Origin: Anaerolineae bacterium
GTDB lineage: Bacteria; Chloroflexota; Anaerolineae; Aggregatilineales; UBA2796
Direction of reading: 5' to 3'
Length of the DNA: 64,000 nucleotides
NCBI GenBank assembly: GCA_019637555.1
Contig: JAHBVK010000002.1
Coordinates: forward strand, 124,001-188,000
Positions 1 through 64,000 of this stretch are shown here, piece by piece. The notes under the pieces were generated by a model that ran no database searches, was not told where the DNA came from, and was given only the letters and a program-made list of their open reading frames with translations. The translations under genes were made by a program, and so were the position numbers. Each line of letters begins with the position of its first letter. Within the stretch, counting starts at the first letter, position 1.

Positions 1-2
1 CG

Positions 3-977
3 GAAATCCCCGCGCTGCAAATCGACGCCGTAGTGACATTGGATCAACTGACGCTCGATCTAGCAGGTCGGCTCGTTCGACTCGCCCCCTTCGGACAGGG
101 CAATCCGCGCCCCGTGATCGCCGTCAATGATCTATCGCTGGATCACGCCGCGATCATCGGCAGGCAGGAACTACACCGCAAGATCACCGTACAGGATCGG
201 GAGGGGCGGGCGCAAACGCTGTTGTGGTGGCACAGCAGCAAAGAGCCGCTGCCCGAAGGTCGCTTCGATGTAGCCTTCAACATGGGCATCAACGAACGCG
301 GCGATCTGGAACTGATCCTGCTAGATTGGCGGCAGCGCGAAGCACCGATTGTTGAGATCAAACGCGAAATCATAATTCACGATTGGCGACAGGAACGCGA
401 TCCGCGTGCCAAACTAGAGGAAGTGAAAGCCGCCGCGCCAGACGCGATCATCTGGGCGGAGAGCTATTCACGCCAGCAGTATCCGCAGTACACCCGTCGC
501 GCCGAGCTGACTCCTGCTCCCACGTTGATCATCTTCACGCCGCCCTCAGATGCGAACGCGCTGCGGTGCGCTGTCGATGCTGTCCAGCCGACGCAGATTC
601 ACCTGTTCAACATGCCGCCGCCGATTGGCTCTACTGATGACATTATGCGACAGTTGAAACGCGCCGCCGTCAACGTGATCGAAGCACGCGCGGGCGTTGA
701 ATCGATGGACGTCATCGCTGGTGCGCTTGCCGCCTCGCCTGCTGTAGTGATGACGGGCTTGGCGCTGCTGGCGGTGCGTGGCGAGATCGGCGCGGTCAGT
801 TTTGCGCGCGGCAAGGCGCGGATCAGTCCGGCGGAGTCGGGAACGGGCGTCGATCAGCACAGCGATGCGGCGCAAGAGCAGGCAGCGTTAGTGCGCTTCC
901 AAGCCGCCGTCAGTGAGATGATGGCGTACCGCCGCTTTTACTCCAAAACAGAGGCAAGTGAGGTTATTCGTGGCTGA
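3..977 (+). CDS. recJ: RecJ single-strand exonuclease, C-terminal part (5' truncated by window edge)
   Basis: The frame is open to the left edge, so the GTG at 33 is internal and the gene begins outside the window. The first residues (LAPFGQGNPRPV) match the conserved RecJ motif at the start of the C-terminal OB-fold region, where RecJ grips single-stranded DNA. RecJ is a 5'-3' ssDNA exonuclease in recombination and mismatch repair; its catalytic DHH/DHHA1 domains would lie upstream and cannot be seen. The roughly 240 residues after the OB fold are Ala-rich and not recognised, so this RecJ has an extended C-terminus. Its end overlaps the next gene by 8 or 20 bases, suggesting co-transcription. 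Confidence 0.85.
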   Translation, partial: EIPALQIDAVVTLDQLTLDLAGRLVRLAPFGQGNPRPVIAVNDLSLDHAAIIGRQELHRKITVQDREGRAQTLLWWHSSKEPLPEGRFDVAFNMGINERGDLELILLDWRQREAPIVEIKREIIIHDWRQERDPRAKLEEVKAAAPDAIIWAESYSRQQYPQYTRRAELTPAPTLIIFTPPSDANALRCAVDAVQPTQIHLFNMPPPIGSTDDIMRQLKRAAVNVIEARAGVESMDVIAGALAASPAVVMTGLALLAVRGEIGAVSFARGKARISPAESGTGVDQHSDAAQEQAALVRFQAAVSEMMAYRRFYSKTEASEVIRG

Positions 978-1839
978 AAGTATTCGCAGCGTCGCCAATG
1001 TTAACGGCACTTCGCTCAGTTATGAGATCGCTGGTCAGGGCGCGTTAGTGGTACTGCTGCACGGCGATATCAGCGATCAGCGTATGTGGGATGATCAGTT
1101 CGGCGCGTTATCGGAGCATTATCGCGTGCTGCGCTACGACTTTCGCGGCTTCGGCAAATCCGCCCGCCTCGATAAACCCTATTCCGATCTTAGCGATTTG
1201 AACGCGCTGCTAGACTTCCTTGAGATCAAAGATCGCGTCCACCTGATCGGCAGTTCGATGGGCGCGAACGTGGCGATTAGTTTCGCGCTGGAACATCCGG
1301 ATCGCGTCGCCTCGCTGATCCTCGTCTCGCCCGGACTCGGCGGCTTCTCAGACTATGGGCAGGCGCTGATCAACGTGGCGACAGACATTGATCGGATGGC
1401 GAAATCCGGCGATCTAATCACAGCGGTAGAGCTTTCCATACGCCTGTGGATCGATGGCTTAACTCGTCCCGCCTCTGCCGTCGATCCTTCCGTGCGCCTG
1501 AAATTGCACCGTATCCTCAGCGAGAACGCCCATATGCTCGCCGCGCCAGATGATCTGGACACGCCGCTCGATCCGCCGCCCGCCGCGCGTCTCGGGGAGA
1601 TCACCGCCCCGACTCTGCTCCTCGTCGGGGATCGCGATCTGCGTGAGATCAACGCCATCGCCGATGCGATCCTTGAGGGCATTCCCACCAACGTCGAGAA
1701 GATCGTGCTGCCAGACGTGGCACACATGCTCAACGTGGAGAAGCCCACGGAGTTCAATCAGGTGGTGCTGAATTATCTGGGCAACCAGATGGCTGGGGAT
1801 CGCCCTCACCCCCCAACCCCCTCTCCCGCAAGCGGCTAG
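958..1839 (+). CDS. Alpha/beta-fold hydrolase
   Basis: A 293-residue alpha/beta hydrolase. The HG oxyanion-region motif (VVLLHGD, ~32-37), the nucleophile elbow GSSMG (98-102, Ser100), an acid candidate in GDRD (Asp225/227) and a late His (DVAHM, His256) form a plausible Ser-Asp-His triad. Esterases, C-C hydrolases and haloperoxidase-like enzymes share this fold and the substrate cannot be read. GTG starts at 958 and 970 both overlap recJ; 970 removes four residues and may be the real start. The last ~11 residues (PHPPTPSPASG) are encoded by an intergenic-type palindromic repeat, so the C-terminus is a late extension by a repeat. Confidence 0.85.
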   Translation: MRLFVAESIRSVANVNGTSLSYEIAGQGALVVLLHGDISDQRMWDDQFGALSEHYRVLRYDFRGFGKSARLDKPYSDLSDLNALLDFLEIKDRVHLIGSSMGANVAISFALEHPDRVASLILVSPGLGGFSDYGQALINVATDIDRMAKSGDLITAVELSIRLWIDGLTRPASAVDPSVRLKLHRILSENAHMLAAPDDLDTPLDPPPAARLGEITAPTLLLVGDRDLREINAIADAILEGIPTNVEKIVLPDVAHMLNVEKPTEFNQVVLNYLGNQMAGDRPHPPTPSPASG

Positions 1840-1847
1840 AGGGGGAT
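1804..1847. repeat. Family A palindromic repeat (CCCCTCTCCCGC type), read through by the upstream ORF
   Basis: A C-rich arm (CACCCCCCAACCCCCTCTCC) faces a short G-rich arm (CTAGAGGGGGA). The same wording recurs at 10939-11027 in both orientations. The stop codon of the alpha/beta hydrolase lies inside the element. Confidence 0.7.
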
Positions 1848-1893
1848 TTAACCACTAATAATCCTTACGCCAGTCGATGATCGCTTGTTTCAG

Positions 1894-1913
1894 CCCGGTG
1901 CTTTAGCGCCGGG
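1894..1913. repeat. Family B palindrome (CCCGGTGCTTTAGCGCCGGG)
   Basis: A 20-bp near-perfect hairpin with a TTTA loop. An identical copy is at 7058-7077 and an inverted, slightly diverged copy at 29978-29997. Confidence 0.75.
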
Positions 1914-1987
1914 AATGCAGCGAGGTAAACTATCCCCACGACGAAAATTTAGCCTCGTTTTACCTCTAATTATTAAGGAGCAACCCC

Positions 1988-3211
1988 GTGAATGACGGGC
2001 AAAAACAAGCATTTTTACGCCAAGCATTAGAGACAGGGCAGGGCATCGTCCGCCTGATGCCGACATGGGTTCCGCGCGTGTTCTGCGTGCCGGGACGCCG
2101 TTTGCGCTTGCACACGCAAGATTTGTATGCCTTCGGCGCACATCGCGGCGGCATTGATGAACGCTGGTTCTCCTCCACCACCAAAGCGGATAACGGTCCG
2201 CACACGCTGCCCGATGAGGGCTTGAGCTACATCTACGGCACTGACGGCGAAAAAGTCACGCTGCAAGATGGCATCGGGCTGATGGGCGCTGATTTCATCG
2301 GTGCGGCAGCCATGCAGCAGTACGGCGGTTGGGTGATGTATAGCAAGTTCTTCGACAATATGTATCCGCTGCCACATCACTTGCATCAGAGCGATGAGAA
2401 AGCCGCCGATGTCGGGCGTGTGGGCAAGCCGGAAGCGTACTTTTTCCCCTCACAGTACAACTTCGCGCTGAATACGTTCCCCTACACCTTCTTCGGCTTT
2501 GAACCCGGCACCACCACCGATCAGGTGATCGACTGCTTGAAGCGGTGGGATCAGGGCGATAACGAAATTCTGAGCATGTCCAAGGCAGATCGCTTGCAAA
2601 TAGGCACGGGCTGGTACGTCCCACCGGGCATTTTGCACGCGCCGGGGACGCTGTGTACCTATGAGCCGCAGCGTGCCAGCGACGTGTTCTCGATGTGGCA
2701 GTCACTGATCGCAGATTATCAGGTGGTGGATCGCGCTATGCTGGTCAAGGACGTGCCGCAGGATAAGTGGTACGACTATGACTATCTGCTCTCGCTGCTC
2801 GATTGGGACGCCAACATCGATCCTGAGTTCAAGAAGCATTACCATCTGACGCCGCGACCAGCGGGCGATCCGAAAGCGGCGCAAGAGGCAGGCTACAACG
2901 AACAGTGGATCGTTTACGGCGCGGAGTGGTTCAGCGCCAAAGAACTGACCGTTCAACCCGGACGCACGGTGACCATCCGCGACGCGGGCGCTTACGGTGC
3001 GATCACCATGCAGGGCTATGGGCGCTTCGGCGCACATCCGATCTCCGCGCCGTCACTAATCCGCTTCGGGCAGATGACCGAGGATGAGTTCTTCGTCACC
3101 TATGAGGCGGCACAGCGCGGCGTCACCATCACCAACCTGAGCAGCAGCGAACCGCTGGTGATCCTCAAGCACTTCAATCCCGGCAACCCTGAGATGCCGA
3201 AAATGGGATAG
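1988..3211 (+). CDS. Cupin protein of the type I mannose-6-phosphate isomerase type
   Basis: 407 residues, starting at GTG 1988 behind a clear ribosome site (AAGGAG, 9 bases upstream). The core resembles phosphomannose isomerase: a His-rich metal motif (YPLPHHLHQSDE, His130/131/133), then GKPEAYFF (Glu149, equivalent to the KTECWYI glutamate) and a distal metal His in GWYVPPGILHAPG (His217) followed by EPQRASD, as in the EiQqxSD signature. These would supply a Zn site in the cupin barrel. Overall length and the C-terminal cupin-like half differ from classical ManA, so the sugar substrate is uncertain; it may isomerise another aldose or keto-sugar. It stands alone between repeats. Confidence 0.65.
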   Translation: MNDGQKQAFLRQALETGQGIVRLMPTWVPRVFCVPGRRLRLHTQDLYAFGAHRGGIDERWFSSTTKADNGPHTLPDEGLSYIYGTDGEKVTLQDGIGLMGADFIGAAAMQQYGGWVMYSKFFDNMYPLPHHLHQSDEKAADVGRVGKPEAYFFPSQYNFALNTFPYTFFGFEPGTTTDQVIDCLKRWDQGDNEILSMSKADRLQIGTGWYVPPGILHAPGTLCTYEPQRASDVFSMWQSLIADYQVVDRAMLVKDVPQDKWYDYDYLLSLLDWDANIDPEFKKHYHLTPRPAGDPKAAQEAGYNEQWIVYGAEWFSAKELTVQPGRTVTIRDAGAYGAITMQGYGRFGAHPISAPSLIRFGQMTEDEFFVTYEAAQRGVTITNLSSSEPLVILKHFNPGNPEMPKMG

Positions 3212-3225
3212 CAGTGGAGGATTCA

Positions 3226-3473
3226 GTAGACCGGAGGTTAAAACCTCCGGCTACAACGCTTTTGAAACCCACTGAAGTGGGTTAGGAATCACATCTACAC
3301 TGTGGTGTCTTGTAGGTACTTTGGGCGTTCAGCACAGCAATTCATTGCCGTGTGATTTTAGCTAAAGTCCCGCAAAGGCAATGTTGCAAGACACAATTGT
3401 CCGCTTCTGCTCTTAACCCACTTCAGTGGGTTTACCCAGTTTTGTAGCCGGAGGTTTCAACCTCCGGTCTACA
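3226..3473. repeat. MITE-like inverted repeat element (family C ends)
   Basis: Two ~59-bp arms, 3226-3283 and 3415-3473, are reverse complements with few differences. Each arm contains two hairpins: GACCGGAGGTT...AACCTCCGG and AACCCACTGAAGTGGGTT. The 131-bp centre also has inverted pieces (TGTCTTG near 3307 against CAAGACA near 3385, ATTGCC against GGCAAT). No ORF is convincing inside. A single arm occurs alone at 30075-30133. The arrangement looks like a non-autonomous mobile element or a very large REP/BIME. Confidence 0.7.
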
Positions 3474-3494
3474 TCTATTCCTCGACAGTCACTG

Positions 3495-5162
3495 CTACCC
3501 CCTTCTGAACCGATCCACCCAGACCGCGATCCCCGCCAGCAACACCAGCCCCGGCATCAGGATCAGCGTGATGAAGGCGACGGCGTTCAGATCGGCGTCC
3601 TTGACGTTCAGCGGTAGCTGTTCGGCAATCGGATTGACCGTGATCTTGCTGACGAAATTGGTCAGATAGTCGAACGTGCCCGTCCACAGGATCGCACCGT
3701 CGAACTGCTGAATCTCGTCGTTGCGAATCCAGTCGGCATCGCCCACCACGATCAGCTTGGCATTGTTGCGTATATCCTCCGCTTTGATCATCAGCGCACG
3801 CGGACCGGGCAGATCGGTGGGACGCTGCACCACATCAGTCGGATTGCGGGCGGCATCCTGCGAGGCGCGGGCGAAGGATCGCTCCGAACTGGCGTACAGA
3901 ATCGTCTGGGCGATGTTGTCCCGCGGCTCCAGCGTGAACGACTGCACGATGCTGAACAACGGCTGCACTTTGCTAATACCCGATGAATCTTTGTTGAGCA
4001 TCGGATCGTCCGCGTATTTGTTGGGCAGCACGTAGACGGCGGAATTCTGCGAGTTTGACTCCAGATCAAAGACGATGCTGCGATCCGGCTTGATGCCCCA
4101 CGTCTCCGAAAGGTACAGCGCCATCGGGCTTTCCGGCGGCGTCATGAACTGATAGGCGCTGATGAAAGCGGGTTCCGCCATCACCAGCATTTTGCCACCG
4201 TTCGCCATGTACTGCGTGATCTTATCCACCGCCAACTGAGAGAAGTCGCGCTGCGGTCCGATCAGCAGTAAGGCGGTCAAGCCCTGCGGAATCTCTTGCA
4301 GCGATAAGTCCAGATCGATCACCGTGATACCGTAAGTGGTCATCAGATCGCGCACGCTGGAGATGTTGTTCTCGCCCGTCGCCGCGCCGGAGATTTCGCC
4401 GCTGCCTGTGGTGAACGCAACCGTGTAACTACCGCGTGCTTGCAGGCGCAAGATCGCCTCCGCGATCCAGCGTTGGTTGGCATAATTGCCCGTCATCTTC
4501 TCGGTGGCGTTGACATCGGGTTTGCCATCCGCGCCGAGGTAGCTGACGAAAATGCCGAAATCGCCATCCAAGCCAAGCTGCCGCGCTAACACGGGCTGCT
4601 CATTGGGATCGAGATAATCGACGCGCACTTTATCCGGCGCGGCATCCTCGAACATGCGTAAGAAGGGACGATCCTGCGACTGCTGATCCAGCAAACGGCT
4701 GCTGTAGAACGCGGTGATGATGATCGGACGCTGCAAGTCGCGCACCACTGGCGAGACATCCGATTTCAGAGTGTAGTAACGCGAGGTAGTCAGATCGACG
4801 GCGATGCCTGTGCCTGCCAATAAGTTCGAGACGATGGCGACGATGCCGATGAACAGGATACTCAGGAAAATGCTGTTCGTGCCGTAGACCGTTTGCCGTC
4901 CAGTCAGCAGCGCCCGCAGATCACCGGGGGCAAGCACCGTCCACGCGCCGATCCCGATCACCGCCAGCACCGTAGCGACGATCACCACCGTCGTGATATC
5001 TTGCGCCAGCAGGAAAGCGATCACCGCCACGATCAAGCTGATGCTGCCGACGGCGCTGGCGATGCGTGCCACCGTCAGCCGATCCAGCGTCAGCGGCTTC
5101 CGCGTCGCTTCGATCTGCCGGACTTCGCGCTGTGGGCGGCGTTTGTTGCTTGCAGTGGACAT
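3495..5162 (-). CDS. GldG-like ABC transporter auxiliary protein
   Basis: 555 residues from ATG 5162; a GTG at 5171 is an alternative. The ATG overlaps the stop of the permease gene (TGATG), a sign of translational coupling. The protein has three hydrophobic segments near residues 30-110, then a large extracytoplasmic region starting with LTTSRYYTLKSDVSPVVRDL, as in the GldG/ABC_transp_aux family, and a single C-terminal membrane helix (~530-550, LILMPGLVLLAGIAVWV). In Bacteroidetes GldG works with GldA/GldF in gliding; in other bacteria homologues belong to exporters of unknown cargo. Gliding is not implied here. Confidence 0.85.
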   Translation of the reverse strand: MSTASNKRRPQREVRQIEATRKPLTLDRLTVARIASAVGSISLIVAVIAFLLAQDITTVVIVATVLAVIGIGAWTVLAPGDLRALLTGRQTVYGTNSIFLSILFIGIVAIVSNLLAGTGIAVDLTTSRYYTLKSDVSPVVRDLQRPIIITAFYSSRLLDQQSQDRPFLRMFEDAAPDKVRVDYLDPNEQPVLARQLGLDGDFGIFVSYLGADGKPDVNATEKMTGNYANQRWIAEAILRLQARGSYTVAFTTGSGEISGAATGENNISSVRDLMTTYGITVIDLDLSLQEIPQGLTALLLIGPQRDFSQLAVDKITQYMANGGKMLVMAEPAFISAYQFMTPPESPMALYLSETWGIKPDRSIVFDLESNSQNSAVYVLPNKYADDPMLNKDSSGISKVQPLFSIVQSFTLEPRDNIAQTILYASSERSFARASQDAARNPTDVVQRPTDLPGPRALMIKAEDIRNNAKLIVVGDADWIRNDEIQQFDGAILWTGTFDYLTNFVSKITVNPIAEQLPLNVKDADLNAVAFITLILMPGLVLLAGIAVWVDRFRRG

Positions 5163-5887
5163 CAGCGCCACCTCCGGGATTCCACGATCTGCGTGGTGAT
5201 GAAAAGGCTAACCGCGATCACGCCGACGAAAAAGACGACGTTCTCCAAGCGCACCAGCCCGATAGCGAAGGAATACAGATAGTTAGTCTGGAAGCTGAAG
5301 CTGCGCACCAGCGACGCCAGCGCACGATTGCTGAACACCAGTCCTGCCTGATCCGCTTGCCACAGCAGCAGCAGCAGAGTCAGCGTCAGGAAGGCGGCGA
5401 CAATCTGATTCTCGTTTAACGCGCTGAAGATCATACCGATGGCGATGCACGCCCCGCCGAGCAGCCAGACGCCCATATAGGCGGCGAAGCTGACACCAAG
5501 ATCAGGTGGACTGAGCCACACCAGCGCGATCTGGTAGATCAGCGTGAGCACCAGCAGCAGCGTGTAATATGCCCACGCGCCCAAAAATTTGCCCAGTGCC
5601 AATTGGTTATCTTTGATCGGCAGCGTCATCAACAGTTCTAGCGTCCCCTCGCGGTTTTCCTCGCTGAACAAGCGCATGGTCAGCAGCGGCGCAAAGAACA
5701 ACGTAAACTGGGCATACGCGGAAAGGATCGCCGCGCCGCTGGTCACTTCCTTACCGTTGCGGAACGCCAGATCGTTGTTGAAGATGAAGCCGCCCATCAG
5801 CAGCACCGCGAAGGCGATCAGGTAAGCGACGGGCGAGGTCAGATATTGCGTCAGTTCGCGGCGGAATACGGTCAGCACATTACGCAC
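5162..5887 (-). CDS. ABC-2 type permease, GldF-like
   Basis: About six hydrophobic helices; the N-terminus RNVLTVFRRELTQYLTSPVAY and the motif RLFSEENREGTLELLMTLPI are typical of GldF/NosY-type permeases. The start chosen is GTG 5887, which follows GAGGAAAGGA by about 9 bases and overlaps the ATPase stop by 8 bases; the longest frame would begin at 5923 and overlap far more. It pairs with the ATPase upstream and the GldG-like protein downstream as one three-gene transporter. The cargo is unknown. Confidence 0.88.
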   Translation of the reverse strand: MRNVLTVFRRELTQYLTSPVAYLIAFAVLLMGGFIFNNDLAFRNGKEVTSGAAILSAYAQFTLFFAPLLTMRLFSEENREGTLELLMTLPIKDNQLALGKFLGAWAYYTLLLVLTLIYQIALVWLSPPDLGVSFAAYMGVWLLGGACIAIGMIFSALNENQIVAAFLTLTLLLLLWQADQAGLVFSNRALASLVRSFSFQTNYLYSFAIGLVRLENVVFFVGVIAVSLFITTQIVESRRWR

Positions 5888-6860
5888 GGCGGCGCATCCT
5901 TTCCTCAACCACGCCGTCGTCATCGGACTCGGCTGAAGGTGATTGTTTGGCAGTTAACTCGATGAAAATATCTTCCAGCGACATCGCCTGTGGGCGCAGT
6001 TCCAAGAGGTCGCCACCCGCCGCGAAGATCGCCTGCGACAGCCGCGCCCGCACATCGACGCCGCTGCTCACCCCGACCACATAACCATCGGCAAAAGGAT
6101 CAACGCCTGTCACGCCCGCCGCGCTCATCAACGTCTTGCGTACTGCGTCGTAAGAATCAAGCTTGCCGCCGACTTTAAGGAACATCTTGCCACCCTGCTG
6201 CAAGCGTTCGCGCAGTTTTCCGGGCGTATCTTCCGCGATGATCTGTCCCTGATTGATGATGATCACGCGGTCACAAATCTGCTCCGCTTCGCTCAGGATG
6301 TGCGTGCTAAACATGACGGTATGCCCCTGACCGAGATCGCGCACCAATTCGCGCACTTCCAGCACTTGCAGCGGATCGAGTCCGATGGTTGGTTCGTCGA
6401 GGATCAGCACGGGCGGATCGTGAACCAGCGCCTGCGCCAGCCCGATGCGCTGCTTCATGCCTTTGGAGGTGTTGCGGATCAAACTGCCGCGACGGTTGTA
6501 CATGCCCACTTGCTTGAGCACATCATCGGCGCGGCTGCCAGACTTCTTGATGCCGCGCAGGTCAGCAATGTACTTGACGTAGCCTTTGACCGTCATATCG
6601 GGGTACAGCGGTACACTTTCCGGCAGGTAGCCAACGTGCTGGCGCACCTCCAACGACTGCTCAAAGACATCGAATCCGGCGACTCTGGCGCTGCCCGTGG
6701 TCGGCGGCATATAGCCGGTGAGCATCCGCATGGTGGTGGTTTTGCCCGCGCCGTTGGGACCGAGGAAACCTAAAATCTCGCCCTGTGCCGCGCTGAAGGT
6801 GATCCCGTTGACGGCGGTGAACGAGCCATAACGCTTGACCAGATTTTCGACTTCGATCAT
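5880..6860 (-). CDS. ABC transporter ATP-binding protein, GldA-like
   Basis: 326 residues from ATG 6860 (MIEVENLVKRYGSF); GGAG lies just upstream, while the longer frame to 6890 adds a non-homologous leader. Walker A GPNGAGKTT, signature TSKGMKQRIGLAQAL, Walker B VLILDEPTIGLDP and the switch His in MFSTHILSEAEQ are all intact. The C-terminal ~90 residues fit the DUF4162-type tail common in ABC-2 ATPases. First gene of a leftward operon with the GldF-like and GldG-like genes; it energises export at the cytoplasmic membrane. Confidence 0.92.
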   Translation of the reverse strand: MIEVENLVKRYGSFTAVNGITFSAAQGEILGFLGPNGAGKTTTMRMLTGYMPPTTGSARVAGFDVFEQSLEVRQHVGYLPESVPLYPDMTVKGYVKYIADLRGIKKSGSRADDVLKQVGMYNRRGSLIRNTSKGMKQRIGLAQALVHDPPVLILDEPTIGLDPLQVLEVRELVRDLGQGHTVMFSTHILSEAEQICDRVIIINQGQIIAEDTPGKLRERLQQGGKMFLKVGGKLDSYDAVRKTLMSAAGVTGVDPFADGYVVGVSSGVDVRARLSQAIFAAGGDLLELRPQAMSLEDIFIELTAKQSPSAESDDDGVVEERMRRRA

Positions 6861-7028
6861 AAACTGACAACTCCGCCCGCAAGATTTCACCAGACGCTAA
6901 AGCATCCAGCTATAAGCACGAAGCACCCTACAGGGCGCTAAGACACCAATGCACCAGTCATAGAGGCAATGGTGACTGAACTGCTCTATCACGATCGCGC
7001 TATCACAGCACACTAGCACCTTGTTTTA

Positions 7029-7077
7029 GCCCGCTTCAGCGGGCTTTGTACTTATAGCCCGGTGCTTTAGCGCCGGG
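7029..7077. repeat. Two adjacent hairpins: AGCCCGCTTCAGCGGGCT and family B palindrome
   Basis: 7029-7046 is a near-perfect 18-bp hairpin; 7058-7077 is identical to the family B copy at 1894-1913. The flank AGCACCTTGTTTTAGC (7014-7029) is the reverse complement of wording at about 11060-11080, so the element is longer than its hairpin. Confidence 0.65.
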
Positions 7078-7200
7078 TGATCGCCAACTCGGCTTACCAA
7101 ACGCAATCCAAACTATCGTCATTACCCACTCATGCCATTATAATGAGCTAAATCCGGATAATTTGCGTTTGTCTAACCGTTTTCTAAATTTTGCCTACCA

Positions 7201-7243
7201 TTTGCCATTTCTTTGCCATTTTCGCCATTAAAAAAATGGCAAA
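7201..7243. promoter_or_regulatory. Cluster of TTTGCCATT motifs (three direct, one inverted)
   Basis: TTTGCCATT at 7201-7209 and 7212-7220, TTCGCCATT at 7221-7229, then the inverted AATGGCAAA at 7235-7243. Spacing of 9-11 bp puts the direct copies on one helix face. This looks like a regulator-binding array upstream of the GH13_18 gene, although no regulator gene is adjacent. Confidence 0.45.
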
Positions 7244-7348
7244 AAATACTCCCAAACTTGCTATATTTGGAAGTGAATGACTAGCGCGATCCTAACCATT
7301 GCGGCGTCTCTGTCAAGCGACTCGAACACTGTTGTGACAATGACGACT

Positions 7349-7378
7349 CTGACAATATCCGCTGCCAGCGGGTAGACT
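7349..7378 (+). promoter_or_regulatory. Candidate promoter for the GH13_18 gene
   Basis: CTGACA (7349-7354), an 18-base spacer, then TAGACT (7373-7378). The same TAGACT -10 hexamer precedes rimO, the cbiX-like gene and the large kinase. Confidence 0.4.
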
Positions 7379-7410
7379 AGCCGCCACTGCACAGTACAGG
7401 AGTTGATGGA

Positions 7411-9090
7411 ATGCTGAATGACGATTTACGCAGTCGTATTGCTCACAAACTGATCGATCTCTATGGTGCGGAAAGCGGCGCGGCGCTGAATACCCGCCTG
7501 ATCGCGCTGCTGGAGCAGTCTAAGGTAGCGCCTCAACAACAGTTGTGGAGCCAAACCGATGCCGTCGTGATCTGCTACGCCGACCACCTGCACCGTGACG
7601 ATGGCACGCAGACTCCGCTGGCGGCGCTGCATGACTTTCTCGCCCGCCATTGTCAAGATGCTGTAAGTACCGTCCACCTATTGCCCTTCTATCCATATAC
7701 CTCCGATGATGGCTTCTCGGTCAGCGATTACCGCGCCGTCAATGCCGAGGCGGGTACATGGGCGGATGTCGCCGCGCTGCAAGCCACCTTCAAGCTGATG
7801 TTCGATCTGGTGATCAACCACACGTCGGTATCACATGACTGGTTTCAGGCGTTCCTGCGAGACGAAGCACCTTACAACGACTACTACATCGCGCTCGATC
7901 CCGCCACTGATGTGTCGCAGGTCACCCGTCCGCGCACCCATCCGCTGCTGACACCGTTCGAGACGCGGGCGGGCATCCGCTACGTGTGGACGACCTTCAG
8001 CGAGGATCAAGTCGATCTCAACTTCAGCCATCCTGACGTGCTGCTGGAGATGATCGAGGTGCTGCTGTTCTACATCGAACGCGGGGCGCAGATCATCCGC
8101 TTGGATGCCATTGCTTACTTGTGGAAAGAGATCGGCACCACCTGCATCCATCTACCGCAGACGCATGAGGTGGTGCGCTTATTCCGCGATGTGCTGGAAT
8201 CCGTCGCGCCCAACGTGCTGCTGTTGACCGAGACCAATGTGCCGCACGACGAGAATATGTCTTACTTCGGAGATGGCACCGATGAAGCGCAGATGATCTA
8301 TAACTTCGCGCTGCCGCCGCTGCTCGTGCACACGCTGCAAACAGGCGACGCCAATGCGCTGACCAGTTGGGCGGATTCGCTGGAACTGCCCTCCGAGCAA
8401 ACCACCTTCTTCAACTTCACCGCTTCACATGATGGCATCGGCGTGCGTCCTGCTACCGGACTGCTGACGCCGGAACAGATTACCCGGATGATCGAGCGGG
8501 TGAAAGCGCACGGGGGGCGCATCTCCGAGAAGCGCAATGCCGACGGCAGCACCAGCCCTTACGAGATGAACATCGTCTATTTCGATGCACTCTCCGCGCC
8601 GGATGATCCGCTGGCAGTAGATCGCTTTATCTGCTCGCAGGCGATCATGCTGGCACTGCAAGGCATCCCCGGTATTTATCTGCACAGCTTACTGGGATCG
8701 CGCAACTGGCAGGAAGGCGTCGAGGAAACCGGACGCGCGCGCAGCATCAATCGGCAGAAGCTAGATGTGGAGACGTTGGAAGCGGAGTTGAAGGAAGCGG
8801 GATCGATCCGCGCACGGGTATTCAGCCGCTACCTCGATCTGCTGAAGCAGCGGCGGAGCAATCCCGCGTTTCATCCCAACGCCAACCAGCGCGTGCTGTA
8901 CGTAGGAACAAGCATCTTTGCGCTGGAACGCACCGCGTTGGATGGCAGTCAGCGGGCGCTTTGCTTGCACAACGTCCGCGCGCAGGATGTCACGGTGGTG
9001 CTGCCAAGTGGTCCGCGCACGCTAAAGGCTTATGAGGTCGCTTGGCTGTTCACCTCGGATACTGCGCCAGTGCCAGCGCCGTCGGTGTAG
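7411..9090 (+). CDS. GH13_18 sugar phosphorylase, probable glucosylglycerate phosphorylase
   Basis: 559 residues, matching the length and recalled wording of E. coli YcjM, a glucosylglycerate phosphorylase, across HLLPFYP-SDDGFSV, RPR-HPLLTPF, WTTFSEDQVDLN, TETNVPH and FNF-ASHDGIG. Family catalytic residues are visible: nucleophile Asp232 (IRLDAIAYLWK), acid/base Glu274 (LLTETNVPH) and the transition-state Asp341 (ASHDGIG). GH13_18 also includes sucrose and sucrose-6-phosphate phosphorylases, so the acceptor is inferred. The enzyme would split a glucoside with phosphate to glucose-1-phosphate in the cytoplasm. It converges on a GH63-like gene, sharing 61 bp at the 3' ends. Confidence 0.82.
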   Translation: MLNDDLRSRIAHKLIDLYGAESGAALNTRLIALLEQSKVAPQQQLWSQTDAVVICYADHLHRDDGTQTPLAALHDFLARHCQDAVSTVHLLPFYPYTSDDGFSVSDYRAVNAEAGTWADVAALQATFKLMFDLVINHTSVSHDWFQAFLRDEAPYNDYYIALDPATDVSQVTRPRTHPLLTPFETRAGIRYVWTTFSEDQVDLNFSHPDVLLEMIEVLLFYIERGAQIIRLDAIAYLWKEIGTTCIHLPQTHEVVRLFRDVLESVAPNVLLLTETNVPHDENMSYFGDGTDEAQMIYNFALPPLLVHTLQTGDANALTSWADSLELPSEQTTFFNFTASHDGIGVRPATGLLTPEQITRMIERVKAHGGRISEKRNADGSTSPYEMNIVYFDALSAPDDPLAVDRFICSQAIMLALQGIPGIYLHSLLGSRNWQEGVEETGRARSINRQKLDVETLEAELKEAGSIRARVFSRYLDLLKQRRSNPAFHPNANQRVLYVGTSIFALERTALDGSQRALCLHNVRAQDVTVVLPSGPRTLKAYEVAWLFTSDTAPVPAPSV

Positions 9091-10826
9091 CTGCGAGTCT
9101 CTTGAATTGCCAGATCGATGAACACCGCCGACGACCAGCCGAAGATCGGCGCGGCTTTGGGCGGGCGCGTACCATCCAGCGGGTTGTAATACTCGTAGAT
9201 ATCCTTGTGGCTCTGAATCGTCCGCAAGGTGCTGCGGCGCAATTCGCCCGCTAGATCGACGCGCCCGACCCGCGTTAGCGCCTCCACGAATAGATGGTTG
9301 ATGTTGGGCCACATCGGACCGCGCCACATCTTGTTGCCGTCGAACTTGGGATCGTTGATGGCGACACTGGGGATCTTGTGCTCCGTCCAGAACTGCTGTG
9401 GATCGGTCAGGCGGGCGATCAGGCGCTTTGCCATCTCCTCCGGCACCCGTCCGGTGATCAGCGGCAGTAAACTGAACGGGGTCATCACATCGACGGTCTT
9501 GTTCAGATGCAGCGACTTAAATATGCCGAGTTTGTCGTCCCAGAGCACGTCGGTCATCTGCTTAGCACGATCATTCGCCTCCTGTAAAAACTTCGCTGCT
9601 GCCGCGCCATCCCCGATCAAGGAGGCAATCCGCGCCAGCGATTCGCTCTGCAAGCACAGGTAGGTATTCAGATCAGGCGCGACGACGGGCATCCCATCAT
9701 CCCACAACGGGCTGTCATCCAAGCCGGAGGAGAAAGGATGGCGGTACTCGCATAAGCCGCAGTCGTTGCGGTTGTCGCGCAGCCACCAGTCATGCCAGCG
9801 GATGATCGGCTCGTAGACTTCTTCTAAGAAATCCAGATGACCGGAGTGATCGTACAATTTCAGCGCTGCCCACGCGATCAAGGGTGGTTTGGTCACATCC
9901 GCTTCGACGGGGAAATTGAGGCGGCGTACCAAGCCTTCATCATGGATCGCATCTGGCAGCATCCCATCTTCACGCTGATGATCCAGTACGATGCGGATTT
10001 GATCCTCCGCGAGGTTAGTGTCAATATGGCGGTAAGCCAGCGCGTGGAAGAATTGATCCCACTGCCACACACCGATATAGTGAATCTTGGAGGGAACGAG
10101 CGCTTCGCGGGTGAAGAAATAACGCTGGTTGAGTAAGCCCGCCCGCATGATCCACCATGCGTACAAATACTGCTCCATGTACTCATCGAGCACGGGCGGC
10201 GCGGCGTTGAACCACGTCTCCCACGTAAGTCGGTTGCGCTCGATCAGTGCATCGGCGGTAGGCAGCGAACGGTTGAAGCCCAAGCGCGGAGTCACATTGA
10301 GCAGCAGCGTATCACCCTCTTGCGCCTGTAGCTGCACACTGACGCGGATGCGTCCCTTATCTGCTTCCAAGACGGTTAGTTTGTTGCTCAGGATTTCAGC
10401 GGCAGTGGTGTAAGCGATGTTGCGCTTACCGTGCATCGTGCCGCCGCGCCTATCCGTGCCACCCGATTCGCCCAGCGCCTGAAACTCGAAACCGCATTTG
10501 CCAGCGGGCAGGCGCACTAGCATTGTCTCCACATCAGCAAAGGTCCAGCCGAACATACCCGCCGCTGTGCTCAACTTGACCACATGCGGATACGTATCCA
10601 CCTCAAAGTCCAGCGGATTGCCTTCGCTGTCCAGAAAACGAAACTTCTCGATGATGGGCGGGCGCTGGCGATAATGCCCGTACTCGTTTTGCCACTTCTC
10701 CCACCGTTCCGCCAAGCGCACACTGAGGTATTGCCCCTCACGGAATAGCAGCAGCCGCGATCCCCGATCCGTGTATGGTACTGCCACCAGATCGATGCGA
10801 TTGTGTAGTCGTTCGAGGGAAGTCAT
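9030..10826 (-). CDS. GH63-like glycoside hydrolase (possible mannosyl/glucosylglycerate hydrolase or trehalase-like)
   Basis: 598 residues. The C-terminal two thirds form an (alpha/alpha)6-type catalytic domain with GVWQWDQFFHALAYRHID, SGLDDSPLWDDG, MWRGPMWPNINHLFVEAL and YYNPLDGTRPPKAAPIFGWSSAVFIDL, wording typical of the GH63/GH37 group. The paired acids are probably Asp in WQWDQF and Glu in EYYNPLDG or nearby. The N-terminal ~220 residues look like a beta-sandwich. Bacterial GH63 members include hydrolases of mannosylglycerate and glucosylglycerate, which would fit the neighbouring phosphorylase, but amylo-glucosidase activity is equally possible. No signal peptide, so cytoplasmic. The tail runs 61 bp into the convergent gene. 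Confidence 0.72.
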   Translation of the reverse strand: MTSLERLHNRIDLVAVPYTDRGSRLLLFREGQYLSVRLAERWEKWQNEYGHYRQRPPIIEKFRFLDSEGNPLDFEVDTYPHVVKLSTAAGMFGWTFADVETMLVRLPAGKCGFEFQALGESGGTDRRGGTMHGKRNIAYTTAAEILSNKLTVLEADKGRIRVSVQLQAQEGDTLLLNVTPRLGFNRSLPTADALIERNRLTWETWFNAAPPVLDEYMEQYLYAWWIMRAGLLNQRYFFTREALVPSKIHYIGVWQWDQFFHALAYRHIDTNLAEDQIRIVLDHQREDGMLPDAIHDEGLVRRLNFPVEADVTKPPLIAWAALKLYDHSGHLDFLEEVYEPIIRWHDWWLRDNRNDCGLCEYRHPFSSGLDDSPLWDDGMPVVAPDLNTYLCLQSESLARIASLIGDGAAAAKFLQEANDRAKQMTDVLWDDKLGIFKSLHLNKTVDVMTPFSLLPLITGRVPEEMAKRLIARLTDPQQFWTEHKIPSVAINDPKFDGNKMWRGPMWPNINHLFVEALTRVGRVDLAGELRRSTLRTIQSHKDIYEYYNPLDGTRPPKAAPIFGWSSAVFIDLAIQETRSYTDGAGTGAVSEVNSQATS

Positions 10827-10938
10827 GAGTTGTTATCCACACTCCAATAAATTTATCTGTGCTCAAAGAATAAGCTAGAGTCGCGTTTCTACTGCGTAAC
10901 AATGGTCATTAACAAAATAAATAGTACGGTAAACCAGC

Positions 10939-11027
10939 TCTCATCCCCCTCTGTCCGCTTGCGGCTAGAGGGGGAGTTTGTTTTAGCCCTTCTCCCGCAG
11001 GCGGGAGAGGGGTTGGGGTGAGGGTTA
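10939..11027. repeat. Family A repeat pair in inverted arrangement
   Basis: 10939-10977 (CATCCCCCTCTGTCCGC...GCGGCTAGAGGGGG) and 10987-11027 (CCCTTCTCCCGC...GCGGGAGAGGGG, then TTGGGGTGAGGG). The two copies face each other and share wording with 1804-1847. Confidence 0.7.
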
Positions 11028-11172
11028 TACAGGCATACCGGGTTATTTCTGCATAAGCACCGCGCTGAAACAAGGTGCTGCCCTGTCAAGCGATCTACTA
11101 AAGCTGTCGCACATTTTGAATCAGATCGCCAAACAAAACCCTCAACGCTGTGCCTTCTTTTATGCGATTGAC

Positions 11173-11215
11173 ACATCCGGCATATCTGGCACATCCGGCA
11201 CATCTGGCACATCGC
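11173..11215. repeat. 18-bp tandem repeat, 2.4 copies
   Basis: Units at 11173-11190 and 11191-11208 differ by one base, followed by a partial unit to 11215. Each unit is itself two ACATCYGGC-like 9-mers. Confidence 0.7.
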
Positions 11216-11239
11216 AGGGCACGCAGCACTCGACGCCTC

Positions 11240-12526
11240 TTACTGCTGTACCAGCCGCCACAACGTATCTAGCACCTGCAATGCTTGCAGGTTCCGCAGC
11301 GTGTAACCGTACTGCAAATTCTCCGGCGTGAAGCTGTAGACGCGACCATTGGGCGGCACGGACGGATGCAAGCCATCGGCGCTCATACCGTTGTTGGGTA
11401 GCTGCGCCATCGAATAATAGTAATCCCACAGTGGAATCTCATAGAACTGCGCTACCTGCCGGATCACGCGGTTGAAAGCGTCCACGCGGCGCGTTTGATC
11501 CTCATCAATATTCTTAGGCGGGATCGTGCTCAAGACAGGGATCGTGCCGTTCTTGATGGTGATCTCCACGATGGTGCGGAGGTTATTGCCGAAGGTGTCC
11601 GGCGATCCGCTGCCGCTGTCGTTGGTGCCGATCATGATCAAGGCGACGGCGGGCTTGGTCACTTCCAGTTCACAGACCAGCGGCGTGCGCTGTCCGCAGA
11701 CTTCGGGGAAGGAGTAACCGGGGATGAACAGTGCTTCTGATGCCCAACCGCCACCTGCCGCAATTGGCTGGATGGTGAAGGAGTTCCCGCCACGCACCTG
11801 TCCATTCTTGTAGAAATCGATCACCGAGCCGAGAACGCCGTAGCCACCGAGGTCAACTTTGCCCACACCGATGTCGAATAGGAAGTTAGGCGAGACGGTG
11901 ATACTGTCCCCGATGCGCACGAATACGTTAGCCGCGTTCCCGAGTTCTCGACCCTTCAAGAAGATCGTGCGGGCGTTGGAGGTAACACCGGAGAGGAACG
12001 CCGGAATGCCCAAGCTGCTAGTCGGCGTCACGCTTGCCTCAATCGCCTCGCCAGCGATAGGCAACCCGTCGATCACAGCATTGGAGAAGGGCTTGCCATC
12101 GAAGCCGCGCACGAAATCGACTGACACCCAACCGGACGATCCATCCAGCAGCACGATCTGCAACCACAGCGCATCGTTGCTGCGGGCGACCACTGAGAAC
12201 TGTGCATCCGGCGGCACAAACCCCACCACCTCACCGGCAGTTCCCGGCGTGGCACGGATGCGTACACGCAAACAATCTGCACACAGCTTTGCCTGAAATG
12301 GCTGTGTCACGGGGGCAGGCGTCGCTGTCACCACTTCGCTGCCACCACCCGTCGATCCCGATCCACCGCGCGGGGTGTTGGTGGGCAGTCCAGCGCGCGT
12401 GCTCTGTGCCAGCAGCCCGAATTGTGCGGGCATGATGGCGAATACTAACGCCACGATCAACAGCGCCAACGCTACCAAGCGCCGCCGCGCCTGCGTCCGT
12501 TGTGCTGCTCCGGTGATCTCTGGCAT
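11240..12526 (-). CDS. Secreted SH3-like / SGNH-hydrolase protein
   Basis: 428 residues from ATG 12526, preceded by GAGGGGG; a longer frame to 12586 lacks support. One hydrophobic segment (17-40) is a signal peptide or anchor, followed by a Gly/Thr/Pro linker. Residues ~78-140 (LRVRIRATPGTAGEVVGFV...GWVSVDFV) are a bacterial SH3-type domain. The rest is an SGNH (GDSL-type) esterase with block I IGDSIT (Ser208), block III MIGTNDSG (Asn302) and block V ADGLHPS (Asp384, His387). It probably acts outside the membrane on an acylated glycan or lipid. Chloroflexota carry many such secreted multidomain proteins; the substrate is not evident. Confidence 0.85.
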   Translation of the reverse strand: MPEITGAAQRTQARRRLVALALLIVALVFAIMPAQFGLLAQSTRAGLPTNTPRGGSGSTGGGSEVVTATPAPVTQPFQAKLCADCLRVRIRATPGTAGEVVGFVPPDAQFSVVARSNDALWLQIVLLDGSSGWVSVDFVRGFDGKPFSNAVIDGLPIAGEAIEASVTPTSSLGIPAFLSGVTSNARTIFLKGRELGNAANVFVRIGDSITVSPNFLFDIGVGKVDLGGYGVLGSVIDFYKNGQVRGGNSFTIQPIAAGGGWASEALFIPGYSFPEVCGQRTPLVCELEVTKPAVALIMIGTNDSGSGSPDTFGNNLRTIVEITIKNGTIPVLSTIPPKNIDEDQTRRVDAFNRVIRQVAQFYEIPLWDYYYSMAQLPNNGMSADGLHPSVPPNGRVYSFTPENLQYGYTLRNLQALQVLDTLWRLVQQ

Positions 12527-12683
12527 GGTGTAACCCCCTCGGAAGTTCCGACGTTCTATCTCTATCTTATAACGAGCCTGAGTCAATGATAACCCATCTT
12601 TCTCAGTGGTGTTTTTACTGCTTAACGAGTAATATCACTCGGCAAAATTGTGTTATGAACTTACGGCTCGATACCGCCGCTTT

Positions 12684-14450
12684 ATGTCAAATCAACCAGA
12701 GAACAACACTTCCCTACTGGCATCGCCACAACCGATCATCGTCCTCAACAGTGCCTGCCTCAGCCGCATGATCGCGGCGGGTGTGGTCTGGTTCGAGCGC
12801 AACTACGAAACGATCAACCAACTCAATGTGTTCCCCGTTCCTGATGGTGACACGGGAACTAATATGCTGCACACGCTGCGTGCCGCCTACAAACGCATGA
12901 ACGGCGCAAGTTCGCAGGCGACCACCGATCAGGCGGCGGCGCTGGCAACGGGTGCGATCTACGGCTCGCGCGGGAACTCCGGCACGCTGCTCTCGCAGAT
13001 GTTCGACGGCTTCGCTAAGGCGCTGCACGGACACACTGAGATCGATGCCAAGGCGCTGGCGAAGGGCTTCCGCGAGGCGGTGCAGCTTGCCTACCGTGCT
13101 CTGCAAGAGCCGAAAGAAGGCACGATCCTGACCGTCGCCCGTGAGATCGCGGAAGAAGTCGAGGATGCGTCCCAGACCACCAACGATCTCAAGACTATCC
13201 TTGAGCGCATCGTTGAGCGCGGTTCGCAGGCGGTCAAGCGCACACCGGAACTGCTGCCGATTTTGAAGAAAGCTGGTGTGGTCGATTCTGGTGGTCAGGG
13301 CTTGGTGGTCTTTTTCGAGGGGATGCTGCGGGCGCTGCGCGGAGAACCAGTCGCCGCACTGACCGCGCCGGGTAAAGAGATCGAAGTGCAAGCCACGCCA
13401 GTCCCATCGAATTCGCATAACGACCCGGCACTACGCACGGTGCTGACCGCCGACGATGAGCGCGGTTACGGTTACGACGTGCAGTACATTATTAGTGGTC
13501 AGAACCTCGATGTGGATCAAATCCGCCGCGACATCGCCGCGATGGGTGACTCGATGGTGGTGGTCGGTGATCCACAGGTGGTTAAGGTTCATATACACGT
13601 CCACGATCCCGGTGTGCCGATCAGCTATGGCGTCAAGTTGGGCGTGATTCAGGACGTAGTGGTAGAGAATATGCAGGAGCAAAGCGAAGGCTACATCGCT
13701 ATGCGCGAGGCGCAAGATGATAGGGAGATCGATCCGGCGGGCTTAGCCGCCGCCGCTGCTCCAACCGTCAGCGTGGTCGCGGGCGAAGTCGCCGTGATCG
13801 CGGTAGCGCCGGGGGAAGGACTGCGCGAGGTCTTCTTCAATCTCGGCGCAGCAACAGTGATCAGCGGTGGCGCGACCATGAATCCGAGCGTGGAAGAGTT
13901 CATCGAGGCAATCAATAATCTGCCTACCGATAAATTCGTGCTGCTACCTAACGATAAAAATGTGGTCTTGGCGGCAAAGCAAGCAGCTCGATTGGCGACG
14001 CAGCAGGATAAGCGCGTGATCGTGGTGCCCACCATCAGCGTACCGCAGGGCATCGGCGCGATGTTCTCCTTCAATCCGCGTGCTGATCTGACGGCGCTAG
14101 AAACGGACATGCACGAGTCGGCGGAAAGTATTGTCACAGGCGAGATCACCATTGCCACTCGTGCGGTGGAGCTAGATGGCGTGCAGGTGCGTAATGGTCA
14201 GTTTATCGGGCTGGTTAATGGCTCGCTGGTCAGCGCCGCCGATCAACTGCGTCCACTGCTGCTGGATGTTCTGGAGAAAATGAACGTTCTCGATTACGAG
14301 ATCGTCACGCTGTATTATGGCACGGACATCAGCGCCAAAGAAGCCGAAGCGACGTGCAGTTGGCTGCAAGAGCGCTATGGCAGTGCACCGGAATTCACTG
14401 TAATCTCTGGCGGTCAGCCACACTACCACTATATCCTGAGCGCCGAGTAA
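12684..14450 (+). CDS. fakA: DAK2-domain fatty acid kinase, FakA-like
   Basis: 588 residues from ATG 12684; a TTG at 12648 is possible but adds unrelated residues. The N-terminal DAK2 domain has the metal- and ATP-binding motif NVFPVPDGDTGTNM (Asp54, Asp56, Asn60) and ARGNSGTLLSQ-type wording (SRGNSGTLLSQMFDGF). Central VVDSGGQGLVVFFEGM and C-terminal FNPRADL/ITIATR features match the YloV/FakA family. FakA phosphorylates fatty acids held by DegV-fold FakB proteins. Two degV genes follow at once, and recG comes after them, echoing the fakA-recG neighbourhood of Firmicutes. Confidence 0.88.
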   Translation: MSNQPENNTSLLASPQPIIVLNSACLSRMIAAGVVWFERNYETINQLNVFPVPDGDTGTNMLHTLRAAYKRMNGASSQATTDQAAALATGAIYGSRGNSGTLLSQMFDGFAKALHGHTEIDAKALAKGFREAVQLAYRALQEPKEGTILTVAREIAEEVEDASQTTNDLKTILERIVERGSQAVKRTPELLPILKKAGVVDSGGQGLVVFFEGMLRALRGEPVAALTAPGKEIEVQATPVPSNSHNDPALRTVLTADDERGYGYDVQYIISGQNLDVDQIRRDIAAMGDSMVVVGDPQVVKVHIHVHDPGVPISYGVKLGVIQDVVVENMQEQSEGYIAMREAQDDREIDPAGLAAAAAPTVSVVAGEVAVIAVAPGEGLREVFFNLGAATVISGGATMNPSVEEFIEAINNLPTDKFVLLPNDKNVVLAAKQAARLATQQDKRVIVVPTISVPQGIGAMFSFNPRADLTALETDMHESAESIVTGEITIATRAVELDGVQVRNGQFIGLVNGSLVSAADQLRPLLLDVLEKMNVLDYEIVTLYYGTDISAKEAEATCSWLQERYGSAPEFTVISGGQPHYHYILSAE

Positions 14451-14458
14451 TTTGATTG

Positions 14459-15373
14459 ATGCCAGCAGTTCCCGTCCGTATAGTCACCGATAGCTCTGCT
14501 CATTTTCTAAATCCCAACGCCATGCGCGACTTCGGGATCGAGGTACTGCCGCTGGAAATACAACTCGGCGGGGTAACTTATCGCGAAGGTAAGGACATCG
14601 ACTCAGAGCAGTATTTCCGCAAGCTGCAAAGCTACACGGGTAGCGAGTTGCCCTCGTTGCTGCCGCCATCCGTCGAGAAGATCACCGAACTGTATGCACG
14701 ACTGTGCGGTGAAGGCAGTCCGGTGATCTCGCTACACCTTTCCCGCGCCATCCATCCGATGTTTCATCAGGCGCAGCTTGCCCGCCAGGAGCTGCTGGGT
14801 CGCTGCGATATTGAAGTTGTAGATTCGCAAACGACTTCAGTAATGCTCGGCATCATGGTCGAGGAAGCCGCACGCATGGCACAGCAGGGATCGCCCGCCG
14901 CTGAGATCATCCGCTTTGTGCGCAGTCTGGTGCCGCGACTTTATACCATGTTCTACGCGGAAACGTTGAGCTATCTTCAGCGCGGCGGTTTGCTCAGCGA
15001 GTCGCAGACCGTGCTCGGCGCGATGCTCGGTATCAAACCCTTTCTGACCATCGAAGATGGCGATTTACAGGCAGTGGAGAAAGTCCGTACCCGCGCGCAG
15101 GCAATCGATAAGCTGGTGGAGTTCGCGGCGGAATTTGAGAACGTCGAACGCTCCTGCATCCTCTACAGCAGCAACATCCCGCCGGAGACACTGCGTTCCC
15201 TGACAGATCGGCTGGAGGAGGAAATCGGTGCGGGGTCGTATCCGGTTCAGTTGTATCAACCGTCGTTAGCCAGTCTCATCGGACCGGATTCGCTTGGCAT
15301 CGTAGTTTACGAACGACTGGATGAGGACTTCGGTAAATTGGGCGACTCTTATATTGATGATAGTGAAAGTTGA
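14459..15373 (+). CDS. DegV family fatty-acid-binding protein (FakB-like), copy 1
   Basis: 304 residues from ATG 14459, eight bases after the fakA stop. The N-terminal VRIVTDSSAHFL and central YAETLSYLQRGGLLS and LGIKPFLTIEDGDL are standard DegV motifs. DegV proteins bind an acyl chain and present it to FakA. The tail (LDEDFGKLGDSYIDD) is longer than in many relatives. Coupled to fakA upstream and to a second, quite different degV downstream. Confidence 0.88.
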   Translation: MPAVPVRIVTDSSAHFLNPNAMRDFGIEVLPLEIQLGGVTYREGKDIDSEQYFRKLQSYTGSELPSLLPPSVEKITELYARLCGEGSPVISLHLSRAIHPMFHQAQLARQELLGRCDIEVVDSQTTSVMLGIMVEEAARMAQQGSPAAEIIRFVRSLVPRLYTMFYAETLSYLQRGGLLSESQTVLGAMLGIKPFLTIEDGDLQAVEKVRTRAQAIDKLVEFAAEFENVERSCILYSSNIPPETLRSLTDRLEEEIGAGSYPVQLYQPSLASLIGPDSLGIVVYERLDEDFGKLGDSYIDDSES

Positions 15374-15378
15374 GGACG

Positions 15379-16218
15379 ATGACGCAAAAAGTGGGTCTGG
15401 TTGTTGATAGTACTACCGATCTGCCGCAGGAATGGCTGGACAAATGGCAGATCGTGGTGACGCCCGCCTTCATCAACTGGGGCAGTGAGAGTTACCCTGA
15501 TGATGGAGTCGCCTTCACCAAAGCAGAGTTTTACCAGCGCCTCGCCACTTCTCCCGACCTACCGCGCACGTCCGCAATGCCGCCGGGGTTAGCGCAAGAA
15601 GCGATCAAGCTGCAACTGGAACGATACGAACATGTGGTCGTAATTGGGGTGGCATCACAGTTCAGTAGCATTTATAATACGCTGAAACTCGCTGCCCAAC
15701 AGATCGATCCCAACCGCACTACCGCCTATGACAGCGGATCAGTGAGCATGGGCTTAGGTTGGCAGGTAGCAGCGGGCGCGGAAGTTGCCGCTGACGGTGG
15801 TACACCAGATCAGGTACTTGCTGCGATGCGCAGCACGCGCGAACGGGTTAAGCTGTACGCGGCGATTGATACGCTGGAGTTTTTACGGCGCGGTGGGCGT
15901 GTCAGCACTTTGGTCGCCGGACTCGGCACCCTGCTCCAGATCAAGCCGATCATTGATGTGCATGAGGGTGAAGTCCACACCTTTCAACGTCAGCGCACCA
16001 CCAGCCGCGCGATAGCGGCACTGGTCGAAGCGGCATCGGCTTACGGTCCGCTGGAGAAATTGGCGGTGCTGCACTCGGTCAACTATGAGGGCGCGGAAGA
16101 TCTGCAGCAACGATTGAGCGCCGTCGCCCCCGCCGATACGATCATCGTGGAAGTGACGCCTGCCATCGGTGTGCATGTGGGTCCAAAATGTTTGGGCGTC
16201 TCTTTTGTCAAGAAATAA
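15379..16218 (+). CDS. DegV family fatty-acid-binding protein (FakB-like), copy 2
   Basis: 279 residues from ATG 15379 behind TGAGG. Motifs VGLVVDSTTDLPQEW, IDTLEFLRRGGRVS, LLQIKPIIDVHEGEV and VGPKCLGVSF define a complete DegV protein. Sequence identity to the previous gene is low by eye, so the pair is an old duplication and may have different acyl preferences, as FakB1 and FakB2 do in Staphylococcus. Confidence 0.9.
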   Translation: MTQKVGLVVDSTTDLPQEWLDKWQIVVTPAFINWGSESYPDDGVAFTKAEFYQRLATSPDLPRTSAMPPGLAQEAIKLQLERYEHVVVIGVASQFSSIYNTLKLAAQQIDPNRTTAYDSGSVSMGLGWQVAAGAEVAADGGTPDQVLAAMRSTRERVKLYAAIDTLEFLRRGGRVSTLVAGLGTLLQIKPIIDVHEGEVHTFQRQRTTSRAIAALVEAASAYGPLEKLAVLHSVNYEGAEDLQQRLSAVAPADTIIVEVTPAIGVHVGPKCLGVSFVKK

Positions 16219-16287
16219 TACTGCCGGAGCTGGTGTCTTACTCCTGAACCTCCGGTGTGGATGAGATGAAGTGAGTAGTGTCGTACC

Positions 16288-19221
16288 ATGCCATCAGCTC
16301 TGGAAACGCTCGTTAAAATCCTCAAGCACGAACAAGAAACCGGATACCAAGATAAAGCCGTCATCGGCGGGTTGGCGACGTTCGCCTCCAATTGGATACC
16401 CGACGCGCGCGCTCAGGCGAAGAAGCCCGAACACCACACGTTGATCGATGAACTGGCAGGTGTCATTGCCACCTACCACGATCTCAATGTGGAGCCAGAT
16501 CGCCGCGAAGCGATCAAATACATGCTTGGACGTATCATGGGGCGGATTCCGTCTCCTAATGGCACGGTAACAGCGACACCACCAGCGGCTCAGGCACAAC
16601 CGCAGGCACAACCGCAAAAACCTCAGCAAGAACGGCAGGAGCGGCAGCGGTACGAAGATCGCCGCGAAGAACGCCGTGAGCAGCCCCGCGAGCAGCGCCA
16701 ATCACCACCAGCGCAACAACAGCCACAACAAGCACGCCATCACGATGCACCAATCGAGCGCGAACATATCGAACATATAGAGCCAGCCGCGGAAGCGCTG
16801 CGCTCGTCCGACTACATCGAAGTCGAAGAAGTGGTGATCACCTATCAGGAAACGGTGATCATCAGCGGATACGTGACCGAGGAAGCGCCGGAGATCAAAT
16901 CACAGGCTGAAGACCATGGGGAACGTCAGGCGGAACGTCAGGCAGAGTCTGAGCAGGAAGCCGAGCAGCCACCAGCGCCGCAGCCACGACAGTACCGTGA
17001 ATCGCTGGCATCCGGCTTTGAACGCCCTGATCCTGAGTCGCGGGAGCGATTCGGGGAAGGGTTGACGCCCAATAAACCCAAAAACGAAGCCCTAACCCCC
17101 GCCCGCCGCAAGCGCGATAACTATGTGCGCGAACAGTCGGAACGGGCAGCGCGGGCGGTCAAACAACCGCTGACTGTCCTCAATGGCATCGGTCCAAAGA
17201 ACGCTGAAAAACTGGCGGAGTTGGACTTATTCACCGTTGAAGATGTGCTGTTCAACCTGCCGCGTCGTTACGATGATTACACCCAGATGCCACCACTTGC
17301 CAAGCTGCTACCGGGCATGACGGTCACGGCGCTGGGTGAAGTTCGCAGTGTTGGTGTGTTCAAGGGCAAGCGCGGACAGGAAATCATCAACGTCACGCTT
17401 GGCGATGGCACCGGTACGCTGACCGCTACGTTCTTCGGTGCGCCATGGCTGCGTACCGTCTTCGAGCGTGGGATGCAGATTGCCCTGCGCGGCAAAGTCG
17501 AGTTGTTCCTCGGCAAGCCGACCATGAGCCAGCCGGAATGGGAACCCGTTGAGCGCGACGCCCTATACAACCCGATGATCTTGCCCGTTTACAGCCTGAG
17601 TCGTAACACCAAGCAGAATTTACTGCGGCGTGCTGCCAGCGCGGCGCTAGACCTGTGCGCGGAGTTCTATCCTGATCCGATGCCGGAGAGCGTGCTGGAA
17701 CGCATGGACTTGCCGGATCTCGGTTGGGCGCTGATGCAGCTGCACTTCCCTGAGTCGATGCAGGCGCTGGAATTGGCGCAGCGGCGTCTCAGCTTCGATG
17801 AGTTGATGCTGTTGCAACTGGGTGTGCTGCAAAACCGCCGCGAGTGGCAGTCGCAGCCCGCACAAGCGATCAGTGTGGCGGATGATTGGTACGATGCTTT
17901 TGCTGGCGCGCTGCCTTATCCGTTGACGGGCGCACAACAGCGCTCGATCATGGCGGTGCGCGAAGATATTGCCAAACCGATTCCGATGAACCGTTTGCTG
18001 CAAGGCGATGTCGGTGCGGGTAAAACGGTAGTCGCGCTGGCGTCGATGCTGATGGCGGTGCAAGCGGGAATGCAAGCCGCGATCATGGCACCGACAGGCA
18101 TCCTTGCTGAACAGCACTACAAGAGCATCACCCGCATGTTGGCGCAAATGCCCGGTGGCGAAGAACTCAACGTGCAGTTGTTGACCAGTTCCAGCAGCGC
18201 CCAACAGCGCCGTGATACGCTGTGGTATTTGGGTGAGGGCAAGGTCAACATCCTCGTCGGCACTCATGCCATTCTGGAAGATGATGTCAACTTCCAGCAG
18301 CTTGGCTTGGTGGTGATCGACGAGCAGCACCGCTTTGGTGTGCAGCAGCGCGGCAAACTGCGCGGCAAGGGCGTTAATCCGCATGTGCTGGTGATGACCG
18401 CCACACCGATCCCGCGCACGCTGGCACTGACTATGTACGCCGATCTCGATCTCAGCGTACTGGACGAGATGCCGCCCGGACGCACGCCGATCCAGACGCG
18501 GGTGCTGACCCCGCGCGAACGTGAACGCTCTTATGGCTTCATTGAGTCGCAGATCGAAAAAGGCAGACAGGCGTTCATCGTTTATCCGCTGGTGGAAGCC
18601 TCGGAAAGCGAATCGCTAGAACACGTACCGTCGGCAGTGGAAGAATTTCAGCGGCTGTCGGAGAAAGTATTTCCCAAACGGCGTCTGGGTCTGCTGCACG
18701 GCAAGATGACGCCCGCCGAAAAAGACGCCGCTATGGGCGCGTTCAGTCGCGGTGAGACCGATGTTCTGGTCTGTACCGCCGTCGTGGAAGTCGGGATCGA
18801 TGTGCCGAACTCCACGGTAATGCTGATCGAAGGCGCGAACCGCTTCGGCTTGGCGCAGCTACACCAGTTTCGCGGGCGCGTTGGACGCGGTGAACATGCC
18901 AGCTACTGCCTGCTGATCCCCGACGACGGCGACGCCGAAAATCCGCGCTTGAAGGCGATGGAAGAAACCACCGATGGCTTCAAGCTGGCGGAGTTGGATT
19001 GGCAGATGCGTGGCGCTGGCGATCTGCTGGGTACGCGGCAGTCCGGCGGCGTGGCGCGGCTTGGTGAGCACATGGATGTCAAGTTGGTCTCGGAAGCGCA
19101 GTTAGAGGCACGCACCATTTACGAGGAAGACCCCGCGCTGATGCAGTCCGAACATGTGGCGCTGCGGGAGAAGCTATTGCAGCGATTCGCACTCAACACC
19201 GAAACGACGGATGTGAGCTAG
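16288..19221 (+). CDS. recG: ATP-dependent DNA helicase RecG with long N-terminal extension
   Basis: 977 residues against roughly 690 in E. coli. The RecG wedge domain begins near 294 (LNGIGPKNAEKLAELDLFTVEDVL). Walker A is GDVGAGKT (573-580), the DEQH box is at 678-681, then TATPIPRTLALTMYADLDLS, and the C-terminal RVGRGEHASYCLL and RQSGG motifs. RecG remodels stalled forks and branched DNA. The extension has an alpha-helical start (1-95) and then ~200 residues rich in Gln, Glu, Arg and Pro, likely disordered. Coding is continuous. It lies downstream of fakA and the degV pair. Confidence 0.95.
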   Translation: MPSALETLVKILKHEQETGYQDKAVIGGLATFASNWIPDARAQAKKPEHHTLIDELAGVIATYHDLNVEPDRREAIKYMLGRIMGRIPSPNGTVTATPPAAQAQPQAQPQKPQQERQERQRYEDRREERREQPREQRQSPPAQQQPQQARHHDAPIEREHIEHIEPAAEALRSSDYIEVEEVVITYQETVIISGYVTEEAPEIKSQAEDHGERQAERQAESEQEAEQPPAPQPRQYRESLASGFERPDPESRERFGEGLTPNKPKNEALTPARRKRDNYVREQSERAARAVKQPLTVLNGIGPKNAEKLAELDLFTVEDVLFNLPRRYDDYTQMPPLAKLLPGMTVTALGEVRSVGVFKGKRGQEIINVTLGDGTGTLTATFFGAPWLRTVFERGMQIALRGKVELFLGKPTMSQPEWEPVERDALYNPMILPVYSLSRNTKQNLLRRAASAALDLCAEFYPDPMPESVLERMDLPDLGWALMQLHFPESMQALELAQRRLSFDELMLLQLGVLQNRREWQSQPAQAISVADDWYDAFAGALPYPLTGAQQRSIMAVREDIAKPIPMNRLLQGDVGAGKTVVALASMLMAVQAGMQAAIMAPTGILAEQHYKSITRMLAQMPGGEELNVQLLTSSSSAQQRRDTLWYLGEGKVNILVGTHAILEDDVNFQQLGLVVIDEQHRFGVQQRGKLRGKGVNPHVLVMTATPIPRTLALTMYADLDLSVLDEMPPGRTPIQTRVLTPRERERSYGFIESQIEKGRQAFIVYPLVEASESESLEHVPSAVEEFQRLSEKVFPKRRLGLLHGKMTPAEKDAAMGAFSRGETDVLVCTAVVEVGIDVPNSTVMLIEGANRFGLAQLHQFRGRVGRGEHASYCLLIPDDGDAENPRLKAMEETTDGFKLAELDWQMRGAGDLLGTRQSGGVARLGEHMDVKLVSEAQLEARTIYEEDPALMQSEHVALREKLLQRFALNTETTDVS

Positions 19222-19246
19222 GCGCTGATTCGCGGGAGTAGTTGAC

Positions 19247-20071
19247 GTGGCACGAGATGTCACCATTGGCTCGAAGAAATATCGTCCGTATCTACCATTA
19301 GGCACGAACGTCGCCCGCAATTATGGCGTTGGCGTCAAGGTGACGCTGCTGGATATCGCACGCAGCTATCGGCTGCCTGTACCTGCTTCGTTCGTGTTGT
19401 TCGACACCGCCTATCGGGACGCGCTCGACTTCGGCTTGATCCGCATTGACGAGGCAACGCAGGGCGTGATCACCGAACGCGCGGACCGGCTGATCAGCAG
19501 CTTCAATCTGCCCAACTTCAATTGGGAGTTCCCAGACATGATCGCGCTGCGATCCGCCTTCAGCGTGGAAGCTCACCCAGACCTCGACTTCTCGGATCGT
19601 TTTGCCTCGCGCCTAAACGTCAATGCCAAAGATACGCTGGAACTTGCCACTGCGCTGTGCGATCTGTGGACAGCGGCGCTCGGTTACAACGGTGAGGGCG
19701 AGTTACGCCGCGATGTGCTGTTCATGGGCATGATCAACGCGAAGGCGAAGGGCTCCGCCACTACTGAAGCCGCCTACGAGGACGACCTAATCCATATTGA
19801 CGATGGTACACCCGCCGGATCATGGATCGCGCTGCCGAAGCTAGGCAGATGGGCGCGTCCTGAGTCGTCACTACCGGACTGGCAGGCGCGGCTGCAAACG
19901 CTGCTGCGTAATGTACGTGCTCATTTCAACAATCGCCGCACCGGATTCGATTGGGATATTGATTGGGCAGATGACGGCGCGGAGTGCTGGATTTTGCGGA
20001 TCGCGCCTGCGACGGGGAGAGTGCAGGAAGGCGAAAATGTAAACTTGCCATCGCGTAGGGAAGCGAAGTAA
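19247..20071 (+). CDS. Truncated PEP-synthase-like (PPDK N-terminal, ATP-grasp) protein
   Basis: 274 residues from GTG 19247. The order of motifs is that of the pyruvate-phosphate-dikinase N-terminal family: RLPVPASFVLFDTAYRDALDFG, then IALRSAFSVE (in the place of VRSS-TED), RRDVLFMGMINAKAKGSATTE (in the place of the M-M..aGV-T motif) and FDWDIDWADDGAECWILRI (in the place of FDIEWA-DG...QIRP). It stops right after this domain; no phosphohistidine or PEP-binding domain follows. Either a stand-alone ATP-grasp protein or a stable truncation. ATP-site residues are not all certain and activity is unknown. Confidence 0.6.
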   Translation: MARDVTIGSKKYRPYLPLGTNVARNYGVGVKVTLLDIARSYRLPVPASFVLFDTAYRDALDFGLIRIDEATQGVITERADRLISSFNLPNFNWEFPDMIALRSAFSVEAHPDLDFSDRFASRLNVNAKDTLELATALCDLWTAALGYNGEGELRRDVLFMGMINAKAKGSATTEAAYEDDLIHIDDGTPAGSWIALPKLGRWARPESSLPDWQARLQTLLRNVRAHFNNRRTGFDWDIDWADDGAECWILRIAPATGRVQEGENVNLPSRREAK

Positions 20072-20248
20072 GTGAGAGCACTTGTGTAGAGCTAAAGCAA
20101 CCCACCTAAAGCCGACTCTGCCGCTGCTCCGTCTTTGATCCCATGATCTGCAAGATAGCTCCGAAGTGACTGCTGAATACTGGCAAACTTATCAAGGTTG
20201 CCCACTATATAATTCTGTACAGCGCTGTAAATAAGCTAGGACAACACT

Positions 20249-21361
20249 GTGCTTTCGTTTAATCGAAGCGAGTTACTATCACGCTTCACGGATGATGACC
20301 CTGACATAAGAAAAAACGCGATCTTGGAGCTAAAAAATGTTGTTGACGAGCACGTTGATGAGGTGTTGATTGAGCTTCTTCGTGATCCACATCCTCAAGT
20401 TCGTTTAGCTGCTGTGGACGCGCTGGGACTTCGTGGAAACAAAGCAGTAGATCCACTGCTAACTCTATTCAGTGACGAGGATCAGAACGTTAGGTATACG
20501 GCGGCTGCAATGTTACCCGGCTCTATGAATCACCTCACAGCTAGAGGGAATGGTGACGGCACCTATACAGCGATGCCAGTGAAACCTTCGCGGTTGGCAA
20601 AAGACGTGATACCAAAACTTGCTGCGATGGTACAAAACAGGCGAAACAAAGTCATAGTTCGAGAAACGGCGGCATGGGCATTGAGCGGCTATAAAGGGGA
20701 AGTAGTTATCCGAACGCTGCTTGATGCTCTAGCCGATCCATCTCCCAAAGTGCGTGCACATGTAGCCGAGAGTTTGGGAAGCTTGCATACGAAGCGGGCG
20801 GGCGAACCGCTGCTAAAATTGCTTGACGGCGATCATGTAAATGTACAGATCGCCACCATGATAGCATTGACCAGAATTAATTATTCTGAGGCTGCTCCGA
20901 GAATTGCAGAATATCTTGATAGCCGCAACCCGGAACTGATAGCGTTAGCCTGCGATCTTGTTGGAGAATTACGCTACAAGCCAGCAAGTGATCATCTGGT
21001 AAAGCTGCTAACACACAAAATATGGTGGATCAGATCAAATGCCGCCATTGGGCTTGGAAAACTTAAGATGCGCACAGCGATCACGCCATTAATGCAGCGT
21101 TTGACTGATAAAAATGCCATCGTGCGGGGTGCAATTGCTCGCGCTCTAGCGGAATTGGCTGCAAAAAGGGCGATACCGATACTTAAACCGATGCTTTTCG
21201 ACGAAAAGGAGTCAGTGCGTTTGTGGGCTGCTCGATCACTCGTTCAGTTGGGTGAACAGGACGATGATATTTGCGATGTGCTAAAGGACTTGCAGGCAGC
21301 TTCAGAAAAGTGGATTCAACGGAGAGCTACAAACACTTTAGCGCAAATCTCCTGTGGATGA
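20249..21361 (+). CDS. HEAT-repeat protein
   Basis: 370 residues, GTG start at 20249. Almost the whole length is HEAT/PBS-lyase-type helical repeats, e.g. LLRDPHPQVRLAAVDALG, ALADPSPKVRAHVAESLG, LTDKNAIVRGAIARALAEL, FDEKESVRLWAARSLVQLG. Such repeats are protein-interaction scaffolds, also found beside phycobilin lyases and signalling proteins. No catalytic motif or signal peptide. It is visibly more AT-rich than its neighbours. No obvious partner; it sits alone between the PEP-synthase-like gene and rimO. Confidence 0.88.
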   Translation: MLSFNRSELLSRFTDDDPDIRKNAILELKNVVDEHVDEVLIELLRDPHPQVRLAAVDALGLRGNKAVDPLLTLFSDEDQNVRYTAAAMLPGSMNHLTARGNGDGTYTAMPVKPSRLAKDVIPKLAAMVQNRRNKVIVRETAAWALSGYKGEVVIRTLLDALADPSPKVRAHVAESLGSLHTKRAGEPLLKLLDGDHVNVQIATMIALTRINYSEAAPRIAEYLDSRNPELIALACDLVGELRYKPASDHLVKLLTHKIWWIRSNAAIGLGKLKMRTAITPLMQRLTDKNAIVRGAIARALAELAAKRAIPILKPMLFDEKESVRLWAARSLVQLGEQDDDICDVLKDLQAASEKWIQRRATNTLAQISCG

Positions 21362-21422
21362 ACAGTAGTAATCGCATTTCTGCCCAAGCTGTGTTTAGAC
21401 ACCAACGAATCAATTCTCCCAA

Positions 21423-21451
21423 TTGACCCGCCGCGATCCCTTCTGTAGACT
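21423..21451 (+). promoter_or_regulatory. Candidate promoter of rimO
   Basis: TTGACC (21423-21428), 17-base spacer, TAGACT (21446-21451), 35 bases before the start codon. Confidence 0.55.
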
Positions 21452-21486
21452 CTCCCGATGTCCAAGTATCGGAAAACAGGATCAAC

Positions 21487-22863
21487 ATGGCTACTAGCTC
21501 CAAGCGGCGGAATAATTATTTCTTGCTCTCTCTCGGCTGCAGCAAGAACACCGTAGACTCAGAAAGTATGGCGCAGCTCCTGAGCAAAGCGGGGATGCAA
21601 GGCGTCGATTCAGCGAAAAAAGCGGAAGTATTAATCGTCAACACCTGCGGTTTCATCAGCGCGGCGAAGGATGAGAGCATTAGTGCACTGCGTGAACTGG
21701 CGGAGAATAAGAAACCGGATCAACTGCTGATCGCGGCGGGCTGCCTATCGCAGCGTTACGGCGGTGAACTGGTCGAGCGCATCCCCGGACTCGACGGCGT
21801 GATCGGCACGCGGCGCTGGATGGACATCGTTGATTTCGTCACTTCACTGCGGGCGCGTAAACATCCCGAACCGCTGTATCACCTGCCCACCGATGCCATC
21901 ACCGTCGGATCGGATGAGCGCGGTGCGGCGCGAGTCTCGATTCAGGGCGCGAGCGCCTACATCAAGATCGCGGATGGCTGCCGCCGTCCCTGTGCTTTCT
22001 GCGCCATCCCGCTGATCAAGGGGACTGCCGTCAGCCGACCAGTCGAGTCGATTGTGGCGGAAGCGCAGCAGTTAGCGCGGATGGGCACGCAAGAGATCAT
22101 CCTTGTAGCGCAGGACAGCACCGATTACGGTCACGATCTGGGCATCAAAGACGGACTGGCACATTTGCTGGAACAGCTCACAGATCGCGTTCCCGAAATG
22201 CCATGGATCCGCATCATGTACGCTTACCCCGGTGCGGTCACGGATCGGATGATCGAGGTGATGGCAACCCGTCCGCAGATCCTGCACTATTTGGACATCC
22301 CCTTACAGCACGGCAGTCGCAAAACCCTGCAACGGATGCGCCGCCCCGCCAACATCGAGTGGGTTTACCGCACGGTGGAGAAGATGCGCGTCGCTATGCC
22401 CGATCTGGCGATCCGCACGACCTTTATCGTCGGCTATCCGGGCGAGACGGATCAGGAGTTCGGAGAATTGAAGCAGTTCGTGCGCGATCTGCAATTTGAT
22501 CGCGTGGGTGCATTCACCTACAGCCTCGAAGAAAATACGCCCTCGTTTGATCAACCTGATCATGTGCCGCAAGAAATCAAAGAGGCACGTCGTGATGAAC
22601 TGATGGAAATTCAGCAGCAGATCAGCTTGGCGAAGAATCAGGCGCAGGTGGGCAAGACACTCAAGGTGCTGGTAGAAGGCGAAGGAGATGGGTTAACCAT
22701 CGCCCGCAGCTACCGCGACGCACCGGAGATCGATGGTTACGTGATCCTCGACGGCGTGGCTACCGTTGGCGAGATGATTCCCGTACGGATCACGGGCGCG
22801 ATGAATTACGACTTGGTGGCGACTGTAGAATTGAATCCTATCAGTCTAATCAATATCGGATAA
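21487..22863 (+). CDS. rimO: Ribosomal protein S12 methylthiotransferase RimO
   Basis: 458 residues. The N-terminal MTTase domain carries the three auxiliary-cluster cysteines Cys18 (SLGCSKN), Cys54 (VNTCGF) and Cys86 (AGCLSQR). The radical SAM motif is Cys165-x3-Cys169-x2-Cys172 (GCRRPCAFC). A C-terminal TRAM-type beta domain (~395-450) follows. SLGCSKNTVDSE and IKIADGC distinguish RimO from MiaB. The enzyme methylthiolates the conserved aspartate of ribosomal protein S12. Own promoter candidate upstream; GGAT near the start. Confidence 0.95.
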   Translation: MATSSKRRNNYFLLSLGCSKNTVDSESMAQLLSKAGMQGVDSAKKAEVLIVNTCGFISAAKDESISALRELAENKKPDQLLIAAGCLSQRYGGELVERIPGLDGVIGTRRWMDIVDFVTSLRARKHPEPLYHLPTDAITVGSDERGAARVSIQGASAYIKIADGCRRPCAFCAIPLIKGTAVSRPVESIVAEAQQLARMGTQEIILVAQDSTDYGHDLGIKDGLAHLLEQLTDRVPEMPWIRIMYAYPGAVTDRMIEVMATRPQILHYLDIPLQHGSRKTLQRMRRPANIEWVYRTVEKMRVAMPDLAIRTTFIVGYPGETDQEFGELKQFVRDLQFDRVGAFTYSLEENTPSFDQPDHVPQEIKEARRDELMEIQQQISLAKNQAQVGKTLKVLVEGEGDGLTIARSYRDAPEIDGYVILDGVATVGEMIPVRITGAMNYDLVATVELNPISLINIG

Positions 22864-22869
22864 CCAACC

Positions 22870-23694
22870 ATGAAACGCACATCGCTTGTTTTCGCGGCGT
22901 TGCTGCTGATGATGATCACCAGCGCGCTGACGCTTAATGCTGCCCCGATACGGGCGCAAAATCCCACCGCAACGCCAACTATCGAACCGACTCCGCTAGG
23001 CGTATCGGGCGTGACCATGCTGAGCAATGGCTTCTCAATGACGTCTGTGGTTAGCAGTGAACGCTATGATGATCCCAAGCTGTACGTGCAGGTTAGCCAG
23101 CCGCAGTTGGGTGGCGGTGAAGGCGATGATGCTGTGCAGAAGGCAGACACCTTCAATGCGGCGGTGGCGGAGGTCGTCAAGTCAGCAGTCTACGACTTCC
23201 GCGATCAGTTAATTACGGAAGCGGCGACCTCTACGCCAATACCTGAGATCGCGGATTTTGAGAGCTTTGCTTTGCTGGGCTTTTATACGTCCTATACCCG
23301 CGATGGACTGGTTAGTTTGCGCTTCGAGATTGCTACTTACGCAGCGGGCGCGGCGCATCCGCTGACCATCTACAGATCGCTGACCTTCGATCTGGTGTCG
23401 GGCAAAGTGGTCGAACTGGCTGATCTGTTCAAGCCAGCCTCGGATTATCTGAAATTCATCTCGGATTTCGCCACCGCCGACCTGAAAACACGCGATCTAC
23501 TGCTGTTCCCTGAAGGGGCGCTGCCAACGGCAGATAACTATGCCGTCTGGACTCTGACGTCCGAAGGGTTGATGATCACTTTCAACGTTTATCAGGTGAT
23601 GCCCTACGCCGCCGGACCGCAGTCGGTGACCATCCCTTATGAGGAGCTAGCCGCGATCCGTGCTGAAGATGGTCTACTGGCGAGGATAGGCTAA
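22870..23694 (+). CDS. Secreted DUF3298/DUF4163-like protein
   Basis: 274 residues. A signal peptide (KRTSLVFAALLLMMITSALTL...IRAQ) is followed by a Thr/Pro linker (NPTATPTIEPTP). The body resembles the extracytoplasmic RsiV/PdaC-type fold: SSERYDDPKLYVQVSQPQ, then GAAHPLTIYRSLTFDLVSGKVVELADLF and YQVMPYAAGPQSVTIPYEEL, which match DUF3298 wording. Family members sense or bind cell-wall ligands such as lysozyme or peptidoglycan; the role here is unknown. Starts 6 bases after rimO and may be co-transcribed. Confidence 0.75.
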   Translation: MKRTSLVFAALLLMMITSALTLNAAPIRAQNPTATPTIEPTPLGVSGVTMLSNGFSMTSVVSSERYDDPKLYVQVSQPQLGGGEGDDAVQKADTFNAAVAEVVKSAVYDFRDQLITEAATSTPIPEIADFESFALLGFYTSYTRDGLVSLRFEIATYAAGAAHPLTIYRSLTFDLVSGKVVELADLFKPASDYLKFISDFATADLKTRDLLLFPEGALPTADNYAVWTLTSEGLMITFNVYQVMPYAAGPQSVTIPYEELAAIRAEDGLLARIG

Positions 23695-23795
23695 TGCATT
23701 GCCGGAACATTGCCATTCTCTGCTCAGAAAATCGCTATGTTCCGATAATTAATGTTATCATCAATAAACCTCCGGTTTACTCCCGATAACCCGGC

Positions 23796-23832
23796 AAACG
23801 CAGAACGAATAGCCTTCATTCGTTCTGCGTTT
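23796..23832. terminator. Bidirectional terminator-like hairpin
   Basis: A perfect 15-bp stem (AAACGCAGAACGAAT against its complement) with a 7-base loop, between convergent genes ending at 23694 and 23856. Confidence 0.7.
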
Positions 23833-23855
23833 GATTCTATTCTTGAATGTCACTG

Positions 23856-24932
23856 CTACTTCTTCGGTGCTGCTACTTCGAAGATCGCGTATACAGGCGC
23901 GTGATCGGGGATCACTTCTTTCTGGCGGGCATCCCGATTGACACCGATGCTCTCCAGATTGGCGACCAGCGCATCGACCCGCGTGGTCGCCAGCGCCAGA
24001 TCGCGTGTGACCAGAATGTGATCGATCAGTTCCTTGCGCCCGTCATTGATGCGGGAGTAGCGGCGTTCTGGCTGGATCACATCCGCGAGGTTGTACAGCC
24101 GCGTATCGTCGATCTTCTTGTTGGCGCTGAGAATCTTGCGCGTGAACTTGATCTTGTCGCCGGGTTTGGGCGCAGAGTCGACGATTGGCTCCCATTCACC
24201 GTAGAACATGGCGGTGGAGGCGGCTTGCTGCTCGTCGTTCAGATCGCCCATCAGCACCAGCGGATCGTCGTTGGAGGTGATCAGATCGAGGATGCGCGAG
24301 CGCACGGCGGCAGCTTCGGCGATCCGGCGCAGACTGGCGAAACCGAGTTCGCGCGTGCGCTCGTACTCGTTGGGAGGATTCCACAGCGGATACTTGCCAT
24401 AAGGCGCGGTGTAGGTCACCAATTTGGATTTGAGATGTGTGGTGACGAGGTGAACGCGCAGTCCCTTCTCGACTTCAACAGTTGCTTTGACCGCGCCGCG
24501 TCCCATACGGGTGACTTCGGTATCCGCGCTCATCCCTTGCATGACGCTGAACTTAAATAGTCCGAAGGGAAAATCGACCCAGTTCTGCACACCTGTCAGC
24601 GGCAGTTTGGAGAGCAGCGCCACGCGGATGCCGCGTCCATCGGGGATGCCTGTATAGGCATGTGGATACGCGCCACCGAGCCGACTTTGTAAGTCTTTGA
24701 TCGGGTTGTAGACCTGCCCCTGCACAGCAGCGATGTCGCCCACTTCCTGCAACGCGATCACTGTGGGCGAGTCGTTATCGGGTTTCAAACCCTCCTCAAT
24801 GATCAGGCGCAGATATTCCAGCTTGCGGAAGTAGGTATCCAGATCAGGTGGGCGGGCGGTGTTGTCTTTATCGGCGGGGTTCGGTGGGAATAAGTTCTCG
24901 ACATTCCAAGTCATCACGCTGAATACAGTCAT
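23856..24932 (-). CDS. Endonuclease/exonuclease/phosphatase family protein
   Basis: 358 residues of the EEP (DNase I-like) fold: MTWNVENLF with the metal-site Asn, VIALQEVGD with the catalytic Glu, LVTTHLKSK, VLMGDLNDEQ (Asp-x-Asn) and the terminal VIPDHAPVYAIF (Asp-His). The full active-site set is present. No signal peptide, so probably cytoplasmic. The family includes nucleases, sugar phosphatases and phosphodiesterases; the substrate cannot be read. A TACAAT at 24975-24980 on the minus strand is a possible -10. Confidence 0.87.
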   Translation of the reverse strand: MTVFSVMTWNVENLFPPNPADKDNTARPPDLDTYFRKLEYLRLIIEEGLKPDNDSPTVIALQEVGDIAAVQGQVYNPIKDLQSRLGGAYPHAYTGIPDGRGIRVALLSKLPLTGVQNWVDFPFGLFKFSVMQGMSADTEVTRMGRGAVKATVEVEKGLRVHLVTTHLKSKLVTYTAPYGKYPLWNPPNEYERTRELGFASLRRIAEAAAVRSRILDLITSNDDPLVLMGDLNDEQQAASTAMFYGEWEPIVDSAPKPGDKIKFTRKILSANKKIDDTRLYNLADVIQPERRYSRINDGRKELIDHILVTRDLALATTRVDALVANLESIGVNRDARQKEVIPDHAPVYAIFEVAAPKK

Positions 24933-25007
24933 GGTGTTCTCCGGTGAATGACGTAGTAAGCCAATCTCATTATTATTGTAGGCTAGTTTGCTTACGTTGG
25001 CGCAACA

Positions 25008-25442
25008 TTAAGTCGTTGATCCTATCTCACTGGAGCTGTAAAGCTGACCGCTGAAGAAGTGTTCTAGCGGCAGAAACAGCGGCTGCGGCAGCCCACCCAA
25101 TGAAAACCAGCCGATCTCCTCGACTTCTTCCGGCGCGGCGACAACCGGATCGCCTTCGATCAGCGCCGCCCGCATCCAAATGGTGATGTAGTGCAGTCCG
25201 GTATCAGTGAACACATCGTTGGTGATGCCGACGAAGCTTACCTCTCCGATGCGTATTCCCATTTCCTCCCACACCTCGCGGATCGCGCAATCTTCGGGCG
25301 TCTCGCCATATTCCAGATGTCCACCCGCGACTGACCACGTACCCTTGCCGTGCATCCCTTTGCGCCGATGCAGCAGCAACTTGCCCTTGCGTTGGATCAG
25401 CACGGCAACGCCAACACGTGGCGGATTGATCTGCGCTGCCAT
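25008..25442 (-). CDS. NUDIX hydrolase
   Basis: 144 residues with a complete Nudix box: Gly41, Glu47, then R55-E56-V-W-E59-E60-M-G62-I63 (GHLEYGETPED...REVWEEMGI). Wording around GKGTWSVAGGHLEYGE and FTDTGLHYITIWMRA resembles MTH3/NUDT15-type dNTP or NTP pyrophosphatases. Its ATG overlaps the stop of the upstream CbiX-like gene (TGATG), so the two are translationally coupled, though a functional link is not obvious. Confidence 0.92.
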   Translation of the reverse strand: MAAQINPPRVGVAVLIQRKGKLLLHRRKGMHGKGTWSVAGGHLEYGETPEDCAIREVWEEMGIRIGEVSFVGITNDVFTDTGLHYITIWMRAALIEGDPVVAAPEEVEEIGWFSLGGLPQPLFLPLEHFFSGQLYSSSEIGSTT

Positions 25443-26812
25443 CAGCCGACCTTTGCCTTACTTGCCAGATGTTCCGTCCAGTAATGATGCGTCTTTGCCA
25501 GCACGGTGATCACGTTCTTGATCTCCTTCTCCAGCCGGAAATGTGCGCCCGCCGGAAGATATAGGATCGCGTCCTCGCGGCGTACGCTGATGTTCTCCAC
25601 CACGATGGCACGCAGCAGCCACAACGCCATTTCCTCATCGGTACACTGAACACCGATCCAGCCGAGATACTTGTCGGTGATCACGGGCAGTCCGGTGATC
25701 ATGGTGATGCCGCGCTCTAGCTCTACGATCACGCGACGGTAGCCAATCGGATCAGCGGTGGCGGATTCCGGCGCGGCAGGTTCGAGCAGCGATCCGCGAT
25801 GCGGCGGTCCACCAGCCAACGCCAGATCGCAGAAGCTGCCCCAAATCTGATCCCACGCCACTTGACCATCGGCGTCGAAGATCAGATCGGCGGCGGACAT
25901 CGGCGCGGCGCTGACCTGTACCTCACCTTGATAGCGCGGTGGCAGCAGCGACTGTAGATCAAATGCTCCAGCATGAGCATGAGGGGCAAACTGATGGATT
26001 TCCGCCAGTTCCGTTTCAGTGAAAGGGAAAAACTCACGCAGTGTTTGGCTCAACTGCGCCAACGCCCCTTGATAACGTGCCGTGATCGCCGCCACCATGC
26101 CAGCATCATCGTTCAGGTGATCGGTGATCAACAATTCCGCACCTGAGTCCACAATCAATGGCTGAAGCTGCCGCGCTTGCTTAAGGATCGTCTCGTACAC
26201 AGATCGTTCGTAGAGCATGTAAGGCGAGATCACGATCCGCCGTGCGCCAATCTGCAAGCAGCGGTTGATCGCTGCCGCCAGATCGGGTTTGGTCAATCGA
26301 TGATAGGCAACTTCCAGCGATCCGAACTTGACTTCTTCCCACAGCCGCCGCGCCAGCATATATACATCCGCGTTGCTCTCAGGATCACGGCTGCCGCGCC
26401 CGACCACGATCAGCGCGGTGTCTGCGGGGACGATAGGTTGCGCCGCTGCTTGGATCGCTGCCTCGATCAATACTCGATAGGCGGCGATCACGCCGGAATG
26501 TGATCCCAGTTCTGGCGCGTAGTGCAGCCCGACATCGGGGTACAGTTCGCGCGCTGATTCGATAGTCAGGCGCAGATTGTTCTTCTTGGCGGCGCTGGTC
26601 CCGACGAGTAATGGTTGCACCACTACACGGCGCGGCTGATGTGCGTTGATCCCCTGCCGCAGCGCTTCGCTGATCGAGGGGGAAGCATCGAGATAAGCAG
26701 TTAGCGTGGGGACATTCAACTGTTGAGCTAATGCGGCGGCAAGCTGATCGAAGTCGGCGGGATTCTGTTCATCGCTGCCGTTACCCACGATGATGAGTAA
26801 ATTGGTTGACAT
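25442..26812 (-). CDS. Double CbiX-domain chelatase-like protein with extra C-terminal domain
   Basis: 456 residues. Two tandem CbiX-type domains are visible: LLIIVGNGSDEQN...RRVVVQPLLV (1-~125) and LIVVGRGSRDPESNADVYMLARRLWE...RRIVISPYMLYERSVYETI (~131-255). CbiX and SirB insert cobalt or iron in sirohydrochlorin. The usual GHGS histidine is Asn11 in domain 1 and Arg139 in domain 2. A His-rich stretch HQFAPHAHAG (273-282) precedes an unrecognised C-terminal domain (~300-456). No other tetrapyrrole genes are nearby. Chelatase function is inferred from the fold and metal choice is unknown. Confidence 0.75.
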   Translation of the reverse strand: MSTNLLIIVGNGSDEQNPADFDQLAAALAQQLNVPTLTAYLDASPSISEALRQGINAHQPRRVVVQPLLVGTSAAKKNNLRLTIESARELYPDVGLHYAPELGSHSGVIAAYRVLIEAAIQAAAQPIVPADTALIVVGRGSRDPESNADVYMLARRLWEEVKFGSLEVAYHRLTKPDLAAAINRCLQIGARRIVISPYMLYERSVYETILKQARQLQPLIVDSGAELLITDHLNDDAGMVAAITARYQGALAQLSQTLREFFPFTETELAEIHQFAPHAHAGAFDLQSLLPPRYQGEVQVSAAPMSAADLIFDADGQVAWDQIWGSFCDLALAGGPPHRGSLLEPAAPESATADPIGYRRVIVELERGITMITGLPVITDKYLGWIGVQCTDEEMALWLLRAIVVENISVRREDAILYLPAGAHFRLEKEIKNVITVLAKTHHYWTEHLASKAKVG

Positions 26813-26847
26813 AAGCGCGATACTTTGTGTTCTGAAATTTGGAGTCG

Positions 26848-26876
26848 AGTCTAGCGGTTAGGTGTGGTTGACTCAA
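26848..26876 (-). promoter_or_regulatory. Candidate promoter of the CbiX-like gene
   Basis: On the minus strand TTGAGT (26876-26871), 17-base spacer, TAGACT (26853-26848). Confidence 0.5.
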
Positions 26877-26914
26877 CAGGAGATCGCACAAAGGAGAGAG
26901 AACAAGCAGAAGAT

Positions 26915-27088
26915 TTACTCACATTCTTCGGTCAATCCGGCTGCATCATCGGCTAAAGCCTTCTTGATCAAGGCATCGAATACAGATGTTGGCGTTGAAG
27001 CAAATTGTGCATCCCACAGCGCTTCATCCGCTTCGATCTCGGCATCAGATTCTAGGCTTTCGATTTTGCCTTGTTCGTTGAGTTCCAT
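26915..27088 (-). CDS. Small acidic protein, orphan antitoxin-like
   Basis: 57 residues from ATG 27088, with a very good ribosome site (GGAG, 8 bases before the ATG). The sequence ESDAEIEADEALWDAQFAST and VFDALIKKALADDAAG resembles a short protein pattern (DE-WDAQFA-S-D-L-KLA-EA-----G) often found as the antidote partner of plasmid-stabilisation toxins in cyanobacteria and Chloroflexota. No toxin gene follows within the 100 bases before the CbiX-like gene. A longer frame to 27208 exists but lacks a start signal. Confidence 0.55.
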   Translation of the reverse strand: MELNEQGKIESLESDAEIEADEALWDAQFASTPTSVFDALIKKALADDAAGLTEECE

Positions 27089-27259
27089 CTTGTCTTCTCC
27101 GTTATCAACGATACGCAATATTGTACCGCAAGCTGCAAGTGGGAGAGTCGCTGCTGCTGGCTTTGGTACTCTTGGCACTCTGGTACAACGGCACTTTTCT
27201 TCCAGCACTCAGCACTTCAGCACTATTCCCTCCGCCCTTCCCGTCATTGGGGATTCGGG

Positions 27260-27265
27260 TATAAT
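27260..27265 (+). promoter_or_regulatory. Extended -10 box of the yebC operon
   Basis: GGTATAAT with a perfect TATAAT hexamer, 39 bases before the yebC start; no clear -35 hexamer. Confidence 0.45.
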
Positions 27266-27304
27266 TTTGATAGATAGATTTGCAAGACGAGTGGAGATTC
27301 CAGC

Positions 27305-28063
27305 ATGTCAGGTCATAGTAAGTGGGCGACGATTAAGCGGAAGAAGGGCGCACTAGACAGCAAGCGCGGAAAAGCCTTCACCCGTCTGGGACGTAATATT
27401 ACCGTTGCGGCACGCGAAGGCGGCGGCAATCCCGATTTCAACGTGCAGTTGCGTCTGGCGGTAGACAAAGCCAAAGCCGCCAACATGCCCAAAGAGAATA
27501 TTGATCGCGCTATCGCGCGTGGTGCGGGCAGCGGTGATGACGCTGTGCAGATGGATGAGATCACTTATGAGGGCTACGGTCCGCATGGCATCGGCATTCT
27601 GGTCGATGTGCTGACCGATAATCGCAACCGCAGCTTGGCGGAAATCCGGCAGGTGTTCAACCGCAGCGGCGGCAACATGGCGGAAGCGGGCGCGGTCTCG
27701 TGGCAGTTTGATCGCAAAGGTTACATCGAGGTCAACGCCGAGGGCGTCGATCCCGATGAACTGCTGCTGGCGGCTGCCGATCTGGGCGCGGACGACGTAA
27801 TCCCCGGTGAGGAAGTACACGAGGTCTATACCCCGCGTGAAGCACTCGCCTCCATCGAAACAAAGCTCAGTGAACAGGGCTACAAGATCGTAGACTCGCA
27901 GTTCACATGGGTCGCCAAGAACGAGATGGAACTCGAACCAGCCGACGGCGTGCAGGTGATGAACATGCTGGAAAAGCTGGAAGAACTGGATGACGCGCAA
28001 AACGTCTCCTCCTCGCTGCGGATGACTGACGAGATCGCGGCGGCACTGGAAGCACAAGGTTAA
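27305..28063 (+). CDS. yebC: YebC/PmpR family regulator
   Basis: 252 residues with the family signature MSGHSKWATIKRKKGALDSKRGKAFTRLGRNI, the following NMPKENIDRAIARG, and GGNMAEAGAVSWQF. YebC-type proteins act as DNA-binding regulators and, for some members, assist ribosomes at proline stretches. First gene of a yebC-ruvC-ruvA group, a conserved arrangement in many bacteria. Confidence 0.96.
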   Translation: MSGHSKWATIKRKKGALDSKRGKAFTRLGRNITVAAREGGGNPDFNVQLRLAVDKAKAANMPKENIDRAIARGAGSGDDAVQMDEITYEGYGPHGIGILVDVLTDNRNRSLAEIRQVFNRSGGNMAEAGAVSWQFDRKGYIEVNAEGVDPDELLLAAADLGADDVIPGEEVHEVYTPREALASIETKLSEQGYKIVDSQFTWVAKNEMELEPADGVQVMNMLEKLEELDDAQNVSSSLRMTDEIAAALEAQG

Positions 28064-28082
28064 ACAAGGCTACACCAAACAC

Positions 28083-28577
28083 ATGCGATTCATGGGTATC
28101 GATCCCGGCACGGCAATCGTTGGTTATGCCTTTGTCGAAGAAAACGAATACGGCGATCCGATAGCGGTGGAGTACAACGTGGTCACCACCAAGTCCACCA
28201 TGAAGATGCCTAACCGTTTGCAGCACATCTACAAAGAGATCACGCGGTTGATCGCTGAGTACAAGCCGGACGCGGTGGGCATCGAGGAGATGTTCTTCGG
28301 CAAAAATGTCACCGCCGCGATCACGGTGGCGCAGGGACGCGGTGTGGTGCTAATGGCGCTGGCGGATGCCAAGCTGCCGATCTACGAGTACAAGCCAGCC
28401 GAGATCAAACAAACCATCGCCGGATCGGGTAACGCGCCCAAAGCGCAGATGCAGGAAATGGTCAAGACACTGCTCAATCTTGACCAGATTCCCAAACCTG
28501 ATGACGCCGCCGACGCGCTGGCAATCGCGCTGACTGCTATGCAAGCCTCTCGCTGGGAACAACTGCTGGATCAATAA
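28083..28577 (+). CDS. ruvC: Holliday junction resolvase RuvC
   Basis: 164 residues. The four acidic catalytic positions are present: Asp7 (GIDPGT), Glu68 or 69 (GIEEMFF), and Asp140/141 with Asp144 (PKPDDAADALAIAL). RuvC cuts Holliday junctions as a dimer bound to RuvAB. It lies 19 bases after yebC and 3 bases before ruvA. Confidence 0.97.
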   Translation: MRFMGIDPGTAIVGYAFVEENEYGDPIAVEYNVVTTKSTMKMPNRLQHIYKEITRLIAEYKPDAVGIEEMFFGKNVTAAITVAQGRGVVLMALADAKLPIYEYKPAEIKQTIAGSGNAPKAQMQEMVKTLLNLDQIPKPDDAADALAIALTAMQASRWEQLLDQ

Positions 28578-28580
28578 AAT

Positions 28581-29159
28581 ATGACCCTGATTGATAGTGT
28601 TACGGGCGAAGTCACTCACGCTAGTAAAGAATATGTCGTCGTTAATGTCGGTGGCATCGGTATGCGTATTTTCGCGCCGCGTACGGTGATGGAAATGGCG
28701 CAGGTCGGGCGCATGGTGACTATCTATACTAACTTGATCGTGCGCGAGGATTCGCTGTCGCTGTATGGCTTCGCCAGCGAGGAAGAACGCGCCCTGTTTG
28801 ATACGCTAACTTCGGTGACGGGCGTTGGTCCGAAGATGGGCATGTCAATCCTGAGCACACTATCCGTCGATCAACTGCGCGCGGCGGTGATGCGCGACGA
28901 ATCCGCCGTATTAACCCGCGTTCCCGGTGTGGGCAAGAAGACCGCCGAAAAGATTGTCTTTGAACTCAAGGGCAAGATGGGCGATAAGGTGTTGGCGGGT
29001 CTAACGATTGTCGATGATACCGACTCCGATGTACTGGCGGCGCTGACCGCGCTGGGTTACAGCATCGTGGAGGCGCAGAGCGCGATCCAGTCGATCCCCC
29101 GCGATGCCGCGCATGACGTGGAAACTCGCGTGCTGCTGGCACTGCAATATTTCTCGTAA
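28581..29159 (+). CDS. ruvA: Holliday junction branch migration protein RuvA
   Basis: 192 residues. N-terminal OB domain (IDSVTGEVTHASKEYVVVNVGGIGMRIF), two helix-hairpin-helix motifs (LTSVTGVGPKMGMSIL and LTRVPGVGKKTAEKIVFELK), and a C-terminal RuvB-contacting domain (SDVLAALTALGYSIVEAQSAI). RuvA tetramers hold the junction open for RuvB. ruvB is not adjacent: a convergent gene begins 4 bases later. Confidence 0.97.
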   Translation: MTLIDSVTGEVTHASKEYVVVNVGGIGMRIFAPRTVMEMAQVGRMVTIYTNLIVREDSLSLYGFASEEERALFDTLTSVTGVGPKMGMSILSTLSVDQLRAAVMRDESAVLTRVPGVGKKTAEKIVFELKGKMGDKVLAGLTIVDDTDSDVLAALTALGYSIVEAQSAIQSIPRDAAHDVETRVLLALQYFS

Positions 29160-29162
29160 ATG

Positions 29163-29909
29163 CTAGATCGCTCGCGCAACGGTTTCTAACACCCGTCCAC
29201 TGATATCCAACGCCTCGTCTGACCATAAATGACACTGCCAGCGCGGAAGCTGGGGCGTGATCTCGGCGGCGTTCATGCCTTGACGCACAATCGTATCGTC
29301 ATCGATCAGACCGCGCAGTCTGCCCGCCAGCGGCGCGATCAGCGAAACCCCGCCGATCACGGCAATCTCCTCGCCCTCGCTCACCCACTGCCCGACGCAC
29401 TTGATCTGCCGAACAACGCCATCAGCAGGTGCATGCAGGATCAGCCGAGCATCAGCGGGGGTGGCGATCTCGATAGCGGCGTGGCAGTTGACGCCAGCGG
29501 TGAATCCCTCGCCAATCCCGATCAGCAGTGGCGCGTCAGCGAGTTGGTGATCGCCACCGATCCCTCTAGCATCGATCACAGCACGCGGATTCAGCGTCCG
29601 CGCCGCCTCGCCGTTCGGATCGATCAAGATCGGGATCGTGCCGTCCGCCAAGCACTCGCGCACCTGATCCGCTGGTACGCGGCGCGTCCTGACTCCTTCC
29701 ACGATAGCGGCGTGATACTGCACCGCTGCACCATAACTGACGACAGTTCGCAGCATGGTGGGCAGTTCCAATTCGGTCAGCACCACTGGATAGCCCGCCT
29801 CGTGCAGCCGATACGCACACGCCGATCCCATCTCCCCCGCGCCGAGGATGACGATCAGGTTATTCAGGTTAGCTGGATACGAAGGCTCTTTTTGCTGCGG
29901 CGTCGCCAT
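29163..29909 (-). CDS. yqeB: YqeB (EF2563)-like molybdenum hydroxylase accessory protein
   Basis: 248 residues. The start VILGAGEMGSACAYRLHEAGYPVVLTELELPTMLRTVVSYGAAV is the Rossmann-type N-terminus of the EF2563/YqeB family, followed by VIDARG and IGIGEGFTAGVNCHAAIE, then a biotinyl-like sheet (LHAPADGVVRQIKCVGQWVSEGEEIAVIGG). The family is tied to selenium-dependent molybdenum hydroxylases, apparently in cofactor maturation. The next gene on this strand upstream is a molybdenum hydroxylase large subunit, which supports the call. Confidence 0.8.
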   Translation of the reverse strand: MATPQQKEPSYPANLNNLIVILGAGEMGSACAYRLHEAGYPVVLTELELPTMLRTVVSYGAAVQYHAAIVEGVRTRRVPADQVRECLADGTIPILIDPNGEAARTLNPRAVIDARGIGGDHQLADAPLLIGIGEGFTAGVNCHAAIEIATPADARLILHAPADGVVRQIKCVGQWVSEGEEIAVIGGVSLIAPLAGRLRGLIDDDTIVRQGMNAAEITPQLPRWQCHLWSDEALDISGRVLETVARAI

Positions 29910-29977
29910 TTCACTTTTGTTTGCTGAACATCGTTGTCATTGTCACTAATGTGGAGTAGCTATGTGATCTGTCTGTT

Positions 29978-30133
29978 CCCGACGCTAAAGCACCGGGCTG
30001 AAACCAGATGCTGACTAGTTAATTTCAGGCTGCCACTTACACAAACTAGTTGAGGGTAGCCACATTATTTGTTTTAACCCACTTCAGTGGGTTTACAGCG
30101 TGTTGTAGCCGGAGGTTTCAACCTCCGGTCTAC
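29978..30133. repeat. Family B copy followed by a single family C arm
   Basis: 29978-29997 is an inverted, diverged family B palindrome with the GGGCTGAAACCAGATGCTG flank. 30075-30133 is one family C arm (AACCCACTTCAGTGGGTT, spacer, then the CCGGAGGTTTCAACCTCCGG hairpin) in the same orientation as the right arm at 3415-3473. Together they fill the gap between the yqeB-like and molybdenum hydroxylase genes. Confidence 0.7.
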
Positions 30134-30157
30134 CTGTGTGACTCAAGGCGATCCGCC

Positions 30158-32398
30158 CTAGCCGCCCCACTTGCCCGCTGCCATCAGATGACTGACCACG
30201 CGATCCGGCGTCATCGGAATCGCATCGATCCAGATGCCCGTCGCTTCATGAACGGCGGCAGCCAGCGCCGGAGCAAACGGCAGATACGGCATCTCTGCCA
30301 TGCCGCGTGCGCCCCACGGACCAATCGGATCGTTATATTCGAGGATCACCGACTTGACTTCTAGCGGCACATCCCACACCGTCGGGATCAGGTAATTGCT
30401 GAGATAGGGATTCTTGATCACGCCGTTGACACTGACCAGATTCTCCATCACCGCGTAGCCCTGTGCCTGCACAATACAACCTTCAATCTGTCCCTGTACA
30501 TGCAGCGGATTGACGGCGTGACCGACATCATCGGCGCAGACCACACGGATGACCTGAATCAGCCCTGTCTCCATGTCCACCTCGACCTCAACGGCTTCCG
30601 CTACGTAGCCGTAGGCGAAATTCGGTTCGGCGCGTCCGGTGTCGGGATCGAAGGCTGTGGTTGGGGGCGGGCGATACTGGTACGTGCCGATTGCCGGACG
30701 CTCCTCGCTCTGCCACGCCTTCAGCGCCAACTGAGCTGCGCCGCGAATGGCATTGCCGGACATGAAGGTGAGTCGTGATGCTGATGCGCTGCCGGAGGTT
30801 TTCGTTTCGGCGGTGTCGTGGCTGATCAGGTGTACCATTTCCATTGGCACGCCGACGGCTTCCGCGGTCATCTGGACGACGGCAGTGTGCGTGCCCTGCC
30901 CGACTTCAGCACCTGCCTGCCGCACCACCACTTTATCGATCTGTGCGCCGCCGTGAATCTCTACCGTTGCCCACGATTGTTCGGGGAAACCGAAGCTGAA
31001 ACCGACATTCTTCAGCCCCGCCGCGAAGCCGACTCCACGCCGTTTGGCAGGATTGTCTGGCTGATTTAGCGGTAAGCGTTTCCAGCCATCTTCGGTGTGC
31101 TGCCAATAGCCCGACTCGCGGGCGCAAGCATCGACCACCTTATCAATGCTGACGCCAGCGGGCAGTGGTGTACCCGTCGATGCCAGATCGCCTTCTTGCA
31201 GCACATTGCGGGCGCGCAGTTCCACCGGATCCATATTCAGCGCCACCGCCAGCTTATTCATCTGACCTTCGGCAGCAAACGATCCCTGAGGACCGCCGAA
31301 GCCGCGAAATGCGCCTGACGGAATGTTGTTGGTGAAGACACCATAAGTATCGAGCCGGATATTGGGCACGGAGTAGGGACCGCTCGCCAATAACTGCGCG
31401 TTGCCCATGACTTTGTTGGTGGTGTAAGCGTAAGCTCCGCCATCCCCGATGATCTTGCCCTCCACCGCTACGATCTTGCCTTCTTTGGTCGCGCCCCACT
31501 TGGCGTAGACCTTGACGGGATGGCGCTTGTGGTGGTTGAGGATCGACTCCTCGCGACTCCAGATGATCTTGACTGGACGCTTCAACTTAAACGCCGCCAG
31601 CGCCAGCACGATCTGCACGGACATATCTTCGCGTCCACCGAACGCGCCACCAATCGCCGGATAGATGACGCGGACACTATCTTCGGTCAGTGCCAGCGCG
31701 TGGGCAATCTGCTCCTGATCTTCGTGCACCCACTGCCCCGCCACGATCACCGCTATGCGCCCCGTGTCATCAATGTAGCCGAGTCCGGCTTCCGGCTGTA
31801 GATAGGCGTGTTCTTGCCAACTGGTGTTGTAGACGCCCTCTACGATCACATCCGACTGCTTCCAACCCTCATCCATGTCACCTTTGCGAATGCGGTAGTG
31901 GCAGAGGATGTTGTTGGGACGATCTTCGTGGAGTTGAGGAGAACTATCTTCCATCGCCAGTTCGGGATCGGTGACGATAGGTAAATCCTCGTACTCGATT
32001 CTAATCAGCGAACGTGCTTCCGCGGCGGTCTGCTCGTTTTCCGCGATAATCAGCGCGACGTTATCCGACAGGCAACGCACGATGTCGGCATCGCTGATGG
32101 TGCTGCCGGGACCGCAGAGAACAGGCTGATCCTTGTAGGCTAGTCCATATTCGTTGCAGGGGACGTCTTTAGCCGTCAGCACCGCCACCACACCGGGTAA
32201 TGCTTCCGCCGCGCTGGTATCGACACTGAGGATGCGCGCGTGGACGCGATCCGAGAATTTGATCTTCATCCACAACTGACCGGGCAGATCGATGTCGCCG
32301 GGGTACTGCGTCTCTCCGGTGACTTTGCCCACTGCGTCGATGCGCTGAACATTTTGCCCGACGATGGTTGTTGCGTAGGTTTGAGAATTTTCAGGCAT
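30158..32398 (-). CDS. Xanthine dehydrogenase family molybdopterin-binding subunit
   Basis: 746 residues covering both domains of the large subunit. Cofactor motifs GGAFGGRED (250-258) and SGAFRGFGGPQ (361-371) and the catalytic Glu702 (GARGMAEMPYLPFAP) are intact. Family members hydroxylate purines, aldehydes, CO or nicotinate-type substrates at a Mo-pterin centre. No 2Fe-2S or FAD subunit gene is adjacent, so electrons must go to partners encoded elsewhere. The specific substrate is unknown. The neighbouring yqeB-like gene suggests a maturation need shared with the YqeB-dependent group. Confidence 0.88.
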   Translation of the reverse strand: MPENSQTYATTIVGQNVQRIDAVGKVTGETQYPGDIDLPGQLWMKIKFSDRVHARILSVDTSAAEALPGVVAVLTAKDVPCNEYGLAYKDQPVLCGPGSTISDADIVRCLSDNVALIIAENEQTAAEARSLIRIEYEDLPIVTDPELAMEDSSPQLHEDRPNNILCHYRIRKGDMDEGWKQSDVIVEGVYNTSWQEHAYLQPEAGLGYIDDTGRIAVIVAGQWVHEDQEQIAHALALTEDSVRVIYPAIGGAFGGREDMSVQIVLALAAFKLKRPVKIIWSREESILNHHKRHPVKVYAKWGATKEGKIVAVEGKIIGDGGAYAYTTNKVMGNAQLLASGPYSVPNIRLDTYGVFTNNIPSGAFRGFGGPQGSFAAEGQMNKLAVALNMDPVELRARNVLQEGDLASTGTPLPAGVSIDKVVDACARESGYWQHTEDGWKRLPLNQPDNPAKRRGVGFAAGLKNVGFSFGFPEQSWATVEIHGGAQIDKVVVRQAGAEVGQGTHTAVVQMTAEAVGVPMEMVHLISHDTAETKTSGSASASRLTFMSGNAIRGAAQLALKAWQSEERPAIGTYQYRPPPTTAFDPDTGRAEPNFAYGYVAEAVEVEVDMETGLIQVIRVVCADDVGHAVNPLHVQGQIEGCIVQAQGYAVMENLVSVNGVIKNPYLSNYLIPTVWDVPLEVKSVILEYNDPIGPWGARGMAEMPYLPFAPALAAAVHEATGIWIDAIPMTPDRVVSHLMAAGKWGG

Positions 32399-32645
32399 GG
32401 TTACACCGTTACATCTTCACCGCGACTACGAGACTTCTCAGGGAAACTTTTCAAGCGGCGAGCATGATTGTAACCAAAGTTGCCGCTTCGGGCGCAAGGT
32501 TGGCATTGAGGTTGAAAGTTGCTTGCTGCACAAGCAGCACACAGCGGATCGTCTGGTGATCGTCGATGCCTACGGTTAGCGGTGATCCGGCAGTTGCGCT
32601 AAAGTCAAGTTCTGTCGGTTGTGTAATCGAGGAGTAGGAGGGGAG

Positions 32646-34370
32646 ATGAGACGAGTAGTAAGTGTAAGTGCGGCGAGTTGGGCACGTCTATTGTTAGCGG
32701 CGCTGTTCTTTGTGGCAGTGGCGCTGAGTACATTCGGCAGCACGCCATTAGCAATCCGCGCTCAAGACCCGACGGCGACTAGTGAAGCAACGATTACGGT
32801 GACGCCAGACCCCAACGCCACTCCCACTCCCATCGGCTTCAACCCTGTGATCTGCGAGAATGCACCCGCCCTGCAATTGAAACCGGGACAGCAAGCGAAA
32901 GTAGTTGCGCTCAATGATCCGGTGCTGCCGGGGGCGATGCTCAAACCCCAGCCCGATCCTGAAGCACCAGTGATCCGCTACCTGCCTCTGGACACACCGA
33001 TCACAGTGCTGCATGGACCGGAATGCGATGTTAGCGATAGCCAGTGGTGGTTCGTGCAGGTGGGCAATCTGCAAGGCTGGCTGACGGAAACACAAGGACA
33101 AACGTACATCCTCGAACCAGCAGAAGACGATGTTGAATCACCGACTACGCTGGATAGCACCACGATGCTGCCCCTGAATTGCTTCCAGCCGAGCGACCCC
33201 GCGGCGCCGCCTGATCCCGGTATTCCGCTGCTGCGCGTCGTCTACGCCAACGAGGAGGGCAAAGTGTTCGTCTCCGATCTCGGGGCAGCGGGGCGTGAAG
33301 TAGCGCAGTTCAATCCCATGCCCACCAGCGTCGATTTGTCGCCGGACGGCACAGCAATCGCGGTAACTAATGAAAACGGCATCTATTGGATCGATGCCGA
33401 GACAGGTAATGTAGTCATGCTGGCGGATGGACCGACATTCGAGCTGCCTCTGAACGCATGGACGAATCGGGCGCTGTGGCTGCCCAACGGACGTGGATTA
33501 GCAGTCGAGGTGGAGGATCGCAACGGCGGTATCAATAGCTTCGGTATCTACAGCTTCCCCACCGATGGCACCAGCCAATTCTTCCGCGTGGATGCAGGCG
33601 CACAACCAGCCAATAGTTTGCGCCTTCCGCCGCCGGGAAATCGACTGGTGGTGCTCTCCGCTAATGACATCAGCACCTTCCCGACCAACATTGACGACGA
33701 CAAGAACCTGCTGCTGGAATACACGCCTGTGAACGAGGAAGAAGATGCGCTGCGTATCTTCAGTCCGGCGATCTCGTGGTCGGTGGATGGTGCAGGCTTC
33801 TACACTTATATCCCTGCGGGTGTGCTGACCGCTCCCGACGATCCCGTAGCGAATCGCTTGTGGTACGTGCCGTTGGATGGAACGCCAGCTAAAGATCTGG
33901 GCGTGCCGCCGGGAATCGCAGTGGGCGAATACGTAATCCCTTCACCCGACGGCAAGAATCTGCTGTTGGGGCGCGGCTTCAACTGGCGAATTCAGTCCGT
34001 AGACAGCGGGGAAGTGGTTCGTACCGTCCCGCCGATTGAGTATGTATTTGACTGGACACCGGACGGTAAAGGGGTGATCTACACCACGCCGGACAGCTTT
34101 TCCGCATATATCGGCATCGACGGCAGCACCGAGACGCCGTATCTCTCGTCGCGGGTGCAGGGGCTATATAACGTGCGCTGGCTGCCCGATGGCACGGCGC
34201 TTTACTTGGCGAGGACGGACGCTAGCGAGACAAGTTTCGCCCTCGGCATCCAGATTCCTAGCAAAGCCGCCGTCACATTGGATACGGTGGCGGGATCAAA
34301 TTCCTATGGCGCGGCGGTACTGCCGGGGATTCCGGGAACAGCCCGGACGCCGCAGAAATGCAGCCAATAG
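32646..34370 (+). CDS. Secreted SH3-like / beta-propeller (TolB/WD40-like) protein
   Basis: 574 residues from ATG 32646 behind GGAGGGGAG. A signal peptide (~1-40, ending IRAQD) leads to a Thr/Pro-rich linker, then an SH3-like domain (QAKVVALNDPVLPGAMLKPQPD...WWFVQVGNLQGWLTE, ~70-155). The remainder has propeller-blade repeats such as VDLSPDGTAIAVTNENGIYWIDAETG, YVIPSPDGKNLLLGRGFNW and VRWLPDGTALYLARTD. Probably an extracellular binding protein. No enzymatic motif. Common architecture among Chloroflexota secreted proteins. Confidence 0.72.
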   Translation: MRRVVSVSAASWARLLLAALFFVAVALSTFGSTPLAIRAQDPTATSEATITVTPDPNATPTPIGFNPVICENAPALQLKPGQQAKVVALNDPVLPGAMLKPQPDPEAPVIRYLPLDTPITVLHGPECDVSDSQWWFVQVGNLQGWLTETQGQTYILEPAEDDVESPTTLDSTTMLPLNCFQPSDPAAPPDPGIPLLRVVYANEEGKVFVSDLGAAGREVAQFNPMPTSVDLSPDGTAIAVTNENGIYWIDAETGNVVMLADGPTFELPLNAWTNRALWLPNGRGLAVEVEDRNGGINSFGIYSFPTDGTSQFFRVDAGAQPANSLRLPPPGNRLVVLSANDISTFPTNIDDDKNLLLEYTPVNEEEDALRIFSPAISWSVDGAGFYTYIPAGVLTAPDDPVANRLWYVPLDGTPAKDLGVPPGIAVGEYVIPSPDGKNLLLGRGFNWRIQSVDSGEVVRTVPPIEYVFDWTPDGKGVIYTTPDSFSAYIGIDGSTETPYLSSRVQGLYNVRWLPDGTALYLARTDASETSFALGIQIPSKAAVTLDTVAGSNSYGAAVLPGIPGTARTPQKCSQ

Positions 34371-34400
34371 CGGAAAACTAGGTCTGGGTCGGACACAGGA

Positions 34401-34486
34401 GGGTGGGTTATAAACCCACCCCTACCACTGCGTTTAGGTCAACTAATCGCCTTGTAGGGGTAGGTTTCAAACCTACCCTCTTTTTT
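34401..34486 (+). repeat. Family D paired-palindrome element; second hairpin acts as likely terminator
   Basis: Hairpin one GGGTGGGTT-ATA-AACCCACCC (34401-34421), a ~30-base spacer flanked by CCCCTAC and GTAGGGG, and hairpin two GGGTAGGTTT-C-AAACCTACCC (34458-34478) followed by TCTTTTTT (to 34486). The perfect 10-bp stem with a T-run makes the second half a good intrinsic terminator for the upstream gene. Confidence 0.75.
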
Positions 34487-34573
34487 CGCCCATCCCTTCA
34501 TTTACGGCAAATTTAGGCAGCAGCGGGTATCTTTTCCACAAGCACAGCCATTGGAATAGAAAGGTATTCACGC

Positions 34574-35953
34574 ATGAGCGAGCACTACGACGCCATTATC
34601 ATTGGCTCCGGACAGGCGGCGATCCCGCTGGCGACGGCATTGGCGAGCAGTGGTTGGCGCACCGCACTGGTCGAACGCAAACAATTGGGCGGTACTTGCG
34701 TGAACACTGGCTGCACACCCACTAAAGCGCTGGTTGGCAGTGCTAAGGTTGCCAGCCTCGCCCGTCGCGCTGCTGAATATGGTGTTGAGGTCGATGCGGT
34801 AGCAGTCAATTTTAAGGCGGTGCGGGACCGAAAACGCAAAATCGTGGAAGATTCGCGCGCTGGCAGCGAAAGCCGCGTCCGCAACGCCAAAGGACTCGAT
34901 CTGCTGCGAGGCGAAGGCCGATTTGACAGCCCAAATTCAGTTATTGTTGCCCTCAACGACGGTGGCGAACAACAACTTAGCGCCGACAAGATCATCCTTA
35001 ACGTTGGTGCACGGGCAACCCGCCCCAAGATCGAGGGTATCGATCAGGTGACGGTGCTGAATGAAGAGTCACTCATGGAACTGGATGCGCTGCCACAGCA
35101 TTTGATCATCATTGGTGGTGGCAACATCGGCTTGGAATTCGGTCAGATGTTCCGACGCTTCGGCAGTGAAGTGACGATCATTGAGGCGGGCAACCAATTA
35201 GCGGGGCGCGAAGATACCGATATCGCCGCCGCTGTAGCCGACATCCTACGTGAAGACGGCATCTCGATTCTGCTGGAAAGCAAAGTGCGCCGCCTTGAAC
35301 CTACATCCGACGGTGGCGTGCAGGTCAGCTTATCGGGCGCACAGGGCGATCAAAGCATCAGTGGATCGCACCTGCTGATCGCGGTGGGACGCACACCCAA
35401 CACGGATAAACTAAATTTAGCGGCTGCAGGTGTTGAGACCGATGAGCGCGGCTTCATTCGCGTGGATGAACATCTGCAAACCAATGTCAGCGGCATTTTC
35501 GCACTGGGCGATGTTAACGGAGGTCCACAGTTCACGCACATCGCTTACGATGACTTCCGCATCGTGCGCGATCAATTGTTGGAAGGCAAGGCTCGCAGCA
35601 CCAAAGAACGCCCCGTCCCCTATGTGATGTACATCGATCCGCAGCTTGGACGCATCGGACTGACCGAGGCACAGGCACGCGAACGTTATCCTAACCTCAA
35701 GGTGGCGCAGTTACCGATGTCGCACGTCGCCCGCGCTATTGAGACAGGTGAAACTCGCGGTTTCATGAAGGTGCTGATCAACGGCGACAACGAGCAGATC
35801 CTCGGCTGTGCGATCCTCGGCGCGGAAGGTGGCGAGATCATGTCGATGATTCAGCTAGCCATGATGGGCGAACTGCCGTATACCACACTGCGCGATGCGG
35901 TCTGGGCGCATCCGACTCTGGCAGAGGCGTTGAATAACCTGTTCAGCCTTTAA
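34574..35953 (+). CDS. FAD-dependent pyridine nucleotide-disulfide oxidoreductase
   Basis: 459 residues. FAD site IIIGSGQAAIPLATALA; redox disulfide GGTCVNTGCTPTKAL (Cys-x4-Cys); NAD(P) site IIGGGNIGLEFGQMFRRFGS; second FAD site GIFALGDVNG; C-terminal dimer and active-base region AHPTLAEALN. Wording is nearest to mercuric-reductase/dihydrolipoamide-dehydrogenase-like proteins, but there is no N-terminal heavy-metal domain and no C-terminal Cys pair, so mercury reduction is unlikely. No lipoyl-enzyme genes nearby. Electron acceptor unknown. Confidence 0.9.
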   Translation: MSEHYDAIIIGSGQAAIPLATALASSGWRTALVERKQLGGTCVNTGCTPTKALVGSAKVASLARRAAEYGVEVDAVAVNFKAVRDRKRKIVEDSRAGSESRVRNAKGLDLLRGEGRFDSPNSVIVALNDGGEQQLSADKIILNVGARATRPKIEGIDQVTVLNEESLMELDALPQHLIIIGGGNIGLEFGQMFRRFGSEVTIIEAGNQLAGREDTDIAAAVADILREDGISILLESKVRRLEPTSDGGVQVSLSGAQGDQSISGSHLLIAVGRTPNTDKLNLAAAGVETDERGFIRVDEHLQTNVSGIFALGDVNGGPQFTHIAYDDFRIVRDQLLEGKARSTKERPVPYVMYIDPQLGRIGLTEAQARERYPNLKVAQLPMSHVARAIETGETRGFMKVLINGDNEQILGCAILGAEGGEIMSMIQLAMMGELPYTTLRDAVWAHPTLAEALNNLFSL

Positions 35954-36025
35954 TGGATGTTGCTGCTTACAGCGTTAACTGTTTTGCGCCCTGCAAAATT
36001 TACAGATTGAATTTCCGCCAATCTC

Positions 36026-36055
36026 TTGACAAAGAAATACAGTCTGCTCTAAACT
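36026..36055 (+). promoter_or_regulatory. Sigma-70-type promoter of the lacI-like gene
   Basis: Perfect TTGACA (36026-36031), 18-base spacer, TAAACT (36050-36055). Confidence 0.7.
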
Positions 36056-36063
36056 AAATTTAA

Positions 36064-36113
36064 TGTTTGGGAGCGCTCCCAAACATAAAGTATAAATATG
36101 GGAGCGCTCTCAT
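36064..36113. promoter_or_regulatory. Two LacI-family operator palindromes
   Basis: Operator 1 is a perfect 22-bp palindrome at 36064-36085 with core GGGAGCGCTCCC. Operator 2 is ATGGGAGCGCTCTCAT at 36098-36113, one mismatch from perfect. Centres are 31 bp apart, about three helical turns. Both lie just downstream of the promoter, so autorepression by the adjacent LacI-type protein is expected. Confidence 0.75.
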
Positions 36114-36133
36114 TTAGCAGCTTTAGGTTATTT

Positions 36134-37144
36134 ATGAACCTCGAAGATATTGCCAGAAAAGCGGGCGTTTCGCGCTCTACAGTGTCACGGGTGATTAATG
36201 ATGCACCCAATGTCAGTGCCACTACCCGTGATCGCGTACGCCAGATCATCGAGGCAGAGAAGTTCCACCCCAATGCTGCTGCACGCGCACTGGTCACCCG
36301 TCGCACCGACGTGATCGGCGTGGTCATCCCTAGCGTAGAAAACATCTTCTTCACCGACAACAGCTACTGGCCCATGCTGCTAGCAGGTCTTGGACAGGCT
36401 CTGCGCGCAGAGGATTACGCCATGCTGCTGTGGATGGGCGAAGTTACCGACAATGACGAACGGCTGATGCGTAAAGTGTCCAACCATCACATGGTCGATG
36501 GCTTGGTCTTCGCCTCGCTGACGGGCGATCATCCGATGCAATCCCATCTGCTGGAAATGCGCTCCCCTATTGTCATGATCGATAAGCCTTACTACAACGC
36601 CGACTGCCTGAGCTACGTCAGCATTGATAACGTGCGGGCGGGCGAAATGGCGACGGAACACCTGATCAAGTTGGGGCGCAAACGCATCGCCCACATCACC
36701 GGACATCTGACTATCACCGACGGCAATGATCGCTTGCAAGGCTACAAGAATGCCCTGCGTAATGCTGGTCTGCCGATTGACGACAATCTGATATACGAAG
36801 GGTTATTTCACCGCGATGCAGGCTACGCAGGCATGAAACACCTGCTGCAGTTTAAGCCTGATGCGGTGTTCGCAGGTGGCGACACCATTGCTATCGGAGT
36901 GCTGCAAGCGGCACATGAAGCCGGAGTTCGCATCCCCGATGACGTAAGCGTGATCGGCTTCGATGACATCGATGTGGCACGCACCGCCATCCCGCAGCTT
37001 ACCACCATCCGCCAGCCCGTCTTGCGTAAAGGCGAAGTGGCGGCACGTATGGTGCTGGATATGGTAGAGGGACGCACGCAAGGTCCGCAGCAAGTATTAC
37101 TGCCAACTGAACTTGTGATCCGCAAGTCCTGTGGCGCGGGATAA
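36134..37144 (+). CDS. LacI family transcriptional regulator
   Basis: 336 residues from ATG 36134; the longer frame to 36098 would start inside operator 2. The HTH is canonical (MNLEDIARKAGVSRSTVSRVINDAPNVS), followed by the hinge NAAARALVTRRTDVIGVVIP and a periplasmic-binding-protein-like effector domain (VSVIGFDDIDVARTAIPQLTTI). It precedes a sugar ABC transporter and four glycosidases and is the natural candidate regulator of that locus, though a second clear copy of its operator was not found before the transporter. Confidence 0.92.
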   Translation: MNLEDIARKAGVSRSTVSRVINDAPNVSATTRDRVRQIIEAEKFHPNAAARALVTRRTDVIGVVIPSVENIFFTDNSYWPMLLAGLGQALRAEDYAMLLWMGEVTDNDERLMRKVSNHHMVDGLVFASLTGDHPMQSHLLEMRSPIVMIDKPYYNADCLSYVSIDNVRAGEMATEHLIKLGRKRIAHITGHLTITDGNDRLQGYKNALRNAGLPIDDNLIYEGLFHRDAGYAGMKHLLQFKPDAVFAGGDTIAIGVLQAAHEAGVRIPDDVSVIGFDDIDVARTAIPQLTTIRQPVLRKGEVAARMVLDMVEGRTQGPQQVLLPTELVIRKSCGAG

Positions 37145-37468
37145 GATGTAGTCAACGTCAAGCATGTTAGCCAGATGCTGAGTGCTCAAGCTGCTGTGAG
37201 GTCGGTAAAAGATAGAGATAGAGCGTTTGATACCAGAAACTTACTAATCATAAGAGGTCACTTCTTAACTCATGTTGCGTTCAACGCAACCCGCGAATGA
37301 GTTCTGGCACTTGGTAATTCTGGCACTTGAAGCACTCGTTTTCATTTGAATTAGTAGCTTAAAAGGGGGTGATGCCGGGGTAGTTCGAGGGAATGAAGTA
37401 TAAACGTTACGCAGCGCTCAGTTTCATGTCGTATTCCGTTTTTCGTTCATACAACGAGGAAAAGTGTG
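37145..37468. other. 324-bp leader region before the sugar ABC operon
   Basis: No gene. It contains a nested inverted repeat at 37267-37303, two copies of TTCTGGCACTTG at 37302-37313 and 37318-37329, and an AGCGCT core near 37413 that is not a convincing LacI operator. Confidence 0.55.
37267..37303. promoter_or_regulatory. Nested inverted repeat in the ABC operon leader
   Basis: Outer arms AACTCAT (37267-37273) and ATGAGTT (37297-37303) enclose an inner perfect palindrome TTGCGTT-C-AACGCAA (37275-37289). It may be an operator or an RNA stem. Confidence 0.45.
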
Positions 37469-38845
37469 ATGAAAACCAATTTCCGTCTCCGTTCGCTGGT
37501 TATTTTAGTGGTCGTCGCTCTGGCGCTACTGCCAGCGCTGTCCACCGTGAAAGCACAGGATAAGACTGTGGTCACGTGGTTCATCGGTCTGGGCACGGGC
37601 ACGCAGGCTCAACAGCTTGAAGCGCAAAAGGCTGTCGCCGATGCCTTCAATGCCAGCCAAGACAAGATCGAACTGCAACTCCACATCGCCGCCAACAATC
37701 AGGCTGCCCCTGACGAGCTAGCGGTTCTGCTGCAGTCGCCCGATACCGCCCCCGACATTGTTGGTCCTACCGGCTTCAGCGGCGCGAACGCCTTCGCTGG
37801 CTCGTGGATGGACATCCGTCCGTTGGTGGAAGCGGCTGGCTATGACCTGAAGCAGTTCCCCGAAAGCCTCGTCAACCTGTACGAAGCTGGTGACGAAGGT
37901 CTGTTGGGTGTTCCCTTCGCCGTGTACCCCGGCGTCCTGTACTACAACAAAGACCTGTTCGATGAAGCAGGTTTGGCTTATCCTCCCAACGAATTCGGTG
38001 CCAAGTACGAACTGAATGGCGCAGAAGTTGACTGGTCGTGGGACACGGTAGCTGAAGTTGCCAAGATCCTGACCGTCGATGCCAATGGCAATGACGCCAC
38101 CAGCGCCGACTTCGATGCTGCTGCCATCGAGCAGTACGGTTTCGTTCATCAGTGGGCGATCCAGCGCTCCGAGTGGTACACCTTCGGTGGTTTCGAGATC
38201 GTCGGTGCTGACGGCAAAGTCGTGCTACCCGAAAGTGCCCGCGCCGAGACACAGTGGGTATGGAACGGTATCTGGAAAGATCACTTCATCCCCAGCTCCA
38301 CCGCCAGCGGTAGCGCCCTGCTGCAACCCAGCGAATTCGCCTCCGGCAAGGTCGGTATGGCGCGCGTAATGCTGTGGTACACCTGCTGCTTGGGTGATCT
38401 GAAGTCCAACTGGGACATCGGTGTAGTTCCTAGCTACAACGGCACCTACTACGCTCCTGCCGATGCTGACACCTTCCGCATCCTCAAGAGCAGCAAGAAC
38501 CCAGAAGCTGCCTTCGAAGTCATGCAGTACCTGCTCGGTGACGGTGCGCTCCAACTGTTGACTGCCTACGGTGCGTTCCCCGCCCGTGCAGACATCCAGG
38601 AATCCTTCGTCAAGGCATTGTCTGAGAAGTATCCGTCAGTGACCAACTGGCAGATCATCCAGCCCAGCCTCGAGAAGGCACCTTCACCACATCACGAATC
38701 CTATGTCCCCAACTACAACAAGGTGAATGACCGTCTGACGACGTTCCGTCAACTTGTCTATGGTGACACGGGCAAGGATCTGGATGTCAACGCCGAACTG
38801 GATAAGCTGCAAGCTGATCTCCAGACTCTCGTTGACGAGAAATAA
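37469..38845 (+). CDS. Sugar ABC transporter substrate-binding protein (family 1)
   Basis: 458 residues from ATG 37469 with GAGGA upstream. A Sec signal peptide (KTNFRLRSLVILVVVALALL...VKAQD) has no lipobox cysteine, so the protein is not an obvious lipoprotein. The fold is shown by AVADAFNASQDKIELQL, GVPFAVYPGVLYYNKDLFDEAGL, and the trailing KNPEAAFEVMQYLL. Such proteins capture oligosaccharides outside the membrane. Two permease genes follow; a G/C hairpin at 38879-38904 between them could give this gene higher transcript levels. The ligand is unknown. Confidence 0.92.
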   Translation: MKTNFRLRSLVILVVVALALLPALSTVKAQDKTVVTWFIGLGTGTQAQQLEAQKAVADAFNASQDKIELQLHIAANNQAAPDELAVLLQSPDTAPDIVGPTGFSGANAFAGSWMDIRPLVEAAGYDLKQFPESLVNLYEAGDEGLLGVPFAVYPGVLYYNKDLFDEAGLAYPPNEFGAKYELNGAEVDWSWDTVAEVAKILTVDANGNDATSADFDAAAIEQYGFVHQWAIQRSEWYTFGGFEIVGADGKVVLPESARAETQWVWNGIWKDHFIPSSTASGSALLQPSEFASGKVGMARVMLWYTCCLGDLKSNWDIGVVPSYNGTYYAPADADTFRILKSSKNPEAAFEVMQYLLGDGALQLLTAYGAFPARADIQESFVKALSEKYPSVTNWQIIQPSLEKAPSPHHESYVPNYNKVNDRLTTFRQLVYGDTGKDLDVNAELDKLQADLQTLVDEK

Positions 38846-38878
38846 GGCTTAACCGCCTAGTATCTACGTTACTACCCG

Positions 38879-38904
38879 CCCCTTCTCCTTCAGTGGAGGA
38901 GGGG
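38879..38904 (+). terminator. Intercistronic hairpin after the binding-protein gene
   Basis: CCCCTTCTCC-TTCAGT-GGAGGAGGGG; no T-run, so more likely an attenuator or mRNA stabiliser than a full terminator. Related to family A repeats. Confidence 0.5.
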
Positions 38905-38980
38905 ACGGTGGTTAATTAGCTAGCAGAACGAGTATCGTAACAGCATCAAGAGAGCCAGTTTTGTTCAGGATCGGTGTGCC

Positions 38981-39937
38981 ATGACTAGCCAAGTCGCTGT
39001 AACCTCATCAGTTCAACCACAACCGAGAACCCGACCTTTGTCGCAGTTACAACGACAGCGCGTTTGGGGTTGGGTGTTTCTGTCGCCGTGGATTGTCGGA
39101 TTCTTCCTCTTCACCTTTTTTCCCATCGTCGCGTCTTTGATCTTCAGTTTCACCGAATTTAGCATTACCAATGGTGAGCCGATCAAATGGGTAGGCTTGC
39201 AAAATTGGTCGAAGTTATTTACCGACCCCTTAGCCCTGACGGCAATGAACGTCACCGTTCGCCTGATGCTAATGTCGATTCCCTTCGCCATTTTGATCCC
39301 ATTGGGCATGGCGACGCTGTTGAATTCCAAGGCATTAGCGGGTAAACCGCTGTTCCGCGCGTTGTTCTATCTGCCCTACATGGTGCCTGTTATTTCCAGC
39401 ATTTTCATCTGGCAGGCGTTCCTCAACGGGCAGACGGGTTATCTGGCGCGCTTGCTGCGCCTCGTGGGAATCGAGGGTCCGAACTGGGTATATGACCCCA
39501 ACTGGGTGCTGCCCGCCATCATCCTGATCGGCGTATGGGGTGTGGGTAATGCCATGCTGACCATGCTTGCCACCATGTCAGGTGTGCCATCGGAACTTTA
39601 CGAAGCTGCCAAAGTGGACGGCGCGAACGCCATTACTTCTTGGCTGAAGATCACGCTGCCGATGATTTCGCCAGTTATTTTCTACAATCTGGTGCTTTCA
39701 GTGATCGGCTTGATGCAGATTTTCGCTGTGCCTTACGTGTTGACGCTCAACACCGGACGCGCGAACGAAGCGATCTACGTTTATAACGTCCATCTGTATA
39801 AGACGGCATTCCAGTACGGTGATATGGGTTATGCGGCGGCGCTGGCGTGGTTCATGTTCCTCGTGGCGCTGGTCATGACCATCATATTGTTCGCTACCTC
39901 CCGTAACTGGGTTTATTATGCGGGCGGGGAGAATTAA
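38981..39937 (+). CDS. Sugar ABC transporter permease (MalF/UgpA type)
   Basis: 318 residues with six predicted helices. The N-terminus QRQRVWGWVFLSPWIVGFFLFTFFPIVASLIFSFTEF is typical of this subfamily. The cytoplasmic EAA loop reads ELYEAAKVDGANAITSWLKITLPMISPV. It pairs with the next permease; no ATPase gene lies in the locus, so a shared MsmK/MalK-type ATPase elsewhere is expected. Confidence 0.93.
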   Translation: MTSQVAVTSSVQPQPRTRPLSQLQRQRVWGWVFLSPWIVGFFLFTFFPIVASLIFSFTEFSITNGEPIKWVGLQNWSKLFTDPLALTAMNVTVRLMLMSIPFAILIPLGMATLLNSKALAGKPLFRALFYLPYMVPVISSIFIWQAFLNGQTGYLARLLRLVGIEGPNWVYDPNWVLPAIILIGVWGVGNAMLTMLATMSGVPSELYEAAKVDGANAITSWLKITLPMISPVIFYNLVLSVIGLMQIFAVPYVLTLNTGRANEAIYVYNVHLYKTAFQYGDMGYAAALAWFMFLVALVMTIILFATSRNWVYYAGGEN

Positions 39938-39942
39938 GCATC

Positions 39943-41025
39943 ATGGCAACGAATTCACTGACTCCCAAGTACGTCAACACCTCGCCGTATTACGGTGCAC
40001 AGCTACGCAAGTTCGCTGGCGTTGCCTTGGTTACACTGTTCGCCACGCTGCTGGTGACGATCTACCTGCTGCCCTTCGGCAACATGGCACTGCTCTCCCT
40101 GCGCGATCAGGACATGCTCTCGCAGACGGCAGACACGCCAATCTTCCCGATGAAGCCAGAAACTATCGAGTGGCAGGGCAAAACCTACGACGTTTATGAA
40201 GTGCCGACAGAATCGGGCACCCGTCAGTTAGCACTGGTTAAGAAGGGGCGCGCTAGCAGCGAGTTTGTGGATCCCGCCAACCCTGATGCGGGTACGATTA
40301 CATGGGAAGGCTCATGGCGCAGCCTGCAACCCGCATGGGTAATGGCTCCGCGTTGGGAGAACTTCCCCGAAGCATGGAACCTGCTGAACTTCCCGCTGTT
40401 GTTCCGCAATACGCTAGCAATTGCCGTGTTCGGTATGATCGGTACGCTGATCTCCTGTATCTCGGTAGCTTACGCTTTCGCACGCTTCCCGCTGCCGGGT
40501 AAGAACATCATGTTCTTGATCCTGATCAGCACGATCATTCTGCCGACGCAGGTAACCTTGATCCCCACCTTCGTGGTCTTTGCCAAGATCGGTTGGGTGA
40601 ACACATGGCTGCCCCTGATTATCCCGCACTTCTTCGCCAACGCTTACAACGTGTTCCTGCTGCGTCAGTTCTTCATGACGCTGCCGCGTGAACTCGATGA
40701 AGCGGCGATGATCGACGGCGCGGGACCGGTACAGATTCTGCTGCGGGTGATCATCCCTCAATCATGGCCCGCCATCCTCTCGGTGGCGATCTTCCACTTT
40801 GTGTTCGCGTGGAACGACTACTTCGGTCCACTGATCTACCTAGGCGGTCGCCGTGACCTGACGACGATCTCCGTTGGTGTGCAAGTGTTCAACTTCCAGT
40901 ACGGTCCACGACCTGAACTGGTACAGGCGACCTCGCTGATGGCGATGGTGCTGCCGGTGGTGATCTTTATTGTGGCGCAGCGCGTATTCATGCGCGGTGT
41001 CGTGATCACGGGCGTCGAGAAATGA
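39943..41025 (+). CDS. Sugar ABC transporter permease (MalG type) with extracytoplasmic insert
   Basis: 360 residues versus about 280 in usual MalG-type permeases. The extra ~80 residues (about 60-145) follow the first helix and read as a small soluble domain: PMKPETIEWQGKTYDVYEVPTES, RQLALVKKGRASSEFVDP, TITWEGSWRSLQPAW. The rest is standard, with EAA motif ELDEAAMIDGAGPVQILLRVIIP. The insert probably faces the binding protein. Its stop overlaps the start of the next gene by 4 bases (ATGA). Confidence 0.92.
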   Translation: MATNSLTPKYVNTSPYYGAQLRKFAGVALVTLFATLLVTIYLLPFGNMALLSLRDQDMLSQTADTPIFPMKPETIEWQGKTYDVYEVPTESGTRQLALVKKGRASSEFVDPANPDAGTITWEGSWRSLQPAWVMAPRWENFPEAWNLLNFPLLFRNTLAIAVFGMIGTLISCISVAYAFARFPLPGKNIMFLILISTIILPTQVTLIPTFVVFAKIGWVNTWLPLIIPHFFANAYNVFLLRQFFMTLPRELDEAAMIDGAGPVQILLRVIIPQSWPAILSVAIFHFVFAWNDYFGPLIYLGGRRDLTTISVGVQVFNFQYGPRPELVQATSLMAMVLPVVIFIVAQRVFMRGVVITGVEK

Positions 41026-42371
41026 TCGGACGTACCGTGAAAGGTAGCTTACTTCGGCTCTCCTTGCTGTTGCTGGTGATCGCGGTCGGCTTCGGCGTGG
41101 CGCTTCCTGTGGAACGTGCCAGCGCACAGGCAGGCTCTACGGCGGCGCTGACCGTCGATCCCGGCACCAGTAGAGGGACAATCAGCCGTTATGTTTATGG
41201 GGTAAATTATGGTCCGTGGGCACTAGTGCCACCGGACCTGTGGCCCCTCGCTAAAGAGGCACAGATTTCGTATCTCCGTTTCCCCGCTGGCAACTGGGGA
41301 GATCGGAACGACATCCAGACCACACAGATTGATCTGTTGATGCTGTTCGCCAAACAGATTGGCGCGGAACCAACGATCACGGTGCGTCTGTACAATGGCA
41401 CGCCGGAAAAAGCAGCCGAGTTGGTGCGCTATACCAACATCGAGAAGAAGTACGGGGTCACCTACTGGAGTATCGGCAACGAACCGAACCTGCTACCAGA
41501 AGAATTTCCCAACGATTCGCCATCGCTGCCAGAGTTAATCACCAATTGGCGCAGCATAGCCGAAGCGATGCTTGCCGTCGATCCGACGATTAAGTTTGTC
41601 GGACCGGACATTAGCCAGTATCCCTATTCTGCTGATGCGCCCGCGTATCTGACCAAGATACGTGACTTCCTGAGTGATTTCCTGAAGGCGAACGGCGATC
41701 TGATCAGCATAGTTACCATCCACCGCTATCCGTTCCCGTTGAGCATAAATGCGCCTGCGACTACCATCGAACAGTTAAAAAGCACCGCCGCCGAATGGGA
41801 TTACATCATCCCTAATCTGCGCGAAGTGGTGAAAGAAGCAACCGGACGCGATCTGCCTGTTGGCGTGACCGAGATCAACAGTCACTGGAATAAGCCAATG
41901 GGTGGTCCCGCTTCCGTCGAATCGCACTACAACGCGATCTGGTGGGCGGATGTGCTAGGGCGCTTGATCCGCCAGAAAACGGATATGGTAGCGTTCTGGC
42001 TGCTCGGTTCCTATGGTGAGTTAGGTGGTCACGGGTTGTTGGCGAAGTACGAAGCACGCCCCACCTATTACGTCTACCCGATGTATAAGATGCTGGGCGA
42101 GGAACTACTCACCAGTTCGACGGATAGTCAGGATGTCTCGATCACGGCGGCGAAACGTGCCGACGGCGCACTCACGCTGATGCTGGTTAACCTGTCTACC
42201 GAAGAACGTCAGGTTACGCTGTCCATTAGCGGTATGGATGCGGTGAAAGCGGCGGAAACGTGGCGCTTCGATCCGGAGCACAACGCCGAGCAAGTTGCCA
42301 CTGATGAATCACTGGCTGGCACGGTAACGCTGCCGGGACAGTCCATGACGCTTTACGTCATCGCACCATGA
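41022..42371 (+). CDS. Secreted clan GH-A glycoside hydrolase
   Basis: 449 residues with a signal peptide (~1-36, ending ASAQA). The TIM barrel has the clan A pair: acid/base Glu154 in YWSIGNEPNL and nucleophile Glu284 in VGVTEINSHWN, with LRFPAGNWGDRND on an early strand. A C-terminal beta-sandwich (~365-449, ALTLMLVNLSTEERQVTLSI) is like that of GH39/GH51/GH79 enzymes. The exact GH family is not certain. It is translationally coupled to the permease, so it probably releases the sugar that this transporter imports. Confidence 0.8.
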   Translation: MIGRTVKGSLLRLSLLLLVIAVGFGVALPVERASAQAGSTAALTVDPGTSRGTISRYVYGVNYGPWALVPPDLWPLAKEAQISYLRFPAGNWGDRNDIQTTQIDLLMLFAKQIGAEPTITVRLYNGTPEKAAELVRYTNIEKKYGVTYWSIGNEPNLLPEEFPNDSPSLPELITNWRSIAEAMLAVDPTIKFVGPDISQYPYSADAPAYLTKIRDFLSDFLKANGDLISIVTIHRYPFPLSINAPATTIEQLKSTAAEWDYIIPNLREVVKEATGRDLPVGVTEINSHWNKPMGGPASVESHYNAIWWADVLGRLIRQKTDMVAFWLLGSYGELGGHGLLAKYEARPTYYVYPMYKMLGEELLTSSTDSQDVSITAAKRADGALTLMLVNLSTEERQVTLSISGMDAVKAAETWRFDPEHNAEQVATDESLAGTVTLPGQSMTLYVIAP

Positions 42372-42400
42372 CACTGCAAGCCGTCTTAACCTCGATCTCA

Positions 42401-42428
42401 GAAACCCGGAGCGTAAGCTTCGGGTTTC
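42401..42428 (+). terminator. Hairpin between the GH-A gene and the GH1 gene
   Basis: GAAACCCG...CGGGTTTC stem with an inner GC/GC pair; no clear T-run, so it may only reduce read-through. Confidence 0.45.
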
Positions 42429-42475
42429 CATCCCTTCGGTAATCCCTCTCACGCACTAAGGAATCATCACGTTCT

Positions 42476-43840
42476 ATGCCATTTCCACAGGATTTTGTCT
42501 GGGGTACTGCGACTTCCAGCTATCAGATCGAGGGTATGTTTGCGGGCGATGGGCGCGGCGAATGTATCTGGACGCGCTTCTCGCACACGCCGGGGAAGAT
42601 CGCGGACGGAAGCAACGGTGATGTCGCCTGCGATCACTATCACCGCTTCCCCGAAGATGTAGCGCTGATGAAGGCGCTGCACATGGACGCCTATCGCTTT
42701 TCGATCTCGTGGGCGCGGGTGCTGCCGCAAGGCACGGGTACGATCAACCAGATCGGCTTGGATTTTTATGATCGGCTGGTTGATGAACTGCTGCGAAACG
42801 GGATCACACCATCGGGAACGCTGTATCACTGGGATTTGCCGCAAGCGCTCGAAGATCGCGGCGGCTGGACGAATCCCGATATTCCCTCGTGGTTCGCTGA
42901 GTACACCGATGTGGTAGCGCGTCGTTTGGGCGATAGGGTGAAATTCTGGTCAACGCTGAATGAGCCGTGGTGCACCGCATTCCTCGGCTATTGGTTAGGG
43001 GTACATGCACCCGGGCAGCGGGATCAGAAGTTGGGGTTCCGTGCCGCGCATCAGACCTTACTGGCGCACGCCGCCGCCGTACCAATCCTGCGGCAGCATA
43101 GTCACGATGCCAAAGTGGGCATCACCCTGAACCTCGTACCGCACGATCCGGCGTCGGATAAGCCCGAAGATGTGCGGGTGGCGCGGATGGCAGATGTAAT
43201 TAGCAATGACTGGTTCCTCGATCCGGTGTTTCGCGGTGAATATCCGGCGGAGGCGCTGGCAGAACTGACCGCGCTGGGGTTGATGGAGGGTATTGACGCT
43301 AGTGAAGTCAAAGCTGCCAAGCTGCCGTTAGATTTCTTGGGCGTCAATTACTATATGCGCTGGGTGCATGAGTACGATCCTTCCGCACCCGGACAGAGCC
43401 GCAACCGTTTCCCCGACGATGCCGAGTTCACCGACATTGGTTGGGAAGTTTACGAACGCGGATTACTGGACACGCTGTTGAAAGTTCATCGGGACTATTC
43501 GCCCGCTGAGATTTACATCAACGAATGCGGTGCGGCGTACAGTGATCCGGATCAGGCAGACGGTGAGATCGTAGAAGACCCCAAGCGCGTAGCCTTCTTG
43601 CGGCGCTATCTGGGCGCAGCGGAGTCAGCGCTGCATCAGGGCGTGCCCCTGAAGGGCTGGTTCACGTGGAGCTTGCTGGACAACTTCGAGTGGGCGGAAG
43701 GCTACTCCAAGCGTTTCGGCATCGTCCATGTGGATTTCGCTACGCAGAAACGCACGCTCAAGCGCAGCGGCATCTATATGCGCGAGGTGGCGAAGACGGG
43801 GGATGTGCAGGTAAATGTAGACAATGTATCGCTTCCGTGA
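42476..43840 (+). CDS. GH1 beta-glucosidase
   Basis: 454 residues, normal GH1 length. N-terminal signature FPQDFVWGTATSSYQIEG; acid/base Glu163 in TLNEPW; nucleophile Glu350 in YINECGAAY, where the usual ENG reads ECG; substrate-site motifs WSLLDNFEWAEGYSKRFG. No signal peptide, so it works in the cytoplasm on imported beta-glycosides. Most GH1 enzymes act on beta-glucosides, beta-galactosides or 6-phospho versions; the SEGYSKRFG-type loop favours non-phosphorylated substrates. Confidence 0.94.
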   Translation: MPFPQDFVWGTATSSYQIEGMFAGDGRGECIWTRFSHTPGKIADGSNGDVACDHYHRFPEDVALMKALHMDAYRFSISWARVLPQGTGTINQIGLDFYDRLVDELLRNGITPSGTLYHWDLPQALEDRGGWTNPDIPSWFAEYTDVVARRLGDRVKFWSTLNEPWCTAFLGYWLGVHAPGQRDQKLGFRAAHQTLLAHAAAVPILRQHSHDAKVGITLNLVPHDPASDKPEDVRVARMADVISNDWFLDPVFRGEYPAEALAELTALGLMEGIDASEVKAAKLPLDFLGVNYYMRWVHEYDPSAPGQSRNRFPDDAEFTDIGWEVYERGLLDTLLKVHRDYSPAEIYINECGAAYSDPDQADGEIVEDPKRVAFLRRYLGAAESALHQGVPLKGWFTWSLLDNFEWAEGYSKRFGIVHVDFATQKRTLKRSGIYMREVAKTGDVQVNVDNVSLP

Positions 43841-43962
43841 AATAGCTTGAGCTTATCCAAATCAATGGAGTGGGAAAGATTAGGTTCGTTTTGAGTTTGG
43901 TGCTCTCGTTTGCGTTCACAGCTTGTGCAGACTAGTGGGCAGCAATCAATGGAGTTCCCTAT

Positions 43963-44625
43963 ATGTCAAACATAAACCTAGATGATATATCGCCAGAGAT
44001 GAGACAAGCCGCTTTAAGTCACCTCCGCAGTTCCATTGGCGAAGACAAATATCGGGAGTTGATTTCTCAGTATGGTGAAGAAGGAGCATTGAAGTTATTA
44101 CTGGATGTAGCTGCCACTCAAAAAGAGAGTTCCACCAGTTCAAAGCCCAGAAGCTCAAGCACGAACATTGGATGGACATTATTAATGTACGCGCTTATGG
44201 GAGGAGCAAGTGGATTGCTAGCTAATGTGTCTGGCGGGGAACCTGTAATCGGCGCGATATATGGACTTATAGGGCTTTATTTCGGTCGGCAATTTCTTGG
44301 GGCGGCGAGTAGCACAAAGTCGAGTTCCATGCTTATAGGTGCCCTCGGAATATTGTTTGCAGCGATTTGTGCAGTAGCTGGAATCATCTTTCTGTTCATT
44401 CCGTCGCTTGGTTGGCACTACACAGCGCTTGCTTTCTTGATTGCGATTCCGGTATTTCTCCAGTGTATGTTTCTAGTTGCCGAGTCTACGTATCAGTGTG
44501 AAAACTGCGGAAGTAAAGATACCAAGATCGTAGAGACCTATGTGGGAAGTGGAGGCTATGCAGACAAAGCCAAAGCTACCTATAGACAGTGCAATCAATG
44601 TGGACACGCTCAACGACCATTTTAA
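43963..44625 (+). CDS. Membrane protein with C-terminal zinc ribbon, atypical composition
   Basis: 220 residues, not recognised as a family. Residues 1-65 are soluble and helical (LDDISPEMRQAALSHLRSSIG), followed by about four hydrophobic segments (~70-175) and a C-terminal Zn-ribbon with two Cys-x2-Cys knuckles (YQCENCGSKDT and YRQCNQCGHAQ). The gene is clearly more AT-rich than its neighbours, and I find one GATC in 663 bases where flanking genes have many. Probably acquired by transfer. It interrupts a run of glycosidase genes. Confidence 0.75.
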   Translation: MSNINLDDISPEMRQAALSHLRSSIGEDKYRELISQYGEEGALKLLLDVAATQKESSTSSKPRSSSTNIGWTLLMYALMGGASGLLANVSGGEPVIGAIYGLIGLYFGRQFLGAASSTKSSSMLIGALGILFAAICAVAGIIFLFIPSLGWHYTALAFLIAIPVFLQCMFLVAESTYQCENCGSKDTKIVETYVGSGGYADKAKATYRQCNQCGHAQRPF

Positions 44626-44745
44626 CTACTAATAACTTGTCTTGAAAGCAGCTAACCGGGTTTAGTTTATCCGACAGCTTACGCTAAATATCATGTAAAT
44701 TAAGCTGCGTTAGCGCTAGATACAGCCAGATAAGGATGACGCTGT

Positions 44746-46251
44746 TTGTTACAACTCATGCATAGCTTCAGGGGGCTGACGCCGCCGCAAGAAGTGCTGG
44801 ATGCCGTCCAGCGCGGCGAGATCGCCAGCTTTTGCCTGTTCGGATACAACGTAGAATCACCAGCCCAAGTCCGCGCTATGTGCGAACAGATCAGGAATGC
44901 CGCACAGCGCGGCGGTCAGCCTGTGCCACTGATCGGGATCGATCAGGAGGGCGGTCAGTTGATGGCGGTCAGCAGCGGCGTCAGCGACCTTCCCGGCAAT
45001 ATGGCGCTGGGCGCAACGCGCGATCCCGAACTAGCGTATCTGGTGGGAATGGTGCTGGCGAAGGAATTACGCGCTATCGGCATCAATCTCAATTTCGCGC
45101 CGTCGGTGGATGTGAACACCAACTTCGAGAATCCGGGTATGGGCGTGCGCAGCTTTGGGGACGATCCACGCCTGGTCGCTGATCTCGGGGCGGCGCTGGT
45201 GCGCGGGATGCAAGATCAGGGCGTGATCGCCACTGCCAAGCATTTTCCCGGTATGGGTGCATCCGCTGGCGATACGCACCACACCTCCACCACAGTAGAC
45301 AAAAGCATTGAGCAGTTAGAAGCACAGGATTTGCTGCCCTTCCGTGCCGTGATCAAGGCGGGAGTCGGCGCGATCATGAGTTCACATGTGATCATGACTC
45401 AGCTCGATCCTGATAATCCAGCGACGCTTTCTCATGCCGTGATGACCGAGCTGCTGCGCGGGCGGCTGGACTATTCCGGTCTGCTGATCACCGACGCGAT
45501 GGATATGTATGCAGTCAGCCAATTCGGGGCGCTGGCGAGCACGCAGAGGGCGTTGGCGGCAGGCATCGATCTGGTGCTGCTGGGACATCTGGAGGATAAG
45601 TTCAGCTTGATGCGTGCCCTCGCGGGTACAGAGACCGAGGAAGCACGCAAACGCATCCGTAACGCGCAGCGCTTTGCCGATACCCGACTGCTGCCGTTCG
45701 ACACGCTGAACAATGAAGAGCATCGCGCTATCGGTCAACGGGTGGCAGAACATGCCATTACAGTAGTCAAAGGCGCGGATCATTTGCCACTGCGTCCGCA
45801 AGAAACCGATGTTATCGCTGTGATTACGCCGGAACCCGTCAATGTGACGCCTGCGGATACTACCGATAGGATTCAGATCGGGCTTGCCGGATCGGTGTCG
45901 CGGCGGCATCGAGCAACGATCAGCTACGAACTACCTGCCCGTGCTACGCCCAACGACATCGCCGCGATTCTGGAAGGCGTCGGTTCCGCCAACATCGTGA
46001 TCGTAGGCACCAGTAACGCATATCACGATGCGGGGCAAGCGACGCTGGTACGCGAACTCATCGCGCGGGGCAAGCAGCCTGTCGTCGTGGCAATGCGAAT
46101 GCCGCACGATTTGCAGGCATTCCCCAATGTCGAAGTTTATGTCTGTACCTACAGCTTACGTCCGGTAGCGTTGGAAGCAGCGGCGCGCGTCCTCTTCGGT
46201 GAGATCGCGGCGCGGGGTAGGCTGCCAGTTGCCCTACCGTTGATGCAGTAA
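44746..46251 (+). CDS. GH3 family protein, NagZ-like
   Basis: 501 residues from TTG 44746, with AGGA nine bases upstream and an in-frame stop just before; an ATG at 44758 would cut LLQL, which aligns with the usual N-terminus. Motifs PLIGIDQEGGQLMAV, KHFPGMGASAGDTHHTST (the His/Asp loop typical of NagZ-type acid/base catalysis) and nucleophile Asp250 in LLITDAMDMYA. These point to a beta-N-acetylglucosaminidase-type GH3 rather than a glucosidase. A C-terminal Rossmann-like domain (~350-500) is present. No signal peptide: cytoplasmic, possibly for cell-wall recycling. Confidence 0.85.
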   Translation: MLQLMHSFRGLTPPQEVLDAVQRGEIASFCLFGYNVESPAQVRAMCEQIRNAAQRGGQPVPLIGIDQEGGQLMAVSSGVSDLPGNMALGATRDPELAYLVGMVLAKELRAIGINLNFAPSVDVNTNFENPGMGVRSFGDDPRLVADLGAALVRGMQDQGVIATAKHFPGMGASAGDTHHTSTTVDKSIEQLEAQDLLPFRAVIKAGVGAIMSSHVIMTQLDPDNPATLSHAVMTELLRGRLDYSGLLITDAMDMYAVSQFGALASTQRALAAGIDLVLLGHLEDKFSLMRALAGTETEEARKRIRNAQRFADTRLLPFDTLNNEEHRAIGQRVAEHAITVVKGADHLPLRPQETDVIAVITPEPVNVTPADTTDRIQIGLAGSVSRRHRATISYELPARATPNDIAAILEGVGSANIVIVGTSNAYHDAGQATLVRELIARGKQPVVVAMRMPHDLQAFPNVEVYVCTYSLRPVALEAAARVLFGEIAARGRLPVALPLMQ

Positions 46252-46272
46252 GAGTATTCGGCTCACTTACCT

Positions 46273-46321
46273 CGCTAGGCTGACATCGCCAGACTCATTC
46301 CTCACTGCTGCCAGCCTAGCG
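46273..46321. terminator. Long-loop inverted repeat between the two GH3 genes
   Basis: Perfect 10-bp arms CGCTAGGCTG (46273-46282) and CAGCCTAGCG (46312-46321) with a 29-base loop. Either a terminator or an operator in front of the second GH3 gene. Confidence 0.4.
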
Positions 46322-46369
46322 CACACTAAATACGATCATGTTTCAGTTAGACTCAGGAGCATTATTGTG

Positions 46370-48316
46370 ATGAAACGAGGCTTTGTCGTTCTTTTTCTCA
46401 CGCTGATCGCAGCGATGTTGATTCTTTCTCCGCTGGCAGGCGGGTCACTGAGCGTGGCGATGCAAACCACCAGTACGGCGACTGTAGCGACTACAGCGAC
46501 CACCGCACCTACCCTTGCCCCCACACTTGATAGCAGCGCCTTATATCTGGATGCCACTGCGCCGATTGAAGATCGCATTGCCGATTTGCTGGCGCGGATG
46601 ACCATTGACGAGAAGATCGGGCAAATGGTGCAGGTGGAAAAAGGCAGCATCAGCCCCGATGACATCCGCGATCTGGCGCTTGGATCGCTGCTCAGTGGCG
46701 GCGGTGGCGCTCCCAGTGGTGTCAACAGTGCCGAGAACTGGGCAAAAATGGTCGATGGCTATCAGAAGTATGCGCTGGAGACTCGCCTCGCCATCCCGCT
46801 GATTTACGGTGTGGATGCGGTGCATGGTCATAGCAATGTCTACGGTGCAACGATCTTCCCGCACAACATTGGTTTGGGCGCGACCCGTGACGCTGACTTG
46901 CTGGAACGGATCGGACGTGCGACGGCGGAGGAAATGATCGCCACCGGCATTTACTGGAACTTCGCGCCGTGCGTCGCCGTCGTTCAGGATGTTCGTTGGG
47001 GACGCAGCTACGAGAGCTACAGCGAAAACCCTGCTATCGTCTCTGAACTTGCTACCGCTTACATCAAAGGTCTGCAGACCGATCACCTCGGCGCGGCGGA
47101 TACGGTGATCGCTACTGCCAAACATTTCGTCGGTGATGGCGGTACGGCATTCGACTCCTCGACTACCTACAATGGGGCTACACGCTATTCGCTGGATCAG
47201 GGCGTGACCGAGGTGGATGAGGCGACACTGCGGGCGATCCATCTGCTGCCTTACGAAGCGGCGATCAAGCAGGGTGCTTTGAGCATCATGGCATCCTTCT
47301 CCAGTTGGGACGGCTTGAAGATGCACGCGCAGAAGTATCTGCTTACCGATGTGCTCAAGGGCGAACTGGGCTTCACTGGCTTTGTAGTTTCGGACTGGGG
47401 CGGTATCGACCAGATCAGCAAAGATTACTATACCGCCGTCGTCACCTCGATTAATGCTGGTGTGGATATGAACATGGTGCCGCAGAAATATCCGCAGTTT
47501 ATCAAGGTGATGCAGCAAGCTGTGGAGAAGGGCGATATCTCCGTCGAGCGCATCGATGACGCGGTGACACGCATCCTCCGCGCCAAGTTCAAGATGGGCT
47601 TGTTCGAGCATCCGTTCAGCGATCCTGAGATGCTCCAGACCGTCGGTTCGGCAGAACACCGTGCGCTGGCGCGGGAAGCGGTGGCAAAATCACAGGTGCT
47701 GCTGAAGAATGAAGGCGATGTGCTGCCCCTGAGCGCTGATACGCCGCTGATCTTCATCGCTGGCGAGGGCGCGGATAACATCGGCATCCAGAGCGGCGGC
47801 TGGACGATCTCATGGCAGGGATCAGCGGGCAATATCACCGTCGGCACAACGATCCGCGAGGGCATCGAGCAGGCGGTAGGCGCGAATAGCAAGGTCATTT
47901 ACGACCGTCTGGGGCGTTTCCGCAGCACGGATGAAACGGCAGATGTCGGCATCGTGGTGGTTTCCGAACTGCCCTATGCCGAAGGGGTAGGCGATAGCAA
48001 GACGCTGGAACTGAGTACCGCCAATGTCTCGCTGGTCAACCGCGTACGTGAGCGCGTCAAGAAACTGATCGTGATCGTTGTCTCCGGCAGACCGCTGATC
48101 ATCAACGATCAGGTGGAACTAGCGGATGCAGTGGTCGCCGCATGGCTGCCGGGTACGGAAGGTGCGGGCGTGGCGGATGTGCTGTTCGGCAAACTGCCGT
48201 TCACGGGTAAACTCTCGGTGACGTGGATGCGCAGTGTCGATCAGTTGCCAGTGGGCAGTGGCACAGGCGATGCGCTGTTTCCGTTCGGTTTCGGCTTAAC
48301 GACTACGGCGAAATAG
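46370..48316 (+). CDS. Secreted GH3 beta-glucosidase
   Basis: 648 residues from ATG 46370 with AGGAG upstream. Signal peptide (~1-32), then a Thr/Ala/Pro linker (QTTSTATVATTATTAPTLAP). The GH3 barrel carries IPLIYGVDAVHGHSNVYGATIFPHNIGLGA, ATAKHFVGDGGT and the nucleophile Asp342 in GFVVSDWGGID. The C-terminal alpha/beta sandwich (~410-648) supplies the KNEGDVLPLS and WLPGTEGAGVADVLFG motifs. ExoP/BglX-like, acting outside the cell on beta-glucans or cello-oligosaccharides, with the GH1 enzyme finishing the job inside. Confidence 0.93.
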   Translation: MKRGFVVLFLTLIAAMLILSPLAGGSLSVAMQTTSTATVATTATTAPTLAPTLDSSALYLDATAPIEDRIADLLARMTIDEKIGQMVQVEKGSISPDDIRDLALGSLLSGGGGAPSGVNSAENWAKMVDGYQKYALETRLAIPLIYGVDAVHGHSNVYGATIFPHNIGLGATRDADLLERIGRATAEEMIATGIYWNFAPCVAVVQDVRWGRSYESYSENPAIVSELATAYIKGLQTDHLGAADTVIATAKHFVGDGGTAFDSSTTYNGATRYSLDQGVTEVDEATLRAIHLLPYEAAIKQGALSIMASFSSWDGLKMHAQKYLLTDVLKGELGFTGFVVSDWGGIDQISKDYYTAVVTSINAGVDMNMVPQKYPQFIKVMQQAVEKGDISVERIDDAVTRILRAKFKMGLFEHPFSDPEMLQTVGSAEHRALAREAVAKSQVLLKNEGDVLPLSADTPLIFIAGEGADNIGIQSGGWTISWQGSAGNITVGTTIREGIEQAVGANSKVIYDRLGRFRSTDETADVGIVVVSELPYAEGVGDSKTLELSTANVSLVNRVRERVKKLIVIVVSGRPLIINDQVELADAVVAAWLPGTEGAGVADVLFGKLPFTGKLSVTWMRSVDQLPVGSGTGDALFPFGFGLTTTAK

Positions 48317-48318
48317 CG

Positions 48319-48571
48319 AATTTTCCAGAGGGCAGGTTGAGAAACCTGCCTCTACGCGATCATAATTTGATAAACATCATTGTAGGGGTGGGTTTGTAAC
48401 CCACCCTCGCTATAGTTGTTCCGAACGATTGCCAGTAGACAGCGGCAACGCAGAAGCAAATTTCCAGAGGACAGGTTTTCCAATCTGCCCCTACGCGATC
48501 ATAATTTGATAAACGTCATTGTAGGGGTGGGTTTGTAACCCACCCCTCGCTATAGTTGTTCCGAACGGTTG
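48319..48571. repeat. Two direct 113-bp copies of a family D paired-palindrome element
   Basis: 48319-48431 and 48459-48571 are near-identical except for the first hairpin. Each has hairpin one (GGCAGGTT...AACCTGCC in the first copy, degraded in the second), a spacer starting CTACGCGATCATAATTTG, and hairpin two (GTAGGGGTGGGTTTGTAACCCACCC). The duplication spans the whole gap up to the ribosome site of the next gene. Confidence 0.8.
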
Positions 48572-48589
48572 TTGCGAAAGGAGACTGCC

Positions 48590-48862
48590 ATGAAAGCGAT
48601 TGACATCACAGGTCACGAGCAGATCAGACTTGAGCATAAAGTCTATAACGGTCACGAAGGCGTAGATGCGCGGATGTGGGTGATCCTCAAAGGCGAATCG
48701 GATTACACGCCGACGCAGCAGGGTTTCTGGCTGCCGATGGATAAGGCTGATGCTGTTCTAAAGGCACTTGAGGCAGAAATCGCGGAACCGGTGGACACTG
48801 AAGTTGACGGTTACAGCGCTGACGATCGGGCTGCTGGCGCGGGGGCTAAACTGGATCGGTAA
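48590..48862 (+). CDS. Small protein with PC4/p15-like pattern
   Basis: 90 residues from ATG 48590, strong ribosome site (AAAGGAG). The central IRLEHKVYNGHEGVDARMWVILKGESDYTPTQQGFWLPMDKADAVLKALEAEI follows the layout of the bacterial PC4-like single-strand DNA-binding fold (K--NG---VD-R-W-------PT--G--L------VL--L). This is a pattern match by eye and only moderately secure. The tail (~70-90) is acidic and Ala/Gly-rich. It begins immediately after the duplicated repeat. Confidence 0.6.
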   Translation: MKAIDITGHEQIRLEHKVYNGHEGVDARMWVILKGESDYTPTQQGFWLPMDKADAVLKALEAEIAEPVDTEVDGYSADDRAAGAGAKLDR

Positions 48863-48909
48863 TTCTTTGAAATAGCTAGGAACATCACTTCTACTTAAGA
48901 GACTTAGTT

Positions 48910-48947
48910 GACGAGGGAAGCAGCCTATACAAGCCACTTCCCTCGTC
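48910..48947. terminator. Bidirectional terminator hairpin
   Basis: Perfect 11-bp stem GACGAGGGAAG/CTTCCCTCGTC with a 16-base loop, between convergent genes. Confidence 0.65.
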
Positions 48948-48966
48948 GTTGAGAAGCTAATAACTA

Positions 48967-50052
48967 TTACGGTACGCGGATGGCACGTACTTGCTGCCAC
49001 GCATGATGTACCGCTTCGCTGAACGAATCCCAGTCACCTTCGGGATAGCGCTCCGTCCAATCTTTGCGTGCATATGGTTCGACTTCTGACCAGAGCAGCG
49101 AGTTGTAGCGCGGATCGTAGCCTAGCTCGTAACCATAGCGATAGCTCGGCAAGTATAGATCATAGGCATAGCCTGTCTTGCCGTAGTGAGTGGCGTAGTG
49201 CTTGCGGAAGTCCATATCGTAGGTATCGAAATCCGCCTGACTGCTGCCGTTGATCCAGTGATGCGGCTCAGACTCGCCCATCATCGTAGACAGGGGCTGA
49301 GCTTGTGAGGCACGCGGCGCTGCCGTTGTGTTAGCATTGCTGCGCTCCGCCGCACTCACGCGGTGACGTGCCGTGTCATCCAGCGAACCGTCGCTTAGTG
49401 GTTCGGGAATAGTCGGCGCGGTGCTGGTAGTGCTAGCGGCAGATTGTGCCTGCGCTTGGTAGGGCGGCGCATTCTCATCGAAGCCCTTCCATCCAGCGGT
49501 TTCCCATTCCAGCGAACGCTGCGCTATATCGACAGCGTGGAAATCGCGCATGATGTCTTGTGCGAGGAAGGATTTACCATCCGTCGCCTGTACAATCACC
49601 AGCGCCGATCCGCGCCGCACGCCCTCGGCGTAACGCTGCGCCTCTTCTTCACTAAATCCACTCTTGACCATAGCGGCAACGATTCCACCAACTGCCGCAC
49701 CCGTCACTGCACCAACCGTGCCGCCCGTCAGCGCACCGACCACTGGACCCAGCGCCACGATTGCGCCAATGCCCGGAATGGTGATCGCAGCTAAGCCTGC
49801 CAACACACCAGTCACCGCACCAACTACTGCACCGAATCCTGCGCCTTCTTCAGCGGATACGGCATCCGCGTTAGCGTCGGTGATCTCAATGCGTTGAGCG
49901 TTCGCCACATTGACGAACTGTGCGTAATTGGTCGCCGCGTTAGTGGCGATCAAGCTGATGTCCGAGCTGTTGAATCCACGTTTGATCAGCTCATCAACTG
50001 CCCCTTGCGCGTCTTCAAACCTGTCGAATAAAGCGCCAACTGATTTCGTCAT
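48967..50052 (-). CDS. YflT/GSP17M-like general stress protein with Gly-zipper centre
   Basis: 361 residues from ATG 50052, the better placed of two nearby ATGs behind GAGGAAAGGAA. Residues 1-60 (SVGALFDRFEDAQGAVDELIKRGFNSSDISLIA) match the heat-induced stress protein YflT/GSP17M domain. Residues ~70-130 are Gly/Ala-rich and hydrophobic (GAVVGAVTGVLAGLAA...), a glycine-zipper membrane element. After a Ser/Thr/Pro linker comes a conserved ~90-residue C-terminal domain (DFRKHYATHYG, YRYGYELGYDPRY, WSEVEPYARKDW, AVHHAWQQV) seen in Deinococcus- and Chloroflexota-type stress proteins. Likely induced under stress; function unproven. Confidence 0.78.
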   Translation of the reverse strand: MTKSVGALFDRFEDAQGAVDELIKRGFNSSDISLIATNAATNYAQFVNVANAQRIEITDANADAVSAEEGAGFGAVVGAVTGVLAGLAAITIPGIGAIVALGPVVGALTGGTVGAVTGAAVGGIVAAMVKSGFSEEEAQRYAEGVRRGSALVIVQATDGKSFLAQDIMRDFHAVDIAQRSLEWETAGWKGFDENAPPYQAQAQSAASTTSTAPTIPEPLSDGSLDDTARHRVSAAERSNANTTAAPRASQAQPLSTMMGESEPHHWINGSSQADFDTYDMDFRKHYATHYGKTGYAYDLYLPSYRYGYELGYDPRYNSLLWSEVEPYARKDWTERYPEGDWDSFSEAVHHAWQQVRAIRVP

Positions 50053-50360
50053 GATCATTTCCTTTCCTCGTGTAATACGGAAAGTTAGCTGCGCGGTAAC
50101 TCCAACAACCTCTAATCACGTTCGCACTACAGTGATAACCCGCGCAGTTTTCCAGTAACTGCTAACATTGCCATCCATCGGATGCTGCTAGCTAAGTGCT
50201 CACAACATTACCGATAGCCTACAGCGACTGTTTGGGGAAGTGAGCCGCCTACCGTCGCTGTTACATTCATAGGGTAGTGTGGGCGAACTAAAAAAGTCCG
50301 AAACGCAAATGTTTAGCTGCGTTGGACACCACAAAATTTGGGGGTTCGTCTTGAGTGAGG
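50053..50360. other. 308-bp gap upstream of the stress gene
   Basis: No gene. It holds an imperfect inverted repeat (CTGCGCGG near 50089 against CCGCGCAG near 50143) and, at its right end, the terminator of the large kinase gene. Confidence 0.5.
50290..50327 (-). terminator. Intrinsic terminator of the histidine kinase gene
   Basis: On the minus strand GTCC-AACGC, a 12-base loop, GCGTT-TC-GGAC, then six T. A 9-bp stem with a two-base bulge, 34 bases after the stop. Confidence 0.65.
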
Positions 50361-53300
50361 TTAGCGTCCCAGCAGCGGGATCGTGAAGCTGATTCGCAGT
50401 CCAGCAGTCGGCTTGTCTTCGATCCAGATTTGACCGCCGTGCGCTTCAACCAAGCCTTTGCAGATCGCCAAGCCCAGTCCCGCGCCTTTAGCTTTGGGTG
50501 ATGCCTGCGACTCGATTTGGCGGAATGCCTCAAAGGCGTTGTTTCGTTCTTCCGGTGGGATGCCCATCCCCTGATCATCGACGGTCAGGCACATGAAGCG
50601 ATCCTGAGCCTGTGCGGTGATAACGATTGGCGTATCTTCAGGCGAGTACTTGACCGCGTTATCCACCAGATTGACTAGTACCTGCGCGATGCGATCTCTA
50701 TCGGCGAAGACCAAAGGCAAATTCTGAGCGATCTCTACCACCAGTGGATGCATTTCGGTGAGCGCTGAAAGCTGGGGCATCGCCGTTCCTACAATCTGCG
50801 ACAGCGGTATTGGCTGGGGCTGAATCCCCAGCGATCCCGCTTGCAAGCGCGAAAGATCGAGCAACTGCTCGATCAAGCCGGTCAGCCGATCCGATTCATC
50901 GTTGATGATGCTCAGGAATTCATGCTGACTCTTTTCATCCCACTGTACATCCGTCGCCAGCAGCGAGGTAGTGAAGCCCTTGATCGATGCCAGCGGCGTG
51001 CGTAATTCGTGAGAGATCATTGCCAAAAATTGCAGCTTCACCTGATCCGCGCGTTCGGCTTCGCGCCGCGCCCGCGACTCGGCAGTGAGCAGTTGTAGAT
51101 TGTTCATCGCTGCCGAAAGCTGCGTGACCAGAATTTGTAGATGCTGATGATCGTCGGCATCCCACCCCTGTGTAACTGCCCGATACAGGATCAACATACC
51201 GAAGCAGTCGCGCCCCGAAAGCAATGGCAGCAAATAGACACTGCCGACATCTAAATCGCTGAAACGGGAGCGCAGATCGTCCGTTATCCGTTCATCTTTG
51301 TAGAGGTTCTCCAACAATACAGGGCGCTCCGTCGAGCAAATCTGCGCGAACAGGCTGTTCTTTAAAACGCCCTTCTCGCCCAATCCCGGCAAGCCCGCAT
51401 CGGGGTTGAGCACCGCCCTGACCTCGTAGCTTTCCGGCATCATCTCGCCCCAAAGCTGGTTAAAGACAATGATCGCCGCTTGATTGATGCCGGGGATGTA
51501 ACGGCTGGAGAGCAGCGCGCGCAGGATTTCTGTTGGCGTTTGCGCCAAGCCGATCTGAATGCAAATATCGCTGAGATCGCGGGTGCGCTCTAAGGTAGAG
51601 GCGACCCGGGCTTCCGTTTGGCGACGTTCGCTGATGTCGCGGAAGATCAACACCACGCCGATGATTTGACCATTTTCGTCGCGGATCGGGGCGGCGCTGT
51701 CATCAATCGGTACTTCTATACCCGTGCGCGAAATCAATATCGTGTGGTTCGCCAGCCCGACGACAACCCCCTCATTAAGCACTTTGGTCACCGGATTATC
51801 CGCAGGACGGCGTGTATATTCATTGACAATGTTGAACACATCGTTGAGGTTGCGTCCAGCCGCTTCCTCATACAGCCATCCCGTCAGCGATTGTGCCACT
51901 TCATTCATGAAGTTGATGTGCCCGTCGGCATCAGTAGCAATCACGGCATCACCGATGCTGGAAAGCGTCACCTGCAACCGTCCGCGCTGCCGCTGCGACG
52001 ATTGATAGAGGCGGGCATTGTCGAAAGTCAGCGCGGCGCGGTTCGCCAATTCTTGCAGGAACTGCATACTCTCCGCCGTATAGCGACGCCCTGAATCGGT
52101 GTATGCCAGTGTGATCGCGCCCAATTGCTGCTCTCGTACCCGCAGCGGGACGATAGCGACGGACGTAGTGCCGATCTTGCGCAGCAGGTCGGCGTGCTCC
52201 TGATTGCCTCTGGCAACGCCTGCCAGATGTTCTTCCGTGAACTGCTCGTAGAAAATCGGTTCGCCTGTGCGCATCACCTTCGCCAGATTGGGGCGATTCT
52301 CTTCGGAAGGGTACGTGCGCAGCATTTGCTGAAGCAGAAGCATCGTCTCTAGGCGACGGGCGGAGACGGCAACTTGCGAAACCGCGTCATCATCCAGCAC
52401 ATGGATGTCCGCCCAATCCGCGAAGCGCGGGATCAACAAGCGGGCGACGTGGTTAAGCTGGCGCGGCAAACTCGGCGGGGTGGCTGCTAACTGCGTCGCT
52501 TCCGCTAGCAGTTCGGCTTGTTCGCGCTCAAGCTGCAACTGGGCGACTGCTGCCTGTTCCTGCCGATATAGGCGACTGCGCTCCAGTGCCTGCGCCGATT
52601 TCAGCGCCAGCGTGACCATGAAGATTTGCTCATCAAGATCAAATTTACGCGGCTCGGCAAAACTTAGCAGCAGCGCCCCTGTTATGCGTCCCTCGCTAAT
52701 CAATGGGATGGCAGCCCATGCTTTGCCTTCCCGCGCGGCTGTGTTCATATTGGGGTATTGGGCAAACAGCGATTCAGGCGATTCCAGCCACAGCGGTTGA
52801 CCTGATTTGATGGAGTCGGCGGCTGGACTCGGCATGTCGATGGGAAAGACATGCCAATTGCTCATAGTTTCCTGAGCGTAGCCAACGGATTCTACTAATT
52901 GTAGCTGCGTTCCATCAGCACTCAGGCGTACTACTGACGCCGCGAATGCGCCGCACGCCTGCCTGCCTTCGTTCAAGATCACATCGATGGCTTCTCGCTC
53001 GGCACTAGTCTCCGTCCTCGACAGCAGATCAATGATCGTCTGCAGGCGGCTGAGGCGGCGGACCGCCAGTTCCGCACGTTGGCGGGCTGTTTGCGCTTCG
53101 CGGTAGAGCAAGGTGTTATCAATCGCCAGCGCGGCTTGTTCGGCTAGCTTGCTCGCCAGCGCGGCGTCTGCTTCATCGTAGCGGCGGTTGGATTCGGCAG
53201 CGATCAGAGAGATCGCGCCCAGCAGCCGTCCCCGTGCAATCAGTGGCACGACGATGGCAGAGCGCATCTGTAAATTGCGCAGAATCTCTAGATGCTCCTC

Positions 53301-54776
53301 ATCCCGCGCGCCCGCTTTCAACATCTCATCCGTCACTTCGGGAATGATGAACGGCTTACCCTCGCGCAGTAGTTGGATAGCAGGAGCCGCATCATCAGTA
53401 GATGGCGTTGGCGGATAGCGCTGATACAACTCTTGTGCCAGCGCTACCTTCTCTGGATCGGTGTGGGCAACTGCCAGCCGACGCGGGAACAATATCGCCG
53501 CTGCTCCATCCGTGTCCTGTTGCTGCGCCTCCTGCGCTGTCAAATCGACGGCGCACCAATCCGCTAGCTCACGCACGGTGAGATCAGCAACGTGCTGTAA
53601 GGTGACTTCATAATCTAGGGAGGTGGAGAGCAGTTTTGCTGCTTCCGCTAAGTACTGCTGTCCGCTGGTGAAGCGTTTGCGCTCGTCAATGTCGATGCAT
53701 GAACCGATGAATCCCGTGAATTCGCCATCGCGATCGTACTGTGGAACGCCATTATCGAGGACCCAGCGGTAAACACCATCATGTCGGCACAGCCGATATT
53801 CCAATTGGTAGGGCTGCCTAGCAGCGAATGACTGCTGATAGGTATCCAGACAACGCTGCCGATCTTGTGGATGCACACCCTGAAGCCAGCCCCGATTCAC
53901 TTCTTGCTCTAGTGTGCGTCCGGTGAACTCCAACCAAGCCTTATTGAAGAAATGGCGATATGTGTCCGTGCCCGCGATCCAGATCAATACGGGAGCGCTG
54001 TTAGCGATCTGGCGGAAACGTATCTCGCTTAGTTCCAGCGCGATCTCGCTGCGACGACGCTCGGAAACATCGCGAAAGACAAGGATCGCGCCGGTGACTT
54101 CGCCTCTGGCGCTGACAATGGGCGCTGCACCGTCATCAATCGAGATTTCTTTACCGTTTTTTTGGATCAGGATGGTGTGATTCGCGAGTCCGACGGGGCG
54201 TTTCTCGTGGATCGCTTGTGTCAGCGGGTTGAGCGCGGGTTGGCGGTCAAGCTCGCTGATGATGTTGAAAACAGTTTCAGCCGTTTTGCCTCTAGCATCT
54301 TCTTGCAGCCACCCGGTCAGCAATTCGGCAGTGGGGTTCATGGTCAGCACCCGCGCATTGCTGTCTACAGTGATGACACCCTCGCCAATGCTCCGCAGCG
54401 TGACGCGCAGTTGTTCGCGTTCCTGTTGGGCGATGATTTCCCTGCGCCTGAGTGTGGTCTGTATGTAACTGACAATGAAACCGGTGAAAAAGATGATCAA
54501 ACTCTGAACGATGCCGATGATATCAACAGCGAAGGCATTTTGCGGCTGTAGTTGATAGTAGTTGATGACCACCGTGGAGAGCAGCGAAACCATGATCGCC
54601 GGACCGAAGCCCAGATACCACGAGACACCCACCGCGCAGAGCAAAAAAAGCATCGTCGGCACGAGGTTGATCGCTGGACGCAGCGACAGCCAGATCGCCA
54701 GCGTAACACCCCAAACGACAAGCGCCAGAAGATAGCGAAATAGGGATTGTTGCAGAGGCGCATTCTGAGCGGGCAT
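50361..54776 (-). CDS. Giant multi-sensor histidine kinase (DUF4118-like TM, 3 PAS, 4 GAF)
   Basis: 1471 residues. Order by eye: four-helix KdpD/DUF4118-like membrane module (~15-108); PAS (~120-235, LRSIGEGVITVDSNARVLTMN); PAS/PAC (~245-370); GAF (~375-550); GAF (~585-725); GAF (~765-925); PAS (~935-1050, LSSIGDAVIATDADGHINFMN); GAF (~1065-1215); HisKA with the phospho-His near 1255 (MISHELRTPLASIKGF); HATPase with N, G1 and G2 boxes (NLVDNAVKYSPE, DDQGMGIPP, GAGLGLAICKGLVEAHGG). The two outer PAS modules are near twins. No receiver is fused. An OmpR-type regulator gene lies directly upstream, the obvious partner. Confidence 0.93.
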   Translation of the reverse strand: MPAQNAPLQQSLFRYLLALVVWGVTLAIWLSLRPAINLVPTMLFLLCAVGVSWYLGFGPAIMVSLLSTVVINYYQLQPQNAFAVDIIGIVQSLIIFFTGFIVSYIQTTLRRREIIAQQEREQLRVTLRSIGEGVITVDSNARVLTMNPTAELLTGWLQEDARGKTAETVFNIISELDRQPALNPLTQAIHEKRPVGLANHTILIQKNGKEISIDDGAAPIVSARGEVTGAILVFRDVSERRRSEIALELSEIRFRQIANSAPVLIWIAGTDTYRHFFNKAWLEFTGRTLEQEVNRGWLQGVHPQDRQRCLDTYQQSFAARQPYQLEYRLCRHDGVYRWVLDNGVPQYDRDGEFTGFIGSCIDIDERKRFTSGQQYLAEAAKLLSTSLDYEVTLQHVADLTVRELADWCAVDLTAQEAQQQDTDGAAAILFPRRLAVAHTDPEKVALAQELYQRYPPTPSTDDAAPAIQLLREGKPFIIPEVTDEMLKAGARDEEHLEILRNLQMRSAIVVPLIARGRLLGAISLIAAESNRRYDEADAALASKLAEQAALAIDNTLLYREAQTARQRAELAVRRLSRLQTIIDLLSRTETSAEREAIDVILNEGRQACGAFAASVVRLSADGTQLQLVESVGYAQETMSNWHVFPIDMPSPAADSIKSGQPLWLESPESLFAQYPNMNTAAREGKAWAAIPLISEGRITGALLLSFAEPRKFDLDEQIFMVTLALKSAQALERSRLYRQEQAAVAQLQLEREQAELLAEATQLAATPPSLPRQLNHVARLLIPRFADWADIHVLDDDAVSQVAVSARRLETMLLLQQMLRTYPSEENRPNLAKVMRTGEPIFYEQFTEEHLAGVARGNQEHADLLRKIGTTSVAIVPLRVREQQLGAITLAYTDSGRRYTAESMQFLQELANRAALTFDNARLYQSSQRQRGRLQVTLSSIGDAVIATDADGHINFMNEVAQSLTGWLYEEAAGRNLNDVFNIVNEYTRRPADNPVTKVLNEGVVVGLANHTILISRTGIEVPIDDSAAPIRDENGQIIGVVLIFRDISERRQTEARVASTLERTRDLSDICIQIGLAQTPTEILRALLSSRYIPGINQAAIIVFNQLWGEMMPESYEVRAVLNPDAGLPGLGEKGVLKNSLFAQICSTERPVLLENLYKDERITDDLRSRFSDLDVGSVYLLPLLSGRDCFGMLILYRAVTQGWDADDHQHLQILVTQLSAAMNNLQLLTAESRARREAERADQVKLQFLAMISHELRTPLASIKGFTTSLLATDVQWDEKSQHEFLSIINDESDRLTGLIEQLLDLSRLQAGSLGIQPQPIPLSQIVGTAMPQLSALTEMHPLVVEIAQNLPLVFADRDRIAQVLVNLVDNAVKYSPEDTPIVITAQAQDRFMCLTVDDQGMGIPPEERNNAFEAFRQIESQASPKAKGAGLGLAICKGLVEAHGGQIWIEDKPTAGLRISFTIPLLGR

Positions 54777-54812
54777 TGTGTTCTGTTTGTCTAACTTGCT
54801 AGTACCAATTTT

Positions 54813-54841
54813 AGTCTAGCTGACTCGAGACTCCGAATCAG
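54813..54841 (-). promoter_or_regulatory. Candidate promoter of the large kinase
   Basis: On the minus strand CTGATT (54841-54836), 17 bases, TAGACT (54818-54813). The -35 is weak. Confidence 0.35.
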
Positions 54842-54971
54842 CGTATAGGTTGCTCGGATTCACAACGTTATACAGGAAAGTCAAGCCAGCATAGCTCCCT
54901 AACACACGGGGAATAAGGCTGGCTCACTTACCAAACTTAATTGATACAAAGGATAATTGCAAACGAGCTTT

Positions 54972-55676
54972 TCAGGATGTTGTGGGCGGTGTCGAGTGAA
55001 TAATGTACCCCATTCCCGGCACAGTTTCTAGCAAGGTGCTGTAATTATCCCCTAATTTTTTACGAATTCGCCCGAAATAGATGTGCAGATAGTGGTTCGA
55101 GCCGCGATATTCTGTGCCCCAGACCATCGCCAGCAGTTCATCATGGCTCAGGATCTTGTCGCTGTTGCGCACCAATGCTGCCAGCAGCGCGAACTCGGTG
55201 CGCGTCAGGTGAATATCTTCGTTGTCGACGAAGGCGCGCCGCCCTTTCAGATCTACTTTCAAACCGCTGACTTGCACCACATCCACTGCTGGAAGCTGCT
55301 GCGTGCCCGTCGAACGCCGCATCAGCGCACGGATGCGCGCCATGAGTTCCGATGCACCGAACGGCTTAGTAATGTAATCATCAGCGCCCGCGTCCAGCGC
55401 ATCAACTTTGAGTTGTTCGTCGTCATGTGCGCTCAACACGATCACAGGCATGTCCCAGCCCTGCTGGCGAATCCAGGCACATACCTCACCACCCGTCATC
55501 CCCGGCATGACCAAGTCGAGGATCACTAAGTCGCAAAGTTGTTGTTGTAGAGACGCGATTGCCTGTACACCGGAAGTCGCTTCGCGCACGCTGTATTCAC
55601 GCCCTTCCAGATTCACGCGCACCAGCCGCAGAATGTTCGGATCATCGTCCGCTACTAACACCGAGGTTTTGTTCAT
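54972..55676 (-). CDS. OmpR/PhoB-type response regulator
   Basis: 234 residues from ATG 55676 (GGAGGT four bases before it); a GTG at 55688 is less likely. Receiver: acidic pocket Asp10-12, phospho-acceptor Asp54 (VILDLVMPGMTG), conserved Lys104 (YITKPFGASEL). C-terminal winged helix (VQVSGLKVDLKGRRAF...LTRTEFALLAALV...YFGRIRKKLGDNY). Most likely receives phosphate from the adjacent multi-sensor kinase and binds DNA. Confidence 0.95.
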   Translation of the reverse strand: MNKTSVLVADDDPNILRLVRVNLEGREYSVREATSGVQAIASLQQQLCDLVILDLVMPGMTGGEVCAWIRQQGWDMPVIVLSAHDDEQLKVDALDAGADDYITKPFGASELMARIRALMRRSTGTQQLPAVDVVQVSGLKVDLKGRRAFVDNEDIHLTRTEFALLAALVRNSDKILSHDELLAMVWGTEYRGSNHYLHIYFGRIRKKLGDNYSTLLETVPGMGYIIHSTPPTTS

Positions 55677-55891
55677 AAAGACCTCCACCAGCCTCTACGC
55701 ACAATGCATGCCTCGCGCCGTTTTGAGATGAAGAGCATGGAGTAGATCGAGCCTAATAAAACAGATGAATTGAACAAAAATAGTAGCTGCAACAATCCTC
55801 TTTTTCAAGGTTTTTGCCTTAATGCCGAATCGACGAATTATTTCAGAGTTCGCCCAAGCTTTGTAGATACTAGAGCAGGTTTAGCGGGCTT

Positions 55892-56266
55892 CTAGTGAAC
55901 TACTTGAGAAATGGTAGCCAGCAGTTCTTCAGTACCTACTGGTTTGACCAATCGCGCCACAATCTGGCGCTGACTGGCTTCTTCCGGGTCAAGTTGTAGG
56001 GGAGAGGCGGTCATCATAATCACGGGGATTTGACCTGCGGGCGTATTTTGCAGCGCTTGCAGCATTTCCAGTCCGCTCATTCCCGGCAGCTTAAGATCAA
56101 GGATAATGGCAGCAGGCGGCTGCTCCTGTTGTAACCGCTGCTTCAACATAGCGAGCGTATCTTCGGCGCTTCCGGACTCCAGCACCTGATAGCCTCGAAC
56201 ACGCAAATTGATCACCACGAATTGACGAATGCGCGGCTCATCTTCAACAACTAGTATTGTGGGCAT
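55892..56266 (-). CDS. Single-domain (CheY-like) response regulator
   Basis: 124 residues, a complete receiver with no output domain: acidic pocket Glu8-Asp9-Glu10, phospho-acceptor Asp57 (IILDLKLPGMSG), Lys108 (ARLVKPVGTEEL). It can act as a phosphate relay or sink for the neighbouring kinase, or regulate a partner by contact. Chemotaxis genes are absent. Confidence 0.92.
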   Translation of the reverse strand: MPTILVVEDEPRIRQFVVINLRVRGYQVLESGSAEDTLAMLKQRLQQEQPPAAIILDLKLPGMSGLEMLQALQNTPAGQIPVIMMTASPLQLDPEEASQRQIVARLVKPVGTEELLATISQVVH

Positions 56267-56371
56267 ATCAAGTCATTACACGAGATTGGTGCTGCTGCAA
56301 AGAAGTATTATCATAATTGTTAACAGATTTGCCCACTTTGTGTATCTCAAATGTCATCGCAATTTGCTCCT

Positions 56372-56839
56372 CTAATGATAGGGGGATGCTTTTTGAGCAG
56401 GATCATAACCAATAGATGATTTCGACCCATCTCCATCATGGAATTCTTCGGTGCGCTCGGTAAATTGTATATAGATCCTGCCAGCTAAAACGCTGCGTAT
56501 AGCAGCACTTACTGCGCTACCGCCATGTTCCTTCAGCACAAATCCGGCGACGCCATGATCTAGCGCCCGCTTGATCAGTTGTTCATCAGCCGACAGCGAG
56601 AGGACGATCACCCGCGTTTTAAGCCGTCGCGCCGTGATTTCGCGGATCATCTCCAGTTCCAGCGCATCCATCGTCAGCCCGGCGATCAGCAGATCAGGCT
56701 GCAAGCGCTCCAGATGATGAATGATCCCTGCCGCTTGTGCGCTCTCACCCACTAGCTGCAGATCTGATTCGGTTTCCAGCAGGATTTTTAAGCCATCTCT
56801 GGCACGATGATGTGCTTCTAGCAAATAAATAGTTGCCAT
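56372..56839 (-). CDS. Degenerate NarL-type receiver without DNA-binding domain
   Basis: 155 residues from ATG 56839 (GAGG upstream); a longer frame to 56989 overlaps the SDR gene and has no homology. It aligns with NarL receivers (MATIYLLEAHHRARDGLKILLETESDLQLVGES, RVIVLSLSADEQLIKRALDHGVAGFVLKE), but the phospho-acceptor position is Gly54 (LLIAGLTM) and the acidic pocket is EAHH. Lys103 remains. The usual LuxR HTH is missing; the tail is short and polar. Phosphorylation-independent signalling or a decaying regulator are the options. Confidence 0.75.
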   Translation of the reverse strand: MATIYLLEAHHRARDGLKILLETESDLQLVGESAQAAGIIHHLERLQPDLLIAGLTMDALELEMIREITARRLKTRVIVLSLSADEQLIKRALDHGVAGFVLKEHGGSAVSAAIRSVLAGRIYIQFTERTEEFHDGDGSKSSIGYDPAQKASPYH

Positions 56840-56966
56840 CGTAAGCAGCCTCGCAGTTAACACTAAAGAGTAGGATGAGAGTGTGAAGCGGGAACGGGAA
56901 AAGTCATAGAGCGCGACGTGATCCGCGACAGTGACACTGCAACACAGGAACTCGGTAGGACAGCGA

Positions 56967-57845
56967 CTAGGCAGCCGTCGTTTCGCCACCCAGCAATGTC
57001 AACACCTCGCCAGTGATATAACTGGAGTCGGCTTCCGATGCGAAAAAGACATAGGCGGGCGCGATCTCCTCAGGCTGTGCGGGTCGTTTCATCGGTGTCT
57101 CTTGCCCGAAGGTCGCCACTTTATCCGCTGGTTTGTCAGCAACATTGAGCGGTGTCCACACCGGACCGGGCGCTACACAGTTGACTCGAATCCCGCGTTT
57201 GACCACATTTTGTGCTAGTGCTTTGGTGAAGGCATGGATCGCGCCTTTGGTTGCCGAATAATCAAGCAAGCCGCCGCTGCCTTCCAAGCCCGTGATCGAG
57301 CCAGTGTTGATGATCACGCCACCCTGTTTCAGCACAGGTAGTGCCGCCCGTGCCATGTAAAAATAGCCGAAGATGTTGGTCTGGAAAGTACGCTCCAACT
57401 GCTCGTCGCTGATGTCTTCCAAACGCTTCTGGTGCGCCTGATAAGCAGCGTTGTTGACCAGAATATCCAGCTTGCCAAGCTCCGCCACTGTTTTTTCTAC
57501 TGCTTGCTGGCAGAACTGCGACTGGCGTACGTCACCTGAGATCAACAGGGCGCGCCGCCCTTCCTGCTCTACGGCTCGACGAGTTTCCTCAGCATCTTTC
57601 TGTTCTTCAGGCAGATAAACAATGCTGACGTCCGCGCCCTCACGGGCAAATAACACGGCGACTGCACGCCCAATGCCCGAATCCCCACCTGTGATCAGTG
57701 CTACTTTGCCTTTCAGCTTCTCCGCACCCCGGTACAACGGCGCCTGATACTCGGGACGCGGTGTGATGTTTGCTTCGATACCCGGTTTCGCTTGATGTTG
57801 GGAGGGGAATGGAGGCAGTGGCTGATCTTGCTGCTTCGTTGCCAT
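56967..57845 (-). CDS. SDR oxidoreductase, general stress protein 39-like
   Basis: 292 residues from ATG 57845 with GGAG upstream. N-terminal extension (PPFPSQHQAKPGIEANITPRPEY) typical of the YdaD/YghA/GSP39 SDR group. NAD(P) site GGDSGIGRAVA, NNAA motif, and catalytic Ser/Tyr/Lys in TGSITGLEG...DYSATKGAI. These SDRs are often stress-induced; substrate unknown. Sits among stress and signalling genes on the same strand. Confidence 0.9.
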   Translation of the reverse strand: MATKQQDQPLPPFPSQHQAKPGIEANITPRPEYQAPLYRGAEKLKGKVALITGGDSGIGRAVAVLFAREGADVSIVYLPEEQKDAEETRRAVEQEGRRALLISGDVRQSQFCQQAVEKTVAELGKLDILVNNAAYQAHQKRLEDISDEQLERTFQTNIFGYFYMARAALPVLKQGGVIINTGSITGLEGSGGLLDYSATKGAIHAFTKALAQNVVKRGIRVNCVAPGPVWTPLNVADKPADKVATFGQETPMKRPAQPEEIAPAYVFFASEADSSYITGEVLTLLGGETTAA

Positions 57846-57936
57846 CTTGCTCCTAAGTGGATTTAGCCCACGATGCAGCAAAGATAACAGGCGCTCGCTA
57901 TCAAAATCCCAAATACAATCCGACGCTGACGGCAGA

Positions 57937-58176
57937 TTACGACGATCCGCTGTTCATCCGCCGCGCTTCAGCCTTAGCTGCCTCTAAGCTTTCGGCTACC
58001 GTCTCGCCGGTGATCTGGCGGCGTACATCGCCAGCAGCGTCGCTGAGGTCATCGCGCAGTTCTTGCCCGCTGCGTGGTGCGAATAAAAAGGCGAGTACCG
58101 CGCCCGCTAGCGTGCCGATGACCGTCCCCCACGCGAAGGAACCTAACCCTGATTCTGAGTCTTTGCGCTCCGCCAT
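57937..58176 (-). CDS. YtxH domain protein
   Basis: 79 residues with one Gly-rich membrane helix (FAWGTVIGTLAGAVLAFLFAPRSGQELR), the YtxH/GvpP signature ending in LFAPRSG, followed by a charged amphipathic helix (DDLSDAAGDVRRQI...AKAEARRM). Small stress-associated membrane proteins of unknown role. Ten bases downstream of the next gene on this strand. Confidence 0.88.
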   Translation of the reverse strand: MAERKDSESGLGSFAWGTVIGTLAGAVLAFLFAPRSGQELRDDLSDAAGDVRRQITGETVAESLEAAKAEARRMNSGSS

Positions 58177-58186
58177 CGCTTGTTTA

Positions 58187-58663
58187 TTAGTCCTTCAGCC
58201 GATTACGCCCATTAATGTTTCGACGAATGCCCACGATTTCACCGAGGAAAGCGGTCACACCCGCCGCCGTCGAGGCTACTTTGATCACTGGCTCAGCGAC
58301 GTTCTTACCCACGAACTGCGCTGTACCTTTGGCTGCGCTTGCCGTATCGCGCACCTCATCGATCAACGGCTTGACTTCATTCTTGAGTAGATTGACCAGC
58401 GCCGAGAATTGCAGGATCAGCACGATCATGGCAACGCTGATGAACACGCCTTGCAGCGCCAGAATAATGATCAGCGCGTCGCGGACGACTTGAAAACCAG
58501 TCGCCAAGCCACCTTCGGCACTGGTCAGCGCTACCACCACCGCGATCACCAGCGCGAGGACGATCATGCCACCGAGTACACCAAAGCCGATGATAAACCA
58601 GCGCTTCACACTGGAATTAGCGGAAGCGTCCTCTGTTACCTCAAGTTCTTGATTATCGCTCAT
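58187..58663 (-). CDS. Membrane protein, two helices plus amphipathic tail
   Basis: 158 residues: acidic N-terminus, helix one (~22-47), helix two (~62-85), then an amphipathic region with A-x-x-x-A spacing (EVKPLIDEVRDTASAAKGTAQFVGKNVAEPVIKVASTAAGV). This resembles DUF948-like proteins that accompany YtxH genes. No firm family call. Probably co-transcribed with the ytxH-like gene. Confidence 0.7.
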   Translation of the reverse strand: MSDNQELEVTEDASANSSVKRWFIIGFGVLGGMIVLALVIAVVVALTSAEGGLATGFQVVRDALIIILALQGVFISVAMIVLILQFSALVNLLKNEVKPLIDEVRDTASAAKGTAQFVGKNVAEPVIKVASTAAGVTAFLGEIVGIRRNINGRNRLKD

Positions 58664-58730
58664 ACCCTATTTGCTCCACTGTATCCGATGCAGACTGCGG
58701 AACAGGATGTAATTAGTAGATTATTGCTCT

Positions 58731-59036
58731 CTATTCCTGACGGCGTGGTACGTTGGTCAGGAAATGGGTGGCGAACAGCGCCAACCATGACCCAAGTGTA
58801 GCAGAAAATATATTCACCTGACCGATTGCCAACACCCTGACGCCCCCGACACTGCCGAAAAGCTGACCCAGCGTGAAGCCCAGCCAACTAGCCAGCAGAA
58901 ATAACGCCATTCGCCGCAGGTCGCCGCCGAAGATGACGTGAAAAACTGCACCATAAATGGTTGCCAGAATAAAACCGAGGACGATGGATGGAGCTGGCAC
59001 TAGAGTTGCAACACCTTTGATGGATGGTACACTCAT
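58731..59036 (-). CDS. Small membrane protein with three or four helices, unknown
   Basis: 101 residues: helices around 14-36, 43-62 and 72-93. Gly-rich helix contacts (GFTLGQLFGSVGG). No recognised family. The first gene of the minus-strand group that leads to ytxH; a divergent gene begins at 59159. Confidence 0.6.
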   Translation of the reverse strand: MSVPSIKGVATLVPAPSIVLGFILATIYGAVFHVIFGGDLRRMALFLLASWLGFTLGQLFGSVGGVRVLAIGQVNIFSATLGSWLALFATHFLTNVPRRQE

Positions 59037-59120
59037 CTTAATGTCACGTACTGTAGCACACTAACGCTGAAATTTCGAGGATGTTCGGGTGATCGTCTAC
59101 TTGGTACTGTATGGATAATC

Positions 59121-59149
59121 TTGGTAACTGAGACGGTTAACGCTATAAC
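59121..59149 (+). promoter_or_regulatory. Promoter very close to the SRPBCC start codon
   Basis: TTGGTA (59121-59126), 17-base spacer, TATAAC (59144-59149). The ATG is only 9 bases beyond the -10 box, so the mRNA could be leaderless. Confidence 0.5.
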
Positions 59150-59158
59150 TACACTGCT

Positions 59159-60901
59159 ATGATCGATCAACGCATATTAATCACTGCCCCGGCTGATGCC
59201 GTGTGGCTTCATCTGACAGCCCCTGCTTCAATGCCGAAGTGGAACCGCTGCGCACGGCAAATGTCCATCATCAGTACGCATGCGGTTGGCGTTGGTGCAC
59301 GTCGTCGCTGTGTTGACGACGATAACCGCACCACCGTCGAGGAGATCACGGCGTGGCTGGAAAATATCGGCTACGAATACAAAATGATCGACGGTCCGTT
59401 CCGCAAATTGAAGGGTCGGCTGCGGCTGCAAGCGGTTGCTGACGGCACCATTGTCAACTGGATCGTGGAGTACGAACTTAAAGGCATCTTAGCGGGCGCT
59501 CGTAACGCCCTTAGTTTCCGCCGTCACTACACCAACATGATGGCGGAAAGTCTGCGCGATCTGCGTAAGTTGGTGGAAAAAAGCGGCATCCAGTTCGATC
59601 CCGAAAAGCAAGCACGCTTTGGCATGCAGGCTGATCCCGGTGTGGAAGCGCGTGCTGCCCGTGCCGCTTCGATGGCAGAGGTGGCGATCAGCACCGAGAG
59701 CGGTGGCAAAGTGCCTGTTCGCGCCGAACGGATCGTGCTGCCACCGGATGAACGTCCTAAGACCGAGACTCCGACTCCAGCGGCATCTGTGGCTGCTATG
59801 CAAGCCGTAGAGATCGATAACGGGAATCTGGATGATGTCTGGTCGGATATTCCACCGGAAGCTGCTGTCGTCGGACTCTCCGCCGAAAAGATATTAGCGA
59901 CGGCGCTGAAGTCCAACCCGCAGATTTTGCACGCCTTTACACCGCCAAAACCTGATCCGATTGCCGCCGCGCCGATCCTTCCCACACCGACGATCCCCGA
60001 ACCGGATGCCCACAGCGCGGATACACCCTCCTCCGGCATGCGTCCGGTGACCATCGTAGAACCACCGCTAGATCAGGAGGATACGCGCCCGCGCAAAGCT
60101 GTCCAAAGTGCTGATAATCTACCTGCCGTTGTGCTGCCGGAAACGCCGTTAACAGAAACGCCGTTAACAGAAACGCCGCTGCCAGAAGAACCCGATCTGG
60201 CGGAGGATACACCTGAATCTTACAAAGCGATGACCGTGCCGATCTCGTTGGTTGCGCCACCAGTAACACCAGCGCCACCCAAAGCGCCGATGCCCGTGAC
60301 GCAGACTATTGAGGTGATCCCGCCGGAAGGATCGACGCCAACCCCAAGCCCGACAGGGAGTGCCGCCGCCACACCGATCCCCGCTACCGAGCCGCCTACC
60401 TCGCTGCCGGAGCGTGTGCCGACCCCGCCCGCGATCAATCTGGATCAACTGCGTGCCAGAGCGCAAGCCCTAGCAGCAGACTCTAACTCGAACACCGCGC
60501 CCGGCTTCGATCCCGAGGCGGCGAATGGTGGCTTGCTGCCGCCACAAACCGACCAGCAGGACACGGGGCAGATCAGTATCTGGGAGATTTTCGGTGTCGA
60601 GTCCCCGACGCAGCGCGGTTTGGTGGCGCTAAATGAAGTAGTGGCACAGGCACGTGCCACCGCCGAGATGTCTGCGGTACCGGATGCCGCACAGGGGAAG
60701 GCAGAGGCGCAATCTGCCATACAGCTTGAACTGCCGCCTGAGCCGCCAGTGATTGAGGAAGATACAGCGCGGCGGACGCAGACTGCTAAAGTGGTCACGC
60801 TGACGCTGAAAAGTGCGCAGAATCGGCGTGCCAGTATTCCCGTGCGGAAGCAGATCGCCAGGCAACGCGCCAAAACCACGGTCAAGGTGCGGAGACATTA
60901 A
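59159..60901 (+). CDS. SRPBCC-domain protein with long Pro-rich disordered tail
   Basis: 580 residues. Residues 1-~145 form an SRPBCC/polyketide-cyclase-like domain (ILITAPADAVWLHLTAPASMPKWN...VVG-type strands...RRHYTNMMAESLRDLRKLVEKS). Residues ~190-500 are rich in Pro, Thr, Ala and Glu and include a short tandem repeat (three copies of TPLTE/TPLPE, near 60145-60190). The final ~30 residues are basic (RRASIPVRKQIARQRAKTTVKVRR). The domain binds hydrophobic ligands in known members; the purpose of the tail is unclear. No ribosome site is seen. Confidence 0.8.
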   Translation: MIDQRILITAPADAVWLHLTAPASMPKWNRCARQMSIISTHAVGVGARRRCVDDDNRTTVEEITAWLENIGYEYKMIDGPFRKLKGRLRLQAVADGTIVNWIVEYELKGILAGARNALSFRRHYTNMMAESLRDLRKLVEKSGIQFDPEKQARFGMQADPGVEARAARAASMAEVAISTESGGKVPVRAERIVLPPDERPKTETPTPAASVAAMQAVEIDNGNLDDVWSDIPPEAAVVGLSAEKILATALKSNPQILHAFTPPKPDPIAAAPILPTPTIPEPDAHSADTPSSGMRPVTIVEPPLDQEDTRPRKAVQSADNLPAVVLPETPLTETPLTETPLPEEPDLAEDTPESYKAMTVPISLVAPPVTPAPPKAPMPVTQTIEVIPPEGSTPTPSPTGSAAATPIPATEPPTSLPERVPTPPAINLDQLRARAQALAADSNSNTAPGFDPEAANGGLLPPQTDQQDTGQISIWEIFGVESPTQRGLVALNEVVAQARATAEMSAVPDAAQGKAEAQSAIQLELPPEPPVIEEDTARRTQTAKVVTLTLKSAQNRRASIPVRKQIARQRAKTTVKVRRH

Positions 60902-60944
60902 ATCTCACTAATCAGGCTGCGGGATGTTGAGGTTACAAACAAGA

Positions 60945-61025
60945 AGGGCAGGTTTAGAAACCTGCCCCTACTTGGCGATTATTTGATTGTGCGATGTTGT
61001 AGGGGTGGGTTTATTACCCACCCTT
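60945..61025. repeat. Family D paired-palindrome element between convergent genes
   Basis: Hairpin GGGCAGGTTTAGAAACCTGCCC (60945-60966), the CCCCTAC...GTAGGGG framed spacer, and hairpin GGGTGGGTTTATTACCCACCC (61003-61024) before TTTT. Serves both flanking genes as a possible terminator. Confidence 0.75.
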
Positions 61026-61026
61026 T

Positions 61027-61704
61027 TCACTTGCCTGATACCGCTTCTACCTCGGCTGTAGTCTCAGTTGCGGTTGCAGTGTCGGCAGCAGCCGCTGTAT
61101 TGGTGACATGTTCAGCACGTTCCAGCAGCATCAAATCCTGCGGTGTATCAATGTCCAGCGCGACGCTGCCAGAATGATAGACCTTGACGGTCACGCCTGC
61201 CTGCACTGCCGATTCCTGATGGCGCTGGAAACTCTGTGAGCCGTAAGCGAAGGGGATCAACCCCGGCGGCACGACCAGCATGGCGTTGGTACCATCTCCC
61301 TGCCGATCCGGTGCTAGGACAACGGTCTGGTTGTAGCGCCCCAGATGCAGGATTTCGCGGACATCGTGCGCAGTCAGCAGCGGCAGATCGGCAGGTAAGA
61401 TCAGGATCGCCTCTGCGCCCTTCAAACCAGCCACCTGTGCTGCCCGCATCAAGGCAGCGTTCAGTTCCGGCGCACCCGATTCCTGCACTGTAACCGCGTG
61501 ATATTCTCTGGCGAGCGAAAGTACCTGTGGATCGCGGCTGATCACGAGAATGTTAGTGATCTCTTTGACTTGCGAGAGGATATTAAGGGTATGGCGGAAA
61601 AACCGTTCTGCTAATGCTTCACGCTGCTCTGTAGTCAGAACACCACTCAGTCGGCTTTTCGCCTTCGGAAATGGCTTCATTGGAACGATTGCCCAAACTC
61701 TCAT
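61027..61704 (-). CDS. cofC: Phospholactate/PEP guanylyltransferase CofC (FbiD)
   Basis: 225 residues, MobA-like nucleotidyltransferase fold: MRVWAIVPMKPFPKAKSRLSGVL (nucleotide loop), LILPADLPLLTAHDV (metal Asp), PDRQGDGTNAMLV and ALDIDTPQDLMLL, all signature wording of CofC/FbiD. It activates 2-phospholactate or PEP with GTP to start the F420 side chain. The last ~30 residues are Ala/Thr-rich and extra. Its ATG overlaps the cofD stop by one base. Confidence 0.92.
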   Translation of the reverse strand: MRVWAIVPMKPFPKAKSRLSGVLTTEQREALAERFFRHTLNILSQVKEITNILVISRDPQVLSLAREYHAVTVQESGAPELNAALMRAAQVAGLKGAEAILILPADLPLLTAHDVREILHLGRYNQTVVLAPDRQGDGTNAMLVVPPGLIPFAYGSQSFQRHQESAVQAGVTVKVYHSGSVALDIDTPQDLMLLERAEHVTNTAAAADTATATETTAEVEAVSGK

Positions 61705-62687
61705 TACTGACCTCTCACTTCACTGCCACGCCGCAATTCCGTGCCCCAGGCAAGGAGTTCGCTGGCTAACCGAATCCGATCCCCTGCATCTCGCATCACT
61801 ATATTTGACACCCAAACCCGCGTCGAAATATCTTGTGAACTTGCATGATCAGCATCGTCGATGACAAAGCCATCCAACAGATCGCCGTAGTAATCTGCTA
61901 CACCAGCCGCTGTCGCCCGCATCCCCAGTTCCGCCATCAGTTTGGCGGCGGGACCTTTGAGCGCACTGCCCGCGATGATCGGACTGACGCACAGACACGG
62001 CGCACGGCGATTCTGCAACGCCTCTCGAATCTGCCGTATCTGCAAGATCGGCTCGATAGAGAGCACCGGATTAGAGGGGCAGATCACGATCAAATCCGCA
62101 CTTTCCAACGCTTCTAATACGCCCGGAGCAGGTGCTGCTGATTCAGAACCTCGATACTCTAATCGTTTTACCACAGGTTGCCACCGAAAGCGTACAAAAT
62201 ATTCCTGAAAATTTTGTGAACCGTACTCTACAGTATCAACAATTGTAGCGACTTGATCATCGCTCATAGGTAACAAGGTTGCCCCAATCCCCAAACGACG
62301 CGCCAAGTCCTGCGTGATCACGCTCAACGGCTGACCGTTCGCCAGCGCTTCCGTGCGCAGTAGATTGGTGGCGAGGTCTTTATCGCCCAGCCCGAACCAC
62401 GCTTCGTCGCCGTACAGCTTCATCATCTCGATCATCTGGCGGGTATCATCCGCCAAGCCCCACCCATTGACCGGATGTGCCAAGCCAGCCAGTGTATATA
62501 ACACTGTGTCCAGATCGGGCGACACGTACAAACCGTACTTACGGAAGTCATCCCCTGTATTGACGACGACCGTCAGCGCGTCTGATGGCAGCGCACGATA
62601 CAAGCCATCGGCTAACTTCGCGCCGCCGACGCCGCCCGCTAAGGCGACTACACGACGCGGCATATTCTCATCATCCGTTAACGCCAT
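61704..62687 (-). CDS. cofD: F420 phospholactyl/PEP transferase CofD (FbiA)
   Basis: 327 residues. VVALAGGVGGAKLADGLYRAL, VVVNTGDDFRKYGLYVSPDLDTVLYTLAG, WFGLGDKDLATNLLR and VICPSNPVLSIEPIL, IAGSALKGPAAKLMAELG are the family motifs. CofD joins the activated phospholactate or PEP to the deazaflavin Fo. It overlaps the nitroreductase gene upstream by 10 bases. No Fo synthase (fbiC or cofG/cofH) is in the window. Confidence 0.95.
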   Translation of the reverse strand: MALTDDENMPRRVVALAGGVGGAKLADGLYRALPSDALTVVVNTGDDFRKYGLYVSPDLDTVLYTLAGLAHPVNGWGLADDTRQMIEMMKLYGDEAWFGLGDKDLATNLLRTEALANGQPLSVITQDLARRLGIGATLLPMSDDQVATIVDTVEYGSQNFQEYFVRFRWQPVVKRLEYRGSESAAPAPGVLEALESADLIVICPSNPVLSIEPILQIRQIREALQNRRAPCLCVSPIIAGSALKGPAAKLMAELGMRATAAGVADYYGDLLDGFVIDDADHASSQDISTRVWVSNIVMRDAGDRIRLASELLAWGTELRRGSEVRGQ

Positions 62688-63277
62688 AACACACGACTTT
62701 CTAACGGCTGGCGTGCTGATTGCTTCGCTTCAGCCGGATAGCCCACCGTGATCAGCGCCTGCGGCTGCCAATCAGCGGGTAGATCGAGTTCAGCGGCGAC
62801 CACATCAGGGCAGAACAGCGGGGCGCACATCCAGCACGCGCCCAAGCCTTCTACGTAAGCCGCCAACAATAAGTTTTGAATCGCCAGCGCCGTGCTTTGC
62901 ACCGCCATCAGATATTCGTTACGCGTCCGCCGATCATCAGGATAGGAGTCCATGTCGATCATGCTCAGGCTAACCACGATCAGAGCGGGTGCTTTGCTGA
63001 TCCGCTGGTAGGATCGGCTGACATCTTTCTCGATCACCTCTGCGGGCGCGTTGTCAGCCGTCAGATCGGCACGCAAGCGCGTTCCCATCGCCTGCGCCAG
63101 CGAATGCCGCTGTTTGGCATCCGTAACGACGGCGAATCTCCACGGTTGGCGATTATGCGCCGATGGTGACCATGTGGCGGCGTTGAGCATCCGTTCCAAT
63201 GCTTCGCGTGGCACAGCTTGATCGGTATAGCGGCGGATCGAACGCCTGCCCAACAGCACATCGTAAATTTCGGTCAT
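62678..63277 (-). CDS. Nitroreductase-fold protein like the FbiB C-terminal domain (dehydro-F420 reductase)
   Basis: 199 residues. RRSIRRYTDQAVPREALERMLNAATWSPSAHNRQPWRFAVV is the FMN-binding start of the nitroreductase fold. GLGACWMCAPLFCPDVVAAELDLPADWQPQALITVGYPAE closely follows the C-terminal half of actinobacterial FbiB, which reduces dehydro-F420-0. In Actinobacteria that domain is fused to CofE; here it is a separate gene sandwiched between cofE and cofD. The role is therefore inferred from both sequence and position. Confidence 0.85.
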   Translation of the reverse strand: MTEIYDVLLGRRSIRRYTDQAVPREALERMLNAATWSPSAHNRQPWRFAVVTDAKQRHSLAQAMGTRLRADLTADNAPAEVIEKDVSRSYQRISKAPALIVVSLSMIDMDSYPDDRRTRNEYLMAVQSTALAIQNLLLAAYVEGLGACWMCAPLFCPDVVAAELDLPADWQPQALITVGYPAEAKQSARQPLESRVLWR

Positions 63278-63279
63278 GA

Positions 63280-64000
63280 TTAACGATACAGATTCATCTC
63301 CGGCGGGCGGATCAAATCGCTGGCGCGTCCATCGCCTTCGGGAAGCTGCAAGCCGCGAATCAGGGTGACGGGCAAGCCCTCGTTTGCCTGTCCACTGAGC
63401 AAATCGGCAGCGGCGGCGAGTTCGTCCGCCAAGCCGATATCGGTGTACTGCAACTGACGGTTGAAGAGATCAGGGCGCCCGCGCAAATCCCATAGTGCCG
63501 GAAAGCCTGCGGAGCCGATTGCCGTGCCGACATTGCCCATGCGGAAGGGGCGTCCGTGCGTGTCACTGATCACAATGCCTGCCTGTGCACCCGTTTGTGC
63601 CAGCAGTTGATCGCGCAGTTGGCGTGCCGTGCCATCAGGATCGACGGGCAGCAGCAGAATCCAATCCTCGCCATCCGCGCCGACGTTCGAGTGATCGATC
63701 CCCGCATTGGCGGAGATGAAGCCGAGCTTGTGGCGGGTGATGATCGCGCCGCGCCGCATCCGCGAGATTTCCGCTGCTTCGTTCAGGATCACTTCCACCA
63801 AACGCGGGTCTTTATCCGTCTGCGCGGCGATCTCTTCGGCGTGGGCAGATGGTGTCACCGTGCGTAGATCGAGGCGTCGCCCTTGTGCCTTAGAGACGAT
63901 CTTGGAGGTGATCACCAGCACGTCGTTATTTTGCAGCGTCAGATTCAGCCGCGTTAGCGCCTCCACGATCAAGCGAGCAAGATCGTCGCCCTGCTGGATC
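63280..64000 (-). CDS. cofE: Coenzyme F420-0:L-glutamate ligase CofE (5' truncated by window edge)
   Basis: The frame runs off the right edge; the last visible upstream residues (IQQGDDLARLIVEAL) match the CofE start region, so a TTG at 63972 is internal. Further motifs: NDVLVITSKIVSKAQGR, the DPRLVEVILNEAAEISR stretch, ANAGIDHSNVG, ISDTHGRPFRMGNVGTAIG, and GLADELAAAADLLSGQANEG. CofE adds gamma-linked glutamates to F420-0 with GTP. First gene seen of the leftward cofE-nitroreductase-cofD-cofC group. Confidence 0.95.
   Translation of the reverse strand, partial: IQQGDDLARLIVEALTRLNLTLQNNDVLVITSKIVSKAQGRRLDLRTVTPSAHAEEIAAQTDKDPRLVEVILNEAAEISRMRRGAIITRHKLGFISANAGIDHSNVGADGEDWILLLPVDPDGTARQLRDQLLAQTGAQAGIVISDTHGRPFRMGNVGTAIGSAGFPALWDLRGRPDLFNRQLQYTDIGLADELAAAADLLSGQANEGLPVTLIRGLQLPEGDGRASDLIRPPEMNLYR

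Follow-up and report, generated by a model that had tools for sequence, protein, structure and literature searches.

The enzymes closest to those described here are the glucosylglycerate phosphorylases (GGaP, EC 2.4.1.352) of E. coli (YcjM) and Meiothermus silvanus, the mannosylglycerate hydrolase TtMgH of Thermus (TTHA0978), the glucosylglycerate hydrolase MhGgH, and YgjK, a GH63 glucosidase of E. coli whose substrates we take to be of the trehalose, kojibiose and nigerose type. We know of no described enzymes that degrade glycosylated glucosylglycerates, and the titles and abstract openings of the mannosylglucosylglycerate literature searched name no degrading enzyme of such solutes. According to one study (PMC7178133), the GGaP signature is (T/S)ETN, and a glutamate in loop A is diagnostic of GGaP, most other GH13_18 clades having glutamine there; we also drew on PMC6608630, PMC6720575, PMC11009771, PMC3694870, PMC11631117 and PMC8565777. 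When we analysed the window (the whole stretch of 64,000 nucleotides from an Anaerolineae bacterium of the Chloroflexota), we found a very likely GGaP gene paired with a gene for a GH63-like hydrolase, an arrangement for which no report was found in the literature searched.

Both open reading frames are real and convergent. The GH13_18 gene (559 aa) occupies positions 7411..9090 on the forward strand and the gene for a ‘long’ GH63-like hydrolase (598 aa) positions 9030..10826 on the reverse strand; their 3' ends share 9030..9090, which on re-measurement came to the 61 bp given in the first-pass annotation, stop codons counted in. This overlap takes up about 20 final residues of the hydrolase. 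Since the hydrolase tail is variable (54 residues between EYY motif and stop codon, versus 35-50 in 22/22 homologues) and was modelled with low confidence (block means 48 and 33), the overlap is not apparently conserved, and a functional role for it is unsupported. In a second genome of the same genus the pair is again convergent, with an overlap of 4 bp. Because the genes converge, they do not form one operon in the window's genome.

The best profile for the GH13_18 protein was that of sucrose phosphorylase (TIGR03852, 208 bits, under the cutoff of 334.4). Judged by its sequence it is very likely a GGaP, because it combines a TETN motif, the loop-A glutamate and both specificity residues with 43% identity to YcjM, a protein of equal length. 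The motif (aa 273-276; positions 8227..8238, forward strand) holds the acid/base E274 and the specificity residue N276, while the diagnostic E385 lies within SPYEMN (8563..8565, forward strand); both elements are invariant in an alignment of 15 rows that includes YcjM, and N276 and E385 are the counterparts of Asn275 and Glu383 of the M. silvanus enzyme. D232, E274 and D341, which we take to be the GH13 catalytic Asp, Glu and Asp, are likewise invariant. The identification first proposed from length and similarity is thereby well supported.

The hydrolase matched PF22422 (MGH1-like_GH; 251.9 bits, cutoff 27) and PF03200 (GH63; 62.4 bits, cutoff 22.4). With the glucosylglycerate hydrolase model NF047898 it scored 102.7 bits and did not reach the cutoff of 550, a cutoff that is perhaps narrow, because four short GH63 genes from the same order fall short of it too (149.8-170.1 bits). 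The structure model and its superposition gave a strand-rich N-terminal domain (aa ~1-210; 10197..10826, reverse strand) and a helical catalytic domain (aa ~213-580; 9087..10190, reverse strand). The latter superposed best on mannosylglycerate and glucosylglycerate hydrolases (TtMgH, 4wva: Z 42.6, rmsd 1.8, 334 residues aligned; MhGgH, 5ont: Z 40.3, rmsd 2.0, 341 aligned). YgjK aligned over nearly the full chain, N-terminal domain included (Z 42.3, rmsd 3.5, 545 aligned), and trehalases and one debranching enzyme also superposed (Z 31-39).

The catalytic residues are preserved. Asp370 (9717..9719, reverse strand), the counterpart of the MhGgH acid Asp182, is invariant in 33/33 alignment rows, and Glu545 (9192..9194, reverse strand), the counterpart of the base Glu419, is found in 32 of the 33, the exception being a gap in L166, which at 30% is the most distant of the rows. 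In the -1 subsite, the counterparts of Tyr36, Trp40, Trp42, Asp43 and Trp376 are also kept. Compared with the Thermus mannosylglycerate hydrolase, 6 of 15 positions differ: Tyr88, Gln115 and Tyr375 are replaced by Arg, Lys and Met, Trp177 by Phe, and Arg216 and Tyr222 fall in gaps (the Tyr88 column is less certain, because the surrounding loop is shorter in the window's hydrolase). A GH63 protein from the same order (L055), used as a positive control, keeps 15/15. The lysine standing where Gln115 would be, K313, is conserved, and YgjK also has a lysine there, in a TKP motif. Since the cap that carries Arg216 and Tyr222 is missing, the modelled acceptor side should be more open. In the tree, whose deep branches are weak (31-72) and in which one entry duplicates another (inter_L056 and short_L073), the hydrolase family forms a separate clade with support 100. 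On this tree a trehalase (GH37) or glycogen-debranching identity is rejected; the grouping with trehalases or amylo-glucosidases that the first-pass annotation had named as counter-evidence to its proposal did not appear.

Gene presence was compared across 61 genomes, counting full-strength matches and clear fragments; GGaP was scored from the matches listed, leaving out GH13_18 matches at 31-32% (G003, G004, G053 and G060). GpgS (glucosyl-3-phosphoglycerate synthase) occurred in 19/21 hydrolase carriers versus 5/40 other genomes (19 with both, 2 with the hydrolase only, 5 with GpgS only, 35 with neither; Fisher p 2.4e-9). Within-family shuffling matched this association once in 20000 trials, and at genus level the counts were 9/1/4/27 (p 1.8e-5). 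Association with GGaP, among the matches listed, was modest (19/2/25/15, p 0.034; value reached in 62 of 20000 within-family shuffles; genus-level p 0.23). Across the same 61 genomes, the hydrolase was negatively associated with an MggS-like GT4 (5/16/24/16, p 0.014) and showed no association with a GH125-like protein (9/12/16/24, p 1.0).

Of the 19 genomes in which hydrolase and GGaP both appear among the matches listed, 8 have the two genes less than 10 kb apart and 11 have them on different contigs, some of which are shorter than 7 kb. They are near each other in 4/6 named loci, in differing relative orientations; a fifth, L062, is the locus of the same-genus genome G001 and was counted once, and L061 cannot show an upstream neighbour because its sequence begins 327 bp before the hydrolase. 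The pairing, regarded at first as unusual, thus recurs in several families of Chloroflexota, which also answers the earlier call to look for its conservation in related genomes. In G088, GGaP, hydrolase, MggS-like GT4, a second GT4 (GT4b) and GpgS share one strand within 8.5 kb, and the order is hydrolase-GT4b-GpgS in G210, hydrolase-GpgS-GT4b in G004 and hydrolase-GpgS in G060. GpgS also lies about 5 kb or less from GGaP on the same contig in G017, G023, G028, G033, G042 and G088. Gene positions in the relatives are mechanical ORFs, and overlaps between neighbours may be start-codon artefacts. Together, co-occurrence and gene order support a link between the hydrolase and glucosylglycerate metabolism.

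Other contexts were also seen. In three genomes of family f9 the hydrolase (about 42%) stands beside LacI, an ABC transporter and a GH13 protein without TETN, which in the one f9 locus scanned (L161) is TreS (825.5 bits); in L158 and L168 an OtsA-like GT20 is its direct neighbour or one gene further away; and in 4 of 12 loci from the phylum (L164, L165, L166 and L169) none of the looked-for enzymes was near. As to whether GT4b may be a TreT-type trehalose synthase, the search of solved-structure sequences gave only a weak match to an inositol-phosphate glycosyltransferase. In genus g12 a 472-aa protein between GpgS and GGaP had no Pfam, NCBIfam or PDB match, and its consensus opens with a stretch resembling a signal peptide.

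The searches detected no GpgS in the window's genome, where the first-pass annotation had suggested looking for one; weak NF010496 matches were not taken as GpgS because all 14 control genomes match as well, one of them over the cutoff. The genome has a PF02595 glycerate kinase on another contig (430 bits), an MggS-like GT4 (C76) and a GH125-like gene inside an ABC-transporter cluster (C62); no MOFRL glycerate kinase was found in it.

We tentatively propose that the hydrolase and GGaP act in series on a glycosylated glucosylglycerate, not as two parallel routes, a reading we regard as quite possible though short of probable. Both enzymes, presumably intracellular, would serve the turnover of glucosylglycerate-type compatible solutes. 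A substrate made by GpgS and a GT4 glycosyltransferase, or imported, would lose its outer sugar to the hydrolase, with substrate and linkage both presumed; that enzyme would be inverting, with D370 as acid and E545 as base. GGaP would probably act second, converting glucosylglycerate and phosphate to alpha-glucose 1-phosphate and D-glycerate, the latter to be taken up by the glycerate kinase encoded elsewhere in the genome. In its favour are the GGaP signatures, the retained catalytic pair of a hydrolase whose acceptor side should be more open, the GpgS co-occurrence and the gene adjacencies, the glycerate kinase gene and the E. coli cluster of YcjM with YcjT. Against this series we count the TreS/transporter context in f9, the OtsA-like neighbours, the four loci with no looked-for enzyme nearby, the negative MggS-like GT4 association, the lack of association with the GH125-like protein, the modest association with GGaP, the genomes in which the pair is split over contigs, and the lack of detectable GpgS and of a MOFRL glycerate kinase in the window's genome. 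The earlier proposal was that both proteins handle glucosylglycerate. Its phosphorylase half is well supported by the GGaP signatures. For the hydrolase the pathway link is supported, but direct glucosylglycerate hydrolysis is not, because 6 of 15 positions differ, the cap is missing and the family forms its own clade. Parallel routes, with the GH63-like enzyme cleaving glucosylglycerate or mannosylglycerate directly and binding glycerate unlike the known hydrolases, are therefore unlikely in our estimate: the top structural matches, the kept -1 residues, the linkage to GpgS and GGaP and the K313 that replaces Gln115 and could bind a carboxylate favour them, but the lost or replaced substrate-site residues, the Phe at Trp177, the deleted cap, the NF047898 score and the separate clade do not.

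The full-chain alignment with YgjK, the shared lysine at the Gln115 position and the neighbourhoods seen elsewhere, with TreS and a transporter or with an OtsA-like protein, would fit a general intracellular alpha-glucosidase of small disaccharides of the trehalose, kojibiose or nigerose type, placed near GGaP through shared stress or solute regulation; given the strong co-occurrence with GpgS and the adjacency to GpgS, GT4b or GGaP, we hold this to be rather unlikely. That the two genes are functionally unrelated and neighbours by chance seems most improbable, since they lie within 10 kb in 8/19 genomes among the matches listed and are close in 4/6 named loci whatever their orientation, even if the window's genome lacks detectable GpgS, its genes converge and separate contigs carry them in 11/19 genomes among those matches. 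Very doubtful, finally, is a synthetic direction for GGaP in genomes without GpgS, in which it would make glucosylglycerate from glucose 1-phosphate and D-glycerate, an MggS-like GT4 would glycosylate the product and the GH63-like or GH125-like hydrolase would undo that step. Of the 27 genomes that have both GGaP and an MggS-like GT4 among the matches listed, 16 have the two no more than 600 bp apart, 12 of those 16 having no detected GpgS (two of the 12, G026 and G053, have a stop inside the GT4 frame). In the window's genome GGaP, hydrolase, MggS-like GT4 and GH125-like gene are present and GpgS was not detected. A solute of the mannosylglucosylglycerate type would in that case be made by way of a phosphorylase.

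If GGaP and the hydrolase do act in series, the GH63-like clade would supply a missing first step in the breakdown of glycosylated glucosylglycerates, in a phylum where these solutes have hardly been looked for, and clusters such as the five same-strand genes of G088 offer a ready test set. Compared with known systems, the window's phosphorylase shares all testable published signature residues with the GGaPs of E. coli and M. silvanus, as well as its length and 43% of its residues with YcjM; its setting differs, in a genome without detectable GpgS and convergent to a GH63-like gene. The hydrolase shares its catalytic-domain fold (rmsd 1.8 over 334 residues with TtMgH), catalytic Asp and Glu and several -1 residues with TtMgH and MhGgH, but it carries an additional N-terminal domain, lacks the cap, differs at 6 of 15 positions and belongs to a separate clade. 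With YgjK it has in common the two-domain architecture, 545 aligned residues and the TKP lysine, at ~20% identity; YgjK falls outside the hydrolase clade, its own placement in the tree not being resolved. Kojibiose is an alpha-1,2-diglucoside, and in the E. coli ycj cluster YcjM is accompanied by an enzyme that takes its name from this disaccharide, the kojibiose phosphorylase YcjT (presumably GH65); there the partner of GGaP is a second phosphorylase, whereas in the window it is a GH63-like hydrolase.

The convergent pair noticed in the first-pass annotation was confirmed: the GH13_18 protein (7411-9090, forward strand, 559 aa) and the GH63-like hydrolase (9030-10826, reverse strand, 598 aa) are encoded by ORFs whose 3' ends overlap by 61 bp. 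The overlap lies in the hydrolase tail, a stretch of variable length (counted from the EYY motif to the stop codon, 54 residues in the window protein and 35-50 in 22 of 22 homologues) that is modelled with low confidence, so that the overlap carries no apparent message. The pair is likewise convergent in G001, a genome of the same genus, with an overlap of 4 bp. Upstream, a 407-aa ORF (1988-3211, forward strand) matched nothing in Pfam or NCBIfam at E 0.1.

By those published sequence signs that could be checked, the GH13_18 protein is very probably a glucosylglycerate phosphorylase (GGaP), itself an already known kind of enzyme. The GGaP signatures described in PMC7178133 are (T/S)ETN and, in loop A, a Glu, with Asn275 and Glu383 named as specificity residues of the Meiothermus enzyme; here, TETN at 273-276 and E385 were both invariant across an alignment of 15 sequences including E. 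coli YcjM, which has the same length and 43% identity. No NCBIfam model reached its cutoff on this protein.

Each protein was searched for in 61 genomes (the window's own and 60 relatives), with relatedness partly controlled in the tests. Carriers numbered 21 for the hydrolase, 44 for GGaP and 24 for glucosyl-3-phosphoglycerate synthase (GpgS), here a ~604-aa fusion whose C-terminal part scored 370.8 bits on NF010496 (cutoff 262); a second GpgS model matched in the identical 24 genomes and none elsewhere, always under its cutoff. Hydrolase and GpgS occurred together in 19 genomes, hydrolase only in 2, GpgS only in 5 and neither in 35 (p = 2.4e-9), an association equalled in 1 of 20000 within-family shuffles and seen at genus level (p = 1.8e-5). 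For hydrolase and GGaP the corresponding counts were 19, 2, 25 and 15 (p = 0.034; equalled in 62 of 20000 shuffles; non-significant at genus level, p = 0.23). The hydrolase was negatively associated with an MggS-like GT4 glycosyltransferase (5, 16, 24 and 16; p = 0.014), and across the 61 genomes not associated with GH125-like proteins (9, 12, 16 and 24; p = 1.0). GGaP was associated with both (27, 17, 2 and 15, p = 0.0005; 25, 19, 0 and 17, p = 2e-5). Thus the hydrolase pairs with GpgS, whereas the MggS-like and GH125-like proteins pair with GGaP, and genomic context speaks for a glucosylglycerate pathway for the hydrolase.

Gene order agrees with this link. The GGaP-hydrolase pair is recurrent, the genes lying near each other in 8 of the 19 genomes with both: adjoining in the window's genome, G001, G024 and G034, and separated by 5-9 kb in G023, G028, G033 and G042. 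In the remaining 11 they are on separate contigs, some very short. Among six named loci, three (L058-L060) have the two side by side, in L057 genes for LacI and an ABC transporter intervene, L062 is the G001 locus and L061 was uninformative. GpgS adjoins the hydrolase in G004 and G060. In a phylum sample, 12 of 200 further genomes had the hydrolase family at E 1e-90 or better. G088 carries GGaP, hydrolase, MggS-like GT4, a second glycosyltransferase (GT4b) and GpgS on one strand, with an opposite-strand 233-aa ORF between the two glycosyltransferases; G210 groups a hydrolase truncated by the contig end with GT4b and GpgS; GT4b is next to the hydrolase in G154 and next but one in G071; and GGaP is ~3 kb away in G258. 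Four of the 12 loci had none of the partner enzymes nearby. GT4b and an OtsA-like GT20 follow the hydrolase in G019, a genome in which GGaP and GpgS both went undetected. In three of the 12, G172, G065 and G078 (family f9), the hydrolase is flanked on one side by LacI and a sugar ABC transporter and on the other by a GH13. This GH13 is TreS in G172 (L161; 825.5 bits, above cutoff) and, judged by BLAST and motif, lacks TETN in G065 and G078. The context in these three argues against an exclusive glucosylglycerate role.

The window's own genome has a glycerate kinase gene, an MggS-like GT4 on contig C76 (226.5 bits on NF041101, cutoff 640) and, on contig C62 (L120:9303-16902), a GH125-like gene clustered with those for LacI, a binding protein, two permeases and an ATPase. 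GGaP, which stands with these genes in several relatives, is missing from this cluster. GpgS was not detected in this genome, which is not proof of absence since the assembly is 94.4% complete with 5.33% contamination; the substrate may be imported, or made by another way than GpgS.

Several fusions and neighbours were also seen. A 1173-aa ORF (L080:7906-11427, G018 contig C17) joins a GH125-like protein to GGaP and adjoins LacI, binding protein, two permeases and ATPase; a 1080-aa ORF (L134:8813-12055, G047 contig C43) joins GH125-like and MggS-like GT4 parts beside GGaP. GpgS fusions of ~600 aa lie at L064:3433-5244 and L157:12866-14677, the N-terminal part matching PF00582, a domain of universal stress proteins, at 50.1 bits in L157 and having no domain match in L064. 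Directly after GGaP at L078:9701-10741 (G004 contig C66) is a D-2-hydroxyacid dehydrogenase, which would suit oxidation of the glycerate released by GGaP.

The hydrolase model (mean pLDDT 88.7, pTM 0.89) was compared using VIA-align. Its catalytic domain superposed on the mannosylglycerate hydrolase of Thermus at Z 42.6 (334 residues aligned, rmsd 1.8, 26%) and on the glucosylglycerate hydrolase of mycobacteria at Z 40.3 (341 residues, rmsd 2.0), and E. coli YgjK matched nearly the whole chain (Z 42.3, rmsd 3.5, 545 aligned). Substrate-holding residues are catalogued in PMC6608630. When counterparts of the 15 reference positions were mapped by alignment, nine were kept (Tyr36, Trp40, Trp42, Asp43, Gly180, Asp182, Trp376, Glu419 and Trp436), Tyr88 was gone, Gln115 was Lys, Trp177 Phe and Tyr375 Met, and those of Arg216 and Tyr222 fell inside a cap deleted from the hydrolase. 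L055, a GH63 protein of 448 aa from the same order, scored 15 of 15, so the test is capable of a positive outcome. Across 33 members of the wider family, K313 and M500 are kept in all but one, L166, which is the most distant. Four genomes carry, <9 kb from GGaP, members of another GH63 group that is shorter (406-432 aa; L070, L071, L072 and L073) and that, by alignment, keeps Gln115 and Tyr375 but lacks Tyr88, Arg216 and Tyr222. A maximum-likelihood tree (38 rows), with deep order poorly supported, placed the hydrolase family in one clade (support 100), apart from trehalase, debranching enzyme, MgH-like proteins and YgjK.

The first-pass annotation had proposed parallel phosphorolytic and hydrolytic routes. 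The family lacks most glycerate residues and the cap yet keeps company with GpgS and GT4b, and the simplest fit is a substrate one sugar larger. The hydrolase would then act on glucosylglycerate bearing one more sugar, trimming it off before GGaP acts. Prochlorococcus transcripts have likewise been interpreted as GGaP serving turnover (PMC11631117). We hold this serial reading tentatively, at somewhat below an even chance, having marked it down for the negative association with the MggS-like GT4. That same association raises the rival that the hydrolase is a general YgjK-like alpha-glucosidase of small disaccharides; set beside the pairing with GpgS, this is rather unlikely, if well worth keeping in mind. 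GGaP working in the synthetic direction in GpgS-less genomes, with the MggS-like GT4 then glycosylating its product, is improbable: it too is marked down by the negative association.

As far as our searches show, the GH63-like clade is uncharacterised; a link of the clade to GGaP and GpgS was not found in the literature searched. The known MgH and GgH hydrolases close a cap over glycerate, in contrast to the capless family described here. For the serial reading, the E. coli pair YcjM and YcjT offers a parallel to GGaP and the hydrolase.
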